Part shown: piece after piece, positions 1-64,000 of the stretch | Layout of the letters: the number at the start of each line of letters is the position of its first letter | How positions within the stretch are numbered: position 1 is the first letter of the stretch | Source: Pseudomonas entomophila | GTDB lineage: Bacteria; Pseudomonadota; Gammaproteobacteria; Pseudomonadales; Pseudomonadaceae | Direction of reading: 5' to 3' | Length of the DNA stretch: 64,000 nt | Assembly: GCF_023277925.1 (NCBI RefSeq) | Contig: NZ_CP063832.1 | Location: forward strand, 620,001 to 684,000 | Position numbers and translations under genes: made by a program | The notes under the pieces: model-generated | The model's database searches: none | Seen by the model: the letters and a program-made list of their open reading frames with translations, nothing else | Told to the model about the DNA's origin: nothing

Positions 1-472
1 CAACCTGCTGGCGCTCAATGCTGCGATCGAGGCGGCGCGGGCCGGCGAGCAGGGGCGCGGTTTCGCCGTGGTCGCCGACGAGGTGCGCGCGCTGGCCGAC
101 AAGACCCGTCAGTCCACCCTGCACATCCAGGCGATCATCGACAGCCTGCGCGATGGTGCGGGGCAGGCCGTGAGCATCGCCAGCCAAGGCCTCGCAGGCG
201 CGGAACAGGGGGTCACCCAGGTGGCCCAGGCGCAGCAGGCGCTGCAAGGCATCCGCCAGGCTGTGCTGCGTATCAGCGACATGAGCCAGCAGATGGCCGC
301 CGCTTCCCAGGAGCAGTCGGCGGTGGCCGAGGATGTCTCGCGGCAGATCAACGGCGTGGCCGGCACGGTGCAGCAGAGTGCCCGGCGGGCCAACGCCGCC
401 GCTTCGCGCGGGGCCGAGCTTGAGCAGGTCTGCGCCGGATTGCGCGCCTTGGTGGAGCGCTTCAACCGCTAG
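1..472 (+). CDS. Methyl-accepting chemotaxis protein, C-terminal fragment
   Basis: The reading frame is already open at the left edge, so only the last ~156 residues of the protein are visible. It begins inside the hairpin tip of the cytoplasmic signalling domain: [20 protein letters not shown] followed by [18 protein letters not shown] is the highly conserved contact region for CheW and CheA. The rest is the returning coiled-coil arm, rich in Gln, Ala and Ser, and contains the methylation-type stretch [15 protein letters not shown]. The sensor part lies outside the window, so the ligand cannot be inferred; a PAS-type (Aer/BdlA-like) or a transmembrane receptor are both possible. The gene ends 12 bases before the start of a c-di-GMP protein, which suggests co-transcription and a link between taxis and c-di-GMP signalling. 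Confidence 0.95.
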
Positions 473-484
473 GGCGGGCTATTT

Positions 485-2173
485 ATGGATGATATCTACC
501 GCGCGGCCGTGGATGCGGCCGCGATTTTTTCCGAGACCGACCTGAGTGGGCGTATCACCTACGTCAACCAGCAGTTCTGCAGTATCTCCGGCTACAGCCG
601 CGGGGAACTGCTGGGCGCCAACCACCGTATTCTCAATTCCGGGCTGCACGAGCCGGCGTTCTTCCTCGACATGTGGAGCGCCCTGGCGGCCGGCCGGGTA
701 TGGAAAGGCGAGATCTGCAACCGGGCCAAGGACGGTTCCTTGTATTGGGTGGACAGCACCATGGTGCCGCTGATCGACCCGCACAGCGGCAAGGTGCACA
801 AGTACGTGTCGATCCGCTTCGACGTTACCGAGAAGCGCCAGTTACTGCACACCTTGCAGTGGCGTGTCGGGCATGACGTGCTGACCGGGCTGCCCAACCG
901 CGCGTACCTGTCCGACCTGCTCAACCAGGCCCTGGCGTTCTCCCGCCGCGAGCGCATCCCGCTGGCGGTGTGCATGCTCGACCTGGATGGTTTCAAGGCG
1001 GTCAACGATGGCTATGGCCATGCCACCGGCGACCTGTTGCTGGTCGAGGTGGCGCAACGCCTGCAGGGCATCCTGCGCGGCGGCGACGCGGTGGCGCGGT
1101 TATCGGGCGACGAGTTCGTGCTGATCCTGCGCCACATCGAGGGCCCCCGCCAGTTGCATGCCGCGTTGCAACGGGTGCTGCTGTCGCTGGCGGCCCCCTA
1201 CGTGGTCCGTGAACACGCCCTGACCCTCAGCGCTAGCATCGGCGTGACCTTGTTCCCCCAGGACAACGAGGACGCCGACACCCTGGTGCGTCACGCCGAC
1301 CAGGCGATGTACGTGGCCAAGCAGCAAGGGCGCAACCGCTACCACCTGTTCGACGTGTCCCAGGCGCTGGAACTCAAGGCCACGCACCAGACCGTGGCGC
1401 GTGTGCGCCAGGCCATGCGCCAGGGCGAGCTGTGCCTGCACTACCAACCGAAAGTGAACATGCGCAGCGGGCAGGTGATCGGGTTCGAGGCGTTGTTGCG
1501 CTGGATGCACCCCGCGAAAGGGCCGGTGCCGCCGGGCGAGTTCCTGCCGTTGGTGGAGCAGACCGACCTGATCGTCGAACTGGGCGAGTGGGTCATCGAG
1601 CAGGCGCTGGCCCAGCTGGGCCAATGGCGGCAGGAAGGGCGGGGGTGGTCCTTGAGCGTCAACATCGCCGCCCGCCAGTTGCAGCGTGGCGACTTTTCCC
1701 AGCGCCTGGCGCGGCTCCTCGAGCGTCATCCCGGCGTGGACCCAGCGCTACTGGACCTGGAGATCGTCGAGTCGGTGGCCATCGATAACCTGGCGCGGGT
1801 CGGCCACTGCCTGGATGCCTGCCGCGCACTTGGCGTGCGCTTCTCGCTGGACGACTTCGGTACCGGCTACTCGTCGCTGAGCTACCTCAAACGCCTGCCG
1901 GCACAGACCATCAAGATCGACAAGTCGTTCGTGCGCGACATCCTGCATGACCACGACGACCTGGCCCTCGCCGGTGCGGTGATCGGCCTGGCGCGTGCGT
2001 TCGGCCGGGAAGTGATTGCCGAAGGGGTGGAAACCGTCGAGCACGGGCGGGTGCTGATGGGGCTGGGGTGCGAGCTGGCCCAGGGTTACGGCATTGCGCG
2101 GCCCATGCCGGCGGGCGAGGTGGTCGGGTGGGTGGCAGGTTATCGCCAGCCTTCGCAGTGGCTGGCGGGTTGA
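485..2173 (+). CDS. PAS-GGDEF-EAL c-di-GMP signalling protein
   Basis: Predicted cytoplasmic 562-residue protein with no membrane segment. A PAS sensor fold (about residues 5-115, with the typical ITYVNQQFCSISGYSRGELLG stretch) precedes a GGDEF domain (about 125-290) and an EAL domain (about 305-555). The cyclase signature is SGDEF (207-211) rather than GGDEF, and the allosteric I-site RGGD sits at the right distance upstream (198-201). The phosphodiesterase motifs are intact: EAL at 335-337, DDFGTG at 456-461 and VIAEGVE. The simplest reading is an active c-di-GMP phosphodiesterase whose GGDEF domain is regulatory or weakly active. This is inferred from motifs only. The gene follows the chemoreceptor by 12 bases; the ribosome-binding site is a weak G-rich stretch. 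Confidence 0.93.
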   Translation: MDDIYRAAVDAAAIFSETDLSGRITYVNQQFCSISGYSRGELLGANHRILNSGLHEPAFFLDMWSALAAGRVWKGEICNRAKDGSLYWVDSTMVPLIDPHSGKVHKYVSIRFDVTEKRQLLHTLQWRVGHDVLTGLPNRAYLSDLLNQALAFSRRERIPLAVCMLDLDGFKAVNDGYGHATGDLLLVEVAQRLQGILRGGDAVARLSGDEFVLILRHIEGPRQLHAALQRVLLSLAAPYVVREHALTLSASIGVTLFPQDNEDADTLVRHADQAMYVAKQQGRNRYHLFDVSQALELKATHQTVARVRQAMRQGELCLHYQPKVNMRSGQVIGFEALLRWMHPAKGPVPPGEFLPLVEQTDLIVELGEWVIEQALAQLGQWRQEGRGWSLSVNIAARQLQRGDFSQRLARLLERHPGVDPALLDLEIVESVAIDNLARVGHCLDACRALGVRFSLDDFGTGYSSLSYLKRLPAQTIKIDKSFVRDILHDHDDLALAGAVIGLARAFGREVIAEGVETVEHGRVLMGLGCELAQGYGIARPMPAGEVVGWVAGYRQPSQWLAG

Positions 2174-2199
2174 GGCGGGGCGAGCGGGCGCCCCGCCAG
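2174..2199. terminator. G+C-rich hairpin between converging genes
   Basis: A perfect 9-bp stem GGCGGGGCG/CGCCCCGCC lies just after the stop of the PAS-GGDEF-EAL gene and before the end of the converging NEL-effector gene. No long T-run follows on either strand, so it is a weak or Rho-assisted terminator candidate. Confidence 0.45.
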
Positions 2200-2210
2200 C
2201 AGCGCGGTTG

Positions 2211-5200
2211 TCAGCCTGCCGATTGCCGTGGCAGGGCATGCGCCTGAACCAGCGTGTCGGTCAGCGTTGCCTGCAAGGCCGCCTCGGCGTTGCGCCGAGC
2301 CTGCAGCAGGACACCGCCAACCCGGTCGAGCACGGCCGGTAAGTGAGGGGCAAAGCGTGCAGCGCCCAGGTCGAACCTTTGCACGATGCCACCCAGGCGC
2401 CAGGCTAGGCCTGGGATGTCGTCGACCTCGCGTTGCAACGCGTCGATGAACGCCTCGGGCACGGGCGGGCCGGTGTAGTCGCCGTCGATGCCGCCCGCGC
2501 TGGCGAGCGCGTCGTAGTACTCCGATGCGCCTTCCCAGGTACGCGCCAGGGTTTCGAAGGCCTGGGGCGAAAGACGTTGCAGCCAGGCTTGCCAGAAGGG
2601 CTGCGCCATTGCCCACTGGCCCAGGCGTTGGGCGTTGTAGCTACTTTCGACCCCCACTGCCAGACGCTGCAGTGTCGCCTCGCTGAGACGTGCCAGATAG
2701 GCATACCTGATTTCACTGGGTTGTGCCGGCAAGTGCAGGCGTTCGCGCAACTGCATGCGCGCGTGCAGGGCCATCTCCAGTTCATCGAGCAGGTAGTCGG
2801 GCTCGGTCAGCGCGGCATCGGCGATATCGTCATCGGTGTGGCGTGGCGGTGCGGCCTGACGTTGCAGGTCGTCGGTCGCCTCGGCCAGGTAGCGGCGCCG
2901 GTTCACCCGGGCCTGATACAGCTCGCCCACCCGAGCGTCCAGCAGGCGCTGGCGGTACAGGCTGCCCGCAGCGTCCACGGCGACCGCCTCGTCGGCCAGC
3001 CCGGGCGCGGCGCGGTTCACCGCCTGCCACACCTGCACGTCGGTCTCGACCTGTTGGAACAGCAGGCTGGCCTGGTCGACACATTGCTGGCCGGCATCCC
3101 TGAGCAGGTCGCCGATTTGCTGATGCAACTGGGCCTGGCCCCAGCTGGCTTGCGCCAGGCCATCCTGGCTGCCGGCCAGCGTGCGAACCACGTGTTGCAT
3201 GCGGCGGCGCACGGCTTCAGGGCTGCGCTGGTACTCGGCGCTGTACATCAGCCTGTCGAACAGCTCGTAAAGTGCATGCCATTGGGGATCTTCCATGGTG
3301 TCGGACAAGTGGATCTGCAGCTCCGGCGGCCAGCCATCCGACCATTCAATGGGGCCCCGGCCGGGAGCGGTGGTCTGCAGGCCGGCGTTCTCCAGGCGTT
3401 GGCGCGCGGCGTCGCCGAACGGGTTGTCGTTGACCGAATAGGCGATGTCCGGGACGTCGTCCCGCACCGAACGGGCGAAGGCACTGTTGCGCAGGTCGGG
3501 GGCATCGGTCAGGCCGTTGTGGCTCAGGTCGATCTGGCGCAGTGCCAGCGGCTGTTGGTTCATCAACGTCGTCAACCCTTCGGGCCATTGGCTGATGCCC
3601 GTGCTTTCCAGGTCCAGTTGCTGCAACGCGGTCCATCCGCTGACATCGGGCGCGAGAGAAAGCGGGTTGTCGTAAAGCATCAAGGCCTCCAGACGGTTCA
3701 GGCCTGCCAGTGCCGATCGGCCAAGCTCATCCAGCACGATGGCGTTACGGCCCAGGCTTATCCCGCGCAATGCCGGCCAGTGTTGCAGCGCCCGGAAATG
3801 CTCGGCGCCGAGCGCCAGCTCGTTCGCGTCTGCCTGGAACCAGCTCAGCGCAGGTAATTGCGCGAGCCTCTCCAGCGCCGCCTCCGACAGGTCCTGGATG
3901 CCATCGGTGAGGTTGAGCCGGCGCAGCTGGGGCAACTGGCCGATCAAGGTGAGGCTACTGGCCTCATCCAGGTCGATGTTGTTCTCCGACAGATCGAGCG
4001 ATTGCAGCTCGCTCAGTTCTCCCAGGGTGGCGGGCAGGCGATTGAGGGCGTTCTGCGCCAGGTCCAGGTGGCGCACGCCGGGAAACGCCTTGAGCAGCTG
4101 TCCAAGGTTCGTGGCGTGCGGATCGGTCAGGCCATTGACGGTGAGTTGGCGTACATGGGGCAGTTTCACCGGGATTGCCGGCAGGGAGTCCAGTTGGTGC
4201 ACTTCCATCAGCAGGGTGACTTGATCGATGTTGCTGGACGGGTCGCCCGTGCCTTCCCGGCGCCAGGCGCTGCGGATACGCTGGGCCAAGGCCTCGCGGC
4301 GGGCGCTGCGCTGCTCCAGGCCGACGACGCTCACGCCCTCGGGGTCGTGCACCCAGCGTTGCAGTTCGAAATCGAGCTGGCGATAGTCGGCGCGCATTCG
4401 TGTCAGCAGGCGGCCAAACGCGCCTGGCTGGTCCCCGGCCTGGTAGCGCAGGCGCAACCGCAGCATTTCCCGGTCATCGGTGGGCGTGGCCGGGAACAGT
4501 TGATCGAACAGTTCATCTTCGCTCACCCAGCCGCGGGCGCCGCCGCTGAGGCGGTAGCCGAGCCGTCGCTCACCGGGGAGGCGGGATGGCAGCCGGTACA
4601 GCGGGCGCACCGGTACCATGCCAAGATCGGTCGCGGCCTGGCGACGGTCGCTGGCAGCGAATTCGAACAGTTTATCGCGCAGCGCCTCGGGCTCGCCTAT
4701 CTGCACGCCCAAGGCGACGCGTTCGCGGTCTGGGAGTGCTTGAAGGAGGGCATGGAACAGGTCGCTGTTACCGCCCAGTTCGAGGCCGTGCTCGTCGAAG
4801 GGCACATACCCCCTGCTTGTGCGCGCCAGCACTTTGGCAGGATGTCCAGGTTTGCCGGCAGCGGCCTTCAGCGGCCCGCCCAGGCGTGCCTCGCGGACTT
4901 CTATCCGTACTTCGCCAGTCCAGCCAGGCAGGCGTTGCAGCGCGCCCAGCGCCAGGGTGTCGCGGTCGGGCACGTTGCCCGACGCCTGGTGGAATCGGGC
5001 CAGCGCCTTGTTGATGCGGCCTTCGCGTGCATAAAGGCGCGCGGTCTCGGCGATGGGCAGCGGCAGCCGGCCGGTGCGTTGCAGTTGGGCCAGGTCGCGT
5101 GGATTGGCCTGGGCGAGGATTTCCATACGGGCCGGGCGGCTGAGGGACGGGAACGCCCGGGCGAGAGGGGCGGCCGATGCCGGCTCGGGGGGCGTGCCGT

Positions 5201-7061
5201 TCATTGGGCGAGCACCGAGTGCTTCCAGGCTATCGACAAGCAGCGCTGGTAGTGGGCGGTGATTTTCCAGTGTCTGACGCAGCACGCTGGTGTCGTAGCC
5301 GCTGCTGACCAGCGCCCGCTCCAGCGTGGCCTGGTCGAGCCCGACCCCAAGCGGGCCGAGGTGGCGCAGCAACGCGTCCTGCGGCCAGGTCAGCGGTCGA
5401 TCCTGTTCGAGCAGCCAACTGCCCTGGCCGTTGCCCAGCAGGGCAGGCTGGTGGCGATGCCCCTTGCTGGCAGCCAGGCGCAGGGTGCCGTCACTGGTCC
5501 GCTCCAGCGGCAGGGCCAGTGTGTCGCGTTGCAACCATTGCTGCCCTTGCCATTCGTACAGCCCTTTGGCGCCGACGGCGTACCCTTCGGGCCACGGGCG
5601 AGCACGGGCAAACGGCGTCAGCTCGCCATGCCACAGGCGTTCCTCGCCTGGGGCACCGACCTGGTGCCAGCCCTGCAGAACGCCCACCGGTTCGCTGAAG
5701 TGCACGGCAGCCCCCAAGGCCGCGAACTGCACCAGGTTCTCGAAGACATCGAAGAGTTGGCGGATGGCAGCATCGGCATCACCTTCATTGGCGCTGTGCA
5801 CGCCCTCGAGGAACTCATCGACCAACTGTGCGCCGCCAACCACCAGCATCACCTCGCCCAGCCCCGGCAGGAACAAGCCCGCCACGTTGAGCACCGTCAG
5901 GCCGATACCCAGCCAGCCTTCGATGCGCGCCAGACGTGCCAGCGCATCACGTTGCGCGGTCGGTACCGCCAGCGCCGCGGCGTCCTGCAGGCGGCGCTCG
6001 ACCTGGGTGCGGGCACGTTCGACGAACGCGTCCTTGCGCCATGGGGTGGTGGTGAAGTGCAGTCGTGCGTTCTTGTCGAGTGTTTCTTGCCAGATACCTT
6101 TTGGTGAGGGGAAGGCGCGGCTGAACCAGCTGACGCTTTCGCCCTTCTCCAGCACGGGCAGGGAGGTATGCACTCGGGCATAGGGATAGCGCGGGTAAAG
6201 GGTGGCACGCAGATGCGCGACAAAACGTGGCTGGTTGGCGAGGTCGACGTAGCGGACGAAGAACTTCCGTTCCTGCGCGTTCCACAGCCGTTGGGTGAGC
6301 GCCGCGACTGCCACTGTCTGCGAAGCATATTCACGCAAAGGGCTGCTGGGGTGGCCAGGCAGGTAGAGCAGGCAGGTGTCGATGTTCCGGGAGGGGTCGA
6401 GATGGATCAGCATCGGACCATTCAAGGGCATGCCGAACAGGCTCAGGAAGCTGCAATGCAGTTCGCGCCGGGCCGATTCAGCCAAGCCGGCCACCACGGT
6501 TTCGCCGATCAAGGCACCCTGGGCTTTCACGTGGCCCCGCAGGTGGGCCAGGCTCAGGGCGGCGGCGAACGCGGCATGGTCCTGCTGGCGCAGCAACTCA
6601 CGGAAGTCGTCGGTGTCGATCCGATCGGCCAGGTGGTACCGGTAGCGTTGGCCCAGGTCGAGGTTACGCACGCCTTTGACGAAGCTGTCGACATCCACGG
6701 TGGAGTGTCGGGTGGCGCCTGCGGTGTCGAGGAGGGTCGGCTTGTCATCGCTGTCGAAGTTCTGCAGCGCCGCCTCCAGCCATGACTGATCGTGCCGGCC
6801 CATCAGTACCCGGCCCAGGTCGACCGCAGGCAACGTGGCCTGCGGGAACCAGTCGCGCAGGGCCTGTTCGAGCAACGGGCGGCAGAAAGCCTCGATATCC
6901 TCGAGTGGCGCCAGTGTCTCGGCTACCCGACGGCTGGCGGTGTGGCTGCGACGAATTCGCCGCTCAAGGGCTCTCCGTTGAGCCGGCGATGCCTGCGCCA
7001 GCCAGGCGGGCAGGCGTTGGTGAATGAAAGCGAGGTGGGGGGAAAGCGGGGAGTGGGTCAT
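2211..7061 (-). CDS. Giant leucine-rich-repeat protein with NEL-type E3 ubiquitin ligase domain
   Basis: A 1616-residue protein. The N-terminal ~950 residues resemble the large dermonecrotic-toxin-like (DUF6543-type) region found in Pseudomonas LRR effectors and include a hydrophobic stretch near residue 385-410 (LTVLNVAGLFLPGLGEVMLV). About 955-1190 are leucine-rich repeats (HLDLAQNALNRLP, SLDLSENNI, QIDLSHNGLT). The C-terminal part matches the NEL fold of IpaH/SspH effectors: QQCVDQASLLF gives the CxD motif with the candidate catalytic Cys1327, and DELEMALHARMQLRERL (Asp1426 onward) corresponds to the conserved helix of IpaH. NEL enzymes form ubiquitin thioesters and act inside eukaryotic cells, so this is probably a host-directed effector or toxin. 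No signal peptide, chaperone or secretion gene is visible nearby, so the export route is unknown. The gene stands alone on this strand between a convergent neighbour and an Lrp regulator. Confidence 0.88.
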   Translation of the reverse strand: MTHSPLSPHLAFIHQRLPAWLAQASPAQRRALERRIRRSHTASRRVAETLAPLEDIEAFCRPLLEQALRDWFPQATLPAVDLGRVLMGRHDQSWLEAALQNFDSDDKPTLLDTAGATRHSTVDVDSFVKGVRNLDLGQRYRYHLADRIDTDDFRELLRQQDHAAFAAALSLAHLRGHVKAQGALIGETVVAGLAESARRELHCSFLSLFGMPLNGPMLIHLDPSRNIDTCLLYLPGHPSSPLREYASQTVAVAALTQRLWNAQERKFFVRYVDLANQPRFVAHLRATLYPRYPYARVHTSLPVLEKGESVSWFSRAFPSPKGIWQETLDKNARLHFTTTPWRKDAFVERARTQVERRLQDAAALAVPTAQRDALARLARIEGWLGIGLTVLNVAGLFLPGLGEVMLVVGGAQLVDEFLEGVHSANEGDADAAIRQLFDVFENLVQFAALGAAVHFSEPVGVLQGWHQVGAPGEERLWHGELTPFARARPWPEGYAVGAKGLYEWQGQQWLQRDTLALPLERTSDGTLRLAASKGHRHQPALLGNGQGSWLLEQDRPLTWPQDALLRHLGPLGVGLDQATLERALVSSGYDTSVLRQTLENHRPLPALLVDSLEALGARPMNGTPPEPASAAPLARAFPSLSRPARMEILAQANPRDLAQLQRTGRLPLPIAETARLYAREGRINKALARFHQASGNVPDRDTLALGALQRLPGWTGEVRIEVREARLGGPLKAAAGKPGHPAKVLARTSRGYVPFDEHGLELGGNSDLFHALLQALPDRERVALGVQIGEPEALRDKLFEFAASDRRQAATDLGMVPVRPLYRLPSRLPGERRLGYRLSGGARGWVSEDELFDQLFPATPTDDREMLRLRLRYQAGDQPGAFGRLLTRMRADYRQLDFELQRWVHDPEGVSVVGLEQRSARREALAQRIRSAWRREGTGDPSSNIDQVTLLMEVHQLDSLPAIPVKLPHVRQLTVNGLTDPHATNLGQLLKAFPGVRHLDLAQNALNRLPATLGELSELQSLDLSENNIDLDEASSLTLIGQLPQLRRLNLTDGIQDLSEAALERLAQLPALSWFQADANELALGAEHFRALQHWPALRGISLGRNAIVLDELGRSALAGLNRLEALMLYDNPLSLAPDVSGWTALQQLDLESTGISQWPEGLTTLMNQQPLALRQIDLSHNGLTDAPDLRNSAFARSVRDDVPDIAYSVNDNPFGDAARQRLENAGLQTTAPGRGPIEWSDGWPPELQIHLSDTMEDPQWHALYELFDRLMYSAEYQRSPEAVRRRMQHVVRTLAGSQDGLAQASWGQAQLHQQIGDLLRDAGQQCVDQASLLFQQVETDVQVWQAVNRAAPGLADEAVAVDAAGSLYRQRLLDARVGELYQARVNRRRYLAEATDDLQRQAAPPRHTDDDIADAALTEPDYLLDELEMALHARMQLRERLHLPAQPSEIRYAYLARLSEATLQRLAVGVESSYNAQRLGQWAMAQPFWQAWLQRLSPQAFETLARTWEGASEYYDALASAGGIDGDYTGPPVPEAFIDALQREVDDIPGLAWRLGGIVQRFDLGAARFAPHLPAVLDRVGGVLLQARRNAEAALQATLTDTLVQAHALPRQSAG

Positions 7062-7157
7062 CGCTGCTGCTTCATGTACGAAAAGAGCAGCGAGCGTAGC
7101 GGCACCCGCGCGCCCGCCCGGGCTACATGGATAGCACCCAGCGGGCGGCGTGGTGGT

Positions 7158-7649
7158 TCAGGCCAGGGGCGCCATGCTTTTGACCGCCGCCAGCTCCGGA
7201 TGGGCGACCAGCTTGTCGATGTGCAACTCGTCGTTGTTCATCCAGGTCTCGGTCAGTACCCGGTAATGCTCCATGTCGCGGCAGCGCATGCGCAGGCTGT
7301 AGTCGAAATGGCCGCTGATCAGTTGGCATTCGTACACCTGCGGGCAAGCCCGCACGGTGGCTTCGAAGGCCTTCTGCGCGGAGCGCCCGCTCTGGTTGGA
7401 CAGCGCCACCAGCACCAGCAACGACAGGCCGGGCGAGACCTGTTGCAGGTCGATGATCGCCCCATAGCCGCGGATAACGCCGCGTCGTTCCAGCTTGCGC
7501 ACCCGCTCCAGGCAAGGCCTGGGCGTCAGGTGCACGAGGGTGGAGAGTTTTTCATAGGTGATCCTTCCTTGGTGGCGCAGCACGTCGATGATGGCTTCAT
7601 CGATGCGATCCAGCGATGCGGCGGCGGGGCTAGTGGCCTTGGTATCCAT
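7158..7649 (-). CDS. Lrp/AsnC family transcriptional regulator
   Basis: 163 residues, the usual size for the Lrp/AsnC family. Residues ~12-60 form the winged helix-turn-helix (LDRIDEAIIDVLRHQGRITYEKLSTLVHLTPRPCLERVRKLE), and ~70-150 the ligand-binding RAM domain. The start at MDTKATSP was chosen because the upstream extension of the frame runs back into the ABC transporter gene and is not Lrp-like. The gene is the last of a minus-strand series of transporter and ornithine/citrulline enzymes and begins 13 bases after the ATP-binding gene ends. Members of this family often control neighbouring amino-acid transport and catabolism genes and respond to the amino acid itself; that role is inferred here from position. 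The repeated element upstream of the transporter and of ctlX is a candidate binding site. Confidence 0.9.
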   Translation of the reverse strand: MDTKATSPAAASLDRIDEAIIDVLRHQGRITYEKLSTLVHLTPRPCLERVRKLERRGVIRGYGAIIDLQQVSPGLSLLVLVALSNQSGRSAQKAFEATVRACPQVYECQLISGHFDYSLRMRCRDMEHYRVLTETWMNNDELHIDKLVAHPELAAVKSMAPLA

Positions 7650-7662
7650 ATGCGGCGTGACT

Positions 7663-8481
7663 TCACTTGAGGCGGTTGGAGAGGAACTGCCGCAGGCGCT
7701 CGCTCTGGGGCCGGTCGAGGATCTCGGCGCTGCCGTGCTCTTCGACCAGGCCCTGGTGCAGGAACAGCACCTGGCTCGACACCTGGCGGGCGAACCCCAT
7801 TTCATGGGTGACCATGAGCATGGTACGTCCTTCCTCGGCGAGCGTCTGTATCACCTTTAGCACTTCGCCGACCAGCTCTGGGTCGAGGGCCGAGGTGGGT
7901 TCGTCGAAGAGGATGATCTCCGGCTCCATGGCCAGCGCCCGGGCAATGGCCACGCGTTGTTGCTGGCCACCGGAGAGGAACGCCGGGTACTGCTCGGCGG
8001 CGCGCGCCGGTAGGCCGACTTTGTCCAGGTACTTGCGGGCACGCGCCTCGGCTTCGCTGGCACTGACGCCCAGTACCTTGCGCGGCGCCAGGCAGATGTT
8101 CTCCAGCACCGTGAGGTGGCTCCACAGGTTGAAGTGCTGGAACACCATCGCCAGGCGCGTGCGCAGGTTCTGCAACTGGGCCGGTGGCGGGGTGCGGGTA
8201 CCGGGATGGATCTCCAATGTCTGGCCATCGAGGGTAATGCTGCCGGCGTCGGGCTGCTCGAGGAAGTTGATGCAGCGCAGGAAGGTGCTCTTGCCCGAGC
8301 CGCTGGCGCCGATCAGGCTGATCACGTCGCCCTTGCGCGCCTGCAGCGAGACGCCCTTGAGCACCTGGTGCTCGCCGTAGTGCTTGTGCAGGCCCTCGAC
8401 GCTGAGCTTGATGGCGCCGGCATGGGGGTGCGCTGCTGGGGCCTGTTCGAAGGTGGTGAGTGGCAGTGCGGTAGCAGTCAT
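7663..8481 (-). CDS. Polar amino-acid ABC transporter ATP-binding protein (HisP/AotP-like)
   Basis: 272 residues. Walker A GASGSGKS has its lysine at residue 64; the signature [16 protein letters not shown], Walker B IILFDEP and the switch histidine in VTHEMGFA are all present. The sequence is closest in feel to the HisP/ArtP/AotP group that energises uptake of arginine, ornithine, histidine or opines. The start at MTATALPL was preferred over a longer frame that overlaps the preceding permease gene. It follows that permease by 4 bases and precedes the Lrp regulator, so the four transporter genes and the regulator probably share a transcript. Confidence 0.93.
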   Translation of the reverse strand: MTATALPLTTFEQAPAAHPHAGAIKLSVEGLHKHYGEHQVLKGVSLQARKGDVISLIGASGSGKSTFLRCINFLEQPDAGSITLDGQTLEIHPGTRTPPPAQLQNLRTRLAMVFQHFNLWSHLTVLENICLAPRKVLGVSASEAEARARKYLDKVGLPARAAEQYPAFLSGGQQQRVAIARALAMEPEIILFDEPTSALDPELVGEVLKVIQTLAEEGRTMLMVTHEMGFARQVSSQVLFLHQGLVEEHGSAEILDRPQSERLRQFLSNRLK

Positions 8482-8485
8482 GAAA

Positions 8486-9199
8486 TCAGCCTCGGGCAGG
8501 GACAAGGAAGCGCATCCAGCGGCGCTCGGCCAGCCGGAACAGGCCGACCAGGGCGAAGGACAGCAGCATGTACAGCAGGGCGGCCACACCAAAGGCCTGG
8601 AAGGTCAGGAAGGTCGCGGCATTGGCGTCGCGGGCCACCTTGAGGATGTCCGCGACGGTGGCGGTGAAGGCCAGCGAGGTAGCATGCAGCATCAGGATCA
8701 GTTCGTTGCTGTAGGCCGGTAGCGAGCGGCGCAGGGCGGCGGGCAGCACCAGGAACAGGTTGAGCTTCCAGCCCCTCAGGCCATAAGCCTGGGCTGCCTC
8801 CAGCTCACCGGCCGGCAGGTTGCGGATGGCCCCGGCGAAGATCTCCACGGTGTAGGCGCAGGTGTTGAGCACGAACGCCAGCAACGTGCAGTTGAGCGCG
8901 TTACGGAAGAACTGGTCGAGCAGGGCATGCTCGCGCACCACCTGAAGGCTATAGAGGCCGGTGTAGCAGATCAGCAACTGGATATAGAGCGGCGTGCCGC
9001 GGAACACGAACGTATACAGCTGCACAGGCAAGCGCAGCCAGGCGTTGCGCGATGCCCGGGCCAGGGCCAGGGGCAGCGAGAGGGCCAGGCCCAGGACCAT
9101 GCTGGCGACGAACAGCCAGAGGGTCATGGCCAGCCCCGACAGGCCGTTGCCATCGCTGTACAGGTAGGCCAGGCCGTATTCCTGAAGGAGTTCGATCAT
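8486..9199 (-). CDS. Amino-acid ABC transporter permease (HisM-like)
   Basis: 237 residues, integral inner-membrane subunit of the HisM/ArtM type. About five hydrophobic spans are visible, with the cytoplasmic coupling motif around ELEAAQAYGLRGWKLNLFLV, which carries the EAA-loop pattern that contacts the ATPase. The start codon overlaps the stop of the upstream permease gene by 4 bases, a sign of translational coupling and of a 1:1 heterodimer of the two permeases. Confidence 0.92.
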   Translation of the reverse strand: MIELLQEYGLAYLYSDGNGLSGLAMTLWLFVASMVLGLALSLPLALARASRNAWLRLPVQLYTFVFRGTPLYIQLLICYTGLYSLQVVREHALLDQFFRNALNCTLLAFVLNTCAYTVEIFAGAIRNLPAGELEAAQAYGLRGWKLNLFLVLPAALRRSLPAYSNELILMLHATSLAFTATVADILKVARDANAATFLTFQAFGVAALLYMLLSFALVGLFRLAERRWMRFLVPARG

Positions 9200-9903
9200 C
9201 GCGCCAGCTCCTTGATGCCGATGTTGTAGCGCCGCTCAAGGTGCTTGAACAGGCGGTTGGAGAGGGTGGTGATGAGCAGGTAGACCAGCCCCGCCAGGCT
9301 CAGGAAGAACAGCACGTCGTTGGTGGTCTTGCCAGCGTTCTGCGCGGCCTTGACCAAGTCGGCCAGGCCGATGATCGAGACCAGTGCGGTGGACTTGAGC
9401 AGCACCAGCCAGTTGTTGCCCAGCCCCGGCAGGGCGAAGCGCATCAATTGCGGGAACAACACCAGGCGAAAGCGCTGGGCACGGCTCAGGCCATAGGCGG
9501 TGGCCGCCTCCAGCTGGCCGGCCGGCACGCTGAGGATGGCGCCACGGAAGTTCTCGGTGAAGTAGGCGCCATAGATGAAGCCGAGGGTGATCACGCCGGC
9601 GCCGAATGGGTCGATCTCCACATAGTCCCAGCCCAGCGCCTCGGTCAGGTCGTTGAGCCAGATCTGCATGCTGTAGAAGATCAGCAGGATCAGTACCAGG
9701 TCGGGAACGCTGCGGATCAGCGTGGTGTAGAGGGTGGCCGGTACGCGCAGCAGGGGGGAGCGGGACAGCTTGGCGCTGGCGCCGAGCAGGCCGAGCAACA
9801 GGCTCAAGGCCAGCGACAACAAGGCCAGCTTGATCGTCATCCAGGTGCCTTGGGCCAGCAGCGGGCCGAAGCCTTGCAGGCCGCTTGAGAGGAAATCGTG
9901 CAT
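9196..9903 (-). CDS. Amino-acid ABC transporter permease (HisQ-like)
   Basis: 235 residues, partner permease of the HisQ/ArtQ type. The N-terminal span (WMTIKLALLSLALSLLLGLL) and the EAA-loop stretch QLEAATAYGLSRAQRFRLVL are clear. It lies first of the two permease genes, about 70 bases downstream of the binding-protein gene. A REP-like palindrome occupies the gap between them, which commonly lets the binding protein be made in excess of the membrane parts. Confidence 0.92.
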   Translation of the reverse strand: MHDFLSSGLQGFGPLLAQGTWMTIKLALLSLALSLLLGLLGASAKLSRSPLLRVPATLYTTLIRSVPDLVLILLIFYSMQIWLNDLTEALGWDYVEIDPFGAGVITLGFIYGAYFTENFRGAILSVPAGQLEAATAYGLSRAQRFRLVLFPQLMRFALPGLGNNWLVLLKSTALVSIIGLADLVKAAQNAGKTTNDVLFFLSLAGLVYLLITTLSNRLFKHLERRYNIGIKELAR

Positions 9904-9926
9904 GGGCGGAATCTCGCGGGGAGGCT

Positions 9927-9953
9927 ATCGCGGGGCAAGCCCGCTCCCACAGG
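9927..9953. repeat. REP-like palindrome between binding-protein and permease genes
   Basis: The motif CGCGGGGCAAGCCCGCTCCC is the P. putida-type REP core. It sits in the short gap of a transporter operon, where such elements often stabilise the upstream mRNA segment. Confidence 0.6.
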
Positions 9954-9973
9954 GAGGCGGGCAGCCTGCCGGG

Positions 9974-10756
9974 TCACTCGTTGTAGATGTCCAGGTCGCC
10001 GACATACTTCTTCTGGATCTCGGCGTAGGTGCCATCGGCATGGATCATGGCGATACCCTTGTCGAGCAGGGCCTTGAGCTCCGGGTCGGTCTTGCGCAGG
10101 CCCATGGCGATATCCAGCGGCAGGGTCGGGTCCTTGATCGCCGGGCCGCTCTTGAAGTCGGCGCCTTCAGGCTTGGAGAGGAAGTTGAGCTGGGCCTCGA
10201 GCTTGTCGGTGACGGTGGCGTCGAGGCGCCCGTTCATCAGGTCGGCGTAGTTCTGGTCCTGGGCCTGGTAGGCCTTGACCTGCGCGCCCAGCGGCGCCAG
10301 CACGGCGCGGGCGTAGGCTTCCTGCAGCGAGCCCTGCAGCACGCCGACCTGCTTGCCCTTGAGTGATTCGACCGTGTCGCCGAAATCAGCCGACTTGCGC
10401 ACGATCACCGAGGTCGGGCTGAGGAACAGTTTGTGGGTGAAGTCGATTTGTTTCAGGCGCGCCGGAGTAACCGCCATCGACGACATGATGGCGTCGAACT
10501 TGCGTGCACGCAGGGCGGGGATCATGCCATCGAATTCGTTGTGAACCCAGGTGCATTTGACCTGCAATTTCAAGCAGATGGCGTTGCCCAGTTCGATGTC
10601 GAAGCCTTGCAGGCTGCCATCGGCGGCAACGGATTCGAAGGGGGGATATTCGGGGTAGACACCAAAGCGGATCTCGGTCCATTCCTTGGCGTGGGAAACG
10701 GTGGTGGCACACAGCGAGAACAGCAGCACGCCGAGGCGTTTTCGCATGGAGAGCAT
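9974..10756 (-). CDS. Periplasmic amino-acid binding protein (HisJ/ArgT family)
   Basis: 260 residues, family 3 solute-binding protein. A Sec signal peptide ends near residue 23 (LLFSLCATTVSHA then KEW). The mature protein has the expected first-lobe sequences FGVYPEYPPFESVAADGSLQ and GFDIELGNAICLKLQVKCTW, the hinge-proximal DFTHKLFLSPTSVIVRK, and the second-lobe KGKQVGVLQGS. These features are those of lysine/arginine/ornithine/histidine receptors. The neighbouring ornithine cyclodeaminase and CtlX-type hydrolase suggest ornithine, citrulline or arginine as ligand; this is inference. A start three codons downstream (MRKRLG) is also possible; neither has a strong ribosome-binding site. The upstream region contains a repeated 13-bp element. 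Confidence 0.93.
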   Translation of the reverse strand: MLSMRKRLGVLLFSLCATTVSHAKEWTEIRFGVYPEYPPFESVAADGSLQGFDIELGNAICLKLQVKCTWVHNEFDGMIPALRARKFDAIMSSMAVTPARLKQIDFTHKLFLSPTSVIVRKSADFGDTVESLKGKQVGVLQGSLQEAYARAVLAPLGAQVKAYQAQDQNYADLMNGRLDATVTDKLEAQLNFLSKPEGADFKSGPAIKDPTLPLDIAMGLRKTDPELKALLDKGIAMIHADGTYAEIQKKYVGDLDIYNE

Positions 10757-10890
10757 GGTCTTGGGTCCCTGGGTGTTGTTATTGGTAGTAGGGCGATTAC
10801 CGCGTGTAGGTCCGTCGGTGACTCATGGGTCGGGCTCAGGATGCGCGAGATAGACAGGTTTTTTGTGTCGTTTACTAGCGCACTGGGTGC

Positions 10891-10971
10891 CGGAATCGGC
10901 TGTTAGGCTCCTCGTGGCAGCGGAATCGGCTGTTCCGACAAAGTTTTATGGAAGTGCGACAGCCGATTCCG
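10891..10971. promoter_or_regulatory. Three copies of a 13-bp element upstream of the transporter operon
   Basis: CGGAATCGGCTGTT occurs at 10891-10904 and again at 10921-10934, and its inverse ACAGCCGATTCCG at 10959-10971. The middle copy extends to CGGAATCGGCTGTTCCG (10921-10937), a dyad with 5-bp arms. The cluster lies 135-215 bases upstream of the binding-protein start, which is where operator sites for the operon would be expected. Two degenerate copies occur upstream of ctlX. Confidence 0.5.
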
Positions 10972-10985
10972 CGAGTTGAGCGCAC

Positions 10986-11048
10986 CCTGTAGCGGCTTCA
11001 GCCGCGATCACCCGTACAGCGGGTGCCAGGCGGCTAAAACAGCACCTA
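10986..11048. repeat. REP element
   Basis: TGTAGCGGCTTCAGCCGCGA followed by a second short hairpin CCCGTACAGCGGG and GTGCCAGGC. This is the 'GGCTTCAGCC' class of REP found also at 26.7, 30.0 and 36.2 kb. It lies directly after the stop of the ornithine cyclodeaminase gene. Confidence 0.75.
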
Positions 11049-11058
11049 CAAAGCGCAA

Positions 11059-12105
11059 TCAGGCTGCGCTGGCCTTGACCCGTGCCGAGGCGGGCTGCAG
11101 CAAGGCGAACAGGTCCTTGGGGTTCTCAAGCGCTGGCACCAGTGCGATCTCATGCCCGATATCCATCGCCCGGGCCACATCCAGCACATAACGCAGCGCC
11201 GCGTAGTCCTCAAGGGCGAAGCCGACCGAGTCGAACAGCGTGACCTGCCCCGCGCTTTCACGTCCTGCGGCACTCCCTTCGACGACTTCCCAGAATTCGG
11301 TGGTTGGCGAGTCGCTTGGCATCTGCTGGATCTCGCCCTCGATACGGCTCTGCGGTTCGTACTCGACGATCACCCGCGCATGCTCGACGATGTCGCGGTG
11401 CAGCTCGGTCTTGCCCGGGCAGTCGCCACCGACCGCATTGAGGTGCATGCCTGGCTCGATCATCCCCGGGGTGAGGATGGTGGCGTAGGCCTTGTCGGCG
11501 GTCACCGTGGTGACGATGTCGGCGCCGCGCACCGCTTCGGCCACGCTGGCAGCGATGGTCAACTTCAGTTGCGCATAGCCGGCCAGGTTGGCGGCCAGTT
11601 TCTCGCTCGCCGCGCGGTCGATGTCGAACAGGCGAATCTCGTCGATGCCCAGCATCGTGTGGAAGGCGATCGCCTGGAATTCGCTTTGCGAGCCGTTGCC
11701 GATCAGCGCCATGCGCTTGCTGTCCGGGCGCGCCAGGTAGCGGGCGGCCAAGGCCGAGGTGGCGGCGGTGCGGATCGCGGTGGTCAGGGTCATCTCGCTG
11801 AGCAGCACCGGCGTGCCGGTGTCGACATCGCCCAGGGCGCCGAAGGCCATTACCGTGAGCAGGCCATTCTGGGTGTTCTTCGGATGCCCGTTGACGTACT
11901 TGAAGGCGTACAGGTTGGCGTCGGACACCGGCATCAGCTCGATCACCCCGTCGGGCGAGTGGTTGGCCAGGCGCGCGCACTTCTCGAAGCCGTGCCAGCG
12001 CAGGTAATCCTGGCGAATGTACTCGGCCATCTCTTCCAGGCAGGTGGGCAGGCCCTTGCGGTTGACCAGGTGGGCAAGGTCTTGCACATCGATATAACGG
12101 GTCAT
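11059..12105 (-). CDS. ocd: Ornithine cyclodeaminase
   Basis: 348 residues, converting L-ornithine to L-proline and ammonia with bound NAD+. The sequence agrees with the well-studied P. putida enzyme: FKYVNGHPKN carries the substrate-binding lysine, TAIRTAATSAL the arginine, ALIGNGSQSEFQ the nucleotide-binding glycine loop, and NAVGGDCPGKTEL places the catalytic aspartate at residue 228. The start at MTRYIDVQ is supported by a strong AAGGAG nine bases upstream; longer frames run into the preceding gene. It follows ctlX by 19 bases, so the pair are co-transcribed and would take citrulline or arginine through ornithine to proline. Confidence 0.95.
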   Translation of the reverse strand: MTRYIDVQDLAHLVNRKGLPTCLEEMAEYIRQDYLRWHGFEKCARLANHSPDGVIELMPVSDANLYAFKYVNGHPKNTQNGLLTVMAFGALGDVDTGTPVLLSEMTLTTAIRTAATSALAARYLARPDSKRMALIGNGSQSEFQAIAFHTMLGIDEIRLFDIDRAASEKLAANLAGYAQLKLTIAASVAEAVRGADIVTTVTADKAYATILTPGMIEPGMHLNAVGGDCPGKTELHRDIVEHARVIVEYEPQSRIEGEIQQMPSDSPTTEFWEVVEGSAAGRESAGQVTLFDSVGFALEDYAALRYVLDVARAMDIGHEIALVPALENPKDLFALLQPASARVKASAA

Positions 12106-12124
12106 GATGAGGCTCCTTTTCAAG

Positions 12125-13042
12125 TCAGTGGCGCGAGGGCAGGTGGACTTCGGCGAGCATGCAGCGCGCACTGCCGCCACCGATGCGTTCGATATGGTCG
12201 ATATTCACCACCACGGGATGGCTGTGCTGCTCCACCTGGCGGCGTTGCCGCGCATCCAGCGAGCGCCAGGCGCTGCGTGACATCACCAGTAGCGAGCGGC
12301 CATCGCGGTCGTGGACTTCGAGCATGTTGCCGGCGAAGTTCTCCAACTGTTCGAAGGTCAACGCCAGGACCTGTTTGCCGGTATCGCGCAGCGATTGTTC
12401 GAGAGTGCGGCGTTCCTTGGCGTGGGGCAGGGCGTCGAGGCAGGCAGCGGCCAACTGGCGGCCGACGTTCATCATCACGTTGCTGTGGTAGATCGGGGCG
12501 TGCTGACGGTCGACGGCGTGGAACAGGCACAGGCGGTAGTCGAGCTGTTCGGCGAACTGGCGCAGGGCGTGTTCGTGGGTGCGGCCAGAGTGGCAGGCAT
12601 AGCTGATGCGGTGCTCGCGGTCGAGAACCATGCTGCCGGTGCCTTCGAGAAACAGATTCTGCTGTTCCAGCGAGCTCAGGTCGACGGTGCGCTGGATGGC
12701 AAAACGCTCCTCCAGCACGCGCAAGGCACCCTTGTCGCGCTCCAGGCGACGGTTGTGGCCTTCCATCGGGTAGAGCACCAGGCTGCCATCGGCGTGACTG
12801 CTCCACCAGTTGTTGGGGAAGATCGAGTCCGGCGTGTGCGGCTCGGGCGTATCCTGCACCACCAGCACCTCGACACCATGCAGGCGCAGGGTTTCGACGT
12901 AGCCGTCGAATTCCTCCAGGGCCTTCTCGCTGGCCATCGCTGGGTCCAGTGGCGCTTGCTGGAAACGGTTGTTGAGCGCGGTGTCCGGGTTGAAGGTGAA
13001 CCGCGCGGGGCGAATCATGAGGACGGTATTTGTTGTTTGCAT
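12125..13042 (-). CDS. ctlX: CtlX-type citrulline/arginine hydrolase (guanidino-group-modifying superfamily)
   Basis: 305 residues, with features of the arginine deiminase/dimethylargininase superfamily. SIFPNNWWSSHADG is the FxxN/D substrate-binding region, EGTGSMVLDREH the conserved acidic turn, SGRTHEHAL the histidine segment, and GGGSARCMLAEVHLP the C-terminal catalytic cysteine. The proteins most like this are named citrulline-utilisation hydrolase (CtlX), which yields ornithine; arginine dihydrolase or deiminase activity is the main alternative. The neighbour ornithine cyclodeaminase supports ornithine as product. The ATG at MQTTNT was chosen; a GTG five codons upstream is also open. 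No clear ribosome-binding site was seen. The gene symbol rests on recalled family naming, not on a search. Confidence 0.8.
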   Translation of the reverse strand: MQTTNTVLMIRPARFTFNPDTALNNRFQQAPLDPAMASEKALEEFDGYVETLRLHGVEVLVVQDTPEPHTPDSIFPNNWWSSHADGSLVLYPMEGHNRRLERDKGALRVLEERFAIQRTVDLSSLEQQNLFLEGTGSMVLDREHRISYACHSGRTHEHALRQFAEQLDYRLCLFHAVDRQHAPIYHSNVMMNVGRQLAAACLDALPHAKERRTLEQSLRDTGKQVLALTFEQLENFAGNMLEVHDRDGRSLLVMSRSAWRSLDARQRRQVEQHSHPVVVNIDHIERIGGGSARCMLAEVHLPSRH

Positions 13043-13127
13043 TGGGCACGCATCCACGGGTGGGCTGTGTGACCATTGTCGGGGGGATCGGTAAAAGATC
13101 CCGGCTGAAGCGTGAATGAGTGGCAGC

Positions 13128-13169
13128 CGGAACCAGCTGAAATAGGGCGGCAGCCAGCCGAATCGGTTG
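13128..13169. promoter_or_regulatory. Degenerate copies of the 13-bp element upstream of ctlX
   Basis: CGGAACCAGCTG (13128-13139) matches 10 of 12 positions, and CGAATCGGTTG (13159-13169) 9 of 11, of the element found three times before the transporter operon. Both lie 86-127 bases upstream of ctlX, so both transcription units of the module carry the motif. Whether the copies are functional is inference. Confidence 0.35.
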
Positions 13170-13180
13170 CCCCCTCGTGG

Positions 13181-13262
13181 GGGCCGGCTTTACCGGCAAA
13201 CACCGGCGCAGCCGGTACCATGCGCCGTGGCGTTCTTTTCGCCAGCAAGGCTGGTTCCTGCA
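13181..13262. repeat. REP-like pair upstream of ctlX
   Basis: Two divergent REP palindromes face each other: GGGGCCGGCTTTACCGGC and TTTTCGCCAGCAAGGCTGG, with CACCGGCGCAGCCGGT between. They fill the gap between ctlX and the folD terminator. Confidence 0.6.
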
Positions 13263-13275
13263 GGGTGACGTGCAA

Positions 13276-13306
13276 ACAAAAACGGCGCCTGGAAGGGCGC
13301 CGTTTC
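13276..13306 (-). terminator. folD terminator
   Basis: Stem AACGGCGCC/GGCGCCGTT with a short loop. Read on the minus strand it is followed by a T-rich run, directly downstream of folD. Confidence 0.85.
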
Positions 13307-13324
13307 ATTTATTGCCGGAGCAAC

Positions 13325-14179
13325 TTACTTATGCAGCTCTTCAGCGGCATACAAGGTGTTCTCCAGCAGGCATGCACGGGTCATCGGGCCCACGCCGCCC
13401 GGTACCGGGGTGATCCAGCCCGCGCGGGGCAAGGCGGTCTCGTAGACCACGTCGCCCACCAGCTTGCCGTCTTCCTGGCGGTTGATGCCGACGTCGATGA
13501 CGATGGCGCCTTCCTTGACCCACTCACCCTTGACCAGGCCTGGCTTGCCGGCGGCGACCACCACCAGGTCGGCACGGCCGACATGGCCGGCCAGGTCCTT
13601 GGTGAAGCGGTGGCAGACAGTCACGGTGCAGCCGGCCAGCAGCAGCTCCATGGCCATCGGCCGCCCGACGATGTTCGAGGCGCCGACGATCACTGCGTTC
13701 ATGCCGTACAGGTCCTGGCCGGTGCTTTCCAGCAGGGTCATGATGCCTTTCGGGGTGCAGGGGCGCAGCAGGGGAATACGCTGGGCCAGGCGACCGATGT
13801 TGTACGGGTGGAAACCGTCGACGTCTTTATCCGGGCGGATGCGCTCGAGCAGCAGCGAGGCATCCAGGTGTGCCGGCAGCGGCAACTGCAGCAGGATGCC
13901 GTCGACGGCCGGGTCGTCGTTGAGGCGGTCGATCAGGTCGGTCAGGGCTTGCTGCGTGGTATCGCTGGGCAGGTCGAACGCTTGCGAGATGAAGCCGACT
14001 TCTTCGCAGTCCTTGCGCTTGTGCGAGACATAGACTTGGGAGGCCGGATCGGTACCGACCAGGATCACCGCCAGGCCTGGTGTGCGCAGGCCCTGCTGGC
14101 GGCGCTCGGCGACACGTTGGGCGATCTGCTGGCGCAGGTTGGCGGCGATCGCCTTGCCATCGATAAGGTGTGCAGTCAT
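13325..14179 (-). CDS. folD: Bifunctional methylenetetrahydrofolate dehydrogenase/cyclohydrolase FolD
   Basis: 284 residues, the standard FolD length. It interconverts 5,10-methylene-, 5,10-methenyl- and 10-formyl-tetrahydrofolate with NADP(H) in the cytoplasm. Seen motifs are [13 protein letters not shown] with the catalytic Lys, [13 protein letters not shown], the dinucleotide loop [14 protein letters not shown], and the C-terminal [18 protein letters not shown] is taken as start since it matches the usual N-terminus; an ATG six codons upstream is possible. It is transcribed away from the tRNA cluster and ends in its own terminator. Confidence 0.97.
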
Positions 14180-14313
14180 AGACGCGTGATTAACCATCGA
14201 GAAGGGAACATGAAGAAGGCGGCATTCTCTCACGAGACGGCCCGAGGGCAAAGGCGGATGGTCGGGCAAATTCCCTAAGCCCTTCAATAAATTATATTTT
14301 TTTGAAAAAAATG

Positions 14314-14340
14314 TTGACGCCCTGCGGGGCCGTCTATAAG
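14314..14340 (+). promoter_or_regulatory. Promoter of the tRNA cluster
   Basis: TTGACG, 15-base spacer, TATAAG, preceded by an A/T-rich stretch like an UP element and followed by a G+C-rich discriminator, about 90 bases before tRNA-Arg. Confidence 0.65.
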
Positions 14341-14431
14341 ATTCGCCGCACTTGTCGGGCACTGCCTGGCACGGGTTGGCAAGGTCGAGCAGAATAAGCG
14401 GTTGGTTTGTTCGGCTTGACTGTAAGCTTAA

Positions 14432-14508
14432 GCGCCCGTAGCTCAGCTGGATAGAGCATCCGCCTTCTAAGCGGATGGTCGCAGGTTCGAGTCCTGCCGG
14501 GTGCGCCA
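14432..14508 (+). tRNA. tRNA-Arg (anticodon TCT)
   Basis: 77 nt with encoded CCA. The acceptor stem GCGCCCG pairs with CGGGTGC (one G-U), the D-arm is GCTCAGCTGGATAGAGC, the anticodon arm CCGCCTTCTAAGCGG gives TCT, and the T-arm is GCAGGTTCGAGTCCTGC. It reads AGA/AGG arginine codons. Confidence 0.97.
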
Positions 14509-14542
14509 TTAAGGCCTGGGCAAGTAAGCAGTACCGCAATAT

Positions 14543-14619
14543 GGTGGGCGTAGCTCAGTTGGTAGAGCGCCGGATTGTGATTCCGGTTGTCGTGGGTTCG
14601 ATTCCCATCGTCCACCCCA
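14543..14619 (+). tRNA. tRNA-His (anticodon GTG), copy 1
   Basis: 77 nt counting the extra G at -1 that defines tRNA-His and faces discriminator C. The acceptor GTGGGCG pairs with CGTCCAC; anticodon arm CCGGATTGTGATTCCGG; CCA encoded. It differs from copy 2 only at one anticodon-stem pair (C-G here). Confidence 0.97.
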
Positions 14620-14675
14620 GATTTTGCAGGGGCGCCTCGATTGAATGATCCGGCGCCTTTGTTTTTGAGTTTCAT

Positions 14676-14760
14676 GCGGACGTGGTGAAATTGGTAGACA
14701 CACTGGATTTAGGTTCCAGCGGCGCAAGCTGTAAGAGTTCGAGTCTCTTCGTCCGCACCA
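14676..14760 (+). tRNA. tRNA-Leu (anticodon TAG)
   Basis: 85 nt class II tRNA with acceptor GCGGACG/CGTCCGC, anticodon arm CTGGATTTAGGTTCCAG, a long variable arm (CGGCGCAAGCTG) and encoded ACCA end. It reads CUN leucine codons. Confidence 0.97.
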
Positions 14761-14795
14761 TGTTTCTCTAAGGCTGTACCGCAATATTGCACTAT

Positions 14796-14872
14796 GGTGG
14801 GCGTAGCTCAGTTGGTAGAGCGCTGGATTGTGATTCCAGTTGTCGTGGGTTCGATTCCCATCGTCCACCCCA
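14796..14872 (+). tRNA. tRNA-His (anticodon GTG), copy 2
   Basis: Identical to copy 1 except for a compensatory change at one anticodon-stem pair (T-A at 14824 and 14838 instead of C-G). The flank GTACCGCAATAT before both copies is also shared, which points to a local duplication. Confidence 0.97.
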
Positions 14873-14878
14873 TATTTC

Positions 14879-14916
14879 AAAAGGCGCTTCGATTCTTTGA
14901 TCGGGCGCCTTTTTTG
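14879..14916 (+). terminator. Terminator of the tRNA cluster
   Basis: AAAGGCGC and GGGCGCCTTTTTT form a stem around a 15-base loop and end in a T-run just after the second tRNA-His. Confidence 0.7.
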
Positions 14917-14934
14917 TATTTGTCCCTTATGAAC

Positions 14935-14961
14935 AATGCCGCTAACGCGGCATTTTTCGTT
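14935..14961 (+). terminator. Second intrinsic terminator after the tRNA cluster
   Basis: Stem AATGCCGC-TAAC-GCGGCATTT followed by T-rich sequence. It doubles the stop signal after the tRNA genes. Confidence 0.75.
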
Positions 14962-15183
14962 TTTGCGGCGTTGGTCAGGTGGGGCGGATTTCTGGCGCGA
15001 GCGTCATTTCGCTGGCGTCGTGCATCTCGCAATTGTGTTGCTGGGGGCGTTGAGCGCAGGCGTCGCAAGGGTTGCGGGTGGCGGGTTGGAACTGGTCGGT
15101 TTCTTGCTAGGGGTTGGTCATTGTGCGTGCGTCCGTGGTGTGTCGTCATGGGCGTGGCCATCCTCTGAAAATAAGGAAAGTCC

Positions 15184-15963
15184 ATGAAAGTCTGTAACGC
15201 GTATCGGGAAAACATGTATCACCTGCTCGGTGCGGTATTCAATGCGCTGGAAAAGCGCCCGGTAGTGGCCGAGCTGGGTGTTCTGCGTGGGGGGAATGCG
15301 ATCAAGTTGCACGAGGCACTGGCGCCGGAGCGCATGGTGCTGATCGACAGCTGGAGCAAACTGTCCAATGAGGCTTACAGCCCCTTCGATCAGCTGCCGC
15401 CATGGGTTTCTCCGGTGGACGAGTACGAGTACTACTATGGTGGCTCGCTGCATGATGATGCCACCTGGGAGAAGCTCTATCAGGAGTGCCTGAGTAATGT
15501 TGCTCATCTGTCCGATGTGACGGTGATTCGCTCCGACACCATCGGTGCCATCGACAAGGTGCGCCAGCAAACGGGTATCGAGCAGTTTGACGTGGTTTAC
15601 GTCGATGCCAGTCACCAATACGAGTTCGTCCTGCGCGACCTTATGTACTACCAGGAGCTGGTCGGCCCGGATGGCGTGATGATGCTCAACGATTGCTGCC
15701 ATAGCGTTAACGGCACCAAGCAGAACCTGGGTGTGCTGGAAGCCCTGGGTAGCTTCATGAAGCGTTCTGATTTCATTCCTGTGGCGATGACTAATACCGA
15801 TTGGTCTGATGTGATCCTGGTGCGCCGTAATTCGGTCATGGTTCAGCTGCTGGACATGGCGCTGGCAAACTCGGACGTGCCTTACGTTGAAATCCCTCAT
15901 CAGTTGATCACTGCAGCGCGCGTGGTCTACGGTGCGCAGCGTCACAACGTCAGTTTCGTCTGA
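15184..15963 (+). CDS. Class I SAM-dependent methyltransferase (Methyltransf_24-like)
   Basis: 259 residues, no signal or membrane segment. VVAELGVLRGGNAIKLHEAL has the ExGxxxGxxA pattern of the SAM-binding motif I, and FDVVYVDASHQYEFVLRDLMYY is the acidic segment characteristic of the CmcI/Methyltransf_24 type group. LVGPDGVMMLNDC follows as the post-II strand. The substrate is not evident; relatives modify sugars, antibiotics or other small molecules. A good AAGGAAA precedes the ATG. It stands alone between the tRNA cluster and a small unknown gene, a typical site for acquired genes, and its wording is less G+C-biased than that of its neighbours (by eye). Confidence 0.75.
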   Translation: MKVCNAYRENMYHLLGAVFNALEKRPVVAELGVLRGGNAIKLHEALAPERMVLIDSWSKLSNEAYSPFDQLPPWVSPVDEYEYYYGGSLHDDATWEKLYQECLSNVAHLSDVTVIRSDTIGAIDKVRQQTGIEQFDVVYVDASHQYEFVLRDLMYYQELVGPDGVMMLNDCCHSVNGTKQNLGVLEALGSFMKRSDFIPVAMTNTDWSDVILVRRNSVMVQLLDMALANSDVPYVEIPHQLITAARVVYGAQRHNVSFV

Positions 15964-16097
15964 TTCCTGCGCGGGCGTTTCGTCAATCTGGCGCTCTTTG
16001 CGTGGGTCGGCAGTGCTTCCTCTGGTGGCGGCAGCCTGAAAGCTGATAGATTTCAGCCGGTTGAAATACCGGCCTGGAGCCGGCAGGGGAAATACCG

Positions 16098-16397
16098 ATG
16101 ATTGCCAAAGAAGCTCGCCAGGCCCTGGCATTGCAACGTTTTGCCGAAGCCCATCCGCAATTGCTCGAGGAGATCCGCGAGCTGGATGCGCGCGAGCAGG
16201 CTCAGCAGGTCGAATGGGCGTTCGAGGATGCGGCGCAGGAGCAGGGTGTCGAGCCCTGGGAGTATGCGCTGCAACTGATCGCCGAGTCGCCGCAGCAGCT
16301 GCAGGCCATGCGCCTGGAAACCCATCGAGAGGTGGCCGAGGCGCTGGGGATGGAGTGGGAAGAGTATTGCCAGTTCAATGAAATCGATCCGCAATAG
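16098..16397 (+). CDS. Small conserved Pseudomonas-type protein of unknown function (possibly DUF6388)
   Basis: 99 residues, very acidic and helical (EEIRELDAREQAQQVEWAFEDAAQ), with a closing stretch HREVAEALGMEWEEYCQFNEI. It has no signal peptide, membrane span or metal motif. It looks like the small Pseudomonas family I remember as DUF6388, but I cannot confirm that. AGGGGA lies seven bases before the ATG, and codon use is that of the host. No function can be inferred from its neighbours (a methyltransferase and trigger factor). Confidence 0.7.
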   Translation: MIAKEARQALALQRFAEAHPQLLEEIRELDAREQAQQVEWAFEDAAQEQGVEPWEYALQLIAESPQQLQAMRLETHREVAEALGMEWEEYCQFNEIDPQ

Positions 16398-16748
16398 GGT
16401 CGTTTTGTTGGGGGAGGGCGGCGCTCGGCCTGAAGCGCGCTGCAAGGTATTCGGCGAGTACATGCCGGCTTCCAGGCAAATGCTCTTGAAATTCCGAAAA
16501 CAGGCCGCATATCGGCTGGCTGTGGTTTGTTTGACAAGGTTTTACAGTCGCGCGCCCTCCAATGGTCGGTGCGACCCTGATAACGAACGGCTCGACGCCA
16601 CGCGGGCGGGCCTTTCAATGAATTCGACCGGCGTGGTGTGCCGACCCTCCAGGTGGCGTGACTTCTGCTGTATGAGTCACTAGAATGTTCGCCCTTGATT
16701 CTGGAGTCGGGCTATCGCCGGCTAACGTCTGTGCAACGAGGAATATCC
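16398..16748. other. Non-coding region before tig
   Basis: 350 bases with no convincing gene; one 101-codon frame has no family-like features or ribosome-binding site. The right part contains the tig promoter candidate at 16658-16686 and a leader of about 55 bases with an AGGA site before the ATG. Confidence 0.6.
16658..16686 (+). promoter_or_regulatory. Probable tig promoter
   Basis: GTGACT, exactly 17 bases, TAGAAT, ending 62 bases before the start codon of trigger factor. Confidence 0.5.
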
Positions 16749-18062
16749 ATGCAAGTTTCTGTTGAAAACACTTCTGCTCTCGAGCGCCGCATGACCATCG
16801 CCGTTCCGGCCGAGCGCGTCGAGAACGAAGTCAACAAGCGTCTGCAGCAGACTGCCAAGCGCGCCAAGGTTGCCGGCTTCCGTCCGGGCAAGGTGCCGAT
16901 GAGCGTGATCCGCCAGCGTTTCGAAGCCGACGCCCGTCAAGAGGCTTTCGGTGACCTGGTCCAGGCTTCCTTCTACGAAGCCATCGTCGAGCAGAAGCTG
17001 AACCCGGCCGGTGCTCCTGCCGTTGAGCCGAAGTCGTTCGAGAAGGGCAAGGACCTGGAGTTCGTCGCCATCTTCGAAGTCTTCCCTGAATTCACCGTTG
17101 CCGGTTTCGAGTCGATCGCCGTCGAGCGCCTGAGCGCCGAAGTGGCTGACGCCGACCTGGACAACATGCTGGAAGTCCTGCGCAAGCAGAACACCCGTTT
17201 CGAGGCCGTCGAGCGCGCCGCGCAGAACGACGACCAGGTCAACATCGACTTCGTTGGCAAGATCGACGGTGAAGCCTTCGCCGGTGGTTCGGCCAAGGGT
17301 ACTCAGCTGGTGCTGGGCTCCGGCCGCATGATCCCAGGCTTTGAAGACGGCCTGGTCGGCGCCAAGGCTGGCGAAGAGCGCGTGGTCAACGTGACCTTCC
17401 CAGAGGACTACCAGAACCTGGACCTGGCTGGCAAAGCCGCTGAGTTCACCATTACTGTGAACAGCGTTTCCGCTCCTGTGCTGCCTGAGCTGAACGAAGC
17501 CTTCTTCGCCCAGTTCGGCATCAAGGAATCTTCGCTGGAAGGTTTCCGCGCCGAAGTTCGCAAGAACATGGAGCGTGAACTGCGCCAGGCCATCAAGGCC
17601 AAGGTCAAGAACCAGGTCATGGACGGTCTGCTGGCTGCCAACCCGATCGAAGTCCCGAAAGCCCTGCTGGAAAACGAAGTCAACCGTCTGCGCGTGCAGG
17701 CTGTTCAGCAGTTCGGTGGCAACATCAAGCCTGAGCAACTGCCGGCCGAACTGTTCGAAGAGCAAGCCAAGCGCCGTGTCGTGCTGGGCCTGATCGTGGC
17801 CGAAGTGGTCAAGCAGTTCGAACTGAAGCCTGATGAAGCCGAAGTTCGCAAGGTGATCGAGGAAATGGCCTCGGCTTATCAAGAGCCTGAGCAGGTCGTT
17901 GCCTGGTACTACAAGAACGACCAGCAACTGAACGAAGTCCGTTCGGTTGTACTGGAAGAACAAGTTGTAGATACTGTGCTGCAGAAAGCGACTGTGACCG
18001 ACAAATCGGTCTCGTACGAAGAAGCTGTCAAGCCAGCACAGGCACCTGCCGCCGCTGAGTGA
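16749..18062 (+). CDS. tig: Trigger factor
   Basis: 437 residues. Ribosome-associated chaperone with peptidyl-prolyl isomerase activity, acting on nascent chains at the exit tunnel. The N-terminal ribosome-docking signature [14 protein letters not shown] is at about residues 40-53. The FKBP-like domain spans ~150-245 ([19 protein letters not shown] and [20 protein letters not shown]), followed by the helical C-terminal arms. The start at [11 protein letters not shown] has AGGA at the right distance; an upstream in-frame start is ignored because the family begins here. It heads the conserved tig-clpP-clpX-lon series. Confidence 0.98.
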
Positions 18063-18087
18063 TAAGGCTTCTCTCGTAGGAACCCCA

Positions 18088-18112
18088 CAAGCCAGCCTTC
18101 GCGCTGGCTTGT
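18088..18112 (+). terminator. Hairpin between tig and clpP
   Basis: Perfect stem CAAGCCAGC-CTTCGC-GCTGGCTTG. No T-run follows, so it may act as an attenuator or mRNA stabiliser rather than a full terminator. Confidence 0.5.
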
Positions 18113-18152
18113 GCGTATTCAAGCCATGACTATTTGGGAGTGAGTGCAGGAC

Positions 18153-18794
18153 ATGTCCCGCAATTCTTATATTCAGCAGAGCTCTGACATCCAGGCCGCA
18201 GGCGGCCTGGTCCCGATGGTTATCGAGCAGTCCGCCCGTGGCGAACGCGCCTATGACATCTACTCGCGCCTCTTGAAGGAGCGGGTGATCTTCCTGGTTG
18301 GCCCCGTAGAAGACTACATGGCCAACCTGGTGGTGGCGCAACTGCTGTTCCTTGAGGCGGAAAACCCGGACAAGGATATCCATCTGTATATCAACTCGCC
18401 GGGCGGCTCGGTGACTGCCGGCATGTCGATCTACGACACCATGCAGTTCATCAAGCCGGACGTCTCGACCATCTGCATCGGCCAGGCCTGCAGCATGGGC
18501 GCCTTCCTGCTGGCGGCCGGTGCCGCCGGCAAGCGCCACTGCCTGCCCAACTCGCGGGTGATGATTCACCAGCCGCTGGGTGGCTTCCAGGGCCAGGCGA
18601 CCGACATCGAGATCCACGCCCAGGAAATCCTCAACATCAAGGCGCGCTTGAACGAGCTGCTGGCCCACCATACCGGCCAGTCGCTGGAGACCATCAAGCG
18701 CGATACCGAACGTGACAACTTCATGAGCGCTGCGCGCGCGGCCGAGTACGGCCTGATCGACTCGGTCTACGACAAGCGGCAACTGGCATCCTGA
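18153..18794 (+). CDS. clpP: ATP-dependent Clp protease proteolytic subunit
   Basis: 213 residues, S14 serine protease that forms the tetradecameric chamber used by ClpX (and ClpA). [11 protein letters not shown] holds the nucleophile Ser114 and [10 protein letters not shown] the His139; the glycine-rich strand [11 protein letters not shown] is present. The N-terminal ~15 residues look like the short propeptide seen in other bacteria. MSRNSYIQ was chosen as start; a GTG three codons upstream is also in frame. Confidence 0.98.
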
Positions 18795-18902
18795 AGCAAT
18801 GCGCCAGAGCGGGCCGGCACGGATTGTGCCCGCCCGCGGACTTGAAAAAGCCAGCGATTGCCTTCATCTTGTGTTTCAAGCCTACCGGATTGGATCGATC
18901 GA

Positions 18903-20186
18903 ATGACTGACACCCGTAATGGCGAGGACAACGGCAAATTGCTCTATTGCTCCTTCTGCGGCAAAAGCCAGCACGAAGTACGCAAGTTGATTGCCGGCCC
19001 CTCGGTATTTATCTGCGACGAGTGCGTCGACCTGTGCAACGACATCATCCGTGAGGAGGTGCAGGAAGCCCAGGCCGAGAGCAATGCGCATAAATTACCC
19101 TCGCCGAAAGAAATCAGCGGCATCCTGGACCAGTACGTCATTGGCCAGGAGCGCGCGAAAAAGGTCCTGGCCGTAGCGGTGTACAACCACTACAAGCGCC
19201 TGAACCAGCGTGACAAGAAGGGCGACGAAGTCGAACTTGGCAAAAGCAACATCCTGCTGATCGGGCCGACCGGCTCGGGCAAGACGTTGCTCGCCGAGAC
19301 GCTCGCGCGCCTGCTGAACGTGCCGTTCACCATTGCCGACGCCACGACACTGACCGAAGCGGGTTATGTGGGCGAGGACGTCGAGAACATCATTCAGAAA
19401 CTGCTGCAAAAGTGCGACTACGACGTGGAAAAGGCCCAGATGGGCATCGTCTACATCGATGAGATCGACAAGATCTCGCGCAAGTCGGACAACCCGTCCA
19501 TCACCCGTGACGTCTCGGGCGAGGGCGTGCAGCAGGCACTGCTGAAGCTGATCGAAGGCACCGTCGCTTCCGTACCACCACAAGGTGGCCGCAAGCACCC
19601 GCAACAGGAATTCCTGCAGGTCGATACCCGCAACATCCTGTTCATTTGCGGTGGCGCCTTCTCTGGCCTGGAGAAAGTCATCCAGAACCGTTCCACCAAA
19701 GGTGGCATCGGTTTCAGTGCTGAAGTGCGTAGCAAGGAAGAAGGCAAGAAGGTTGGCGAGTCGCTGCGTGAAGTCGAGCCGGACGATCTGGTCAAGTTCG
19801 GCCTGATCCCCGAGTTCGTCGGTCGCCTGCCTGTACTGGCCACGCTGGACGAGCTGGATGAGGCTGCACTGATGCAGATCCTCACCGAGCCGAAGAACGC
19901 GCTGACCAAGCAGTATGCCAAGCTGTTCGAGATGGAAAGCGTCGACCTCGAGTTCCGCAGCGATGCGCTCAAGGCCGTGGCACGCAAGGCTCTGGAGCGC
20001 AAGACCGGCGCCCGTGGCCTGCGTTCCATCCTCGAAGGCGTGCTGCTCGACACCATGTACGAAATTCCTTCGCAGAAGGAAGTCAGCAAGGTGGTGATCG
20101 ACGAAAGCGTCATCGAAGGGACCTCGCAGCCGCTGCTGATCTACGAGAACAGCGAGCCGCAGGCCAAGGCCGCCCCCGACGCCTGA
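18903..20186 (+). CDS. clpX: Clp protease ATP-binding subunit ClpX
   Basis: 427 residues, AAA+ unfoldase that feeds tagged substrates to ClpP. The N-terminal zinc-binding domain has four cysteines ([11 protein letters not shown], then [10 protein letters not shown]). Walker A GPTGSGKT has its Lys at 127; Walker [11 protein letters not shown], the pore loop GYVGEDV and the ClpP-contact region [11 protein letters not shown] follow. It is 108 bases downstream of clpP. The ribosome-binding site is weak. Confidence 0.98.
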
Positions 20187-20210
20187 TCGGGCAGGGGTGC
20201 AGCAACCAGC

Positions 20211-20233
20211 AAAGGGGCCTTCGGGCCCCTTTC
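20211..20233 (+). terminator. clpX terminator
   Basis: AAAGGGGCC-TTC-GGGCCCCTTT followed by a short T/C tail, 25 bases after clpX. Confidence 0.85.
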
Positions 20234-20253
20234 TGCATTTCATGGACACTGCG

Positions 20254-20282
20254 CTTGTAATTTCCCAAGGCTGCCCCCACAT
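20254..20282 (+). promoter_or_regulatory. Heat-shock (sigma-32-like) promoter of lon
   Basis: CTTGTA, 15 bases, CCCCACAT, about 60 bases before lon. This matches the CTTGAA/CCCCAT pattern of RpoH promoters, as known for lon in other proteobacteria. Confidence 0.55.
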
Positions 20283-20341
20283 TAGCCCCAAGCACCATTT
20301 CCAAAGGTTTCCGGCCACAAGGCCGCTGTAGAGGCGAAATC

Positions 20342-22738
<2,397 letters not shown>

Positions 22739-22762
22739 TACGTATTTCGCTGGGGGGCTTGG

Positions 22763-22792
22763 TTGACAGTATTTTCGGGGCCTTGCTATAAA
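22763..22792 (+). promoter_or_regulatory. hupB promoter
   Basis: TTGACA, 18 bases, TATAAA: a near-consensus sigma-70 promoter about 100 bases before the hupB start. Confidence 0.8.
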
Positions 22793-22890
22793 GCGGCACG
22801 CCAGTGTCAACAGGCCACTCAGCGCTCGTTTCATTAGCTTTTCATTACATACTTAGAAACAAACTCAATAGAGAAATAAGGGGACTTAGA

Positions 22891-23163
22891 GTGAACAAGT
22901 CGGAACTGATTGACGCTATCGCCGCATCTGCTGACATCCCGAAAGCTGTAGCCGGCCGTGCGCTGGATGCAGTCATCGAATCCGTCACCGGCGCCCTGAA
23001 GCAAGGTGACGATGTGGTACTGGTTGGCTTCGGTACCTTCTCGGTCAAGGAGCGCGCCGAGCGTACCGGCCGCAACCCGCAAACCGGCAAGGCGATCAAG
23101 ATTGCTGCCGCCAAGGTTCCAGGCTTCAAGGCTGGCAAGGGTCTGAAAGACGCTGTCAACTAA
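22891..23163 (+). CDS. hupB: DNA-binding protein HU-beta
   Basis: 90 residues, nucleoid-associated HU subunit. [32 protein letters not shown] N-terminal helices are followed by [22 protein letters not shown], the DNA-binding beta-arm with its proline tip. The start codon is GTG, set by the fixed N-terminus MNKSEL and by AAGGGG eight to ten bases upstream. It lies between lon and ppiD with a strong promoter of its own. Confidence 0.97.
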
Positions 23164-23244
23164 GTCGTCTTTCAGCCGGCTCGGGCTTCAACGAGCCGAC
23201 CGCGTGACGGCGGGTCGCAAACGTTCCCGCTGGCACGCTCGCTT

Positions 23245-23278
23245 CGAAAAGGCGCATCCACTGGATGCGCCTTTCTTC
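23245..23278 (+). terminator. hupB terminator
   Basis: AAAAGGCGCATCC-ACT-GGATGCGCCTTTCTT: a long stem ending in T-rich sequence, 80 bases after hupB. Confidence 0.85.
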
Positions 23279-23342
23279 TATCAGGATTCTACCCACGCTC
23301 CGCGGTTGTCGACGCAGTGGTACAGCCGTTTCTGGGGGACGC

Positions 23343-25202
23343 ATGCTGCAGAATATCAGGGACAATTCACAAGGTTGGATTGCCAAGACCATCATTGGCC
23401 TCATCGTCGTGCTCATGGCGTTGACCGGCTTCGAAGCCATCTTCCAAGCCGCCACCCATAGCCAGGACGCCGCCAAGGTAAACGGCCAGACCATCAGCCA
23501 GAACGAACTGAGCCAGGCCGTCGACATGCAGCGCCGCCAGCTGATGCAACAGCTGGGCAAGGATTTCGACCCTGCGCTGCTGGACGAGAAGATGCTGCGC
23601 GAAGCCGCGCTCAAGGGGCTGATCGATCGCAAGCTGCTGCTGCAGGGGGCCGAAGACGCCAAGTTCGCTTTCTCCGAGGCCGCGCTGGATCAACTGATCC
23701 TGCAGACGCCTGAATTCCAGGTCGATGGCAAGTTCAGCGCCGATCGTTTCGATTCGGTCATCCGCCAGATGGGCTACGGGCGCATGCAGTTCCGCGAGAT
23801 GCTGGCCCAGGAAATGCTCATCGGCCAACTGCGCACCGGCCTTGCCGGCAGCAGTTTCGTCACCGACAAGCAGGTCGAGGCCTTCGCTCGCCTGGAGAAG
23901 CAGACCCGTGACTTCGCCGCGCTGACCTTCAAGGCCGACCCGGCCGCAGTCAAGGTGAGCGACGAGGAGGTCAAGGCGCACTATGACCAGCACGCCAAGG
24001 AGTTTATGACCCCCGACCAGGTGGTCATCGACTACATCGAGCTGAAGAAGTCGGCCTTCTTCGCCCAGGTCAAGGTCAGCGACGATGAGCTCAAGGCGCT
24101 GTACGAGAAGGAGATCGCCAACCTTGGCGAGCAGCGCCATGCCGCGCACATCCTGATCGAGGTCAACGACAAGACCACCGATGCCCAGGCCAAGGCCCGC
24201 ATCGAGGAAATCCAGCAACGTCTGGAAAAGGGTGAGGACTTCGCCAAGCTGGCCAAGGAGTTCTCCCAGGACCCAGGTTCCGCCAATGCAGGCGGCGACC
24301 TCGGCTTTGCTGGCCCAGGTGTGTACGACCCGACCTTCGAGGACGCGCTGTACAAGCTGAACAAGGATCAGGTGTCCGCCCCGGTGCGCACCCAGTTCGG
24401 CTACCACCTGGTCAAGCTGCTGGGCGTCCAGGCACCTGACGTGCCGAGCTTCGCCAGCCTGAAGGATAAGCTGACCCACGAGCTGAAGACCCAGCAAGTG
24501 GAGCAGCGCTTCGTCGAGGCGACCAAGCAACTCGAGGATGCTGCGTTCGAGGCATCCGACCTGGTTCAGCCTGCGCAGGACCTGGGCCTGAAAGTGCAGA
24601 CCTCCGCGGCGTTCGGCCGTGAAGGTGGCGAAGGTATCACGGCCAACCGTGCGGTGATCCAGGCTGCCTTCAGCGAGCAGGTGCTGGAGGATAGCGCCAA
24701 CAGCAACGGCATCGAGCTGGACCCGGAGACCGTGGTGGTATTGCGGGTCAAGGAGCACCGCAAGCCTGAACAGTTGCCCCTGGAGGCCGTGGCCAAGAAC
24801 ATCAGCCAGCACTTGGCCAAGGAGAAGGCGACCGCCGAACTCAAGGCCAAGGCCGACAAGCTGATCGCCGGCCTGCGTGATGGCTCGGTCAAGGCCGCGA
24901 GCCAGAGCTGGAAGGTCCAGGAAGCGGTGACCCGCGGTCAGGACGGTATCGATCCGGCCGAGCTGCAGGCGGTGTTCCGCATGGCCAAGCCCGAGTCCAA
25001 GGACAAGCCCGTGTATGGCAGTGTAGTGCTGGGCGATGGCAGCCTGGTGGTCCTGCAGCTCAAGGGTGTCAACGAAGGCGCTGCCGCCACCGACGAGGAG
25101 AAGGGGCAGATTCGCCGCTACCTCGCTTCGCGTGCCGGTTCGCAGGACTTCGCGGCCTACCGCAAGTTGCTGGAAGGCAGTGCCGATATCACGCGCTACT
25201 GA
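23343..25202 (+). CDS. ppiD: Periplasmic folding chaperone PpiD
   Basis: 619 residues, anchored to the inner membrane by one N-terminal helix (residues ~15-36, TIIGLIVVLMALTGFEAIF), with the rest in the periplasm near the Sec exit. A SurA_N-like chaperone region is followed by one parvulin domain (about 262-360, RHAAHILIEV to FGYHLVKLLGV). The start at MLQNIRDN has a strong GGGGGA; an upstream frame is rejected because it overlaps the hupB terminator. PpiD usually has little isomerase activity and works as a chaperone for outer-membrane proteins. Confidence 0.96.
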   Translation: MLQNIRDNSQGWIAKTIIGLIVVLMALTGFEAIFQAATHSQDAAKVNGQTISQNELSQAVDMQRRQLMQQLGKDFDPALLDEKMLREAALKGLIDRKLLLQGAEDAKFAFSEAALDQLILQTPEFQVDGKFSADRFDSVIRQMGYGRMQFREMLAQEMLIGQLRTGLAGSSFVTDKQVEAFARLEKQTRDFAALTFKADPAAVKVSDEEVKAHYDQHAKEFMTPDQVVIDYIELKKSAFFAQVKVSDDELKALYEKEIANLGEQRHAAHILIEVNDKTTDAQAKARIEEIQQRLEKGEDFAKLAKEFSQDPGSANAGGDLGFAGPGVYDPTFEDALYKLNKDQVSAPVRTQFGYHLVKLLGVQAPDVPSFASLKDKLTHELKTQQVEQRFVEATKQLEDAAFEASDLVQPAQDLGLKVQTSAAFGREGGEGITANRAVIQAAFSEQVLEDSANSNGIELDPETVVVLRVKEHRKPEQLPLEAVAKNISQHLAKEKATAELKAKADKLIAGLRDGSVKAASQSWKVQEAVTRGQDGIDPAELQAVFRMAKPESKDKPVYGSVVLGDGSLVVLQLKGVNEGAAATDEEKGQIRRYLASRAGSQDFAAYRKLLEGSADITRY

Positions 25203-25217
25203 GTGGTGCACCGATCA

Positions 25218-25249
25218 CGAAACAGGCCGCTTATGCGGCCTGTTTCGTT
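25218..25249 (+). terminator. ppiD terminator
   Basis: GAAACAGGCCGC-TTAT-GCGGCCTGTTTC with following T-rich sequence. It ends just before the insertion sequence. Confidence 0.85.
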
Positions 25250-25348
25250 TCCGGGGGTTCTGCCTGTAATCGGATGGACTCGCCCCCGCCGAGGCATCAC
25301 AGTGCCACGGTGGCGTTCTAAAAAGCCAACGGCAGCGAGGGCGAGACC

Positions 25349-26452
25349 ATGAGCAAGCATAGGACGAAGCGCAATTCCCTGTCTTCCAACGATGTAACGC
25401 TTTGCCAACATCTGTCAGTCGACCTGGCCAAGCAAGTCTTTCAGGTGGCCGGAGATGACGGTTCCGGGCGCGTCATCTACGAAGATCGAATCAAATCCCG
25501 TGAAGCCTTTCATGCGTTCCTGACCAGGCTGCCACCCACTGTGACGGTCCTGATGGAAAGTGGCCCCGGCGCTCAAGCATGGGGGCGTTTGCTACAGGCG
25601 CAGGGAACGCCAGTCCGCATCCTGCCCGCGCAGCGAGTGGCGGAGCACCGCAGTGGTGCCAAGAACGATCGTAACGACGCCCATGCCATCTTGCGCGCAG
25701 GCCGGGATACCAGCATTGCTGCGGTGCCGATCAAGAGCACTGCCGCTTTGGCGATTCAAGCCTTACACCGCGCCCGCAGAGGCTATGTCAGGCGCCACAC
25801 CGCGCTAGGCAACCAGATCCGCGGCCTGTTACTGGAACAGGGCGTCGCCCTGGCGCAAGGCGATTTAGCCGTCAGCCACGGTGTACCGCGCATTCTTGAA
25901 GATACGACTCAACCATTGCCAGATCTGCTGCGTGAATTGCTCGATGAACTGCTCGCCGAATGGCGCTATCTGAGTGAGCGTATCGCCATCCTGACAGGAC
26001 GGCTCGAAACAGCGGCGCAGGCCGACAAGGTCGCATGCCGCCTGATGACGATACGCGGTGTCGGCCCGATCATCGCCACAGCGATGCTGGCCAAGCAGCC
26101 TGAACCTTCGCGTTTCCCCAATGCTCGACAGTTTGCCGCTTACTTTGGCCTGGTGCCCGACCAGCACAGCAGTGGAAAGAAGGTCAGGCTAGGCAAGATG
26201 AGCAAGCGAGGTGACGGCTACCTGCGCAGCATGATGATCCAGGGTGCGCACGCGGTTCTTAGCCATTTGAAGCCTGATTCCGATCAGCCAGACGATCGCC
26301 GCCTCTTGCGATGGTTAACTCGACTTGGTCGCAAGGAGGCGGCGATCAGACTGGCTAATCGAAATCTGCGCATCATCTGGGTGCTGCTACAAGGTGAGCA
26401 GGTCTACCAACGCCAACCGAACGATCGTCAGGAGCCCGCCATGAGCCACTGA
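25349..26452 (+). CDS. IS110/IS1111-family transposase (DEDD recombinase)
   Basis: 367 residues, apparently intact. The N-terminal RuvC-like domain contains SVDLAKQVFQVAG (Asp25), VLMESGPGAQAWGR (Glu) and AKNDRNDAHAIL (two Asp), the DEDD set of this family. The C-terminal part has the Transposase_20 pattern TIRGVGPIIATAMLA and YFGLVPDQHSSGKK, with the conserved catalytic-serine region (RLGKMSKRGDGYLRSMMIQGA). These enzymes act through a circular intermediate and are guided by a small RNA from the element's own non-coding end. Codon use is slightly less G+C-rich than the host genes. Confidence 0.95.
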   Translation: MSKHRTKRNSLSSNDVTLCQHLSVDLAKQVFQVAGDDGSGRVIYEDRIKSREAFHAFLTRLPPTVTVLMESGPGAQAWGRLLQAQGTPVRILPAQRVAEHRSGAKNDRNDAHAILRAGRDTSIAAVPIKSTAALAIQALHRARRGYVRRHTALGNQIRGLLLEQGVALAQGDLAVSHGVPRILEDTTQPLPDLLRELLDELLAEWRYLSERIAILTGRLETAAQADKVACRLMTIRGVGPIIATAMLAKQPEPSRFPNARQFAAYFGLVPDQHSSGKKVRLGKMSKRGDGYLRSMMIQGAHAVLSHLKPDSDQPDDRRLLRWLTRLGRKEAAIRLANRNLRIIWVLLQGEQVYQRQPNDRQEPAMSH

Positions 26453-26688
26453 CTTACAGTGTTACGCCACCGGGGTGCCGAGCGCCCCAGCCCCTGCTAG
26501 TGAACATCGACCCTAGGTAAGACCGTCGCGGATTAATGCCTACGCTCCTACCGGCCCAAGAGGCCTAAATGTAATGGGCATGCTGCGAGCTCACCCCGAT
26601 GTTGGCCAGAAGCACCAAGCTTCCTCGAATAGGCCTGATACATAGATGCAACCGGGTAACCTTGTTCGAAAAGCAGGTAGACAATGTA
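26453..26688 (+). ncRNA. Putative guide (bridge/seek) RNA region of the insertion sequence
   Basis: A 236-base non-coding stretch between transposase stop and right inverted repeat. It contains hairpin GGGGTG-CCGAG-CGCCCC (near 26470) and the long-range pairing AGGCCTA/TAGGCCT. The 9-base CGCTCCTAC (26543-26551) is complementary to GTAGGAGCG, the REP sequence across the rejoined insertion point. IS1111 elements are known to encode their targeting RNA downstream of the transposase, so this is the expected place. RNA ends and promoter are not determined. Confidence 0.55.
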
Positions 26689-26701
26689 GGCGAGTCCATA
26701 C

Positions 26702-26787
26702 ATAGGAGCGGCTTTAGCCGCGATGCGGTTGACGCGGTACCTGGCATCGGCTGCGCCGGTGTTCGCGGCTGAAGCCGCTCCTACAGG
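26702..26787. repeat. REP pair interrupted at its left edge by the insertion sequence
   Basis: TAGGAGCGGCTTTAGCCGC and the inverted GCGGCTGAAGCCGCTCCTAC face each other across about 45 bases. The first REP lacks its leading CCTG, which is found on the other side of the insertion sequence. Confidence 0.85.
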
Positions 26788-26814
26788 TATCTGAGCATCG
26801 GGCAGGGCCCCGGG

Positions 26815-27855
26815 CTAGCGGCGCTGCCCTTCATGGGCGTCCAGCGTGTCCCGCGCAATTTCCCGTCCCAGGGCAATCAACTCCGGCGCCTTGTAGAACT
26901 CGAAGAACCGGCAGACCCGCTTGGGCACATTGATCAGCACATCGGGTGGATAGCCCGCGATCTTGTACTGCGCCAACGACGTCTGCATCACCTCGAAACT
27001 CTGGTTGATCAGGTCGAGCAGGGAGGCCGGGCCGACGTTGTCGATGATGAAAGAACCCGTGGCCGATTTCGGGGCGCCTTCGCTTTCCGGCGCCGCTGCT
27101 GGTTGCTGGCCTTCGGGTTCGGCACTCTCACCCAGCCAAGGATTGGGGGGGGCCAGGCTCTCCACGGTGATCTCCTGCTCGATGCGTATCAATTGCTCGG
27201 CCGGCTTGCGGCGAAAAGGCAGGCGTGAGCCGAGCGAACTGATCAGTGAGTCAAAACGCATCTTGAACGCCGCCGGGCGCTCGATCACAGGTAGCTGGTA
27301 TTGTTTCTGGTTGGTGGCGTTGAGGTTGACCGCGATGATCAGGTCACAGTGGCTGGACACCACCGGCACGATCGGCAGCGGGTTGAGAATGCCGCCGTCG
27401 ACCAGCATCCGATTGCCCTGCACCACAGGGGTGAACAGGCTGGGGATCGCCGCCGAGGCGCGCATGGCCTGATGCAGGCAACCTTCCTGGAACCAGATTT
27501 CCTGTTGATTGGTCAGGTCAGTGGCCACCGCAGTGTAGGGAATGCGCAATTGTTCGATGTTGATCTCACCGACGATCTTGCGAATCTGCCCGAACACCTT
27601 GTCGCCCCTTATGGCTCCCAGGCGAAAGCTCACATCGACCAGGCGCAGCACGTCGAGGTAGTCCAGGCTTTCGATCCAGTTACGGTACTCGTCCAGCTTC
27701 CCGGCGGCATAGATGCCGCCGATCACGGCGCCCATCGAGCAGCCGGCGATACAGCCGATCTCGTAACCACGTCGCTCGATTTCCTCGATCACGCCGATGT
27801 GCGCGTACCCCCGGGCGCCGCCCGAACCGAGTACCAGTGCCACGCGTTTGCTCAT
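26815..27855 (-). CDS. Patatin-like phospholipase family protein (RssA/YlbK-like)
   Basis: 346 residues, cytoplasmic. The patatin fold is shown by the oxyanion loop GSGGARGYAHIG, the nucleophile elbow GCSMG with Ser40 and the catalytic Asp153 in VDGGILNP. The ~110 residues after the core include a Pro/Glu/Ala-rich linker (EPEGQQPAAAPESEGAPKS) and a helical C-terminus. Such proteins are serine lipid hydrolases; the true substrate is unknown. GGGGGGA lies before the ATG. No operon partner is visible: the next gene upstream is divergent. Confidence 0.9.
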   Translation of the reverse strand: MSKRVALVLGSGGARGYAHIGVIEEIERRGYEIGCIAGCSMGAVIGGIYAAGKLDEYRNWIESLDYLDVLRLVDVSFRLGAIRGDKVFGQIRKIVGEINIEQLRIPYTAVATDLTNQQEIWFQEGCLHQAMRASAAIPSLFTPVVQGNRMLVDGGILNPLPIVPVVSSHCDLIIAVNLNATNQKQYQLPVIERPAAFKMRFDSLISSLGSRLPFRRKPAEQLIRIEQEITVESLAPPNPWLGESAEPEGQQPAAAPESEGAPKSATGSFIIDNVGPASLLDLINQSFEVMQTSLAQYKIAGYPPDVLINVPKRVCRFFEFYKAPELIALGREIARDTLDAHEGQRR

Positions 27856-28012
27856 GATTTTCCCCCCAGGCTTGTGCCACCATGGTCCAACAATGCACCC
27901 ATTGCCGCCTGTGCTTCAATGTAGCCCGCGCTGGACTACGCTGAGCAGGGCACTTTTCGTTTGCTTTGCCGTCGAACGGCCAGTTATGTCATACAGCCTT
28001 GAGGTATCACCG

Positions 28013-28291
28013 ATGAAAGCTTGGATCACCCTTCCTCTGATTGCCCTGGCCCTGGCGGGTTGCGCGGGCAAGACGGCCTACCGCGACAGCTGCGCGACAC
28101 AGCTCGATGCCGCCTGGAAGGAGTTGGACCTGGCCAAGGCCGAAGGCTTCGCGGGCACCGTCAGTTACTCCAAGGCACTGTCGTTGCTGACCGGGGCCAA
28201 GACCCAGCAACAGTTCGAAGGCTTCGAGGGCTGCACCCGCAAGGCTGAGAAGGCGCGGTTCTATATTCGTGAGTCTCGCGCCGGACGTTGA
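28013..28291 (+). CDS. Small lipoprotein
   Basis: 92 residues. Signal peptide with lipobox LALAGC places the acylated cysteine at residue 17. The mature part is charged and helical and has two further Cys residues (DSCATQL and FEGCTRK) that could form a disulfide in the periplasm. The start at MKAWITL with GAGG upstream was preferred over a longer frame. Function unknown. It precedes the CHAD gene by 15 bases and is likely co-transcribed with it. Confidence 0.85.
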   Translation: MKAWITLPLIALALAGCAGKTAYRDSCATQLDAAWKELDLAKAEGFAGTVSYSKALSLLTGAKTQQQFEGFEGCTRKAEKARFYIRESRAGR

Positions 28292-28306
28292 CCCGAGGAG
28301 GGCGCC

Positions 28307-29065
28307 ATGCTCGACCATGTGGTTTGCCAGGTACTTGCCCTCAACATACGCCTGCTGGCCTGCCGCGAGCGCTTGGCCGCGGATACCGACAGCGAGGCGC
28401 TGCACGACCTGCGCATAGCGCTGCGCCGTCTGCGCAGCTTGCTGCGGCCCTTGCGCGAACTTCCGGGTGTCGAGCAACTGGATGGCGCCACGGCGTCGCT
28501 GGGTACGCTTACGACGCCGCTACGTGATCGCGAGGTACTGGCGGCGCAACTGATCGAGCATGGCCACCTGCAAGCGGGGCAGCTTCGCCTGGAGGGCAGG
28601 GCGGGTACCTTCGCCAGTGTCGCGGCAAGCCCTCAACTGGCACGGGTGTTGGCAATCCTGGATGCCTTTCCACAGTTTCTCCGGGCGGCGGACCGCGAGG
28701 GGTTGGCGAAAGATCTCCGGCGCCGTATCGACAAGCGCCTGGAAAAGCAGTGGCGCACGCTTGGCAAGGCGTTGGAAGACCCGGCCCACGATCGCCATCG
28801 CCTGCGCCTGCTGATCAAGCGGGTGCGCTACGGCGACGAAGCCTACCCGCAACTCGAGCATGCCCGCAGGCCACTGCAGCGGTTGCTCAAGCGCGCGCAG
28901 GGTGACCTGGGCGACTGGCATGACCGTGTGCAGTGGTTGTTGCAGGTTCGCGAACATAGCGACCTGGCCGGCTGCAAGGTGGCCTGGGAGCGCGAGCTGC
29001 ATGCGGCCGAGCGCCGCTCCGACACCATCCTCGAAGCGCTGCGCGAAGCTCTAGCGCGCCGATAG
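28307..29065 (+). CDS. CHAD domain-containing protein
   Basis: 252 residues of helical, Arg- and His-rich sequence. LHDLRIALRRLRSLLRPL at residues ~31-50 is the hallmark opening of the CHAD domain, repeated more loosely as LRLLIKRVRYGDEAYPQLE near 165. CHAD proteins bind inorganic polyphosphate through conserved basic residues, and many sit on polyphosphate granules. No CYTH triphosphatase domain is fused here. A very strong GAGGAGG precedes the ATG. Confidence 0.88.
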   Translation: MLDHVVCQVLALNIRLLACRERLAADTDSEALHDLRIALRRLRSLLRPLRELPGVEQLDGATASLGTLTTPLRDREVLAAQLIEHGHLQAGQLRLEGRAGTFASVAASPQLARVLAILDAFPQFLRAADREGLAKDLRRRIDKRLEKQWRTLGKALEDPAHDRHRLRLLIKRVRYGDEAYPQLEHARRPLQRLLKRAQGDLGDWHDRVQWLLQVREHSDLAGCKVAWERELHAAERRSDTILEALREALARR

Positions 29066-29146
29066 TCGCTGCAAATGACCGATATGCGGGCTGTCGTCGA
29101 AGCGACCGCTGGTTAAGATCGAGACTTTTGCGCAGGAGCCTGGGGC

Positions 29147-29944
29147 ATGAACTTCACTGATTTGATAGCGGCGGCGCGCGCGCACCCCGAGGCGGTCAGC
29201 GTGCCGGCCAGCTGGGCACAGGGGCGGGCGGTGTTCGGTGGACTGATGGCGGCGATGGTGCATGAGGCGATGCGCCAGAAGCTGGTGGATGATCGCCCGG
29301 TGCGCTCGCTGGCCATCACCTTCGTCGGCCCCGCGGCAGCGGATGTGCCGATCAGCCTCGAAGTCGAAGTGTTGCGTGAGGGCAAGGCGGTCAGCACGCT
29401 GCTGGGGCGCGCGGTGCAGGGTGGCCAGGTGGTGACCTTGGTGCAGGGCAGCTTCGGTGCCGGGCGGCCGTCGGGGGTCGCGGTTGAAGCGCTGCCGGCC
29501 ATGGCAATCCAGCCTCTGGAGCAATCGGCGCCTGAGCTGCCCTATATCAAGGGTGTGACCCCCGAGTTCATGCGCCATGTGGCGTTGCGCTGGGCGATTG
29601 GCGGCCTGCCGTTCAGTGGCAACGCTTCGCGGCACATGGGGGGCTGGGTGCGTTTGCGTGATGTGGCCGAGGGGCCGGTGGAGGTGGCGCATCTACTGGC
29701 GCTGGTCGATGCCTGGCCGCCAAGCCTGATGCCGTTCCTCAAGCAACCTGCTGCCGGCAGCACCCTGACCTGGACCATCGAGTTCATACAGCCCATGCCC
29801 AGCCTGTCGACCCTGGACTGGTGCCGCTACGTCGTCGAAACCGAGCATGCGCGCGATGGCTATGGGCATGCCGCGGCGGCGTTGTGGACGGCGAAAGGGG
29901 AGTTGCTGGCGTTGAGTCGGCAGACGGTGACAGTGTTCGCTTGA
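29147..29944 (+). CDS. Acyl-CoA thioesterase family protein (TesB-like double hotdog)
   Basis: 265 residues. Two hotdog-like halves are visible: an N-terminal half with WAQGRAVFGGLMAAMVHEAM (helix and turn) and RSLAITFVGPAAADVPI, and a C-terminal half with LALVDAWPPSLMP and WTIEFIQPMP, where the TesB-like Asp-containing turn is expected. It would hydrolyse acyl-CoA in the cytoplasm, chain length unknown. A GGGG ribosome-binding site lies before the ATG. It follows the CHAD gene by 81 bases. Confidence 0.85.
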   Translation: MNFTDLIAAARAHPEAVSVPASWAQGRAVFGGLMAAMVHEAMRQKLVDDRPVRSLAITFVGPAAADVPISLEVEVLREGKAVSTLLGRAVQGGQVVTLVQGSFGAGRPSGVAVEALPAMAIQPLEQSAPELPYIKGVTPEFMRHVALRWAIGGLPFSGNASRHMGGWVRLRDVAEGPVEVAHLLALVDAWPPSLMPFLKQPAAGSTLTWTIEFIQPMPSLSTLDWCRYVVETEHARDGYGHAAAALWTAKGELLALSRQTVTVFA

Positions 29945-29956
29945 ATGATGCGACCA

Positions 29957-29975
29957 CCCAGCCTTTTGGGCTGGG
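29957..29975 (+). terminator. Hairpin after thioesterase gene
   Basis: CCCAGCC-TTTT-GGGCTGGG, 13 bases after the stop codon; no T-run. Confidence 0.45.
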
Positions 29976-29983
29976 CTGCCGCG

Positions 29984-30040
29984 CCCTCTGTATGGCACCC
30001 GCTTTGCGGGTGATCGCGGCTCAAGCCGCTCCTACAGGCC
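29984..30040. repeat. REP element
   Basis: GGCACCCGCTTTGCGGGTG and ATCGCGGCTCAAGCCGCTCC followed by TACAGG: the left-half class of REP (GGCTTCAGCC core) in inverted orientation. Confidence 0.75.
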
Positions 30041-30079
30041 TCGTGGCAACGGGCAGGTAATCCACGCGCCCCGGGTGCT

Positions 30080-30448
30080 TTAATGCCGATGCTTGTGCCG
30101 TTCGCGCCACGCACGCCACCAGGCGCCGCTGAGGACGAACCGCGGGAAGGTGATGAACTGTTCGGTCAGCAGCCGTTGCACGGCGTCCTTGCGGTTGGCG
30201 AAGGGCTCGGGTTGTTCGGCCTCCAGGCGGTGTCCCTGGCGTTGCAGGCCGAGGCCGGCAATCAGGGCAATGACGCCAACGGCAATCTGCGACAGCTCCA
30301 GTCCGAACAGCCCCGACAGCACCAGCAGCGCCCCCAGGATGAACAGCGGCACGGCGATCAGGTGCAGGACCAGGTTGGTCGGGTGGCGGTGATTGTGGTG
30401 GTAGCCACGCCATTGCCAGGCGGGCAGATTGGGCAGTCGTTTGCTCAT
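30080..30448 (-). CDS. Mpo1-like (DUF962-type) small membrane protein
   Basis: 122 residues. YHHNHRHPTNLVLHLIAVPLFI near the N-terminus is the hallmark of the Mpo1/YGL010w (DUF962) family, with its conserved His and Asn-Leu-His positions. Two or more membrane helices follow (GALLVLSGLFGLELS and IAVGVIALIAGLGLQ), and the C-terminus is basic and His-rich. The yeast member is a dioxygenase for 2-hydroxy fatty acids; whether that holds here is unknown. AGGAA precedes MSKRLP. Confidence 0.65.
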   Translation of the reverse strand: MSKRLPNLPAWQWRGYHHNHRHPTNLVLHLIAVPLFILGALLVLSGLFGLELSQIAVGVIALIAGLGLQRQGHRLEAEQPEPFANRKDAVQRLLTEQFITFPRFVLSGAWWRAWRERHKHRH

Positions 30449-30536
30449 GGACAGGTTCCTCGCACGGATGTCCAAAGCTTAGTGCGGCCCCCGGGTGGGG
30501 GCCAATCGAGGCTGGCTATGGTGGCTATAGCATGGC

Positions 30537-32015
30537 CTAGAGCTTGAGCTGGCCGATCGCCTTGTTCAGCTCGCCGGCCAGGGTAGCCAGTTCGCTGCTG
30601 GTGGTGGCCGAGCCCACGGTCTGCTGCACGGTCTCTTCGGTGACATCGCGGATACTCACCACCGCACGGTTCATCTCTTCGGCCACCTGGCTCTGCTGCT
30701 CGGCCGCCACGGCGATCTGGGTATTGCTCTCGCGCATCTGCGCCACCGCGCTGGTGATCTCGGCCAGGGCCTCCCCAGCCTCGCGGGCCTGCTTGACGCA
30801 ATCGTCGGCCTTGTACGAGCTCTCCTGCATGAAATCCACCGCGTCACGGGTGCCGGCCTGCAGGTCGGCGACCATGGTGGTGATCTCGTCGGTGGAGGTC
30901 TGCACGCGCTTGGCCAGGTTGCGTACTTCGTCGGCGACCACGGCGAACCCACGGCCCAGGTCACCGGCCCGGGCCGCCTCGATGGCTGCGTTGAGGGCGA
31001 GCAGGTTGGTCTGTTCGGCGATGCTGTGGATCACGCCGACCACGCCGTTGATTTTCTGGCTGTCGTCGGCCAGCTGACGAATCATCTCGGCGGTCTGCTG
31101 CACGCCGCTGGACAGGCCGGCGATCGAGTCCTGCACGCGGCTGACCACGGCCTGGCCGCTACCGGCGAGGGTGTCGGCGGTCTGCGACAGGTCGCGAGTG
31201 GCGCCGGCGTGCTGAGCGATGTGGTGCACGGTGGCGGTCATTTCGTTGATCGCCGTGGCGGCCTGGTCGGTCTCGCTTTGCTGGCCGATCATGCCGTGGC
31301 GCACCTCGCTCATGCTGCCGGCCAGGCGTGCGGCACCCGAGTCGAGCTGGGCAGCGGTGCGCGCCACGGTGCTGACCACGCGGTGGTAGGTGGCCTGCAT
31401 GGCGTTGAAGGCCCCCGCCATCTGGCCAACTTCGTCGCCGCAGGCCAGCGGAACGCGGGCCGAGAGATCGCCGGTTTTTTCGACGTGGAGCATTACATCC
31501 TTCAGCGTGTTGAGCTGGCTGAGCAGGAAGCGGATCAGCAACTGCGAGGCGCACAGCATGGCCAGCATCAGGATCAGCACGCAGACGGCGTAGTTGCTGA
31601 AACGATCGAAATAGACTTGGCGCAGGCTAGGGGATTGGGCGAGGACGGCCAGGTGCTGGTCGCCCTGGCGAATCACTTGGGCGCCGAACAGAGGGTTGTC
31701 GCCGAGGATCCAGGCGGCGGGTAGGGTGACCCAGCCTTGGGCATCGCGCAGGGCTTCCAGTGGCTCGCCGGCGAAGGTGGGGGTCTGGCCGGTGCGCCAG
31801 GCGATTAGGTTGCCTTGGGCGGGCAGGGGCTGCCCGGCTGGCCAGGCGGCCAGCAACTGCGCCTGGCTCTGCACCTGGGCCTCGACGCCGTTGGCGCGGG
31901 CCTGTTGCTCCAGGTACACGGCGTAGAGCACGAGCATCAGGGTGGTGACGAACGCCACCGCGTTGACGGCCCAGAACTTGTACTTCAGGGAAATATTGCT
32001 AAGCCAGGCACCCAT
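30537..32015 (-). CDS. Methyl-accepting chemotaxis protein
   Basis: 492 residues. TM1 at ~13-33 ([20 protein letters not shown]), a short periplasmic sensor of about 110 residues, TM2 at ~148-172 ([20 protein letters not shown]), a HAMP linker, then the signalling hairpin with tip [20 protein letters not shown] followed by [16 protein letters not shown]. No C-terminal CheR-tethering pentapeptide is present. The short sensor has no recognisable four-helix-bundle or Cache signature, so the ligand is unknown. MGAWLSNI was chosen as start; an upstream extension is unlikely. It is a single gene. Confidence 0.95.
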
Positions 32016-32101
32016 GGTAGGTCTTCTCTGAGTTGGCGGAAACATTATTGGCAAGGTGCCATCATTGTGCCCGCCAAGGCCAGAACCCTTCTTGATATGC
32101 G

Positions 32102-32908
32102 TCAAGAAACCTCAGGCAGACCAAAGAAGGTACGGGCGCAGGCGGTGGTGTGGGCCGCGGTGTGTTCGACCGTTTCACCGCGATGCAGCGCCACCTCGCG
32201 CAGCACTTCGGGCAGGAAGGCCGGTTCGTTGCGGCCGTTCTTCGGTTTCGGGCGCAGGCTGCGCGGCAGCAGGTAGGGCGCGTCGCTTTCCAGCATCAGG
32301 CGGCCAGCCGGGATGTTGCTCACCAGCGGATGCAGGTGCGTGCCGCGACGCTCATCGCAGATCCAGCCGGTGATGCCGATATGCAGATCCAGGTCGAGGT
32401 AGGCGAACAGCGCCTGGCGCTCGCCGGTGAAACAGTGCACCACGGCAGCGGGGAGTTGGTCGCGGTAGCCCTTGAGGATGGCCAGCAGGCGCTCGCTGGC
32501 GTCGCGCTCGTGGAGGAACACCGGCAGGCGCAATTCGACGGCCAGGGCAAGTTGCGCCTCCAGGGCCTTTTCCTGTTGGGGGCGAGGGGAGAAATCGCGG
32601 TTGAAGTCCAAGCCACATTCACCCACGGCCCTGGCCCGGGGTTGCGCGAGCAGGTCGCGCAGCCGTCGCTCGCTGTCGGCGTTCCAGTGGCTGGCGTCGT
32701 GGGGGTGTACGCCCGCGGTGCTGAACAGGCGTTGGCCGGCCTCATCCAGCTGCTGGCACAGTTCGAGTGCCGCATGGCTTACGTCAAGGCTGGTGCCAGT
32801 GAGGACCATTTGCGTCACGCCAGCCTGCACAGCGCGCTCGACGATTGCCGCCTGCTGGTCGTGAAAACTGCTGTTGGTCAGGTTGACGCCGATATCGATC
32901 AGTTGCAT
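32102..32908 (-). CDS. tatD: TatD family metal-dependent deoxyribonuclease
   Basis: 268 residues, TIM-barrel hydrolase. It starts [17 protein letters not shown], like E. coli TatD itself (which has VNL in place of the HxH of YcfH). [34 protein letters not shown] and [11 protein letters not shown] match TatD throughout and carry the metal ligands. TatD is a 3'-5' exonuclease for DNA and RNA acting in repair of oxidative damage. An AAGGTAG site precedes the ATG; the upstream extension of the frame overlaps the mltF promoter region. Confidence 0.93.
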
Positions 32909-33030
32909 GTTGCTACCTTGAGCCGCGGGGCGGTCAGCATAGCAAAAACCGGGAAAACACAAAAAATCCCAGAACTTCAAACGTTTGCCGTGGTCTTTTG
33001 CGGTCATTTATCAAGGATCGATCACAGCAC

Positions 33031-34473
33031 ATGGTGCCCGCCAACCCCTCTCGGACCCTTTCTTCCATGCTGCGAACGTTGCTGATCACGTTACTGGTGT
33101 CTGGGGTGATCGTGGCTGGGCCTGCCCGTGCCGCCCAGCCAGGACCACAGCGGCATGTACCGGCCGGCCAGGCGCGCGACCTGGAGCAGGTGCGTTCGAG
33201 CAAGGTGCTGCGGGTGCTGGTCAACCAGAGCCGTAACAGCTCCGGTGAGGTCAAGGGCGAGCCGGTGGGCGTCGAATACTATCGGTTGAGGTCGCTTGAG
33301 CACGCCCTCAATGCCCGTGTTGCGGATGGGCAGGATATCCGCCTGAAGATCATTCCTCGGGCCAAGGAGCAACTGATTGGTGCCTTGCAGCGCGGCGAGG
33401 GGGATATGGCCGCGCCCGGTGAACTGCTCGACCCGACCCAGGTGCTGGGCGTCGAAGCCAGTGCACCGGTGGTGGACCAGGTGCCCTTGCTGCTGGTCGG
33501 GCGCAAGGGTGACCGTAGCTACAGCCATGTCGAGCAGTTGTCCGGGCGCACCATCGCCTTGACCAGCGCCAGCGCCGCGGGTGCGGCGATCCAGGTCATC
33601 AACCAGCAGTTGCAATTGCGCAAGCGTGCACCGATCAAGGTGGAGTGGGTCGACCCGACCCTGGCGGTGGAGGATGTGCTGGAGATGGTCCAGGCCGGCA
33701 TCTACCCGCTGACCGTGGTCGAGCGGCCGATCGCCCAGCGCTGGGCGCGGGTGATGCCGCGCCTGCGCCTGGACGGCAAGGTGGTGCTGGCGCAACCTGG
33801 GGCGATGCGCTGGTACGTGCGGCGCGACGCCCCTCAGTTGAAGGCCGCGATCGATCGCTTCCTGGCCAGCTACCGGGCACCGGAAAACCAGGATGCCGCG
33901 TTCGAGCGTATCTACCGGCGCCAGTACCGGGTGCACAACCCGCTGGCCAGCAAGGACCGCCAGCGCTTGGCGTCGTTGCGTGCGGTGTTGCAGAAACATG
34001 GCGGCGACCTGCAGATCGACTGGCTCAACCTGGCGGCCCTGGCCTACAAGGAGTCGACCCTGGACCCCTCGGCAAGGGGCATGGGCGGTGCCCATGGGCT
34101 GATGCAGATCACCCCGTCGGCGGCCAAGCGTGTCGGGGTTGGCAACACCGCCACGGTCGACGGCAATGTCCAGGCCAGTGCCCGCTACCTGGCCATGATC
34201 CGCCGGCGCTTCTTCGCCAGCCCCCAGCTCAACGAGCGTGAGCGCATGGCGTTCGTCCTGGCGGCCTACAATCTCGGCCCGGAGCGGGTCCAGGCCATGC
34301 GCGCCGAGGCGCGGCGGCGCGGCCTCAATGGCAATCAGTGGTTCTTCCAGACCGAGCGTGTCGCGATGGAGCAGGTCGGCATGGGGCCGGTGAACTTCGT
34401 CAACAGCGTGAACAAGTACTTCCTGGCGTTCAATCGTGAACGTGCGTCGCTCGAGCGGGTGGCGAAGCGCTAA
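33031..34473 (+). CDS. MltF-like membrane-bound lytic murein transglycosylase
   Basis: 480 residues. A signal peptide (LLITLLVSGVIVAGPARA) is followed by a family 3 solute-binding-like module (about 50-290, VLRVLVNQSRNSS to DRFLAS) and a C-terminal SLT domain. The SLT part has YKESTLDPSARG with the catalytic Glu341, GAHGLMQITPSAAKRVG and VLAAYNLGPERVQAM. This is the MltF architecture: the first module regulates, the second cleaves the glycan strand. The order and length fit MltF, but the sequence departs from E. coli MltF, and Pseudomonas genomes often hold two such genes, so no symbol is given. Start at MVPANPSR; MLRTLL twelve codons later is possible. Confidence 0.85.
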   Translation: MVPANPSRTLSSMLRTLLITLLVSGVIVAGPARAAQPGPQRHVPAGQARDLEQVRSSKVLRVLVNQSRNSSGEVKGEPVGVEYYRLRSLEHALNARVADGQDIRLKIIPRAKEQLIGALQRGEGDMAAPGELLDPTQVLGVEASAPVVDQVPLLLVGRKGDRSYSHVEQLSGRTIALTSASAAGAAIQVINQQLQLRKRAPIKVEWVDPTLAVEDVLEMVQAGIYPLTVVERPIAQRWARVMPRLRLDGKVVLAQPGAMRWYVRRDAPQLKAAIDRFLASYRAPENQDAAFERIYRRQYRVHNPLASKDRQRLASLRAVLQKHGGDLQIDWLNLAALAYKESTLDPSARGMGGAHGLMQITPSAAKRVGVGNTATVDGNVQASARYLAMIRRRFFASPQLNERERMAFVLAAYNLGPERVQAMRAEARRRGLNGNQWFFQTERVAMEQVGMGPVNFVNSVNKYFLAFNRERASLERVAKR

Positions 34474-34507
34474 TAAATCTAATTAGTAGATATTAAAGGC
34501 GCATTTT

Positions 34508-34535
34508 TTGCGATTTTATTATCTGCTTTTATGAT
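34508..34535 (+). promoter_or_regulatory. Promoter of the DoxX-family gene
   Basis: TTGCGA, 16 bases, TATGAT in an A/T-rich intergenic patch, 50 bases before the start. Confidence 0.55.
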
Positions 34536-34584
34536 TAAGATGGCGCTCATTCCACACACACCTGCTCACTCAAGGAAGCAAGAA

Positions 34585-35019
34585 ATGAACAACGCCCTCA
34601 AAGCCCTGTTTGCCACCCGCGCCGGTTTCGGCCTGAGCGTCGTGCGTATCCTGGTCGGTGTCATCTTCATGGCGCACGGCGCCCAGAAACTGTTCGGCCT
34701 GTTCGGTGGCTACGGGCTGGAAGGCACCGGCCAGTGGATGGAGAGCATCGGCCTGGCGCCAGGCTATTTCATGGCCCTGCTGTCTGGCAGCGCCGAGTTC
34801 TTCGGCGGCCTGGCCCTGGTGGTCGGCCTGCTGGCCCGCCCGGCGGCGCTGGCCCTGACCGTGACCCTGGTCGTGGCGATCTTCTCGGTGCATATCAATA
34901 ACGGCCTGTTCATGTCCAACAACGGTTATGAGTTCGCCCTGGCCTTGATGGCCGGTACCGTGGCGGTGCTGATCGAGGGCGCCGGCCGACTGTCACTGGA
35001 CCGACTGATCGCTCGCTGA
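34585..35019 (+). CDS. DoxX family membrane protein
   Basis: 144 residues with four predicted membrane helices (VVRILVGVIFMAHGAQKLF, MALLSGSAEFFGGLALVVG, AALALTVTLVVAIFSVHI, FALALMAGTVAVLIEG). The HGAQKLFGLFGGYGLEGTG stretch and VHINNGLFMSNNGYEFAL are the conserved DoxX signatures. Members are linked to oxidative stress and thiosulfate or quinone redox chemistry; the reaction here is unknown. AAGGA precedes the ATG, and a strong terminator follows. Confidence 0.9.
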   Translation: MNNALKALFATRAGFGLSVVRILVGVIFMAHGAQKLFGLFGGYGLEGTGQWMESIGLAPGYFMALLSGSAEFFGGLALVVGLLARPAALALTVTLVVAIFSVHINNGLFMSNNGYEFALALMAGTVAVLIEGAGRLSLDRLIAR

Positions 35020-35030
35020 GTAATCTGGAA

Positions 35031-35064
35031 AGCGCGCGGGGCTTGAAGGCCCCGCGCGTTTTTC
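35031..35064 (+). terminator. Terminator of the DoxX gene
   Basis: GCGCGCGGGGC-TTGAAG-GCCCCGCGCG followed by TTTTTC, a textbook intrinsic terminator. Confidence 0.9.
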
Positions 35065-35241
35065 ATTTCCAGCTTGTAACTTGAAGCATCAGCCTCTAGC
35101 ATACGGACTGCGCCGATTTAAACAGCTACTTGCGGGGCGCGGGAGAAGCCCTGGTGGGTCATCCGAAATACCGCTAAAGCGCTGGTTCGGTGACGCCTCC
35201 CACCGCTGCCCAGCGGGTTCAGCGAGGCGGAGAGAGACTCC

Positions 35242-35550
35242 ATGAGTTGCCCACGTACCAGTGTCTGTTTGACCCCCCTGGCCAAGAATCAGGCCTCCCG
35301 CACCCCGCGCATCCTGCTCGGCGGCCAGCATCAACCCACGCTTTTGCGCAATCTCGACGGCTTTTCCCGACGCAAGGGCCAGGCCTGTGCCTTCCTCATT
35401 CAGTTTTCCGATACCTGTGATCAGCTCGATCAGTACGGTAACGACCGCTTCGACCTGGCCGTGATCCCGGCCCCAGCAGCCGAGGATGCCGCCGAAGTCA
35501 TCGGCCAACTGACCCGCATCGCTCGCCAAGGCCTGATCACACGCCCTTGA
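35242..35550 (+). CDS. Small protein of unknown function
   Basis: 102 residues, with a Gly/Arg-rich N-terminal third (RTPRILLGGQHQPTLLRNLDGFSRRKG) and an Asp/Ala-rich end (AVIPAPAAEDAAEVIGQLTRIARQGL). I recognise no family. Support for a real gene comes from a GGAGAG site at the right spacing, codon use like the host and a snug fit between the DoxX terminator and greB. Three cysteines are present (positions 3, 9 and in DTCDQL). It could be co-transcribed with greB, 90 bases downstream. Confidence 0.6.
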   Translation: MSCPRTSVCLTPLAKNQASRTPRILLGGQHQPTLLRNLDGFSRRKGQACAFLIQFSDTCDQLDQYGNDRFDLAVIPAPAAEDAAEVIGQLTRIARQGLITRP

Positions 35551-35640
35551 ACGGCATGTCGCCGCCGCGCGTTTTTCGCTAAGCTCGGTCACTCGGTGGG
35601 CGCCCTGGCGCCTGCCGCGGATGCACTGAGGAGACAGTCG

Positions 35641-36114
35641 TTGAGCACCAACATCATCACGACGGAAGGTCATGAGGCCCTGAAGAAGGAGCTCGACCAT
35701 CTGTGGCGGGTCTATCGCCCGGAAATCACCCAGAAGGTGACCTGGGCGGCATCGCTTGGCGATCGCAGCGAGAACGCCGACTACCAGTACAACAAGAAGT
35801 TGTTGCGTGAGATCGACCGCCGCGTGCGCTACCTGCGCAAGCGCCTGGAGGACGTCAAGGTCGTCGCCTATTCGCCGCAGCAGGAAGGCAAGGTGTTCTT
35901 CGGCGCGTGGGTCGAGATCGAGAACGACGACGGCGAGCAGCTGAAGTTTCGTATCGTCGGTTATGACGAGATCCATGGGCGCAACGATTACATCTCCATC
36001 GATTCGCCCATGGCTCGTGCCCTGCTCAAGAAAGAGGAGGGCGACGAGGTAGTGGTGCATACGCCAACGGGTGAGGCTACCTGGTATGTCAACACCATCA
36101 GTTACAACCCGTAG
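35641..36114 (+). CDS. greB: Transcription elongation factor GreB
   Basis: 157 residues. It rescues backtracked RNA polymerase by stimulating transcript cleavage through the secondary channel. The N-terminal coiled coil (EALKKELDHLWRVYRPEITQ) ends in the acidic tip GDRSENADYQYNKK; the C-terminal FKBP-like domain includes GAWVEIENDDGEQ and ISIDSPMARALL. WRVYRPE is the GreB-type variant that distinguishes it from GreA. The start is TTG: it gives the family N-terminus MSTNIIT, and GAGGAG stands 8 bases before it. Confidence 0.95.
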   Translation: MSTNIITTEGHEALKKELDHLWRVYRPEITQKVTWAASLGDRSENADYQYNKKLLREIDRRVRYLRKRLEDVKVVAYSPQQEGKVFFGAWVEIENDDGEQLKFRIVGYDEIHGRNDYISIDSPMARALLKKEEGDEVVVHTPTGEATWYVNTISYNP

Positions 36115-36142
36115 GGTTCTTGGCTATTGTCCTGCCATGATC

Positions 36143-36230
36143 CCTGTAGGAGCGGCTTCAGCCGCGATCACCCGCTAGGCGGGTGCCAGACAACGCGATG
36201 CCCGCATCGCGGCTGAAGCCGCTCCTACGG
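36143..36230. repeat. REP pair (BIME-like)
   Basis: CTGTAGGAGCGGCTTCAGCC and its inverse GGCTGAAGCCGCTCCTAC flank two smaller hairpins. The pair separates the converging greB and ybbP-like genes and may serve as bidirectional transcription barrier. Confidence 0.85.
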
Positions 36231-36232
36231 TC

Positions 36233-38740
36233 TCAGCTTTCTCGCAAGACCGCCAACGGGCTGGCATTGAGTGCCCGGCGCGTACCGATGACGCCGGCAC
36301 CACCCACCAGTATCGCGCCTGACAAAGGCAGCAGCAGTAACCACGGATGCGGCGCCCAGTGCAGGTCGAAGGCGTAGCGATACAGTGCCCACGTGATCAG
36401 TTCACAGCCCAGTGCGGCCAGCAATCCGCTGGCCGCCCCGAGCAGGCCGAACTCGATGCGCCGCGCCTTGACCAGCAGCGGCCGCGCGGCCCCCAGCGCA
36501 CGCAGCAGCGCACCCTGGCGGATACGCTCGTCCAGCGTCGCCTGCAGCCCGGCGAACAGCACCGCCAACCCTGCCGCCAGCACGAACAACAGCACATACT
36601 CCACCGCCAGGGTGACTTGGGCGAGGATGCTGCGCAGTTGAGCGAGCAGGGCGTCGACCTGGAGGATGGTCACCGCCGGGAAGGCCCGTGACAGGGCCAC
36701 CACCTCCTGGTCATGCCCCGGCGCCAGGTAGAAGCTGGTCAGGTAGGTGGTGGGTAGCCCCTGCAGGGTGCCGGGCTGGAAGATCATGTAGAAGTTTGGC
36801 TGGAAGCTGTCCCAGTGCACCGTGCGCAGGCTGCTGACCCGTGCCTGGCGCTGCAGGCCACCGATGTCGAAGGTAAGCAGGTCGCCCAGTTGCAGCTTGA
36901 GGCTCTGGGCCAGCTCCGCCTCCACGGAGACGCCGGGCACCTGGTCGCCGGAAGGTGCCTGTTGCCACCAGGTGCCGGCGCTCAGGGCATTGCCCTGTGG
37001 CAGATCGGCGGCCCAGGTGAGGCTAAGGTCGCGCTGGATGGCGCGTTCGCCGGTGGACTCCTTGCTCACCAACTGGCGGACCGGTTGATCGTTGATGTGC
37101 GTGAGGCGCCCGGGGATCACCGGGTACAGCGGCGCGGAGGTGGCGTTGATCTGCGCGAGGCGTTCGGCAAAAGGCTGGCGGTCGTCGGCGAGGATGTTCA
37201 GGGCGAAATGGTTGGGGGCGTCCTTGGGCAGTTGTGCCTGCCAGGTGTCGAGCAGCTCCGCGCGCAGCAGGGCCACCAGCCCCATGGCTAGCAGGATCAG
37301 GCCGAAGGCCAGGGTTTGACCCGCGGCGGCCAGCGGGTGGCGCAGCAGTTGCCCCAGTCCCAGGCGCCAGGGGAGTGGCGCGCCGGCCAGCAAGCGACGC
37401 AGGCTGCGCAGCCCGAGCAGTAGCAGGCCGCCGAGCAGCAGGGCGGCGATCAATCCCCCCCCTAGCAAGGCGAAGGTGAGCAGCAAGTCCAGGCTCAGGC
37501 GCCACATGATCAGGCCCAGGGCGAACAGGGCAGCGCCATACACCAGCCAACTGCTCGGTGGTATCGGCAGCAGGTCACGGCGCAGTACCCGCAATGGCGG
37601 CACGCGGCCCAGAGCTGCCAGGGGGGGAAGGGCGAAACCGGCCAGGGCCACCAGGCCGGTGCCGATCCCGGCCAGCGCTGGCGCAAGGCCGCCGGGGGGC
37701 ACCTGGCTGGGCAGCAAGCCGGCGAGCAGGTGGAACAACCCCAACTGCGCCAGCCAGCCGAGCAGAGCGCCGGCGAGCGCCGCGACCACGCCAAGCATGG
37801 CCAGTTGCAGGCAATAAAGGCCCAATGCCTGGTACCGGGACAACCCAAGACAACGCAACAAGGCGCTGGCATCCAGGCGCCGGGCGGCATAGCGCGAGGC
37901 CGACAGGGCCACGGCGACGCCGGCCAGCAGCACAGCCACCAGGCTAGCCATGTTCAGGTAGCGTTCGGCCTTGCCCAGGGCACCGCCGATCTGTCGGTTG
38001 CCATCACGGGTATCGAGCAAGCGCTGGCTGGCCGTCAGGCTGTTTTCGGTAGTCTGGCGATAGCGTGCCAGGGGCTCGGCATCGCCTCGCCAGAGGTCAC
38101 GGTAACTGACTCGGCTGCCCGGCTGGATGACCCCGGTGGCGTCGAGGTCGACGATGTTCATCAGTACCCGTGGGGTGAGGCTGTAGAAGTTGTTGGCGCG
38201 GTCCGGCTCGTAGGTGAGCACGCGGCTCATGCGCAGGGTCGTCATGCCCACGTCGATGCTGTCGCCAATTGCCAGGCCAAGGGCCGCCAGCAGACGTGGC
38301 TCGACCCAGGCCTCACCCGGCGCCGGCCCGCCACCGACTATCTCCTGCGCATAGGGTTCCGGTGCGCTGCGCAGCTGACCACGCAGTGGATAGGCGGGAT
38401 CGGCGGCCTTGATGCTCGACAGCTGGATGCCGCTGTCGCCGCCAACCACGCTGGTGAACTCCACCACCCGCGCGTGGCTCAGGCCCAGTGCGGCACCGCT
38501 GGCAATCTGTTGCTCGGTGGGCGGGGCGCTACCCTGCAATACAAGGTCGGCACCGAGGAACTCGCTGGCACGCAGTTGCATGGCGCCATTGAGCCGCGCG
38601 CCGAAGTAGCCGATGGCAGTGCTGGCGGCCACTGCCACGAGCAAGGCGAAGAACAGTACCCGCACTTCACTGGCGCGGGCGTCGCGCAGCAGTTGACGCA
38701 GGGCCAGGGCGCACAGGCGCGGGAAGGGCAGTCGGGTCAT
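36233..38740 (-). CDS. ABC transporter permease of the YbbP/FtsX-like type
   Basis: 835 residues, integral membrane. It has about ten spans: one near the N-terminus (VRVLFFALLVAVAASTAIGY), a periplasmic domain (~45-260), a block of spans in the middle, a second periplasmic domain and three spans at the C-terminus (LLFVLAAGLAVLFAGLQATL, LGAASGLLAALGCELITW, LLLLPLSGAILVGGAGV). This is the MacB/FtsX fold duplicated, as in E. coli YbbP. The gene starts within the end of the ATPase gene. An ATG one codon earlier is possible; the chosen one has better spacing to GGAG. The physiological substrate is unknown, presumably lipid or lipoprotein related. Confidence 0.9.
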   Translation of the reverse strand: MTRLPFPRLCALALRQLLRDARASEVRVLFFALLVAVAASTAIGYFGARLNGAMQLRASEFLGADLVLQGSAPPTEQQIASGAALGLSHARVVEFTSVVGGDSGIQLSSIKAADPAYPLRGQLRSAPEPYAQEIVGGGPAPGEAWVEPRLLAALGLAIGDSIDVGMTTLRMSRVLTYEPDRANNFYSLTPRVLMNIVDLDATGVIQPGSRVSYRDLWRGDAEPLARYRQTTENSLTASQRLLDTRDGNRQIGGALGKAERYLNMASLVAVLLAGVAVALSASRYAARRLDASALLRCLGLSRYQALGLYCLQLAMLGVVAALAGALLGWLAQLGLFHLLAGLLPSQVPPGGLAPALAGIGTGLVALAGFALPPLAALGRVPPLRVLRRDLLPIPPSSWLVYGAALFALGLIMWRLSLDLLLTFALLGGGLIAALLLGGLLLLGLRSLRRLLAGAPLPWRLGLGQLLRHPLAAAGQTLAFGLILLAMGLVALLRAELLDTWQAQLPKDAPNHFALNILADDRQPFAERLAQINATSAPLYPVIPGRLTHINDQPVRQLVSKESTGERAIQRDLSLTWAADLPQGNALSAGTWWQQAPSGDQVPGVSVEAELAQSLKLQLGDLLTFDIGGLQRQARVSSLRTVHWDSFQPNFYMIFQPGTLQGLPTTYLTSFYLAPGHDQEVVALSRAFPAVTILQVDALLAQLRSILAQVTLAVEYVLLFVLAAGLAVLFAGLQATLDERIRQGALLRALGAARPLLVKARRIEFGLLGAASGLLAALGCELITWALYRYAFDLHWAPHPWLLLLPLSGAILVGGAGVIGTRRALNASPLAVLRES

Positions 38741-39423
38741 CATGGCTCCAGGGGGGGCACCAGGCGCCCGGCATCCAGGCGGATCCGGCGGCGGCAACGT
38801 GTGGCCAGGCGCTCGTCGTGAGTAACCAGCACCAGCGTGGTGCCCTGCTCCTGGTTCAGTTCGAACAGCAGGTCGCTGATGCGCTCGCCGGTGTGGCTGT
38901 CGAGGTTGCCGGTGGGCTCGTCGGCGAACAGTACTGCCGGTTGCGCAGCGAAGGCACGGGCGATCGCCACCCGTTGCTGCTCGCCGCCGGAGAGCTGGCG
39001 TGGTGTGTGGCTCAGGCGCTTGCCCAGGCCGACCCGTTCGAGCAGGCTGCGGGCGTGTTCGCGGGCGTCACGACGGCCGTCCAGCTCCAGCGGCAGCATG
39101 ACGTTCTCCAGGGCATTGAGGCTGTCGAGCAACTGGAACGACTGGAACACGAAGCCGACATGCTCGGCGCGCACCCGGGCGCGCTGGTCCTCGTCCAGTG
39201 GCCCAAGGTCGTGGCCGGCCAGCACGACCTTGCCAGCGCTGGGGCGGTCGAGGCCGGCGAGCAGGCCGAGCAGCGTCGACTTGCCCGAACCGGACGCGCC
39301 GACGATGGCCAGGCTGTCGCCCTGGGCGAGGTCGAGGGAGAGGGCGTGGAGGATGATCAGGTCGCCTTCCGCGCTGGGGACCACTTTGCTAAGGTTCTGC
39401 GCAACGAGAATGCTGGGGCCCAT
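38740..39423 (-). CDS. ABC transporter ATP-binding protein (YbbA-like)
   Basis: 227 residues, MacB/LolD-type ATPase. Walker A GASGSGKS has Lys48, the Q-loop is [12 protein letters not shown], the signature [15 protein letters not shown], Walker [13 protein letters not shown] and the switch His in LVTHDERLA. The start MGPSILVAQ lies 10 bases from the start of divergent tesA, the same arrangement as in E. coli. It overlaps the permease gene by one base, so the two proteins are made together. Confidence 0.93.
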
Positions 39424-39433
39424 GGAGAATCCA

Positions 39434-40039
39434 ATGCGTATGTGGTGGTTGAGTGCCGGGCTTGCCCTGTGTTGCCTGGCCCAGGGCGCGGTGGCCGGAA
39501 CCGTACTGGTCGTCGGCGATAGTATCAGCGCCGGTTTTGGCCTGGATACCCGCGAGGGGTGGGTAGAGCTGTTGCAGCAGCGCCTGAAGGAGGAGGGTTT
39601 CGACGACCAGGTGGTCAATGCCTCGATCAGTGGCGACACCAGCGCGGGAGGTCGGGCGCGGCTGCCGGCGTTGCTTGTAGCGCACAAGCCGGACCTGGTG
39701 GTGCTGGAATTGGGGGGCAACGATGGTCTGCGAGGGCTATCGCCACAGCAATTGCAACAAAATCTTGCCCAGATGATCGACCGTGCCCGCCAGGCCGGAG
39801 CCCGGGTGGTGCTGTTGGGCATGCGCCTGCCACCTAACTATGGCGTGCGCTACACCACGGCTTTCGCCCAGGTCTATGAACAGTTGGCCAGCGACAAGAA
39901 GGTGCCGTTGGTACCGTTTTTCCTTGAGGGTGTGGGCGGGGTGCCGGCGATGATGCAGGCCGATGGTATCCACCCCGCGCCGGTCGCCCAGCCGCGCTTG
40001 CTGGAAAATGCCTGGCTGACGATAAAACCCTTGCTGTGA
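39434..40039 (+). CDS. tesA: Multifunctional acyl-CoA thioesterase/lysophospholipase/arylesterase TesA
   Basis: 201 residues, periplasmic SGNH hydrolase. A signal peptide of about 21 residues ([16 protein letters not shown]) precedes the catalytic blocks: [11 protein letters not shown] with Ser30, [20 protein letters not shown] and ADGIHPAP with the Asp-His pair. The GGAG ribosome-binding site at 39424-39427 lies in the ten bases between the two divergent start codons. The enzyme hydrolyses long-chain acyl thioesters and esters. Confidence 0.95.
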
Positions 40040-40097
40040 CGCTTTAATCGGGGGCCGCTTTCGGATAATGTTGCGCCCCCCGTTTCGAGTGCCCCCG

Positions 40098-40379
40098 ATG
40101 CCGCGCCCCGCCTGGTCCCTGTACGCTTATCAACTGATCGAGCCCGACGAGCAGTTGGATCTGTTCGCCTGCCAGGAAGTGCGCATCCACCTGGCGGCCC
40201 GCCAGCTCGAGCTGGGTGTCCCGGTCGACCGCACCCTGTGCGGTGGTCTGCTGCCGGCGCAGCCACGCTGGTCCGGTGTGGAGCGCTCGATCTACCGCGA
40301 CGAACGCCTGTGCCTGCTGTGCAAGGCGATCCTCGATGCCCAGCGGCGCGGCATGCGCCCGGTGTGGCCGGAACTCTGA
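40098..40379 (+). CDS. Small protein of unknown function with C-terminal CxxC
   Basis: 93 residues, start MPRPAWSLY (an ATG ten codons upstream is also in frame). The segment DLFACQEVRIHLAARQLELG is helix-like, and ERLCLLCKAILDAQRRG carries a CxxC that could bind metal or form a disulfide. There is no signal peptide. I recognise no named family. It sits 58 bases after tesA, in the same direction, and its codon use is that of the host. Confidence 0.65.
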   Translation: MPRPAWSLYAYQLIEPDEQLDLFACQEVRIHLAARQLELGVPVDRTLCGGLLPAQPRWSGVERSIYRDERLCLLCKAILDAQRRGMRPVWPEL

Positions 40380-40484
40380 GCGCCTTTCATCATCTGAAAC
40401 GCTTGCAGGGCGCGTGCGCCTCCCGCTTGTTTCCGCGCGGGTGTACAATCGATCTCTTGACTGAACTTTCGAAGGATTTACCGG

Positions 40485-41462
40485 ATGTTGCCGCGCTTTC
40501 CCGCCGTCACCCGTAGCCTCTCGCTTGCCGCCTTGCTGGCAGCAGGCCCCGCTGTTGCGCTGGAGCTGCCGTTGCCACCTCCCGGTGAGGACGTCGTCGG
40601 CCAGGTCCAGACCATCAAGGCCAAGTACGAAGACACCTTCGCCGATATCGGCACCGCCAACGACCTGGGCTACCTCGAGATGATCGCCGCCAACCCGGGT
40701 GTCGACCCATGGTTGCCGGGCGCCGGCACCGAGATCGTCCTGCCCACCCGCTACGTCCTGCCACCTGGGCCACGCGAAGGCGTCGTCATCAACCTCGCCG
40801 AGTACCGCCTGTACTACTACCCGAAAGGGCAGAACGTGGTGTACACCTTCCCCCTGGGTATTGGCCGTGAAGGTTGGGGCTCTCCGATCGCCAACACGAA
40901 GATCACCGCCAAGACCCCGAACCCGACCTGGACGCCGCCAGCGTCGATCCGTGCCGAGCATGCCGCCGATGGCGATATCTTGCCGGCGGTCGTGCCGGCA
41001 GGCCCCGACAATCCGCTGGGCCCGTTCAAGTTCACCCTGGGCGTGCCGGGCTACCTGATCCACGGTTCGAACAAGAAGTTCGGCATTGGCATGCGCACCA
41101 GCCATGGCTGCTTCCGCATGCTCAACAACAATGTGGTTGAACTGTCGAAGATGGTGCCGGTGGGCACGCCGGTACGAATCATCAACGAGCCCTACAAGTT
41201 CGGTATCAGCGGCGGCAAGGTCTACCTCGAGGCGCATACACCGTTGGACGACCATGGCAACCCGTCGGTGGTCGACAAGCACACCGCCGTCATCAACGCC
41301 TTGCTCAAGCGGGAAGACCTGGCCAACAACTTGCGCATGAACTGGGACATGGTGCGTGACGTGGTTGCTGCTGAAGATGGCATGCCCGTTGAAATCGCCG
41401 TGCCGGTCGGTGCCGCTGCCGGTGCTCCGATCGTGTCGAGCATTCCGCCCGAACTGCAGTAA
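40485..41462 (+). CDS. L,D-transpeptidase (ErfK/YbiS family)
   Basis: 325 residues, exported. A signal peptide ends near residue 25 (LAALLAAGPAVA). A LysM-like stretch (YEDTFADIGTANDLGYLEMI, PWLPGAGTEIVLPTRYVLP) precedes the YkuD domain (about 100-235). The catalytic segment is YLIHGSN and MRTSHGCFRMLN with Cys209. The enzyme makes L,D-crosslinks in peptidoglycan or attaches outer-membrane lipoprotein to it. The lipoprotein gene oprI is the converging neighbour, a suggestive but unproven link. AAGGA lies nine bases before the ATG, and a terminator follows. Confidence 0.95.
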   Translation: MLPRFPAVTRSLSLAALLAAGPAVALELPLPPPGEDVVGQVQTIKAKYEDTFADIGTANDLGYLEMIAANPGVDPWLPGAGTEIVLPTRYVLPPGPREGVVINLAEYRLYYYPKGQNVVYTFPLGIGREGWGSPIANTKITAKTPNPTWTPPASIRAEHAADGDILPAVVPAGPDNPLGPFKFTLGVPGYLIHGSNKKFGIGMRTSHGCFRMLNNNVVELSKMVPVGTPVRIINEPYKFGISGGKVYLEAHTPLDDHGNPSVVDKHTAVINALLKREDLANNLRMNWDMVRDVVAAEDGMPVEIAVPVGAAAGAPIVSSIPPELQ

Positions 41463-41483
41463 GCCATTGCGTACTACTCACGA

Positions 41484-41513
41484 GGGCCTGCCTTAGTGCA
41501 GGCCCTTTTTTGT
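41484..41513 (+). terminator. Terminator of L,D-transpeptidase gene
   Basis: GGGCCTGC-CTTA-GTGCAGGCCC with TTTTTTG after it. Confidence 0.9.
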
Positions 41514-41539
41514 TTGTGCGGTCTGGCGTTCTTCGGGCA

Positions 41540-41571
41540 ATAAAAAAGCCGACCCACAAGTGGGTCGGCTC
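41540..41571 (-). terminator. oprI terminator
   Basis: On the minus strand, AGCCGACCCAC-TT-GTGGGTCGGCT is followed by TTTTTTA, directly after oprI. Confidence 0.92.
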
Positions 41572-41592
41572 CATAACAATCCGTGAGGATTA

Positions 41593-41844
41593 TTACTTGC
41601 GGCTGGCTTTGTCCAGCATGCGCAGAGCGCGCTCGTTGGCTTCGTCAGCGGTCTGCTGAGCCTTCTGAGCAGCTGCCAGAGCGTCATCAGCTTTGCGGTA
41701 GGCTTCGTCTGCACGAGCCTGGGCGCGAGCTGCTGCGTCTTCGGTAGCAGTCAGGCGAGCTTCGGTTTCTTTGGATACGCTGCTGCAACCGGTAGCCAGA
41801 ACTGCGGCCAGAGCCAGAGCAGAGAATTTCAGAACGTTGTTCAT
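41593..41844 (-). CDS. oprI: Major outer-membrane lipoprotein OprI (Lpp)
   Basis: 83 residues. The signal peptide ends in the lipobox LATGC with lipidated Cys20. The mature chain is a helical heptad-repeat coiled coil ([20 protein letters not shown]), and the C-terminal Lys83 is the residue that can be linked to peptidoglycan. It is the abundant structural lipoprotein of fluorescent pseudomonads. AAGGGGAA precedes the ATG. Promoter candidate at 41927-41955 and a strong terminator fit high-level monocistronic expression. Confidence 0.97.
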
Positions 41845-42345
41845 CGTGTTCCCCTTCAAGGACTTTCTATTAAATAGCCATCTCTCGGAAAAGAGAAACT
41901 GGCCGGCGTACATAGTACCCATTACTTGTAGTAAGTAAACTGACTGAGCGCAAGAACTGCAAAAAAAATGTCGGGATGGGGGGCGCGACGGGGTTTGTGA
42001 GCAAAGTGTGAAAATCTTGCACGGCGTTCGCAAGCGATTGTAGTACAGGAACTTTTTTGTTGAACTAATGGTGACTTTAACTGTCGGTTGGCGTCTTAGC
42101 CCTAGAACATCCGGTTGCTGTTGTCTGGCCAGGGCATGGGCGGGGGAGGTTGCTGTCAGCATTTTCATACGTGATGGCTTGAGCAATCTTGTAGGCGCCG
42201 CCTACTATTTGAGGGTGCCATGCGCGGCAGAACGACCCATGTCGCCCCGCTGTCCAACGGCCAACAGGTGGCGTAGAGGTTCCTCCGCCGGATAATCCCC
42301 ATCGGTAAGGTAAGGGTCTGCCGACAAGACCTGCGAGGAGTAGAG
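41845..42345. other. Long intergenic region between oprI and divergent GNAT gene
   Basis: About 500 bases. The oprI-proximal half is A/T-rich and holds the oprI promoter; the other half has short unconvincing frames and the GAGGAG site of the GNAT gene. I see no tRNA and no strong hairpin with T-run inside. Confidence 0.6.
41927..41955 (-). promoter_or_regulatory. oprI promoter candidate
   Basis: Minus strand TTGCGC, 17 bases, TACAAG, about 83 bases before the oprI start, giving a 5' leader of roughly 75 bases. Confidence 0.5.
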
Positions 42346-42627
42346 ATGAGCGAGACGCTGACCATCCACCATGACCAGGCGGGTCATCAGTTCGAGACCA
42401 CCGTGGACGGTCACCGGGCCTACCTGACGTATATGGACCTGGGCAAGCAGACGCTGGATATCTATCGCACATTCGTGCCCAATGCCTTGCGTGGCCGTGG
42501 GATCGCTGCCGCGCTGACCGAAGAGGCCTTGGCCTACGCCGAACAGATGGGCTACACGGTGATCCCCTCCTGCTCCTACGTCGAGCGCTACATGGAGCGC
42601 CAGCAGCGCCACTCAAGCAAGGTCTGA
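42346..42627 (+). CDS. Small GNAT-type N-acetyltransferase (YjdJ/NATD1-like)
   Basis: 93 residues, the size of the minimal one-domain GNAT family (YjdJ). AYLTYMDLGKQTLDIYRTFV is the first beta-sheet part, ALRGRGIAAALTEEALAYA the acetyl-CoA-binding loop with RGRGIA, and VIPSCSYVERYMER the conserved C-terminal segment. The substrate is unknown. GAGGAG lies six bases before the ATG. It shares a bidirectional terminator with the converging DAHP synthase gene. Confidence 0.88.
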   Translation: MSETLTIHHDQAGHQFETTVDGHRAYLTYMDLGKQTLDIYRTFVPNALRGRGIAAALTEEALAYAEQMGYTVIPSCSYVERYMERQQRHSSKV

Positions 42628-42632
42628 GCACC

Positions 42633-42677
42633 CCACACACGAAAACGCCGGGCATTGCCCGGCGTTTTCGTGTGTGG
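42633..42677. terminator. Bidirectional terminator
   Basis: CACACACGAAAACGCCGGGC-ATT-GCCCGGCG, then TTTTCGTGTGTG: stem of about 20 pairs with A-run on one side and T-run on the other, serving both the GNAT and DAHP synthase genes. Confidence 0.93.
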
Positions 42678-42680
42678 CGG

Positions 42681-43757
42681 TCAGCCGCGCTGACGCTTGG
42701 GGAGGATATCCTTGAGCTTGGCGTGCATGCTGCGCAAGGCTTTCTCGGTGGCCGCCCAGTCGATGCAGGCGTCCGTCACCGACACGCCGTATTGCAGTTC
42801 GTCGAGGTTCTTCGGAATGGCCTGGCAGCCCCAGTTCAGGTGGCTCTCGACCATCAGACCGATGATCGACTGGTTGCCTTCGAGGATCTGGTTGGCGACG
42901 TTCTCCATCACCAGTGGCTGCAGTGCCGGATCCTTGTTGGAGTTGGCGTGGCTGCAGTCGACCATGATGTTGGCCTTGATCTTGGCTTTGGCCAGGTCCT
43001 GTTCGCACAGGGCGACGCTGACCGAATCGTAGTTGGGCTTGCCGTTGCCACCGCGCAGCACCACGTGGCCGTAGGCGTTGCCTTTGGTCGTGACGATCGA
43101 TACACCGCCTTCCTGGTTGATACCGAGGAAGCGATGCGGCTTGGAGACCGATTGCAGGGCGTTGATCGCCACGGTCAGGCCACCGTCGGTACCGTTCTTG
43201 AAGCCGACTGCCGAAGACAGGCCCGAAGCCATTTCGCGGTGGGTCTGCGATTCGGTGGTGCGCGCGCCGATGGCCGACCAGCTGATCAGGTCCTGGAGAT
43301 ACTGCGGGGAGATCGGGTCGAGCGCTTCGGTGGCGGTGGGCAGGCCCTTTTCCGCGAGATCCAGCAATAACTGGCGACCGATGTGCAGGCCGTCCTGGAT
43401 CTTGAACGAGTCATCCAGGTACGGGTCGTTGATCAGGCCTTTCCAGCCCACGGTGGTGCGCGGCTTCTCGAAGTAGACGCGCATCACCAGGTAGAGGGTG
43501 TCGGAGACTTCTTCGGCCAGCACCTTGAGGCGCTCGGCATACTCGTGGGCGGCCTTGATGTCGTGGATGGAGCAGGGGCCGACCACGACGAACAGGCGAT
43601 GGTCCTTGCCGTCGAGGATATTGCGCACCACTTCGCGGCCGGCAGTCACGGTCTGCAGGGCCTTGGTGCTGAGGGGGATTTCCTTCTTGAGCTGATCAGG
43701 GGTGATCAAGGTCTCGTTGGAGGCAACGTTCAAGTCATCGATCGGTAAATCAGCCAT
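42681..43757 (-). CDS. aroF: 3-deoxy-7-phosphoheptulonate (DAHP) synthase, class I
   Basis: 358 residues. It condenses phosphoenolpyruvate with erythrose 4-phosphate, the first step of the shikimate pathway. VVGPCSIHD (metal-binding Cys), FEKPRTTVGWKGL, ARTTESQ, GFKNGTDGG and CSHANSNK match the AroF/AroG/AroH group. Which aromatic amino acid inhibits it cannot be read from the sequence; the symbol follows the usual Pseudomonas naming. MADLPIDD is the chosen start; the ribosome-binding site is weak. Confidence 0.95.
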   Translation of the reverse strand: MADLPIDDLNVASNETLITPDQLKKEIPLSTKALQTVTAGREVVRNILDGKDHRLFVVVGPCSIHDIKAAHEYAERLKVLAEEVSDTLYLVMRVYFEKPRTTVGWKGLINDPYLDDSFKIQDGLHIGRQLLLDLAEKGLPTATEALDPISPQYLQDLISWSAIGARTTESQTHREMASGLSSAVGFKNGTDGGLTVAINALQSVSKPHRFLGINQEGGVSIVTTKGNAYGHVVLRGGNGKPNYDSVSVALCEQDLAKAKIKANIMVDCSHANSNKDPALQPLVMENVANQILEGNQSIIGLMVESHLNWGCQAIPKNLDELQYGVSVTDACIDWAATEKALRSMHAKLKDILPKRQRG

Positions 43758-43915
43758 CGTGTTACTCGTCAGGTCACGGGTGCCGGCCGCCAGCAATCCC
43801 CGTGCGGCCCAGCAGCAGTTTGTTCGCAGCGGGGAGCCCCGAACCATAACGCGTTAGCGGGGGCGCGACAATGGCCTGGGCCCGTAATCACGGGGTTTTT
43901 GCAGGTGGGGCGGGC

Positions 43916-44350
43916 TCAGGTGGGCGAGGAAGTGTGCAGGCTGGCCTCGGAGAAGGCGTCAGCGTGCTGGTCGACCCATTGCGCGGCCAGGCGTTGGGTG
44001 GTGTCGCTGTCCAGCTCGCCGGGTACCTGCTGTTGGCAATAATGATGGATCTGGCATACCTGTTCGCTCATGCGCGCGGCGAACAGCGCCTGGCTGTCGG
44101 TGAAGGCCACGCCCACCCGATAGCCTGCGTCGAGCTTCTGGCACCAGGCGACATAACCGGGGTAACGCGCTTCCAACCCCAGCGAGGGCATCAACACCTC
44201 CACCGCAATGCCGCGTCGGTATGCACGTGGCTGGTTGCAGGCGATACCGCCCAGGCCCAGGGTGTGGAGGTGACGACGAAAGAGGCTGGACGACGGGCGC
44301 AGGGCCAGTTCGACTGGAATATCATCAGGATGTGGCAGGTATACGCACAT
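43916..44350 (-). CDS. PilZ-like domain protein
   Basis: 144 residues, cytoplasmic. FRRHLHTLGLGGIACNQP resembles the D/NxSxxG strand of PilZ, and GYVAWCQKLDAGYRVGVAF the closing strand pair, but the RxxxR c-di-GMP motif is not canonical. The C-terminal half (MSEQVCQIHHYCQQQVPG and WVDQHADAF) is helical with two Cys. It may be a c-di-GMP effector or a degenerate PilZ that has lost ligand binding. GGAG precedes MCVYLP. It stands alone, divergent from a ketopantoate-reductase-like gene. Confidence 0.62.
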   Translation of the reverse strand: MCVYLPHPDDIPVELALRPSSSLFRRHLHTLGLGGIACNQPRAYRRGIAVEVLMPSLGLEARYPGYVAWCQKLDAGYRVGVAFTDSQALFAARMSEQVCQIHHYCQQQVPGELDSDTTQRLAAQWVDQHADAFSEASLHTSSPT

Positions 44351-44471
44351 GCTCGACTCCGTGTCGATTATTTGACCATCATTGCCCCAGTATAGTGAGG
44401 GATCGAAAAACGGCGGGTTTGCGTGTAGAAAAACTGGACAAACAACAACGACACTCGAACAGGAGTGCAGC

Positions 44472-45413
44472 ATGGTTCCTCGCAATATCCATATCGGCAT
44501 CATCGGCAGTGGCGCTATCGGCGGCTTCTATGGGCTGATGCTTGCCCGTGCCGGGTTCGATGTGCATTTTCTTCTGCGCAGCGAGTATGACCTGGTGCGT
44601 ACCGAGGGCCTGAGGCTCGACAGTGCCGTGCATGGCCAGGTGCGGCACGAGAAGGTGCAGGCCTATGCCTCGGTCGGCGCCATGCCGCCGTGCGACTGGT
44701 TATTGGTGGGGGCGAAAGCCACCAGTAATGCTGAGCTGGCGCCGTTGATCGTCCAGGCGGCGGCACCGGGTGCAAAAGTGCTGCTGCTGCAGAACGGTCT
44801 GGGGGTGGAGGATCAGTTGCGGCCTGCGCTGCGCCCGGACATGCATCTTCTTGGGGGGCTTTGCTTTATCTGTGTAAACCGCGAGCGCCCCGGTGAAATC
44901 CGCCATCAGGCGTTGGGCGCTGTCAACCTGGGTTATCACAGCGGGCCGGGTGGCCTGGAGGTGGTGGAAGAGGGGGCTGCGCTGTTCCGTGCCGCAGGTA
45001 TCGACTCCCAGGCCATGACCGACCTCAACCAGGCGCGCTGGCAGAAGCTGGTGTGGAACGTGCCCTACAACGGTCTTTCGGTATTACTGAAGGCCAGCAC
45101 CACGCCGTTGATGAATGACCCCGACAGCCGAGCGCTGATCCAGGCGTTGATGGCCGAAGTGGTCGAGGGGGCCAAAGCGTGTGGGCATGAGTTGCCGGCG
45201 GGGTATGCCGCTCACCTGTTCCGCGTCACTGAACAGATGCCGGACTACTGGCCGAGCATGTACCACGATCATGTAAAACAGCGGCCGCTGGAGCTGCAGG
45301 CGATCTACGCCGAGCCCCTGGCTCGCGCTCGAGCGGCTGGATGCAACCTGCCGCGCATGGAGGCGCTGTACCAGGCGCTGGCGTTCGTCGACCGGCACAA
45401 TCGCATGCCTTGA
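44472..45413 (+). CDS. Ketopantoate reductase-like NADPH-dependent oxidoreductase
   Basis: 313 residues, ApbA/PanE fold. The N-terminal Rossmann loop is IGIIGSGAIGGFYG, followed by LLVGAKATSN (substrate-binding Lys), LLQNGLGVED, and the C-terminal helical domain with RWQKLVWNVPYNGLSVLL (catalytic Lys) and SMYHDHVKQRPLE. It may be 2-dehydropantoate 2-reductase in coenzyme A synthesis, but pseudomonads hold several paralogues, so the symbol panE is withheld. AGGAG precedes the ATG. Confidence 0.88.
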   Translation: MVPRNIHIGIIGSGAIGGFYGLMLARAGFDVHFLLRSEYDLVRTEGLRLDSAVHGQVRHEKVQAYASVGAMPPCDWLLVGAKATSNAELAPLIVQAAAPGAKVLLLQNGLGVEDQLRPALRPDMHLLGGLCFICVNRERPGEIRHQALGAVNLGYHSGPGGLEVVEEGAALFRAAGIDSQAMTDLNQARWQKLVWNVPYNGLSVLLKASTTPLMNDPDSRALIQALMAEVVEGAKACGHELPAGYAAHLFRVTEQMPDYWPSMYHDHVKQRPLELQAIYAEPLARARAAGCNLPRMEALYQALAFVDRHNRMP

Positions 45414-45517
45414 CCCTCCCGCAGCCCGCGCCGGCAGCGCGCTGGACGGCAAGGCACCCGTCCATGGCGCTGCTAAGCTGAACCTTGCTCTGCCGCAGCG
45501 GCAGTCGAGGAGGTCGA

Positions 45518-46015
45518 ATGATCCGTTCCATGTTGTACGCCACTGACCTCGGTGTGTACGCGCCTTTTGTCATGCAGCACGCGCTGGCGCTGGCACGGAC
45601 CTTCAACGCAGAGCTGTATGTCATCCACGCGGTCGAACCGATGGGCCAGTTCGCCGAATCCCTCCTGCAGAGCTACCTCGATGAGCAGACCCTCGACGCC
45701 TTGCACAGCGAGGGGGTCAACACGGTAATGGCCAATATCGAGCAGCGGGTGCTGGACAACTTTCGTGAAGAGTTGGGCGAGGCGGCCGATCTTGCGCTGA
45801 TTCGCGCGGTACGGGTGCGTCAAGGCGACCCGGCACAGGTGATCCTCGAACAGGCGCAGCGCCTTTCGGTCGACTTGCTGATTTTCGGCAGCCACAGCGC
45901 GGGTGCCGGGGTGGATGTACCCATCGGTCGCACGGCGGTGCGGCTGTTGCAGCTGTCCCCGGTGCCGGTTTACATGGTGCCCCTCGCCCAGCATCTTGGG
46001 CGTAGGAAAGGGTGA
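45518..46015 (+). CDS. Universal stress protein (UspA family)
   Basis: 165 residues, single Usp domain. MLYATDLGVYAPFVMQHALAL opens the fold, and LLIFGSHSAGAGVDVPIGRTAVRLLQ is the GxxGx9G(S/T)-like nucleotide-binding segment, with RTA in place of the usual S/T. PVPVYMVPL ends it. A role in stress or anaerobic survival is known for the family. GAGGAGG lies seven bases before the ATG. It is followed by an A/T-rich stretch leading to cysB. Confidence 0.92.
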   Translation: MIRSMLYATDLGVYAPFVMQHALALARTFNAELYVIHAVEPMGQFAESLLQSYLDEQTLDALHSEGVNTVMANIEQRVLDNFREELGEAADLALIRAVRVRQGDPAQVILEQAQRLSVDLLIFGSHSAGAGVDVPIGRTAVRLLQLSPVPVYMVPLAQHLGRRKG

Positions 46016-46132
46016 AGTTAGTGGTAGGTGTTTTCCGGCGATCGTAACAAAATAGTTCTAGATTTATTTCTCAAGCCACTAATATAGTTATAACTCGTCG
46101 CTGCCGGCGCGCCGGTGACCTACCGCCTTTGA

Positions 46133-47116
<984 letters not shown>

Positions 47117-47128
47117 TTCGACATCGTA

Positions 47129-47174
47129 CGGGGCCGCTTGGTGGCCCTTTCGCCGGCAAGCCGGCTCCTACATT
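47129..47174. repeat. REP element after cysB
   Basis: GGGGCCGCTTGGTGGCCC followed by TTTCGCCGGCAAGCCGGCTC and CTAC, the right-half REP class (GCCGGCTTGCCGGC core). Confidence 0.8.
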
Positions 47175-47202
47175 GACCTTCGTAGGCGCTGGCTAGCTGG
47201 TG

Positions 47203-47234
47203 AAAGGGGCGCCAAGCGGCCCCTTTGCATTTTC
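47203..47234. terminator. Terminator between converging cysB and cysH
   Basis: AAAGGGGC-GCCAAGCG-GCCCCTTT with GCATTTT on one side and A-rich on the other. Confidence 0.8.
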
Positions 47235-47967
47235 AAGACTTGGTAATCAGGTTGCCGGCATGCAGCCCGCATTCCTTCTGCGTCGACTCTTCCCACCACC
47301 AGCGCCCCTCGCGCTCATGCTGGTTCGGCAGCACCGGCCGAGTGCATGGCTCGCACCCGATGCTGATGAAGCCACGTTCATGCAGGCTGTTGTACGGCAG
47401 CTCGAGCATGCGGATGTAGCCCCAGACTTCCTCGCTGGTCATCTGCGCCAGCGGGTTGAATTTGTACAGAGGGCGCTCGGGGGTGGAGAAGGCGCTGTCG
47501 ACCTCCAGTGCCGCGACCTGGCTGCGGGTGCCGGGGCTCTGGTCGCGACGCTGGCCGGTGGCCCAGGCGCTCACGGTGGCCAGCTTGCGGCGCAGCGGCT
47601 CGATCTTGCGGATGCCGCAGCATTCGCCGTGACCGTCCTTGTAGAAGCTGAACAACCCCTTCTCCTTGACGAAAGGATCGAGCTTGTCGCGGTCAGGGCT
47701 GAGGATCTCGATGGGCAGGTTGTACTGCTCGCGCACCTGGTCGATGAAACGATAGGTTTCCGGGTGCAGGCGCCCGGTGTCGAGGCTGAACACCTTGACT
47801 TGCTTGTTCAAGCGCCAGGCCATGTCCACCAGTACCACATCCTCGGCGCCGCTGAAGGAGATCCACAGGTCGTCGCCGAAGTGTTCGAAGGCGAGCTTGA
47901 GGATCTCCTGCGGGGACTTGCTGGCGTAGGTCGCGGCCAGGGCGGCGACGTCGAAGGGTTGGCTCAT
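47233..47967 (-). CDS. cysH: Assimilatory adenylyl-sulfate (APS) reductase
   Basis: 244 residues. It reduces adenosine 5'-phosphosulfate to sulfite with thioredoxin. [17 protein letters not shown] is the PP-motif, and [14 protein letters not shown] with GCEPCTRPV provides the four cysteines of a [4Fe-4S] cluster, so the substrate is APS rather than PAPS. The C-terminal [10 protein letters not shown] holds the catalytic cysteine. It is transcribed toward cysB. Confidence 0.96.
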
Positions 47968-48044
47968 CAGGCGGTTTCCATCAGGTGAGTGGCGCTGTGC
48001 GCTCGTAGTGTCCAGATGGTAACAAAAAATGGCAGGCCAGACTG

Positions 48045-48080
48045 CGGCGGCCGATTCGCTGGCAATCCGGCTTGCCGGCG
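48045..48080. repeat. REP-like palindrome
   Basis: GATTCGCTGGCAATCCGG and CTTGCCGGCGATGC: a degenerate right-half REP between pabB and cysH. Confidence 0.5.
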
Positions 48081-48085
48081 ATGCT

Positions 48086-49429
48086 TCAGAGGCTTTGCAG
48101 TGTTTCCATCAGTACCCGCACCTTGGCGATCGACTCTTCGTATTCGGCCTGCCAGTGTGAGTCGGCCACCACCGCGCCACCGCCCCAGCAACTGACCTGG
48201 CCATCCTTGACCAGCAGGCTGCGAATGGCGATGGAGCTGTCCATCTCGCCACGCACATCGATATACAGTAGCGAGCCGCAGTACAGCGCTCGGCGGGTGG
48301 GCTCCAGCTCGTCGATGATCTGCATGGCGCGGATCTTCGGCGCGCCGGTGATCGAGCCGCCCGGGAAGCTGCCGCCGATCAGGTCCAGTGCATCGCGGCC
48401 AGCGGCCAGGCGTCCGGTGACGCTGCTGACCAGGTGGTGAACGTTGGGGTAGCTTTCCAGGCTGAACAGCTCCGGCACCTTCACCGAGCCGATCTCGCAG
48501 GTGCGCCCGATGTCGTTGCGCAGCAGGTCGACGATCATCAGGTTTTCCGAGCGGTCCTTCGCGCTGTTCAGCAGCTCGTCAGCGTTGCGCGCATCCTCGA
48601 TGGGGTTGCTCGCGCGTGGCCGGGTGCCCTTGATCGGGCGAGTTTCGACCTCGCCTTGGCTGACGCGGATGAAACGCTCGGGAGAAAAGCTGAGCAGGGC
48701 CGTACCGGCATCCAGCTGCTGGTACCCGGAAAACGGCGTCGGGCACGCAGCGCGCAGGGCCTGGTAGGCGTGCCACGGATCGCCCTGGCAGGGGGCACGG
48801 AAGCGCTGGGTCAGGTTGATCTGATAGCAGTCGCCGGCCTGGATGTACTGCTGGACCTTGTCGAACGCGCAGCGGTACTGCTCGGGGGCCAGGTCGCCCT
48901 TCATGGGGGCGAGCAGGCGGAAGTTGCCGGGCTCGGTATGGGGCAGTGTCGTGAACAGCCGGACCAGACGGTGCCGCTCGGTCGTCTCGAGGCTCGGGTG
49001 GAACACCAGCTGGCTGCGCTGCAAATGATGGTCGGTCACCAGTGCCCAGGCATAGAGGCCCAGGTCGGCGTCGGGCAGTGCGAGGTCGTCCAGGGCCGCG
49101 GCCGGCAGATGCTCCAGGCGGCGTCCGAAGTCGTAGCTCAGGTACCCGATCAGCCCGCCGGCGAATGGCAGCTCCACGCCTTGCGGCAGTTGTGCCGTGC
49201 CCAGGTCGGCCAGGGCCTGGCGCAGGCGTTGCAGGTAACCCTGGCCGGTTTCGCCAGGCTGCGCCTGCAGCTGTTGCCGTGGCCAGGCGCTGAGCAGGTC
49301 GAAGCGGCCGCGCTCGGCGCTGGGGCGGGCGCTGTCGAGCAGGATCGCGCCTAGCGCTGTGCGCAGGCGTGCGAAATAGAACGCGGGGTCGGGCTGGTAG
49401 GGCAGGGGGTGGAGCGTACAGGTCGGCAT
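48086..49429 (-). CDS. pabB: Aminodeoxychorismate synthase component I
   Basis: 447 residues, chorismate-binding fold. It aminates chorismate in p-aminobenzoate and folate synthesis, with ammonia from PabA (not seen in the window). PIKGTRPR with Lys267 is the signature of PabB; anthranilate synthase has [38 protein letters not shown] and [17 protein letters not shown] complete the active site. The N-terminal tryptophan-binding-like domain is present. The start at MPTCTLHP is the first in-frame ATG. Confidence 0.96.
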
Positions 49430-49532
49430 CAGAATGGACGGCGATGAAAAAAGCGAGGGGGCGATTGTAGACCTGTGTAGGAAATGCGCCTAGCGTTGAG
49501 GGCGACATTCACATGCTGTACTCAGTCATGGA

Positions 49533-49585
49533 GGGGTTCGCCGGCAAGCCGGCTCCTACCGTAGGAGCCGGCTTGCCGGCGAACA
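49533..49585. repeat. Perfect inverted REP pair
   Basis: Two 23-bp arms (49537-49559 and 49561-49583), around a single C, form a perfect palindrome built from the right-half REP core CCGGCAAGCCGGCTCC. It can fold as a hairpin or cruciform and lies between the ATP-grasp gene end and pabB. Confidence 0.92.
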
Positions 49586-49588
49586 GGG

Positions 49589-50566
49589 TCACTGCTGAAC
49601 GTGCCCGAACAGCCCTTGCGATACGCGGACACGCTGCGCGGCGTCCTCGGTCCGGCCTTCCTTGGCCAGCATTTCCAGGTGCGCCTCGATGGCGTGGGTA
49701 CGTTGCGTGAGCCCGCAGTCGTTGGCGATCTGGATGTTCAGGCCGGGGCGGGCGTTGAGCTCGAGGATCAGCGGCCCTTTATCCTGGTCCAGCACCATGT
49801 CCACGCCGATGTAGCCCAGGCCGCACAGTTCGTAGCAGCTGGCGGCGAGCTTCATGAAGCCGTCCCAGTTGGGGAGTTGCACGCCGTCCACCGCGTTGGT
49901 GGTGTCCGGGTGTTTGCTGATGATCTTGTTCAGCCAGGTGCCGCGCAGCGTCAGGCCCGTGGCCAGGTCCACGCCCACGCCGATGGCGCCTTGGTGCAGG
50001 TTGGCCTTGCCGCCGGACTGGCGGGTGGGCAGGCGCAGCATGGCCATCACCGGGTAGCCCATCAGCACGATGATGCGGATGTCCGGCACGCCTTCGTAGC
50101 TGATGCTCTTGAAGATCTGGTCCGGGGTGACCCGGTACTCGATCAACGCGCGGTCGCGGTGCCCGCCCAACGAGTAGAGGCCGGTAAGGATGCTGGAGAT
50201 CTGGTGCTCGATCTCTTCGTGGCTGATGATCTTGCCCGACACCGTGCGGTAGCGGTCCTCGAAGCGGTCGGCGATTACCAGGATGCCGTCACCGCCCGCA
50301 CCTTGCGCGGGCTTGATGACGAAGTCGTTGCGCTCGCCGATGATCTCGTCGAGCTTTTCGATCTGCTTCTCGGTCTCGATGATGCCGTACATCTCTGGCA
50401 CATGGATGCCGGCCGCCAGTGCGCGCTCCTTGGTGATGATCTTGTCGTCGACGATCGGGTACAGGTGGCGCTTGTTGTACTTCAACACGTAGTCCGCGTT
50501 GCGCCGGTTGATACCCATGATGCCCCGGGCCTCCAGGGCTTTCCATGTCTTGAGCAGGCCGAACAT
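49589..50566 (-). CDS. ATP-grasp alpha-L-glutamate ligase-like protein
   Basis: 325 residues, RimK-related ATP-grasp fold. NDFVIKPAQGAGGDGILVI is the nucleotide-binding lysine and glycine loop, and GLGYIGVDMVLDQDKGPLILELNARPGLNIQ the metal-binding Glu-Asn end. The family is defined as 'alpha-L-glutamate ligase-like'; the acceptor is unknown. It overlaps the stop of the membrane protein gene by one base and is the last gene of a three-gene operon with a retropepsin-like protease. In other bacteria this trio is linked to osmotic stress, recalled as RloA/B/C. Confidence 0.9.
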   Translation of the reverse strand: MFGLLKTWKALEARGIMGINRRNADYVLKYNKRHLYPIVDDKIITKERALAAGIHVPEMYGIIETEKQIEKLDEIIGERNDFVIKPAQGAGGDGILVIADRFEDRYRTVSGKIISHEEIEHQISSILTGLYSLGGHRDRALIEYRVTPDQIFKSISYEGVPDIRIIVLMGYPVMAMLRLPTRQSGGKANLHQGAIGVGVDLATGLTLRGTWLNKIISKHPDTTNAVDGVQLPNWDGFMKLAASCYELCGLGYIGVDMVLDQDKGPLILELNARPGLNIQIANDCGLTQRTHAIEAHLEMLAKEGRTEDAAQRVRVSQGLFGHVQQ

Positions 50567-52101
50567 CAGGCGTCAGCCTTCTTCAGGAAGGCCTTGAAGC
50601 GCACGAGCTCGGTCAGGCGGTAGCCGCGGTAGCGACCCATCGCCAGCATGAAGCCCACCAGGATCAGCAGCACTGCCGGGAAGGTGAAGACGAAGTAGGT
50701 CAGTTCCGGCACGGTCATCAGCAGGTGCGCGACGGACGCGGCGAACAGGGTGCCGATGGCCACTTTCATGGCGTGGCCGCCACCGCGCTCTTCCCAGGTG
50801 ATCGACAGGCGTTCGATGGTCATGGTCAGGATCACCATCGGGAACAGCGCCACCGACAGGCCGCGTTCAAGGCCCAGCTTGTGGCTGAACAGGCTGATGG
50901 CGGCGATCAGCACCACGACGAAGGTCAGCACCACCGACAGGCGCGGCAGCATCTGCAGCTTCAGGTGCTCGAGATACGAGCGCAGCGACAGGCCCAGGGC
51001 GGTGATCACCGTGAACAGCACGATACCAAAGCCCAGTTGCGTCTCGCGGAAGGCCAGGGCGATCAGCACCGGGGTGAACGTGCCGAGGGTCTGGATGCCG
51101 ATCAGGTTGCGCAGCACCAGGATCACCAGCACGCCGATCGGGATCATCACCATGATCATGAAGGTTTGCTGGGTCTGCAGTGGCAGGCCGTACAGCGAGT
51201 ACTCGAGGAAGTCAGCGTCGGTATTTTCGTCGGTCAGCTTGGCCAGGCGAATGGCGTTCATCTCGCTGTTGTTCATGCTGAAGGTGACGTTGGCCTTCTT
51301 GCCGCCATCGACGGTGATCAGGTTTTCGTCGCCGGTCCACCACAGCAGGCGATCGGCGGGCAGGCCTTGTTCGCCGGTGTCCGGGTTGAAGTACAACCAG
51401 TCGTTGCCGTTGAAGCTGCGCAGCCACAGTTCAGGGGTTTGCGGGGTGTCGGCAATCAGGCGGATGGTGTGGACTTTCTCGAGTGGCACGTGGGCGATGG
51501 ATAGCAGCAGATCGATGATCTGGGCCTTTTTCATCGACGAGGTGTCGCCAGCCAGCAGCAGTTTGACGTTGTCGTCGTTGAGATTGTTGACACGCTTGAT
51601 TGTTTCGCTGACGAAGGTCTCGACGTCGGCCGAGTGCTGGCGGATCGGTGCCATCAGCGCTTCGGCGGCGATCTTCTCCGGGCCCTCGAGCGCCAGGCTG
51701 TCGCGGAACGTCGGGCCCTTGATCTTGGCCTTCTCGTTGCTGTAGCGCTTGGTTAGCACCAGGCGGTAGTAGAGGGTCTGGTTGCCACTGGCGCGGCGCG
51801 CCGACCAGGTGACCTTGCGGTTGCCGTCGACGCGGTTGACGCTCACCCCATAGTTGTTGGAGATGAAGCTCTCGTTGAGGCTGACGTAGTCGCGGTTCAG
51901 CGGTGGCACGAACATCTGCACCTTGACCGGGTCCTTGGCGCTGGCGACGAACTCGACCTTGGCGTCGATGTTCCACAGGTCGTCGGTTTCATCCTCGGTC
52001 ACCGGGATGCCAAGGGCGAAGATCTGGTAGGCCGTGATCGCCACGCCCAGCAACACCAGGACGGTGATCAAGACTTTCAGGTGGAGGGTAAGAGAGCGCA
52101 T
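50566..52101 (-). CDS. Inactive-transglutaminase-like membrane protein with seven C-terminal spans
   Basis: 511 residues. An N-terminal helix (VLITVLVLLGVAITAYQIFA), a periplasmic region of ~230 residues with transglutaminase-like folding but lacking the Cys-His-Asp triad as far as I can see (RSFNGNDWLYFNPDTGEQGL near its end), and a C-terminal block of about seven spans starting TQQTFMIMVMIPIGVLVILV. This arrangement is known from the UUP1/7TM family. It is the middle gene of the operon; the ATG follows the retropepsin gene stop by 5 bases. Confidence 0.9.
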   Translation of the reverse strand: MRSLTLHLKVLITVLVLLGVAITAYQIFALGIPVTEDETDDLWNIDAKVEFVASAKDPVKVQMFVPPLNRDYVSLNESFISNNYGVSVNRVDGNRKVTWSARRASGNQTLYYRLVLTKRYSNEKAKIKGPTFRDSLALEGPEKIAAEALMAPIRQHSADVETFVSETIKRVNNLNDDNVKLLLAGDTSSMKKAQIIDLLLSIAHVPLEKVHTIRLIADTPQTPELWLRSFNGNDWLYFNPDTGEQGLPADRLLWWTGDENLITVDGGKKANVTFSMNNSEMNAIRLAKLTDENTDADFLEYSLYGLPLQTQQTFMIMVMIPIGVLVILVLRNLIGIQTLGTFTPVLIALAFRETQLGFGIVLFTVITALGLSLRSYLEHLKLQMLPRLSVVLTFVVVLIAAISLFSHKLGLERGLSVALFPMVILTMTIERLSITWEERGGGHAMKVAIGTLFAASVAHLLMTVPELTYFVFTFPAVLLILVGFMLAMGRYRGYRLTELVRFKAFLKKADA

Positions 52102-52106
52102 CGGAA

Positions 52107-52643
52107 TTACTCTGCTTTGGGAGCTTCGGTGGCACAGGCAGGTTTGCCGGCCGCGTATTTAAGACTTGGGTCGACCAGCGCGCCAAAGTGCTTGAGAGCC
52201 TCGGAGCCGATCAGCAGCGGGAACTGGAAGGCGCTGCGGTCGGTGAGGTTGACCTCGATGGTGCGGCGTGTCTGGCCCATGCAGATATCGAGCTCGATAA
52301 CCGGGCGGGCGGTGTAGGCCTTGCCGGATTCGGCATCATAGTCCCCAGCGCGGCGCTTGATCTTGCTGACTCGGGCCAGGGGGCGTTCGATGGGGTGTTT
52401 GTGGGCGGCGTCGATGGCCAGGTAGAAACGTACCCAGCTCTCGCCATCGCGCTTGAAACGCTTGATGTCGCGGGCACTGAGCGAGGCGGTCTTGGCGCCG
52501 GTGTCGAGCTTGGCCGCCACTTCCAGGTCGAGATCGCCCAGGCGGGCATATTCGTTCAGACCGTACACGGTCTTTTCCGCCGCGGGCGCAAGGGCCGGCA
52601 GCAGGGTCAGGCAGAGCAGCAGTGAAGCGGGTGTGAGTCTCAT
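52107..52643 (-). CDS. Retropepsin-like aspartic protease, periplasmic (RimK-associated)
   Basis: 178 residues. A signal peptide (LLLCLTLLPALAPA) precedes LDTGAKTASLSA, the retropepsin active-site motif with Asp47. Later FQFPLLIGSEALKHFG is the flap-to-end strand seen in this family. The single DTGA means the enzyme must dimerise as viral retropepsins do. It is the first gene of the trio with the transglutaminase-like membrane protein and the ATP-grasp ligase, which fits a ligase-and-protease system for peptide tags or peptide modifications (inference). Confidence 0.88.
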   Translation of the reverse strand: MRLTPASLLLCLTLLPALAPAAEKTVYGLNEYARLGDLDLEVAAKLDTGAKTASLSARDIKRFKRDGESWVRFYLAIDAAHKHPIERPLARVSKIKRRAGDYDAESGKAYTARPVIELDICMGQTRRTIEVNLTDRSAFQFPLLIGSEALKHFGALVDPSLKYAAGKPACATEAPKAE

Positions 52644-52842
52644 AATCCTGGCGCGGTGCTGTGCGGGGTTCAGGGCAAGGCGACTGGCCAAGCGTCCTCA
52701 AGAGTGTGTCGGTAGCATGAAAAGATGACAGGTACATGCTCCATGCTCCGAAAGGAGCGCGGCATTCTATCACGCCGATGTCTTGACGCCAGCGCGCCCG
52801 CGATCAGACCGCGCAGAGGCGGGGTAAGTTCGTTATTAGACG

Positions 52843-52854
52843 ATTGTCGACAAT
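52843..52854. promoter_or_regulatory. Palindromic operator 1 of the prp cluster
   Basis: ATTGTCGACAAT, a perfect 12-bp palindrome 75 bases before the GntR gene and upstream of its -35 box. Confidence 0.65.
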
Positions 52855-52867
52855 ATTCTTTTTGTCT

Positions 52868-52896
52868 TTGACTACAAGCCGTGGTTTAGCTAGTTT
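52868..52896 (+). promoter_or_regulatory. Promoter of the prp cluster
   Basis: TTGACT, 17 bases, TAGTTT, flanked on each side by a TGTCGACA-type operator, a layout that suits repression. Confidence 0.4.
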
Positions 52897-52917
52897 TGCC
52901 GTCATTGATTTTGAAGG

Positions 52918-52927
52918 TGTCGACAAT
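52918..52927. promoter_or_regulatory. Palindromic operator 2 of the prp cluster
   Basis: TGTCGACAAT, 10 of 12 bases of operator 1, just before the ATG of the GntR gene. Two sites 75 bases apart suggest cooperative binding by the dimeric repressor. Confidence 0.55.
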
Positions 52928-52928
52928 C

Positions 52929-53645
52929 ATGCTGGACACAGCCCAGGCCACGACGATCACCCAGGACGAAACCGAGACCCTGTCGGAGAACGTCTTCCGG
53001 CGCATCCAGGCGGCCATCGTCAAGGGCGAGATCGCCCCCGGCAGCAAGATCTCCGAGCCGGAGCTGGCGCGCACCTACGGCATCAGCCGCGGCCCGTTGC
53101 GCGAGGCGATCCACCGCCTCGAGGGCCAGCGCTTGCTGGTGCGTGTACCCCATGTCGGCGCGCGGGTGGTGTCGCTGAGCCACGCCGAACTGATCGAGCT
53201 GTACGAGATTCGTGAATCGCTGGAAGGCATGGCATGCCGCCTGGCCGCCGAGCGCATGAGCCAGGCCGCCATCGATGAGCTGCGCCATGTGCTCGACACC
53301 CACGAGCGCGACGCCGCGTTCCAGGCCGGGCAGGGCTACTACCAGCAGGAAGGCGACTACGACTTCCACTACCGGATCATCCAGGGCAGCGGCAACCAAA
53401 CCCTCTACAAGATGCTCTGCGGCGAGCTCTACCAGCTGGTGCGCATGTACCGCATCCAGTTCTCCACCACGCCCAACCGGCCACGCCAGGCCTTCGCCGA
53501 GCACCACCGCATCCTCGACGCCATCGAAGCCCGCGACGGCGAACTCGCAGAACTCCTGATGCGCCGCCACATCGGCGCGTCCAAACGCAATATCGAGCGC
53601 CACTACCAGGGCGCCGACAACAATAGCCCACGAGGTGAGTCATGA
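52929..53645 (+). CDS. GntR-family (FadR-type) regulator of the methylcitrate cluster
   Basis: 238 residues. N-terminal winged helix ([24 protein letters not shown] and [23 protein letters not shown]) and an all-helical C-terminal FCD domain ([37 protein letters not shown] with metal-binding His residues). Such regulators respond to small acids; 2-methylcitrate is the likely effector here. It overlaps prpB by 4 bases (ATGA), so the regulator is encoded first in the operon it probably controls. E. coli instead uses an NtrC-type PrpR. Confidence 0.94.
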
Positions 53646-54532
53646 CAGTGAAGAGCACCCCCGGCCAGCGTTTCCGTGACGCGGTTGCCGCCGAACATCC
53701 GCTGCAGGTGGTCGGGACCATCAACGCCAACCACGCCCTGCTGGCCAAGCGCGCCGGCTTCAAGGCCATCTACCTGTCCGGCGGCGGTGTCGCCGCCGGC
53801 TCCCTGGGGCTGCCGGACCTGGGCATCAGCGGGCTGGACGACGTGCTCACCGACGTGCGTCGCATCACCGACGTATGCGACCTGCCACTGCTGGTGGATG
53901 TCGACACCGGCTTTGGTGCTTCGGCCTTCAACGTCGCCCGCACCGTCAAGTCGATGAGCAAGTTCGGCGCCGCGGCGATCCATATCGAGGACCAGGTCGG
54001 CGCCAAGCGCTGCGGCCACCGCCCGAACAAGGAGATCGTCAGCCAGCAGGAAATGGTCGACCGTATCAAGGCCGCGGTGGATGCCCGCAGCGATGACAGC
54101 TTCGTGATCATGGCGCGCACCGACGCGTTGGCGGTGGAGGGCTTGAACGCCGCGCTGGACCGCGCCGCGGCCTGCGTCGAGGCGGGTGCCGACATGATTT
54201 TCCCGGAAGCGATCACCGAACTTTCGATGTACAAGACCTTCGCCGACCGGGTGCAAGCGCCGATCCTGGCCAACATCACCGAGTTCGGCGCCACGCCGCT
54301 GTACACCACCGAAGAGCTCGCCTCGGTCGATGTGTCGCTGGTGCTCTACCCGCTGTCGGCGTTCCGCGCCATGAACAAGGCCGCCGAGAATGTCTACACC
54401 GCGCTGCGCCGCGATGGCACGCAGAAGAACGTGATCGACACCATGCAGACCCGCATGGAGCTCTACGATGCCATCGGCTACCACGCCTTCGAGCAGAGCC
54501 TCGATGCGCTGTTCGCGCAGAAGAAGGGATGA
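53642..54532 (+). CDS. prpB: 2-methylisocitrate lyase
   Basis: 296 residues, isocitrate lyase superfamily barrel. It splits 2-methylisocitrate into pyruvate and succinate, the last step of the cycle. The catalytic motif KRCGH has Cys124; [17 protein letters not shown] and [10 protein letters not shown] are the metal and substrate loops. The start overlaps the end of the regulator gene, indicating translational coupling. Confidence 0.97.
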
Positions 54533-54547
54533 GTCAAGCGCACACCG

Positions 54548-54580
54548 CCCTGTAGGAGCCGGCTTGCCGGCGAACAGGCC
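54548..54580. repeat. REP element between prpB and prpC
   Basis: CCTGTAGGAGCCGGCTTGCC then GGCGAACAGG, a full right-half-class REP copy in the operon gap. Confidence 0.85.
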
Positions 54581-54637
54581 AGACACCCGATTAGCCAGAA
54601 AAGACTTCGATAACAAATTCAAGAAAGGAGAAACACC

Positions 54638-55765
54638 ATGGCCGAAGCAAAAGTACTCAGTGGCGCAGGCCTGCGCGGCCAGGTGGCCGGGCAGACCGCG
54701 CTGTCCACCGTCGGTCAGGCCGGTGCCGGCCTGACCTATCGCGGCTATGACGTGCGCGACCTGGCCGCCGGCGCCGAGTTCGAGGAAGTCGCCTACCTGC
54801 TGCTCTACGGCGAGCTGCCAAGCAAGGCCGAGCTTGCCGACTACAAACGCAAGCTCAAGGGCTTGCGTGACCTGCCGCAAGTGCTGAAAGAAGTCCTCGA
54901 GCGCATCCCGCGCGACGCCCACCCGATGGACGTGATGCGCACCGGCTGCTCGGTACTCGGCACCCTGGAGCCGGAGCTGACCTTCGACGCCCAGCGCGAC
55001 AAGACCGACCGCCTGCTGGCGCTGTTCCCGGCGGTGATGTGCTACTGGTACCGCTTCACTCACCACGGTGTACGTATCGATTGCACCAGCGATGAAGAGA
55101 CGATTGGCGGCCACTTCCTGCACCTGCTGCATGGCAAGAAACCGAGCGAGCTGCACGTCAAGGTGATGAATGTCTCGCTGATCCTCTACGCCGAGCACGA
55201 GTTCAACGCCTCGACTTTCACCGCCCGGGTCTGTGCCTCGACCCTGTCCGACCTGTACTCCTGCGTGACCGCCGCCATCGGTTCGCTACGCGGCCCGCTG
55301 CACGGCGGTGCAAACGAGGCGGCGATGGAACTGATCGAGCGCTTCCAGACCCCGCAGGAAGCCACCGCCGAGCTGCTGCGCATGCTCGAGCGCAAAGACA
55401 AGATCATGGGCTTTGGCCATGCGATCTATAAAGAGTCCGATCCGCGCAACGAGGTGATCAAGGGCTGGGCGAAGCAGTTGGCCGACGAGGTGGGCGACAA
55501 GGTCCTGTACCCGGTATCCGAAGCCATCGACAAGACCATGTGGGAGCAGAAGCGCCTGTTCCCCAACGCTGACTTCTACCATGCCTCGGCGTATCACTTC
55601 ATGGGCATCCCGACCAAGCTGTTCACCCCGATCTTCGTCTGCTCGCGCCTGACCGGCTGGGCCGCGCACGTGTTCGAGCAGCGCGCCAACAACCGCATCA
55701 TCCGCCCGAGCGCCGAGTATGTCGGCGTCGAGCAGCGCCAGTTCGTGCCGATCGAGCAACGCTGA
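54638..55765 (+). CDS. prpC: 2-methylcitrate synthase
   Basis: 375 residues, short type I citrate synthase form. It joins propionyl-CoA and oxaloacetate. GGHFLHLLHGKK, GPLHGGANEAAMELIERF (His), MGFGHAIYKESDPR (His) and ASAYHFMGIPTKLFTPIF (the Asp-equivalent region) are visible. AAAGGAGA lies seven bases before the ATG. It follows prpB through a gap with one REP. Confidence 0.97.
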   Translation: MAEAKVLSGAGLRGQVAGQTALSTVGQAGAGLTYRGYDVRDLAAGAEFEEVAYLLLYGELPSKAELADYKRKLKGLRDLPQVLKEVLERIPRDAHPMDVMRTGCSVLGTLEPELTFDAQRDKTDRLLALFPAVMCYWYRFTHHGVRIDCTSDEETIGGHFLHLLHGKKPSELHVKVMNVSLILYAEHEFNASTFTARVCASTLSDLYSCVTAAIGSLRGPLHGGANEAAMELIERFQTPQEATAELLRMLERKDKIMGFGHAIYKESDPRNEVIKGWAKQLADEVGDKVLYPVSEAIDKTMWEQKRLFPNADFYHASAYHFMGIPTKLFTPIFVCSRLTGWAAHVFEQRANNRIIRPSAEYVGVEQRQFVPIEQR

Positions 55766-55779
55766 GTCAGCCCGCGCTC

Positions 55780-55854
55780 CCTGTAGGAGCCAGCCTTGCT
55801 GGCGAACCCCGGCGACGCCGGGGCCCCTTTCGCCGGCAAGCCGGCTCCTGCAGA
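55780..55854. repeat. REP pair between prpC and acnD
   Basis: TGTAGGAGCCAGCCTTGCTGG and CGCCGGCAAGCCGGCTCCTG face each other, with a third hairpin CCCCGGCGACGCCGGGG between them. Confidence 0.85.
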
Positions 55855-55906
55855 AAGCAGGGCGGCCGCAACAGCACCGACCTTACCGTGATTGAGTCCC
55901 TGTGCC

Positions 55907-58495
55907 ATGAATACTGAATTCCGCAAGCCCCTGCCAGGCACCACCCTGGACTATTTCGACGCCCGCGCCGCGGTCGAGGCGATCAAGCCCGGCGCTTATG
56001 ACGGCCTGCCGTACACCTCCCGCGTGCTGGCCGAAAACCTGGTGCGTCGCTGCGCCCCGGCCACCCTCAACGCCTCGCTCGAACAACTGATCGAACGCAA
56101 GCGCGACCTCGACTTCCCCTGGTTCCCGGCCCGTGTGGTCTGCCACGACATCCTCGGCCAGACCGCGCTGGTGGACCTGGCCGGCCTGCGCGACGCCATT
56201 GCCGACAAGGGCGGTGACCCGGCCCAGGTCAACCCGGTGGTGCCGGTGCAACTGATCGTCGACCACTCGCTGGCCGTGGAGTGCGGCGGCTTCGATCCGC
56301 AGGCGTTCGAGAAGAACCGTGCCATCGAGGATCGCCGCAACGAGGACCGTTTCCACTTCATCAACTGGACCAAGCAGGCGTTCAAGAATGTCGACGTGAT
56401 CCAGCCGGGCAACGGCATCATGCATCAGATCAACCTGGAGAAGATGTCGCCGGTGATCCACAACGACCACGGCGTCGCCTACCCGGACACCTGCGTCGGC
56501 ACCGATAGCCACACCCCGCACGTCGATGCCCTGGGCGTGATCGCCATCGGCGTCGGTGGCCTGGAGGCCGAGAACGTGATGCTGGGGCGCGCCTCGTGGA
56601 TGCGCCTGCCGGAGATCATCGGCGTCGAGCTGACCGGCCGTCTGGCGCCGAGCATTACCGCGACCGACCTGGTGCTGGCGCTCACCGAGTTCCTGCGCCA
56701 ACAGAAGGTAGTCGGCGCCTATCTCGAGTTCCACGGTGCCGGCGCCAGCGCACTGACCCTGGGCGACCGCGCCACCATCTCCAACATGGCCCCGGAATAC
56801 GGCGCCACCGCGGCGATGTTCGCCATCGACCAGCAGACCATCGATTACCTCAAGCTCACCGGCCGCGACGAGCAGCAGGTGCAGTTGGTGGAAACCTACG
56901 CCAAGGTTGCAGGCCTGTGGGCCGACAGCCTGGCCAAGGCCGAGTACGAACGCACCTTGAGCTTCGACCTGTCGAGCGTGGTGCGCAACATGGCCGGCCC
57001 GTCGAACCCGCACGCCCGGGTGTCCACCCGCGACCTGGCGGCCAAGGGCATTGCCGGCCAGTGGCAAGAAGTGCCGGGGCAGATGCCGGATGGCGCGGTG
57101 ATCATCGCCGCCATCACCAGTTGCACCAACACCAGCAACCCGCGCAACGTGATCGCCGCGGGCCTGCTGGCGCGCAATGCCAACAAGCTCGGGCTTGCCC
57201 GTAAACCCTGGGTGAAGTCGTCGCTGGCGCCCGGCTCCAAGACCGTGCAGTTGTACCTCAAGGAAGCGGGGCTGGAGCAGGAGCTGGAGCAGTTGGGCTT
57301 TGGCATCGTCGCCTTCGCCTGTACCACTTGCAACGGCATGTCCGGCGCGCTGGACCCAGTGATCCAGCAGGAGATCATCGACCGCGACCTGTACGCCACC
57401 GCCGTGTTGTCGGGTAACCGCAACTTCGATGGGCGCATCCACCCTTACGCCAAGCAGGCCTTCCTTGCCTCGCCGCCGCTGGTGGTGGCCTACGCGATCG
57501 CGGGCACCATCCGTTTCGACATCGAGAAGGATGTGCTGGGCGTGGTCGATGGTAAGGAGATCCGCTTGAAGGATATCTGGCCGAGCGATGAAGAAATCGA
57601 CGCCGTGGTGCGTGCGTCGGTGAAGCCGGAGCAATTCCGCCAGGTGTACATCCCGATGTTCGCCATCGAAGAGGACAGGGGGCCGAAGGTCGCGCCGCTG
57701 TATGAATGGCGTCCGATGAGCACTTACATCCGCCGCCCGCCGTATTGGGAAGGCGCCCTGGCCGGTGAGCGCACCTTGCGCGGCATGCGCCCGCTGGCAG
57801 TGCTGCCGGACAACATCACCACCGACCACCTGTCGCCGTCCAACGCCATCATGCTCGACAGCGCCGCCGGCGAGTACCTGGCGAAGATGGGCCTGCCGGA
57901 GGAGGACTTCAACTCCTACGCCACCCACCGCGGCGACCACCTGACCGCGCAGCGTGCCACCTTTGCCAACCCCAAGCTGTTCAACGAGATGGTGCGCAAG
58001 GACGACGGCAGCGTGAAGCAGGGTTCGCTGGCGCGCATCGAGCCGGAAGGCAAGGTGACGCGCATGTGGGAGGCGATCGAAACCTACATGCAGCGCAAGC
58101 AGCCGCTGATCATCGTCGCCGGTGCCGACTACGGCCAGGGCTCGTCCCGCGACTGGGCGGCCAAGGGCGTGCGCCTGGCGGGGGTCGAGGCGATCGTCGC
58201 CGAAGGTTTCGAGCGCATCCACCGCACCAACCTGGTGGGCATGGGCGTGCTGCCGCTGGAGTTCAAGCCGGGCACCGACCGCAACACGCTGGGGCTGGAC
58301 GGTAGCGAGACCTACGACGTGCTCGGTGAGCGCACGCCGCGCGCGACGCTGACCCTGGTGGTCACGCGGCGCACTGGCGAGCGTGTCGAGGTGCCGGTGA
58401 CCTGCCGGCTGGATACCGCCGAAGAGGTGTCGATCTACGAAGCGGGCGGGGTATTGCAGCGCTTTGCCCAGGATTTCCTGGAAGGCGCAGCCTGA
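55907..58495 (+). CDS. acnD: 2-methylcitrate dehydratase, Fe/S-dependent (AcnD)
   Basis: 862 residues, aconitase A superfamily. With PrpF it dehydrates 2-methylcitrate to 2-methylaconitate. The [4Fe-4S] ligands are Cys406 (TSCTNTSNPRN) and Cys472/Cys475 (ACTTCNGMSG). DSHTPHVDALGVIAIGVGG and GADYGQGSSRDWAAKG are aconitase hallmarks. The gene order prpC-acnD-prpF is the one known for organisms that use AcnD in place of, or in addition to, PrpD. The ATG at MNTEFRKP was chosen; the ribosome-binding site is poor. Confidence 0.97.
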   Translation: MNTEFRKPLPGTTLDYFDARAAVEAIKPGAYDGLPYTSRVLAENLVRRCAPATLNASLEQLIERKRDLDFPWFPARVVCHDILGQTALVDLAGLRDAIADKGGDPAQVNPVVPVQLIVDHSLAVECGGFDPQAFEKNRAIEDRRNEDRFHFINWTKQAFKNVDVIQPGNGIMHQINLEKMSPVIHNDHGVAYPDTCVGTDSHTPHVDALGVIAIGVGGLEAENVMLGRASWMRLPEIIGVELTGRLAPSITATDLVLALTEFLRQQKVVGAYLEFHGAGASALTLGDRATISNMAPEYGATAAMFAIDQQTIDYLKLTGRDEQQVQLVETYAKVAGLWADSLAKAEYERTLSFDLSSVVRNMAGPSNPHARVSTRDLAAKGIAGQWQEVPGQMPDGAVIIAAITSCTNTSNPRNVIAAGLLARNANKLGLARKPWVKSSLAPGSKTVQLYLKEAGLEQELEQLGFGIVAFACTTCNGMSGALDPVIQQEIIDRDLYATAVLSGNRNFDGRIHPYAKQAFLASPPLVVAYAIAGTIRFDIEKDVLGVVDGKEIRLKDIWPSDEEIDAVVRASVKPEQFRQVYIPMFAIEEDRGPKVAPLYEWRPMSTYIRRPPYWEGALAGERTLRGMRPLAVLPDNITTDHLSPSNAIMLDSAAGEYLAKMGLPEEDFNSYATHRGDHLTAQRATFANPKLFNEMVRKDDGSVKQGSLARIEPEGKVTRMWEAIETYMQRKQPLIIVAGADYGQGSSRDWAAKGVRLAGVEAIVAEGFERIHRTNLVGMGVLPLEFKPGTDRNTLGLDGSETYDVLGERTPRATLTLVVTRRTGERVEVPVTCRLDTAEEVSIYEAGGVLQRFAQDFLEGAA

Positions 58496-58500
58496 GCCGT

Positions 58501-58566
58501 GTTCGCCGGCAAGCTGGCTCTGCAGGGGGCATGATCTTCTGTAGGAGCCGGCTTGCCGGCGAAAGG
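58501..58566. repeat. REP pair between acnD and prpF
   Basis: GTTCGCCGGCAAGCTGGCTC and TGTAGGAGCCGGCTTGCCGG, with 15 bases between, in opposite orientation. Confidence 0.85.
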
Positions 58567-58610
58567 GCCCTAGGGTTTTCTGTTTTTATTTCAGACAGGA
58601 CAGCAAGGTA

Positions 58611-59801
58611 ATGGCGCACGTACCACAAGTAAAAATCCCCGCCACCTACATCCGTGGCGGCACCAGCAAAGGCGTGTTCTTCCGCCTGCAAGACCTGCCC
58701 GAGCAGGCCCAGGTCCCCGGCCCGGCGCGCGACGCCCTGCTGTTGCGGGTGATCGGCAGCCCCGACCCGTACGGCAAGCAGATCGACGGCATGGGTGGTG
58801 CCACCTCCAGCACCAGCAAGACAGTGATCCTGTCGAAAAGCATCAAGGCCAACCACGACGTCGACTACCTGTTCGGCCAGGTGTCGATCGACAAGGCCTT
58901 TGTCGACTGGAGCGGCAACTGCGGCAACCTCTCCGCCGCGGTCGGCTCGTTCGCCATCGCCAGCGGCCTGCTCGATGCCGCGCGCCTGCCGCGCAACGGC
59001 ATCGCCACCGTGCGCATCTGGCAGGCCAATATCGGCAAGACCATCATCGCCCATGTGCCTATCACTGAAGGCGAGGTCCAGGAAACCGGCGACTTCGAGC
59101 TCGACGGCGTAACCTTCCCGGCCGCCGAGGTGCAGCTGGAGTTCCTCGACCCAGCGGCCGACGAGGATGGCGACGGCGGGGCGATGTTCCCCACCGGCAA
59201 CCTGGTGGACGAGCTCGAGGTGCCGGGTGTCGGCACCTTCAAGGCAACCCTGATCAACGCCGGCATCCCGACCATCTTCGTCAATGCCGCCGACCTCGGC
59301 TATTCCGGTACCGAGCTGCAGGAGGCCATTAACGGCGATGTTGCCGCGTTGCAGCGTTTCGAGGCCATCCGCGCCCATGGCGCGGTGCGCATGGGCTTGA
59401 TCGAGCACGTCGATCAGGCTGCCGGGCGTCAGCACACACCCAAGGTGGCCTTCGTCGCGGCGCCGACCACCTACACTGCTTCCAGTGGCAAGGCGGTCAA
59501 TGCCGATGAAGTCGACCTGCTGGTGCGTGCGCTGTCGATGGGCAAGTTGCACCACGCGATGATGGGCACCGCCGCGGTGGCTATCGGCACGGCGGCAGCG
59601 ATACCCGGAACGCTGGTCAACCTCGCAGCCGGTGGGGGCGCGCGCAGTGCCGTGCGCTTCGGGCATCCATCCGGAACGTTGCGGGTCGGTGCCGAGGCGC
59701 GTCAGGTGGACGGGCAGTGGACCGTGACCAAAGCCATCATGAGCCGTAGCGCTCGGGTGCTGATGGAGGGCTGGGTGCGCGTACCTGGCGACAGCTTCTA
59801 A
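58611..59801 (+). CDS. prpF: 2-methylaconitate cis-trans isomerase PrpF
   Basis: 396 residues, diaminopimelate-epimerase-like fold. It isomerises the AcnD product so that aconitase B can hydrate it. [18 protein letters not shown] and [17 protein letters not shown] carry the active-site Lys and Cys. Because PrpF works with AcnD, its presence next to acnD supports that route. It begins downstream of a REP pair with a GACAGGACAGCAAGGTA-like ribosome-binding region. Confidence 0.97.
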
Positions 59802-59831
59802 CGCAGCATCGGCGCACGGCTTTCGTTGAGC

Positions 59832-59850
59832 GGGGCTGCGTAGCAGCCCC
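59832..59850 (+). terminator. Hairpin between prpF and prpD
   Basis: GGGGCTGC-GTA-GCAGCCCC, perfect 8-bp stem, no T-run; an mRNA-processing or attenuation hairpin rather than a full stop. Confidence 0.45.
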
Positions 59851-59869
59851 TGTTCCAAGGGAGCTATCA

Positions 59870-61354
59870 ATGAGCGCCAATACCGATCTCAACACTCGCC
59901 CCGACTACGACCAGATCCTGCAGGCTATCGCCGACTACGTCCTCGACTATCAGGTCGATTCCCCTGAAGCCCTCGACACCGCCCGCAACTGCCTGATGGA
60001 CACCCTGGGCTGCGGCCTGCTGGCCCTGCGCTTCCCCGAGTGCACCAAGCTGCTCGGCCCGCTGGTCGAGGGCACCGTGGTCCCCCATGGCGCACGGGTG
60101 CCCGGCACCCGCTACCGCCTGGACCCGGTCAAGGCCGCCTGGGATATCGGCTGTGCCGTCCGCTGGCTGGACTACAACGACACCTGGCTGGCCGCAGAGT
60201 GGGCCCACCCCTCGGACAACCTCGGCGGCATCCTCGCCGTCGCCGACCATCTTTCGCAAAAGCGTGTGGCCGGTGGCGAGGCGCCGCTGGCCATGCGCAC
60301 CGTGCTCGATGCGATGGTCATGGCCCATGAGGTCCAGGGCGTGCTGGCGCTGGAGAACGCGTTCAACCGGGTCGGCCTGGATCATGTGCTGCTGGTCAAG
60401 GTGGCCTCCACGGCGGTCTGCGCCAAGCTCATGGGCGCCAACCGCGAACAACTGCTGTCGGCGCTGTCCCATGCCTTCGTCGACGGCCAGGCGTTGCGCA
60501 CCTACCGCCATGCGCCCAATGCCGGTTCGCGCAAATCGTGGGCGGCGGGGGACGCCTCCAGCCGTGGGGTGCGCCTGGCCGATATCGCCATGCGTGGCGA
60601 AATGGGCGTGCCCAGCGTGCTGACGGCGGCACAGTGGGGCTTCTACGATGTGTCGTTCAGCCACACCAACAAGGACCTGGCGCTCAAGCCTGACGAGCAG
60701 CAGGCACTGCGCCTGCCCCAGGCCTTTGGCAGCTACGTGATGGAGAACGTGCTGTTCAAGGTCAGTTTCCCCGCCGAATTCCATGCCCAGACCGCCTGCG
60801 AGGCTGCGCTGGTTCTTCACCCTCAGGTGCGCAACCGCCTGCATGAAGTCACGCGGATCGTCATCACCACCCAGGAGTCGGCGATCCGCATCATCTCCAA
60901 GGAAGGCCCGCTGGCCAACGCCGCCGACCGCGATCATTGCCTGCAGTACATGACTGCCGTGCCGCTGATCTTCGGCAGCCTGGTGGCCGAGCATTACGAG
61001 GATGCGTTCCACGCCGCGCACCCGAGTATCGACCGCCTGCGCGAGAAGATGGAGGTCGTCGAGGATCCGCGTTTCAGTCGCGAATACCTTGAGCCCGACA
61101 AGCGTTCGATCGCCAATGGCCTGCAGGTGTTCTTCAAGGATGGCAGCCATACGCAGCAGGTAGTGGTGGAGTACCCGGTCGGCCATCGTCGGCGCAGGGC
61201 AGAGGGGATACCGTTGCTGGAGGCCAAGTTCAGGGAGAACCTGGCGACACGGTTCGTACGGCAGCGGTGTGAGGAGATCGTCGAGTTGTGCAGGGACCAG
61301 GCTGCGCTTGAAGCCATGCCGGTGCACAGGTTCGTCGATCTTTTCGTGATTTGA
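59870..61354 (+). CDS. prpD: 2-methylcitrate dehydratase PrpD
   Basis: 494 residues, MmgE/PrpD fold, an iron-free dehydratase for 2-methylcitrate. [35 protein letters not shown] (catalytic-loop region) and [15 protein letters not shown] [13 protein letters not shown] are typical. Its presence with acnD/prpF gives two dehydratase routes. AAGGGAG precedes the ATG. Confidence 0.96.
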
Positions 61355-61358
61355 AAAG

Positions 61359-61385
61359 CTTCGCCGGCTTGCCGGCGAACAGGCC
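61359..61385. repeat. Degenerate REP after prpD
   Basis: CTTCGCCGGCTTGCCGGCGAA, a short palindrome missing the outer CTCCTAC. Confidence 0.6.
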
Positions 61386-61390
61386 AGAAC

Positions 61391-61426
61391 GAAAAAGCCC
61401 CGGTATGGCTACCGGGGCTTTCTTTT
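61391..61426. terminator. Bidirectional terminator between prpD and acnB
   Basis: GAAAAAGCCCCGGT-ATGGCT-ACCGGGGCTTTCTTTT: A-run and T-run on opposite sides of a 10-bp stem. Confidence 0.92.
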
Positions 61427-61443
61427 ACAACGTACTGCTCAGC

Positions 61444-64000
61444 TTACGCCTGAACCACCGGGATCTTGGCGTTGGCCGCGGCTTCGCGGAACTCGGCGAT
61501 CTGGTCGAAGCTCAGGTAGCGGTAGACGTCGGCAGCCATGCTGTCGATGTCTTTCGCGTACTGCATGTACTCCTCGACGGTTGGCAGCTTGCCGATGATC
61601 GAAGCGACTGCGGCCAGTTCGGCCGAGGCCAGGTACACGTTGGTCGCGTCGCCCAGACGGTTCGGGAAGTTACGGGTCGAGGTGGACACCACGGTCGAAC
61701 CGGTCTGCACACGTGCCTGGTTACCCATGCACAGCGAGCAGCCTGGCATTTCCATGCGCGCGCCAGCCTTGCCGTAGATGCCGTAGTAGCCTTCCTCGGT
61801 CAGCTGGTGGGCGTCCATCTTGGTTGGCGGTGCCAGCCACAGGCGGGTCGGGATGCCGCCCTTGACCTTGTCCAGCAGCTTGCCGGCGGCACGGAAGTGA
61901 CCGATGTTGGTCATGCACGAACCGATGAACACTTCGTCGATCTTCTCGCCCTGTACCGAAGACAGCAGGCGGGCATCGTCCGGGTCGTTAGGTGCGCAGA
62001 GCACAGGCTCTTTCACGTCGGCCAGGTCGATTTCGATGATCTCGGCGTATTCGGCGTCGGCGTCGGCCGACAGCAGCTCAGGCTTGGCCAACCAGGCTTC
62101 CATCGCTTGCGCGCGGCGCTCCAGGGTGCGGGCATCGCCGTAGCCTTCGCCGATCATCCAGCGCAGCAGGGTGATGTTGGACTGCAGGTACTCGGCGATG
62201 GCCTTCTCTGGCAGCTTGATGGTGCAGCCGGCGGCGGAGCGTTCGGCCGAGGCGTCGGACAGCTCGAAGGCTTGCTCGACGGTCAGGTCGTTGAGGCCTT
62301 CGATTTCCAGGATGCGGCCGGAGAAGGCGTTCTTCTTGCCCTTCTTCTCGACGGTCAGCAGGCCTTTCTGGATGGCGTAGTAAGGGATCGCATGCACCAG
62401 GTCACGTAGAGTGATGCCGGGCTGCAGCTTGCCCTTGAAGCGCACCAGGATCGACTCTGGCATGTCCAGCGGCATGACGCCGGTGGCGGCGGCGAAGGCC
62501 ACCAGGCCGGAGCCGGCCGGGAACGAGATGCCGATCGGGAAGCGGGTGTGCGAGTCGCCACCGGTGCCGACGGTGTCCGGCATCAGCATGCGGTTCAGCC
62601 AGCTGTGGATGATACCGTCGCCTGGGCGCAGCGACACGCCGCCACGGGTGCGGATGAAGTCTGGCAGGGTGTGGTGGGTGGTGACGTCGATTGGTTTCGG
62701 ATAGGCCGCGGTGTGGCAGAACGACTGCATCACCAGGTCAGCGGAGAAGCCCAGGCATGCCAGGTCTTTCAGCTCGTCGCGGGTCATCGGGCCGGTGGTG
62801 TCCTGGGAGCCGACGGTGGTCATCTTCGGTTCGCAGTAGGCACCTGGGCGCACGCCCTGGCCTTCCGGCAGGCCGCAGGCACGACCGACCATCTTCTGCG
62901 CCAGGGTGAAGCCCTTGGTCGAAGCGGCAGGCTGTTCGGGTTTCTTGAACAGGTCCGAAGCACCCAGGCCCAGCTCGGCACGGGCTTTCTCGGTCAGGCC
63001 ACGGCCGACGATCAGCGGGATACGACCGCCAGCGCGGACTTCGTCCAGCAGCACTTCGGTTTTCAGCTCGAAGTTGGTGACCAGTTCGTCGCTGCCGTGA
63101 CGGCGTACTTCACCTTTGAAAGGGTAAACGTCGATGACGTCGCCCATGCCCAGGTTGGTGCAGTCAAATTCGATCGGCAGGGCGCCGGCGTCTTCCATGG
63201 TGTTGTAGAAGATCGGGGCGATCTTGGTGCCGAAGCAGAAGCCACCGGCGCGCTTGTTGGGGACGTACGGGATGTCGTCGCCGAAGAACCACAGCACCGA
63301 GTTGGTGGCGGATTTACGGGAAGAACCGGTACCGACCACGTCACCAACGTAGGCGACTGGGTGGCCTTTGGCCTTGACCGCTTCGATCTGTGCCAGCGGA
63401 CCGACCGAGCCCGGTTGCTTGGGCTCGATGCCGTCGCGGGCCATCTTCAGCATGGCCAGGGCGTGCAGCGGGATGTCAGGGCGCGACCAGGCGTCCGGAG
63501 CAGGCGAGAGGTCGTCGGTGTTGGTTTCGCCGGGTACCTTGAACACGGTCAGGGTGTACTTGTCGGCGATGGCCGGGCGGGCGGTGAACCACTCGCCGGC
63601 GGCCCAGGATTCCAGCACGGCCTTGGCGTGGACATTGCCGGCCTTGGCTTTTTCAGCCACGTCGTGGAAGGCATCGAACATCAGCAGGGTGTGCTTGAGC
63701 TGTTCGGCCGCGACGGCGCCCAGTTCGGCGTCGTCCAGCAGCGCGACCAGCGTTTCGATGTTGTAGCCGCCCTGCATGGTGCCCAGCAGTTCGGTGGCGC
63801 GCTTGCGGTCGATCAGTGGCGATTTGGCTTCGCCCTTGGCGACGGCGGAGAGGAAGGCGGCCTTGACGTAGGCGGCTTCGTCCACTCCTGGCGGGACGCG
63901 GTTGGTGATCAGGTCTACGAGGAAGGCTTCTTCGCCGGCCGGCGGGTTTTTCAGCAGCTCGACCAGGCCTGCAGTTTGTTCGGCGTTCAGCGGCTGGGGC
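61444..64000 (-). CDS. acnB: Aconitate hydratase B / 2-methylisocitrate dehydratase, missing its first residues
   Basis: About 852 residues are visible; roughly 20 N-terminal residues lie beyond the right edge. [20 protein letters not shown] and [17 protein letters not shown] open it, matching AcnB, and [22 protein letters not shown] and [13 protein letters not shown] give the [4Fe-4S] cysteines in the C-terminal half. AcnB serves the citric acid and glyoxylate cycles and also makes 2-methylisocitrate from 2-methylaconitate in the methylcitrate cycle. It is convergent to prpD and shares a bidirectional terminator with it. Confidence 0.97.

Follow-up and report, generated by a model that had tools for sequence, protein, structure and literature searches.

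The window (the whole 64,000-nt stretch of Pseudomonas entomophila DNA analyzed here) contains an insertion sequence of the IS1111 group that lies at the start of a REP. Its parts, the predicted features of its non-coding end and the surrounding repeats are listed below.

25267..26702, forward strand: IS1111-group insertion sequence, 1436 bp, delimited by 11 full genome copies, their shared flanks, the 7/3-bp end rule and uninterrupted sites in another genome (G264)
25267-25273, forward strand: left 7-bp extension TAATCGG, from sequence
25274..25284, forward strand: left subterminal inverted repeat ATGGACTCGCC, a perfect inverted match to 26689-26699
25349..26452, forward strand: transposase, 367 aa, with PF01548 (DEDD_Tnp_IS110) and PF02371 (Transposase_20); NCBIfam NF033542
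26503..26603, forward strand: predicted guide-RNA core (short form), closed by AACAUCG/CGAUGUU, with inner stems UCGCGG/CUGCGA and AUGCC/GGCAU and an apical GGCC hairpin
26543..26551, forward strand: predicted top-strand target guide CGCUCCUAC, complement of G|TAGGAGCG, covarying with occupied sites in 26 of 27 genomes
26570..26573, forward strand: predicted bottom-strand target guide UGUA, matching TG|TA, on the opposite loop arm; its first base covaries partially with the left flank
26596..26600, forward strand: probable donor segment CCGAU, complementary to the left-end ATCGG at 25269-25273
26638..26644, forward strand: possible donor segment AUACAUA, identical in letters to the right end together with the core (ATACA|TA) and left unpaired by the consensus fold
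26678..26683, forward strand: -35-like TAGACA, 17 bp before CATAAT, which forms only when right and left ends are joined in a circle
26689..26699, reverse strand: right subterminal inverted repeat GGCGAGTCCAT, from sequence
26700-26702: right 3-bp extension ACA, from sequence
26703-26723, forward strand: split REP, whose first two target bases TG are at 25265-25266
26763-26783: inverted partner REP, 39 nt on, forming a REPIN-like pair with the split REP

The initial annotation had called this an IS1111-type element, and its repeats, transposase, non-coding region and site use all place it in the IS1111 group. The repeats ATGGACTCGCC and GGCGAGTCCAT are perfect and 11 bp long, within the 11–13 bp of this group, and are flanked by the 7-bp (or 6-bp) left and 3-bp right extensions that go with them; the left extension is 6 bp in the elements of G667 and G669. 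IS1111 ends are described as extending 7 bp beyond the subterminal repeat on the left and 3 bp beyond it on the right (PMC11187229), and by this rule the element spans 25267-26702, between TG and TAGG, rather than 25268..26701 as first annotated. The rejoined flank originally given, CCTGTAGGAGCGGC, is right for the 1436-bp element, but the bounds given with it yield CCTGTATAGGAGCGGC, two bases too many. Both Pfam domains score above cut-off in the transposase, which reaches 285 bits with NF033542 ("IS110 family RNA-guided transposase"; cut-off 140), and GLVPDQHSSG at residue 267 fits the IS1111 motif G--P----S(T)G. Downstream of the gene, the 236 bp from stop codon to right repeat, correctly measured in the initial annotation, form the long 3′ non-coding region typical of the IS1111 group. 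No IS name was found among the best 120 of 1315 relatives in a protein search. None of the best 5000 matches in plasmid records reached 60% identity (about 41% was the maximum among the 40 listed), so that no close named element was found there, and no record named ISPa11 was among the matches listed in either search.

The genome that carries the window has 11 full copies of the element. Compared with the window copy over 1436 bp, three copies (the window's included) have no differences, six have 3 and two have 5. All 11 were inserted at TG|TAGGAGCGG, a REP start, with TG directly before the element and TAGGAGCGG directly after it, which bears out the earlier reading that the element had split a REP. 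Uninterrupted TGTAGGAGCGG sites number 373 in this genome versus 32 for the reversed pattern. That bases are neither gained nor lost upon insertion can be seen in G264, where uninterrupted repeats (8 of 9 reading CTGTAAGAGCG) can be set against the occupied CTG|TAAGAGCG; these repeats and the 11 copies described above indicate site-specific insertion without target duplication, as in other IS1111 elements. A copy other than the window's is located in this genome at G000:C1:684997-686430 (L008), about 1 kb past the right edge of the window, with a GCTCCTACAGG REP end directly before it.

Within the non-coding region, CGCTCCTAC at 26543-26551 (forward strand) complements, without a mismatch, the sequence GTAGGAGCG that runs across the rejoined site. 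This match had been pointed out before as a possible target guide behind REP specificity, with the caveat that nine bases may match by chance. We searched the DNA of 398 genomes of the genus, which gave matches in 49 (many of them short), and subjected 13 to a closer search. A covariance model built on the non-coding region detected 15 of 398 genomes in a family draw and 20 of 398 in a genus draw, with seven hits scored per genome, copy numbers there being lower bounds. Guide and right flank were read for 122 copies in 27 genomes. The guide counts leave out G612 (a weak match), many partial matches that have an end and no guide, and four further related loci, partial or distant; no guide was read in G077, G134, G137 and G265, where the contig end or the stretch read does not include it, and a left-end fragment in G204 was used for its left end only.

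When these copies were compared with their flanks across Pseudomonas, a check that the initial annotation had proposed, 114 of the 122 were found to carry an 8-nt guide exactly complementary to the right half of the site they occupy. By majority, guide fits site in 26 of the 27 genomes, across nine guide sequences. The guides are complementary to TAGGAGCG in seven genomes, TAGGAGCC in five, TAGGAGCT in four, TAGCAGCT in three (including G046, whose site does not fit), TAGGACCG, TAGGGTGG and TAGGATGG in two each, and TAAGAGCG and TAGGAGGG in one each. When guides were permuted among genomes, none of 100,000 permutations reached 26, the best giving 14 of 27. In addition, among the 19 genomes with full elements, 18 have a single occurrence of the complement to their own 8-nt site within the element's last 256 bp, always at the homologous place; the exception is G046, in which it is absent from these 256 bp. 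Copies at sites unrelated to the complement had been named as evidence against a guide, and all 11 copies of the window's genome are at the complement. Covariation across 27 genomes excludes chance as the source of the nine-base match, and the parallel change of guide and site supports its role as the target guide.

A 25-genome tree from sequence outside the guide arms implies at least nine guide changes and nine site changes; one genome, G554, is on a very long branch. Position-wise independent guide–site pairs on supported branches number only one to three (all but one pointing the same way, the other being G046), and the tree test alone is therefore without power. The transposases of G129 and G275 are identical at 350 of 367 residues, their guides differ by one base, and their sites differ correspondingly.

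We also counted five candidate 9-mers in 13 genomes, including sites outside REPs, with P-values that assume independent insertions and equally open sites; on this basis, clear preference for the fitting repeat class over abundant others was observed in 5 of the 13. In the window's genome, all 11 copies are at the fitting class, which makes up 43.5% of candidate sites (P-value = 1e-4), and the non-fitting GTAGGAGCC occurs 548 times versus 474 for the fitting GTAGGAGCG (11 of these being the guides themselves). Copies at the fitting class amount to 11 of 12 in G264 (P-value = 4e-18), 12 of 13 in G275 (P-value = 1e-6), 6 of 6 in G182 (P-value = 4e-4) and 7 of 7 in G012 (P-value = 0.007). All six copies in G129 are at the fitting GTAGCAGCT, 10% of its candidates (P-value = 1e-6), in a genome with 942 GTAGGAGCT sites, the kind used by G275. 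Choice was not significant in 7 of the 13 genomes (G104, G204, G139, G255, G230, G098 and G046), including G255 with 4 of 5 copies at the fitting class (P-value = 0.27).

Considering these observations, we are highly confident that this is an IS1111-group element whose transposase is guided by an RNA from the 3′ non-coding region (seekRNA or bridge RNA). The specificity that places the element in REPs very probably resides in an RNA and is legible in the sequence. If the transposase protein itself recognized the REP, by sequence or hairpin, the complement would be coincidence or hitchhiking; REPs are indeed palindromic, and REP-specific elements are reported in other families, such as ISPsy8 (IS3) and ISRm22 (IS4) (PMC1525189). 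However, transposases that are 95% identical use different sites according to one guide base, elements only 68–76% identical with a common guide use the same site, and the element of G264 enters a different repeat at TAAGAGCG, in keeping with its guide, all of which make direct reading by the protein very improbable.

Slightly less probable still is that an element lineage living in a host with one REP type simply drifted together with it, with no pairing between RNA and site. Several guide classes are clades, as shared ancestry would predict, and in G204, G139, G012, G255, G230 and G098 the class that fits the guide also outnumbers each of the other four counted. On the other hand, the fitting class is not the commonest in the window's genome, G104, G182, G129, G275 and G264, and yet is used by 11 of 11, 3 of 3, 6 of 6, 6 of 6, 12 of 13 and 11 of 12 copies, respectively; in a seventh such genome, G046, it is used by 0 of 1.

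Guidance by the RNA also has to accommodate the 8 of 122 copies that lack an exact guide–site match. Single mismatches occur in G139, G264, G275, G046 and G469. G046 has one, internally deleted element and is the sole genome of the 27 that disagrees; G469 uses a second, poor site, and 2 of its 4 copies match, which was counted as a majority. In G667, one copy (L160) is followed by TTAGGAGCGG, shifted by one base from the six others read there, because of either sloppy strand exchange or a later change. The non-match in G255 is a tandem remnant: at G255:C1:1790227-1793375 (L027, L090), two near-tandem copies are present, and a 73-bp right-end remnant of a third follows the second, so that the right flank of the second copy is TAGGCCTG and not a REP. 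The left guide is weak and its test gave a mixed result, a guide C facing a flank T in 9 of 18 cases, including 6 of 6 in G129.

The assembly of G137 (L044, L207, L225-L229) has seven right ends, four at TAGGAGTG and three at TAGGAGCG, and breaks before the guide; a pattern search of this assembly found no guide. A guide CACTCCTAC, predicted from two copies, was dropped in view of the seven right ends at two site types. G137 must have either one guide that tolerates a mismatch or G-T wobble, or two guides; a guide CGCUCC could reach both site types via G-T wobble.

In G264, all 12 copies are in a repeat CTGTAAGAGCGAAACC...GCCGTTACC, one member of which varies at the site. This repeat differs from the REP beyond the insertion site, and the guide, CGCUCUUAC, fits the repeat. 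Uninterrupted members account for 9 of the 15 other GTAAGAGCG sites read, from 23 outside elements (35 less 12). The interspersed repeat (CTGTAAGAGCGAAACCATAAGTGGCCGTTACC) is heavily occupied, with 12 insertions versus at least 9 uninterrupted members (e.g., L135-L140, L143, L144 and L146).

An alignment of 13 sequences suggested a common fold for the guide region, with an outer stem AACAUUG/CAAUGUU, two inner stems and the apical GGCC hairpin, in which the two guides face each other in an internal loop. In this short form, 99.1% of pair cells are kept and five pairs are changed on both sides, a number reached by 2 of 500 shuffles; RNAalifold, with no structure supplied, recovered the same guide loop. 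In a long form, derived from the same alignment, the 5′ strand AACAUUG pairs with a strand near the right end and both CCRAU and AUACAUA are unpaired; this form is supported as well (96.6% of cells kept, with eight pairs changed on both sides, as in 1 of 500 shuffles). The short and long forms exclude each other and may represent a switch. The window RNA (26505-26660) folded alone is no better than its shuffles (z = 0.20), and the AUGCC/GGCAU stem is missing from its single-sequence minimum. Against Rfam, positions 25000-27000 yielded a single match at E-values up to 1, below threshold and outside the RNA. In IS1111 seekRNAs, the top-strand match is described as preceding the bottom-strand match (PMC11187229), and the same order is found here, CGCUCCUAC being 5′ of UGUA in one conserved loop.

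The RNA contains another segment that covaries with the element's own left end, which suggests donor binding. In 20 genomes, CCRAU is complementary to the left-end ATYGG in 89 of 100 cells, a value reached by none of 100,000 permutations and weakened by relatedness, since the C state at left-end base 5 may have arisen only about twice. This base and its RNA partner agree in all 20 genomes (14 T-A, 6 C-G), base 6 fits in 17 of 20 and base 7 in 12. When the segment is slid by 1–12 bases, no more than 42 of the 100 cells match, compared with 89 in place. The other possible donor segment, AUACAUA, is invariant, and its presence in all 20 elements tested leaves it without a covariation test.

The RNA might instead pair with the target only, the CCRAU–left end pairing being a by-product of the outer stem, and we regard this as possible, if rather less likely than donor binding. 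The segment does also pair with AACAUUG in the short-form stem, and both the few origins of the C/G state on the tree and the imperfect fit of bases 6 and 7 are compatible with such a by-product. Moreover, an ISEc11 seekRNA of 70–100 nt is reported to suffice for transposition, and no donor segment is described with it (PMC11187229). Against this stand the complete agreement at base 5 and the loss of matches upon sliding, as well as the elements of G204, G667, G669 and G611, in which the RNA base fits the left end and forms a G-U wobble in the stem. A multiloop with donor-binding nucleotides has also been proposed for many IS1111 elements (Durrant et al., PMC11208160). If donor binding is correct, the apparent donor segment offers a concrete model of how IS1111 RNAs recognize their own ends, a question left open in the seekRNA paper (PMC11187229).

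A junction promoter is a further IS1111 feature for which a sequence match is present (TAGACA-17-CATAAT, across the joined circle ends). A -35 match of at least 5 of 6 letters at 16–18 bp was detected in 14 of 19 genomes versus 1.4% of shuffles, and ISEc11 is reported to form a junction promoter of this kind (PMC11187229). A reasonable model is that the element would excise as a circle, whose joined ends would create this promoter and drive transcription of the transposase gene and then of the downstream guide RNA. The RNA would bind the transposase, and strand exchange would occur at TG|TA without duplication, splitting the REP head from the palindrome, while CCGAU and AUACAUA would probably bind the element's own joined ends. 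The model draws on the ends, the sites, guide–site covariation, some within-genome choice, the conserved predicted fold and the junction promoter match; that the RNA is made, bound to the transposase and required we infer from published work on relatives.

SeekRNAs have been shown for ISEc11, ISPa11, ISKpn4 and ISPst6 (PMC11187229). The guide mechanism is thus already known, and the element belongs to a known kind. ISPa11 of P. aeruginosa is likewise an IS1111-group element that targets REPs and makes no direct repeats (PMC11187229, PMC1525189); its 96-nt seekRNA from downstream of tnp was identified by co-purification (PMC11187229), whereas the RNA here is predicted from sequence. ISPa11 is another element from another species group, compared here by description. 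Natural redirection via changed guide letters, as observed here, is also described for ISEc11/ISXne4 and ISEc21/ISMch6 (PMC11187229). Those are two-member comparisons, whereas the present set comprises nine guides in 27 genomes of one related group, together with within-genome choice.

IS621 of E. coli (IS110 group) resembles the present element in its target and donor loops, guides on both arms, REP target and proof by covariation. It differs in that its RNA is in the left end, its arm order is reversed and long subterminal repeats are absent (PMC11208160); here the predicted RNA lies downstream of tnp and the 11-bp repeats are present. ISPpu9 and ISPpu10 of P. putida share the IS110-type transposase and the REP target, and ISPpu9 encodes an sRNA downstream of tnp, as predicted here (PMC8450116, PMC1525189). 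These two elements are reported to generate a 2-bp direct repeat between REP bases 9 and 10, in contrast to the TG|TA site here, where no duplication is found at the insertion point (G264 repeats). Among the open-licence papers listed in our literature searches, none described, in its title or abstract opening, a series of natural guides that tracks the REP types of Pseudomonas.

Nine natural guide–target pairs from one related group provide material for studying mismatch tolerance, guide–transposase pairing across relatives and the choice of compact recombinases. REPs carry a GTAG head, which is recognized by RAYT proteins. We consider it somewhat more probable than the opposite that this Pseudomonas element group remains harmless and abundant because its guides drift with the host repeats. 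Single-base changes would switch among coexisting REP subclasses, and once to another interspersed repeat (G264), with the transposase little changed. The GT/AG cut would also part the REP from its GTAG head and could stop RAYT transposases from moving that REP.

An imperfect palindrome is also present within the transposase gene (window positions 26276-26366), with perfect 12-nt arms at 26294-26305 and 26336-26347. The 91 bp of this region match their reverse strand at 77%, and a palindrome of this kind is also present in G104 (76%).
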